From contig WTGR01000238.1 of NCBI GenBank assembly GCA_011523485.1, positions 1 through 5,435 of the forward strand: a DNA stretch of 5,435 nt, written 5' to 3'. Source of the DNA: Acidobacteriota bacterium (lineage in GTDB: Bacteria > Acidobacteriota > Vicinamibacteria > Vicinamibacterales > UBA8438). Positions 1 to 5,435 of this stretch are shown one piece after another. A program made the translations under genes and the position numbers. Every line of letters starts with the position of its first letter. The stretch's first letter is position 1. The notes under the pieces are model-generated. The model was given only the letters and a program-made list of their open reading frames with translations. It had not been told where the DNA came from and ran no database searches.

Positions 1-855
1 GTCCGAGGCGCTCTTGATATGGTCGCCGGCCAGCACGCCGAGCCCGCCCGAGTAGATCGGCAGCGACTCGTGGATCCCGAACTCGGCCGAGAAGTAGGCG
101 ACCGGCTGGCGGCGCAGCACCCCGGCGTGCGTGTCTCCCCAGGTCGACGGACGCTCGCGGTATTCCTGCAGCCGCCGGAACGTGTGGTTGATCCGGTGGG
201 CCAGCGCGAGATCGCCGATACGCTCGTCGAGATCGTCGAGCGGCATCTCCGACAGCAGCGCCACCGGGTTGCGGCCCAGCTCTTCCCAGCGCGGCGGGTC
301 GAGGTCCTGGAACAGGCTCATGGCGCTGGCGTCCCAGCTCCACCACATGTTCCGCGCGAGGGCCCAGAGTCGCCGCTGGAGCGGCCCGATGGACTGATCG
401 CGCTCGCGAACCTGCGCGACGATGGGGCTTATCTCGCCGGCGGCCAGCAGCAGCGACGCGATTTCGTCGTCCGAGAAGCTTCGCTCCTCGATCGTCTGCA
501 CGATCAGCACGCCCTGCAGCAGCTCCCGATCGATCAGGGGGACGCCGAGGAAGGCGTAGTACGGATCCTCGCCGGCCTCGGCGAAGTGCTTGAAGCGCGG
601 GTGCCGCTTGACGTTCGGCACCTCGATGGGGCGCAACTGCTCGGCGACCAGTCCCGCCAGACCCTCGTGGAGCTCCATCCGGACCTTCCCGACGCTCTCC
701 GGGCGCAGGCCGACGGTGGCGGCCAGAACGAGGTGGGTGCGGTCCGATTCGAGCAGGTATATCGAGCAGACGTCCACGCCCATCCGGGTCTGAAGCTGCC
801 GGACGCCGGCCGTCAGGGTCTCTGTGGGGTCGACATGTCGTGTGGTCAGGTGCAT
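1..855 (-). CDS. glgP: GAF domain-alpha-glucan (glycogen) phosphorylase fusion, N-terminal part (3' end outside window)
   Basis: Probable alpha-glucan phosphorylase (EC 2.4.1.1), which releases glucose-1-phosphate from glycogen-like alpha-1,4-glucan in the cytoplasm. 285 residues are visible and the frame runs off the left edge. Residues about 10-150 are a GAF domain: VDVCSIYLL near 27-35, AATVGL near 45-50, HPRFKHF at 85-91 and AFLGVPLI at 101-108. They resemble the GAF of EI-Ntr (PtsP). Residues about 158-240 match DUF3417, the usual N-terminus of this phosphorylase type (LARNMWWSWD at 166-175). The catalytic body begins at VAYFSAEFGIHES (252-264), followed by SGGLGVLAGDHIKSASD (269-285). 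The PLP-lysine region lies outside the window. ATG 855 is the only ATG or GTG between the upstream in-frame stop (1030-1032) and the GAF. A GAGGT lies directly against it, so ribosome-binding spacing is poor. It is separated by 169 bp from the upstream nucleotidyltransferase gene. The GAF fusion is unusual. Family assignment is strong; the regulatory role is inferred. Confidence 0.9.
   Translation of the reverse strand, partial: MHLTTRHVDPTETLTAGVRQLQTRMGVDVCSIYLLESDRTHLVLAATVGLRPESVGKVRMELHEGLAGLVAEQLRPIEVPNVKRHPRFKHFAEAGEDPYYAFLGVPLIDRELLQGVLIVQTIEERSFSDDEIASLLLAAGEISPIVAQVRERDQSIGPLQRRLWALARNMWWSWDASAMSLFQDLDPPRWEELGRNPVALLSEMPLDDLDERIGDLALAHRINHTFRRLQEYRERPSTWGDTHAGVLRRQPVAYFSAEFGIHESLPIYSGGLGVLAGDHIKSASD
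391..828 (-). other. GAF domain of EI-Ntr (PtsP) type within the phosphorylase gene
   Basis: This segment encodes residues about 10-155 of the phosphorylase and reads continuously with the DUF3417 and catalytic parts, with no stop or frameshift between. The order of motifs (VCSIYLLESD, LAATVGLRPESVGKVR, GLAGLVAEQLRPI, HPRFKHF, FLGVPLI, GVLIVQT) is that of the GAF domain at the N-terminus of nitrogen-PTS enzyme I. In that enzyme the domain is known to respond to glutamine and 2-oxoglutarate. Ligand binding here is inferred from resemblance only. Confidence 0.8.
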
Positions 856-895
856 ACCTCGCCGGAAGCGCCGTGGGGCGGAAGTGTACCCGGAT

Positions 896-920
896 CGTCG
901 TGGACACGACGCAGCGTCGT
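896..920. promoter_or_regulatory. Overlapping palindromes upstream of the phosphorylase gene (candidate operator)
   Basis: Two perfect inverted repeats share an arm: CGTCGTG-GA-CACGACG at 896-911 and ACGACGC-A-GCGTCGT at 906-920. This yields three CGTCGT half-sites in alternating orientation, starting at 896, 906 and 915, about one helical turn apart. The array lies 41-65 nt upstream of the phosphorylase ATG, where an operator or activator site would be expected. A TTGACG (minus strand, 923-918) overlaps it, but I see no well-spaced -10 box. The binding protein is unknown. Confidence 0.4.
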
Positions 921-964
921 CAAGGCGGGGCGTATGCGTGTCCGAATGGACCCGGAGACGGGAT

Positions 965-1014
965 GGACGGCGGAGCCGGGGGGTGGGGAACCGCTCCCCG
1001 GGACTCCGCCGTCC
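965..1014 (-). terminator. Strong hairpin after the nucleotidyltransferase gene (terminator or attenuator without U-tract)
   Basis: A perfect 11-bp inverted repeat (965-975 with 1004-1014) continues, after a 2-nt bulge at 1002-1003, into 8 more pairs (976-983 with 994-1001, one of them G-U). The stem is thus about 19 bp and nearly all G-C. It begins 10 nt after the TGA at 1025, the usual place for a terminator. No run of T follows on either strand, so it may instead be a 3' stabiliser, an attenuator, or a non-canonical terminator. Confidence 0.5.
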
Positions 1015-1024
1015 GGGCCTGTGG

Positions 1025-2071
1025 TCAGCTCACCGCGGCTTCCCGCGCGGCTCCGGCGCCGGCCGTCGTCCGCGGACGGAAGTCGCGCGACCTGCCGTTG
1101 CGTCGGGAGTCTCGCTGACGCGACACGCCTTCGGCGCAGGCTTCCAGCTCCTCCTGCAGCAGCCGGAGGCTGAAGGCGGGCTGCCGGCCGATGGCCAGCA
1201 GCGACTCGACGATGCGCGCCGGCTGCCCCCAGTCGTTCCACATCACGCCGTCGAGCGACTGCATGGCGATGCGGTCGGACGCCCGCTCGAGCAGCTCCGA
1301 GGAGAAGTTGACCCGCGGCATGGTCTCGTACACCTCGTCGAGCACCCGGGCCTCCCGCCGCGTGCCGAGGGCCGCCTGCAGCACGGAGAAGAACGGCGTC
1401 AGGCCCGGGAGCCGCTCGCACGCGAGCTCCCACAGGGTGCGGGCGCGCGCCACCAGGACGAGCGTGTTCCACAGGGCGCCGCGCTCGTAGAGCCGGGCCG
1501 CTTCCGCCGGCGCCGGCTTCTCGACGAAGGACTCCACGGCGAATACGCGGTGCGCCGGCTGGCGTCCGAGATCGTCGGACGGGACGATCCAGCCGTACTC
1601 GTCCTCGATGTCGGTGGGCGCCGCTCCAAGCAGGAGGATCCGGTCGCCGAGTCGCTCGGCGGCCTGAATCGCCACCTGCACCTTCGCCACGAACCGCCAC
1701 TCCGGATACACGAAGTGATCGGAGGGGAGGACGACCAGCGTCGCGTCCGGATCGCGGTGCATCGCGTGGACCAGCCCCAGGAGCACGCCCGGCGCCGTGT
1801 CGAGGTTGGCCGGCTGCTCGATGAACGCCCCGTCGGTGGCGCGCGGCGCTCGACCGCGCAGCACGTCGCGGTGGTGGCGCCCGACGACCGTCAGGATGCG
1901 GCTCGGCTCGCACAGGCAGGCCGCCCGGTCGAGCGTGTGGTCGAGCATCGAGCGCGTGCCCGCGAACGTGCAGTACTGCTTCGGAACGTGCCGGCCGAGC
2001 CAGCGCTCGGTCAGCGGCCGCAGACGCATACCATCGCCGCCGGCCAGCACGACCGCCATCGGTTGTGCCAT
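1025..2071 (-). CDS. Sugar-phosphate nucleotidyltransferase, mannose-1-phosphate guanylyltransferase-like
   Basis: Nucleotidyltransferase of the NTP_transferase fold that most likely joins GTP and mannose-1-phosphate to GDP-mannose in the cytoplasm; another sugar-1-phosphate or NTP is possible. Residues, counting from ATG 2071 (348 aa): nucleotide-binding loop AVVLAGGDGMRLRPLT at 5-20, substrate-loop PKQY at 30-33, metal-site PSDHF with Asp118, EYGW at 158-161, FVEKP at 182-186, WN at 201-202, and NDWGQP near 279-284. PKQY and the WN/DWG motifs point to the guanylyltransferase branch rather than GlgC. The last 35 or so residues are Arg/Ala-rich and look like a disordered tail. I chose ATG 2071 because GAGGG lies 5 nt upstream; ATG 2083 (AAGGAAG just upstream, 352 aa) is a real alternative. 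No LbH repeat or isomerase domain is seen. The gene stands alone between two hairpin-bearing gaps. Confidence 0.85.
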   Translation of the reverse strand: MAQPMAVVLAGGDGMRLRPLTERWLGRHVPKQYCTFAGTRSMLDHTLDRAACLCEPSRILTVVGRHHRDVLRGRAPRATDGAFIEQPANLDTAPGVLLGLVHAMHRDPDATLVVLPSDHFVYPEWRFVAKVQVAIQAAERLGDRILLLGAAPTDIEDEYGWIVPSDDLGRQPAHRVFAVESFVEKPAPAEAARLYERGALWNTLVLVARARTLWELACERLPGLTPFFSVLQAALGTRREARVLDEVYETMPRVNFSSELLERASDRIAMQSLDGVMWNDWGQPARIVESLLAIGRQPAFSLRLLQEELEACAEGVSRQRDSRRNGRSRDFRPRTTAGAGAAREAAVS

Positions 2072-2076
2072 TGATG

Positions 2077-2081
2077 CCCTC
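2077..2081 (-). promoter_or_regulatory. Ribosome binding site deciding the nucleotidyltransferase start
   Basis: GAGGG on the minus strand is followed by a 5-nt spacer (CATCA) and ATG 2071-2069. This is better spaced than the AAGGAAG in front of the upstream in-frame ATG at 2083, so it favours the shorter protein. Confidence 0.5.
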
Positions 2082-2110
2082 ATTGCTTCCTTACCTTCCG
2101 TGTTGTCGCG

Positions 2111-2129
2111 TTCCCGGATCTGCCGGGAA
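2111..2129. repeat. Inverted repeat in the nucleotidyltransferase leader
   Basis: TTCCCGG-ATCTG-CCGGGAA is a perfect 7-bp inverted repeat with a 5-nt loop, 28 nt upstream of the earlier possible ATG (2083). It could be an operator or a leader hairpin. The same TTCCCGG heptamer recurs in the other large gap of this window. Confidence 0.4.
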
Positions 2130-2167
2130 AGCCGCGCAATTCAACAATCGTGTTGCGGGCAACGCGA

Positions 2168-2192
2168 CCGGCCACACAATTGTCGTGGCCGG
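2168..2192. repeat. Inverted repeat with an ACAATTGT palindrome in its loop
   Basis: CCGGCCAC (2168-2175) pairs with GTGGCCGG (2185-2192). The 9-nt loop contains the perfect palindrome ACAATTGT (2176-2183). It sits between the DUF2934 gene and the nucleotidyltransferase gene, about 97-121 nt upstream of ATG 2071. Whether it ends one transcript or controls the next cannot be told from sequence. Confidence 0.4.
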
Positions 2193-2201
2193 CTCCCGCC
2201 G

Positions 2202-2244
2202 CCCCGCCCGGTCCAGGGGGTACGAATGAACTCGCCGGGCGGGG
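2202..2244 (-). terminator. Candidate terminator hairpin after the DUF2934 gene
   Basis: CCCCGCCCGG (2202-2211) and CCGGGCGGGG (2235-2244) form a perfect 10-bp G-C stem with a 23-nt loop, beginning 21 nt downstream of the DUF2934 stop. There is no T-run after it. Shorter alternative pairings within the G-rich arm are possible (for example CGGGC with GCCCG around 2236-2250). Confidence 0.4.
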
Positions 2245-2265
2245 TGCCCGCCGCGCCGGCGCGAC

Positions 2266-2562
2266 CTACTCGGACCCGTTCCGCAGCTCGCGCTCCGCCT
2301 GCAGCCAGTCGTCGAGGGGACCGCCCGGCCCCTGTCGTTCGAGGGACAGGAAGTAGGCGCGCTCGGCAATCTGCGCGTCGGTCGGCTCGGGCGTCCCCGC
2401 CTCGATCGCGCCGGCTGCTGCGACTGCCCGGGCGGCGGTTGTCGCGTTCGCGGGCGCGGCCGCCTCGACCGGCCTGGCCGCCGTGCGGCGGGTGGTCTTC
2501 CGCGGTGCGGTCTTCCGCGCGCGCTTGACGGTTCCTGTCGACTGCGTCGTTCGTTTCGCCAT
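2266..2562 (-). CDS. Small DUF2934 protein with a basic N-terminal tail
   Basis: 98-residue protein of unknown function. Residues 1-31 are rich in Lys, Arg and Thr (MAKRTTQ, KRARKTAPRKTTRR). Residues 32-60 are an Ala/Pro-rich linker. Residues about 62-95 match the short DUF2934 motif: IAERAYFLSLERQG, then a PLDDWLQAERELR helix. There is no signal peptide or membrane segment, so it should be cytosolic. The basic tail could bind nucleic acid in the manner of histone-H1-like bacterial tails; this is inference from composition. ATG 2562 has GAGGGG two nt upstream and GGAGG 13 nt upstream; neither spacing is ideal. The gene is flanked by wide gaps: a sigma-54-like element about 125-140 nt upstream and a hairpin downstream, so it is probably its own transcription unit. 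The DUF2934 match is clear in pattern, but its role is not known to me. Confidence 0.8.
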   Translation of the reverse strand: MAKRTTQSTGTVKRARKTAPRKTTRRTAARPVEAAAPANATTAARAVAAAGAIEAGTPEPTDAQIAERAYFLSLERQGPGGPLDDWLQAERELRNGSE

Positions 2563-2687
2563 GACCCCTCGAGTTCCTCCACAAGACTACCGACGCCGGA
2601 TGTCCGGGAAATGTCGCGCCCGTTCCGTTCCTGTTGAACCAGTACGTATGCAGGAGCGTTCGCGCCGCCCCGACGACAGTGCCGTTC

Positions 2688-2703
2688 AGCAAGAGTCGTG
2701 CCG
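2688..2703 (-). promoter_or_regulatory. Sigma-54 (RpoN)-type -24/-12 promoter element
   Basis: On the minus strand the sequence reads CGGCACG-ACTC-TTGCT. The RpoN consensus is TGGCACG-N4-TTGCW, so all but the first base agree, and the invariant GG (2702-2701) and GC (2690-2689) are exactly 10 bp apart. The predicted start of transcription is near 2677, giving a leader of about 115 nt to the DUF2934 ATG at 2562. A dyad that could bind an enhancer-binding protein lies about 150 bp upstream. A chance match in GC-rich DNA cannot be excluded. Confidence 0.45.
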
Positions 2704-2854
2704 CCACCCGGCAGCCGGTCGCCCGAAGTCCGGAACATTCGCCCTGTCAAGCAGATACGGGCGGCGGTACCGGGCCGCGCGGCGCATCACTGCCGCGGAC
2801 GAAACCACAACAATGTCCGAACGACCAACCGATGCGACATTCCTGTGCCGGATC

Positions 2855-2883
2855 TCGATCACGGAGTTCCCGGCCGTGATCGA
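2855..2883 (-). repeat. Perfect 10-bp inverted repeat after glgB
   Basis: TCGATCACGG (2855-2864) and CCGTGATCGA (2874-2883) flank a 9-nt loop. It is 78 nt downstream of the glgB stop and could be its terminator, though no T-run follows. It also lies about 150-180 bp upstream of the sigma-54-like element, a typical distance for an enhancer site. Confidence 0.5.
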
Positions 2884-2960
2884 CCAGCCTCGCACGCTCT
2901 GCCAAGCTGACCTGTCCTGAAACCAGAGCTGTCCGGGAAGGGAGCGCCAGCGGGTGACCG

Positions 2961-4871
2961 TCAGTCCTGCTTCAAGAATAGCACGCCGAGGGGCGGCAGC
3001 GTGAGCCGCAGGGAGAACGGGCGTCCGTGAGACGGCGCCTCCCCGGCGACGACGGGCCCGCCATTGACCACGCCGCCGCCGCCGTAGCACGGGGCGTCGC
3101 TGTTGAGCCGTTCGCGCCATACGCCGCCGTGCGGCACGCCGACCGGGTGGTCGTGCCGCGCGACCGGGGTGAAATTGCAGACGACGACGAGCGGCTCTCC
3201 GGTGCGGCTGCGGCGGAGGAAGCTCAGGACGCTGCTGCCGCGGTCGTCGCAGTCGATCCACTCGAAGCCGGCCGGCTCCGCATCGAGCTCGTACAGGGCC
3301 GGCTCGCTGCGGTAGAGCCGATGCAGGTCGCGCACCCACGTGCGCAGACCGCCGTGGAGCGGCCTCTCCAGCAGGTGCCAGTCGATGCTCTCGGCGTGCG
3401 CCCATTCCCTTTCCTGTCCGATCTCGCCGCCCATGAAGAGGAGCTGCTTGCCGGGATGCCCGACCATGAAGCCGTACAGCAGCCGCAGGTTGGCGTGCCG
3501 CTGCCACTCGTCGCCCGGCATGCGCGCGAGCAGCGATCCCTTCCCGTGCACGACCTCGTCGTGCGAGAGCGGCAGGATGAAGTTCTCGCTGAAGGCGTAG
3601 ACCAGGCTGAAGGTGAGCGCGTCGTGGTGGTGGCCGCGGTGGACCGGGTCCTTCGACATGTAGCGGAGGGTGTCGTTCATCCAGCCCATGTTCCACTTGA
3701 ATCCGAATCCGAGCCCGCCGGCGTCGGTCGGGCGGGTGACCAGCGGCCAGGCGGTCGATTCCTCGGCCACCATCATCACGCCGGGGTGCTCGGCGTAGAC
3801 ACGCGCGTTCAGGTGCTGCAGAAAGCCGACGGCGTCCAGGTTCTCGTTCCCGCCGCGGGCGTTCGGAACCCATGCGCCGGCCTCGCGCCCGTAGTCGAGG
3901 TAGAGCATCGAGGCGACCGCGTCCACCCGCAGGCCGTCGAGGTGGTACTTCTCGAACCAGAAGAGCGCGCTGGAGATGAGAAAGTTGCCGACCTCGCGGC
4001 GGCCGTAGTTGAAGATCAGCGAGCCCCAGTGGGGATGCTCCCCCTGCCGCGCGTCCGCGTGCTCGTACAGGCAGGTGCCGTCGAAGCGGGCCAGACCGTG
4101 CGCGTCCTTCGGGAAGTGCGCGGCCGACCAGTCCACGAGGACGCCGATGCCGCGCCGGTGCAGCGTATCCACCAGCTCCATGAACTCCTGCGGCGTGCCG
4201 AAACGGCTCGTCGGCGCGAAGTAGCCGAGCGTGCCGTAGCCCCAGGACTCGTCGAGCGGATATTCGGCGACGGGCAACAGCTCGACGTGCGTGAACCCCA
4301 GCTCCGCGACGTGGTCGGCGAGCCGGCCGGCAAGGTCGCGGTAGGTCAGCCAGCCGCCCGCGCCGGGGACGCGCATCCACGAGCCCAGGTGCACCTCGTA
4401 GACCGCGATCGGCGCATCGTGCGCATTGCGGGCCGCCCGCGAGGTCATCCAGTCGCCGTCGCCCCACGCGTAGCCCGACAGCTCCCAGACCCGCGACGCG
4501 GTGCGGGGGCGCATCTCGGCCGCGAACGCGTACGGGTCGGCCTTCTGCACGGCGGCGCCGACCCCCGGCGAGACCTCGTACTTGTAGAGGGCGCCGCTCC
4601 CGACCCCCGGGACGAACGTCTCCCAGATCCCCGCCTCGGCTCGCAGCCGCATCGGGTGCGCCGCCCCGTCCCACGCGTTGAAGTCGCCGATGACGGAGAT
4701 CGCGCGGGCGTTGGGCGCCCAGACCGCGAAGTGCACGCCGTCGGCGCCGTCCTGTCGGGCGGGGTGCGCGCCGAGCTTGTCGTAGCTGCGGTAGTGGGTG
4801 CCGCGGGCGAGGAGATGCAGGTCGTAGTCGGTGAGAAACGGTGAATCGCCCGGCTGTACGCGCGCCGCCAT
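2961..4871 (-). CDS. glgB: 1,4-alpha-glucan branching enzyme
   Basis: GH13 branching enzyme (EC 2.4.1.18): cuts alpha-1,4-glucan chains and re-attaches them as alpha-1,6 branches during glycogen synthesis, in the cytoplasm. 636 aa, the short form lacking the extra N1 module of the 728-residue E. coli enzyme. Domains: N-terminal LTDYDLHLLARGTHYRSYDK (13-32); CBM48 about 45-130; catalytic barrel about 155-520; C-terminal beta domain about 530-633. Catalytic residues are Asp317 (GLRVDAVASM), Glu370 (VAEESTAWP) and Asp438 (LSHDEVVHGK); the spacings of 53 and 68 residues equal those of E. coli D405, E458 and D526. Region I reads DWSAAHFP (247-254) where DWVPxHFP is usual; Asp247 and His252 are kept. 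The start is fixed by homology from residue 13 and by an in-frame TAA four codons upstream of ATG 4871. No strong ribosome binding site is seen. The gene lies 93 nt after the permease gene and may be read with it. Confidence 0.97.
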   Translation of the reverse strand: MAARVQPGDSPFLTDYDLHLLARGTHYRSYDKLGAHPARQDGADGVHFAVWAPNARAISVIGDFNAWDGAAHPMRLRAEAGIWETFVPGVGSGALYKYEVSPGVGAAVQKADPYAFAAEMRPRTASRVWELSGYAWGDGDWMTSRAARNAHDAPIAVYEVHLGSWMRVPGAGGWLTYRDLAGRLADHVAELGFTHVELLPVAEYPLDESWGYGTLGYFAPTSRFGTPQEFMELVDTLHRRGIGVLVDWSAAHFPKDAHGLARFDGTCLYEHADARQGEHPHWGSLIFNYGRREVGNFLISSALFWFEKYHLDGLRVDAVASMLYLDYGREAGAWVPNARGGNENLDAVGFLQHLNARVYAEHPGVMMVAEESTAWPLVTRPTDAGGLGFGFKWNMGWMNDTLRYMSKDPVHRGHHHDALTFSLVYAFSENFILPLSHDEVVHGKGSLLARMPGDEWQRHANLRLLYGFMVGHPGKQLLFMGGEIGQEREWAHAESIDWHLLERPLHGGLRTWVRDLHRLYRSEPALYELDAEPAGFEWIDCDDRGSSVLSFLRRSRTGEPLVVVCNFTPVARHDHPVGVPHGGVWRERLNSDAPCYGGGGVVNGGPVVAGEAPSHGRPFSLRLTLPPLGVLFLKQD

Positions 4872-4923
4872 CCGATCAGCTTACAGCCCGCGACCTGCGA
4901 GCGACGCGGTGGGGCGGAATGCA

Positions 4924-4943
4924 CCGCCGCTCGCATGCGGCGG
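4924..4943 (-). terminator. Short hairpin between the permease gene and glgB
   Basis: CCGCCGC-TCGCAT-GCGGCGG is a perfect 7-bp stem with a 6-nt loop, starting 21 nt after the permease stop. No T-run follows, and a competing pairing exists (GCGGTG 4906-4911 with CACCGC 4922-4927), so termination before glgB may be partial. Confidence 0.3.
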
Positions 4944-4964
4944 GATTCGAGGCGCGCTGTCGGG

Positions 4965-5435
4965 CTACGCCGACGCCTCCACGCGGACGGTCACGACGTC
5001 GGTCTCGTGGTACTGCTGGTGGCGCACCGACGAAGCCAGGTGCCGCAGCAGCCGGAGCGAGACTTCCTGCTCGGCCTGCTGGCCGGTCACGCGGTCCCCG
5101 AGCATCGCGATGCGATCCTCGATGTTCGACTCCTCGGTGGCGGCGACGAACTCCAGCTCGGCGGCGCGGCCGTCGCTGCGGGCGCTGATCTGCAGGCGCC
5201 GCCTTCCACTCTCCTCGTCCTGCCGGATGAGCGTGAGCAGCGTCTCTTCGCCTACCGCGCGGAGCCGGTCCGTCATCGTCCGGCCCCAGCCGCGCGTCTT
5301 GGCGAACTCGGTGAGGAACTGGTCGATCGCCGGATAGGCGTCCGTCTTCAGTGCCGTGCGCAGGCGATGCGGCCGCGGTCGGACCAGCTCCAGGAACAAC
5401 GTCATGAGGATTGCGGCGAGGCCGCCGGCGGTCAT
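4965..5435 (-). CDS. Probable NCS2-type xanthine/uracil permease, C-terminal part with a degenerate GHKL-like tail (5' end outside window)
   Basis: 156 codons are visible and the frame is open at the right edge. Residues 1-18 (TAGGLAAILMTLFLEL) look like the end of the last membrane helix, followed by a basic stretch RPRPHRLR (19-26) as on a cytoplasmic side. Residues about 36-156 form a soluble alpha/beta domain: FLTEFAKTRGWGRTMTDRLR, then VGEETLLTLI, then ESNIEDRIAML, and a final SLRLLRHLASSVRHQQYHETD. The order resembles RsbW/anti-sigma-type GHKL ATPases, but the N-box asparagine is Thr (EETLLT, 63-68) and no DxG box is visible, so ATP hydrolysis is doubtful. I recall xanthine/uracil permeases with such a C-terminal extension, which is the basis for the name. 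A Met codon falls exactly on the last three bases, so a 156-residue protein beginning there cannot be ruled out. Its link to glycogen genes is unclear. Confidence 0.55.
   Translation of the reverse strand: MTAGGLAAILMTLFLELVRPRPHRLRTALKTDAYPAIDQFLTEFAKTRGWGRTMTDRLRAVGEETLLTLIRQDEESGRRRLQISARSDGRAAELEFVAATEESNIEDRIAMLGDRVTGQQAEQEVSLRLLRHLASSVRHQQYHETDVVTVRVEASA

Follow-up and report, generated by a model that had tools for sequence, protein, structure and literature searches.

How bacteria control the breakdown of glycogen is less well understood than how they control its synthesis. In Escherichia coli, the glycogen phosphorylase GlgP is reported to be controlled by HPr, a PTS protein, according to the accessible part of a review and the title of a PDB entry (PMC11046441; 9s8k). 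The accessible parts of two further papers report that the GAF domain of enzyme I-Ntr (PtsP) binds glutamine, which lowers autophosphorylation, and that the enzyme reads the ratio of glutamine to 2-oxoglutarate (PMC4848567, PMC5024086); the premise of an earlier sequence-only reading, that the PtsP GAF responds to these two metabolites, is therefore in print for enzyme I-Ntr as far as these excerpts go. A glutamine-blind PtsP mutation, L83Q, has been published for Caulobacter (PMC4848567, in part), and the related GAF of NifA, a transcription activator, binds 2-oxoglutarate according to a reference title in PMC5024086.

Here we analyzed a 5,435-nucleotide stretch of DNA assigned to an Acidobacteriota bacterium (contig WTGR01000238.1; the window). 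One of its genes covers the N-terminal third of an alpha-glucan (glycogen) phosphorylase carrying a PtsP-type GAF that was apparently gained once, and we consider it fairly probable that a metabolite would gate this enzyme directly with no phosphorelay. E. coli GlgP and this fusion are alike in that a PTS-linked protein or domain, HPr in one and a PtsP-type GAF in the other, is tied to glycogen phosphorylase. However, E. coli GlgP belongs to the other phosphorylase family, whose model the database protein P0001 matches weakly, and it relies on a separate partner and a working PTS. Segatella copri GlgP (9l6i/20yr), of the alpha-glucan family with DUF3417, matches the fusion from residue 160; since the match begins at its own residue 28, there is no space for a preceding GAF. 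Judged by titles and the beginnings of abstracts, none of the papers listed by literature searches seems to describe the GAF-DUF3417-phosphorylase architecture; one paper among those searched names DUF3417, and a review from 2024 on the alpha-glucan enzymes of prokaryotes (PMC11046441) does not mention GAF in its accessible part. The architecture is already present in databases, where the naming sources say starch, glycogen or alpha-glucan phosphorylase. The fusion is a real, apparently undescribed combination of individually known parts.

Domain layout and kinship of the fused GAF

The minus-strand frame from position 855 to 1 contains 285 codons with no stop, and the gene runs past the window edge after residue 285 (Table 1). 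As the sequence-only reading, which gave no strand, had proposed, Pfam and NCBIfam place a PtsP-type GAF, then DUF3417 and then the catalytic start in this one frame, on the minus strand; the GAF, expected near residues 10 to 155, was found by HMM search above the curated cut-offs of both GAF_2 (PF13185, 1.8e-15, 57.8 bits against 28.6) and GAF (PF01590, residues 9 to 142, 3.4e-13, 50.7 bits against 22.4). The DUF3417 match likewise exceeds its curated cut-off. The alpha-glucan phosphorylase model TIGR02094 scores 56.1 bits on the window frame, which carries only the start of the body, and 801.7 bits (cut-off, 191.7) over the body of P0001, a 97.5% relative.

Table 1. Features of the window (positions 1 to 5,435)
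Feature	Position	Strand	Basis
GAF-DUF3417-phosphorylase gene, first 285 codons	1..855	-	Open frame, Pfam, whole protein in relatives
Start of phosphorylase body (TIGR02094 from residue 252)	1..102	-	NCBIfam match
DUF3417 domain, residues 162-265	61..372	-	PF11897, 2.9e-28
Predicted long helix from GAF to DUF3417, residues 129-154; candidate signalling helix	394..471	-	AlphaFold2 models
PtsP-type GAF domain, residues 8-144	424..834	-	GAF_2/GAF, NF008283 (12-166), PDB 3ci6/3trc by sequence and fold
GAF residues 85-120, highly conserved; candidate ligand pocket or lid	496..603	-	Inferred from conservation
Sugar-phosphate nucleotidyltransferase (GMP_PMI-like), upstream of the fusion	1025..2083	-	PF00483; TIGR01479 below cut-off
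Small DUF2934 protein, between glgB and the nucleotidyltransferase	2266-2562	-	Pfam (PF11154, 2.9e-09)
glgB, 1,4-alpha-glucan branching enzyme	2961..4871	-	NF003811 above cut-off
156-residue frame upstream of glgB, no Pfam or NCBIfam match	4965-5435	-	Open frame

The nearest relatives found were Acidobacteria-labelled MAGs (loci L001 and L002, 95% identity, and L003, 97%, over the best segment), with L002 labelled Vicinamibacterales. The full-length protein comprises about 866 residues in relatives more than 95% identical over the window's part; L001 and L002 encode it entirely, with 864 codons between the match start and the stop in an unbroken frame. The L001 motif EASGTSGQK, whose lysine we take to be PLP-binding, lies outside the window; its aligned counterparts are EASGTSGEK in 9l6i and EASGTGNMK in liver phosphorylase. 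The window's ATG is missing from L001 and L002, and the exact start codon of the fusion gene is uncertain. Several 842-residue database models (P0022 to P0025 and others) are 24 residues shorter than the 866-residue ones and would lose the first GAF helix; they are probably start-site miscalls. In L003 (6001-8582), the gene is broken inside DUF3417, around residue 225, into two overlapping frames, with the GAF-DUF3417 join intact.

The fused GAF is of the PtsP (enzyme I-Ntr) type, as its sequence, its family-model match and its predicted fold all show. The NCBIfam PtsP model NF008283 matched at 6.6e-30 with 104 bits, which, against a full-length cut-off of 583, is the score expected from one domain. 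The closest solved structures, both by sequence and by predicted fold, were the PtsP GAFs 3ci6 and 3trc (8e-28 and 2e-25), followed in sequence by 3e0y, a Geobacter protein of unnamed function (3e-20), and then by cAMP and haem GAFs (4e-07 and weaker); GAFs with cAMP and haem (5w10, 2w3e) were also among the next fold matches. Because the whole-protein fold search barely probes the GAF, the domain was modelled alone, and because 13 of the 18 rows in the alignment behind that model were PtsP rows, it is the sequence result that counts as independent evidence for the PtsP type. The DVCS, ATxGL, GL.G, FLGVP and GVL..Q positions are common to PtsP and fused GAFs. In PtsP, however, PEP-utilising domains follow the GAF (PEP-utilisers_N in all 23 sampled rows), whereas the window frame and P0001 carry DUF3417 and phosphorylase in their place, so that the protein is not a whole enzyme I-Ntr and its output is a phosphorylase. 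The NifA model TIGR01817 matched fused residues 11 to 140 at 6.8e-08, more weakly than PtsP.

Integrity, spread and descent of the fusion

A search with query residues 1 to 165 against about 5.8 billion proteins yielded 5530 matches at E ≤0.001 among 7994 scored candidates. Among the matches listed, precomputed Pfam annotation placed GAF and DUF3417 together in all 120 proteins, with PF00343 also in 118, and the 112 proteins of at least 800 residues formed 44 clusters at 85% identity, with source names including Blastocatellia, Terriglobales and Pirellulales. An assembly or gene-calling error that joined a ptsP fragment to glgP could be suspected from the broken frame in the L003 MAG and from start sites that differ between gene models. 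Such an artefact is, nevertheless, extremely improbable given the 120 of 120 listed proteins with both domains, the 44 clusters among the longest 112, the unbroken frames in L001, L002, L004 and L059 to L062, and the lack, in seven of nine carrier genomes, of an enzyme I gene as a possible source. The GAF-DUF3417 join itself is unbroken in these seven loci, and L005 is unbroken to its contig end; the claim that no frameshift or assembly join separates the two parts stood, and an assembly join was ruled out by independent assemblies. Among plasmid records, 45 matched the query and none reached 80% query coverage.

Comparison of the window with L001, L002 and L003 gave dN/dS values of 0.027, 0.070 and 0.14 in the GAF part, with differences mainly at silent sites. 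Across the 44 cluster representatives, columns at least 95% identical made up 35.5% of the GAF, 34.9% of DUF3417 and 45.1% of the catalytic part. The low dN/dS and a GAF conservation equal to that of DUF3417 indicate, from the sequences, that the GAF domain is maintained by purifying selection.

Phylogenetic analysis of the phosphorylase body, with midpoint rooting, placed the 34 fused rows of a 106-row tree in one group (support, 99) adjoining 39 GAF-less rows that were mostly from Planctomycetota, and a second tree of 46 rows agreed, with its 20 fused rows together (support, 98). The 72 GAF-less rows of the first tree show that many relatives lack the domain, in keeping with the view that members of this family normally start at DUF3417. 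These topologies suggest that the PtsP-type GAF was apparently gained once in one phosphorylase lineage and then kept; since the fused database rows were picked via their GAF, an independent fusion whose GAF differs strongly could have escaped. Of 297 genomes sampled evenly from the phylum of carrier G001, 182 had a match at E ≤1e-30, and the GAF was covered in at least five (G001, G018, G085, G168 and G286, among the matches listed, down to about 1e-177). The phylum of the Planctomycetaceae MAG of locus L007 (G302) was sampled with 343 genomes, 79 of which matched at E ≤1e-200, none starting ahead of query residue 125; two of the 79 matches are partial, start at 283 and 295 and thus allow no judgement of the N-terminus. 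The GAF was also absent from the 30 loci fetched from this phylum. The Pirellulales label of P0107 conflicts with these GAF-less matches and may reflect rare transfer or a label error, and L005 carries its Gammaproteobacteria label on the basis of a 5.1-kb contig. Traces of a GAF in the N-termini of the GAF-less loci L012 and L020 were sought by full-sensitivity HMM search and none were found; that the tblastn matches in these loci begin at residues 52 and 127 is taken as chance.

Candidate pocket, PTS genes and proposed control

Eleven GAF positions (H85, R87, K89, F91, G95, E96, F102, G104, P106, G115 and Q120) were invariant in all 54 fused rows, and 17 of the 36 columns from residue 85 to 120 were at least 95% conserved among the 44 representatives, which points to a candidate ligand pocket or lid. 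In the PtsP comparison set of 23 sampled GAF rows, 17 of them alphaproteobacterial, the fused residue was found in 8 rows for H85 and in 3 each for R87, K89 and F91; all four occurred in the lambdaproteobacterial L022 only, and three in the gammaproteobacterial L024 and the fibrobacterial L044. Because most PtsP rows differ at these positions, the PtsP ligand is not simply transferable to the fused GAF, and its ligand may be other than glutamine.

In the AlphaFold2 model of the whole protein as a single chain (pLDDT, 80.2; pTM, 0.76), the helix of residues 129 to 154 links the GAF to DUF3417, with pLDDT below 50 at residues 153 to 155; it is, on this model, a candidate signalling helix. Under the mechanism that we propose, the GAF would bind a small metabolite, most likely a reporter of carbon/nitrogen balance, as in PtsP; its state would pass along the long C-terminal helix into DUF3417, which adjoins the phosphorylase core; and the signal would raise or lower phosphorolysis allosterically, so that the enzyme would be gated directly without an enzyme I-HPr phosphorelay.

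Two other readings of the GAF deserve weight. It could be a structural or oligomerisation module that fixes a dimer or tetramer, leaving activity free of metabolite control, as GAF domains can serve dimerisation alone. A long terminal helix is a trait of dimerising GAFs, and the modelled GAF ends in one; moreover, conservation alone does not separate a pocket from an interface. The polar or charged residues H85, R87, K89, E96 and Q120, fixed in all 54 rows, nevertheless seem to go beyond the needs of a scaffold, and we regard a purely structural role as unlikely. Somewhat more credible, though still the less probable case, is that the GAF senses a cyclic nucleotide, adenylate, redox state or haem rather than carbon/nitrogen metabolites, its kinship with PtsP being one of ancestry only. 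The cAMP and haem GAFs among the next fold matches and the fused clade's own fixed residues relative to most sampled PtsP rows would fit such a ligand, but the sequence similarity to PtsP GAFs is far above that to cAMP or haem GAFs. For direct gating by a reporter of carbon/nitrogen balance, the differences at H85, R87, K89 and F91 from most sampled PtsP rows may count against glutamine in particular.

Enzyme I (PF05524) and HPr (PF00381) were both absent from seven of the nine carrier genomes (G001 to G004, G085, G168 and G286) and both present in G018 and G005; EIIA (PF00359) was detected in G085 and G005. The carrier genomes are drafts and G001 to G003 are close kin, but missing data alone is an unlikely cause of seven genomes agreeing on two absent genes. 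In the 297-genome sample, where 223 genomes had enzyme I, it was present in one of five fusion genomes and in 222 of the remaining 292 (Fisher p = 0.015, uncorrected for relatedness). The PTS phosphorelay therefore cannot act in most carriers, and the sequence-only suggestion that it is bypassed fits the seven without enzyme I and HPr; it does not extend to G018 and G005, whose enzyme I and HPr speak against direct gating in place of the PTS. The G005 bin, about 2.4 Mb in size, contains several phosphorylase pieces as well as two PtsP-like frames that bear a GAF, so that the membership of its 5.1-kb fusion contig is uncertain. A bolder version, in which mostly PTS-less bacteria kept or borrowed a PTS nitrogen sensor on their glycogen phosphorylase so that the glutamine/2-oxoglutarate balance gates the release of stored carbon, strikes us as rather doubtful. 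If true, a phosphorylase with a PtsP-type sensor would be a one-protein link of nitrogen status to carbon storage, mostly without a PTS, and the fused enzyme could help reveal what the PtsP-type GAF binds, apart from the phosphorelay.

Gene neighbourhoods of the fusion

The order glgB, nucleotidyltransferase, fusion is common to the window and L001 to L003, and malQ lies beyond the fusion on the opposite strand in L001 and L002. At L004 (3337-11128), a 62% identical fusion lies between ATP-grasp/Alpha-E genes and genes for transglutaminase-like proteins and N-formylglutamate amidohydrolase. The cluster there comprises a circularly permuted ATP-grasp, Alpha-E, the GAF-phosphorylase, two transglutaminase-like proteins and the amidohydrolase, and a glutamate/peptide-linked cluster next to a candidate nitrogen sensor is suggestive. 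In L005, ATP-grasp and Alpha-E genes are near the fusion on the opposite strand, and L118 to L121 have different neighbours, ten of which were checked against Pfam. The neighbourhoods differ between loci and so provide no constant operon that could hint at the ligand, which indicates that the fusion is independent of any one operon. At L118 (3326-8175; G085), the fusion is flanked by genes for PEP carboxylase and for a Na/H exchanger that carries a PTS EIIA domain, in a genome where enzyme I and HPr were not detected. In addition, a second, divergent phosphorylase (PF00343) is encoded convergently to the fusion at L120 (10746-12515; G168).
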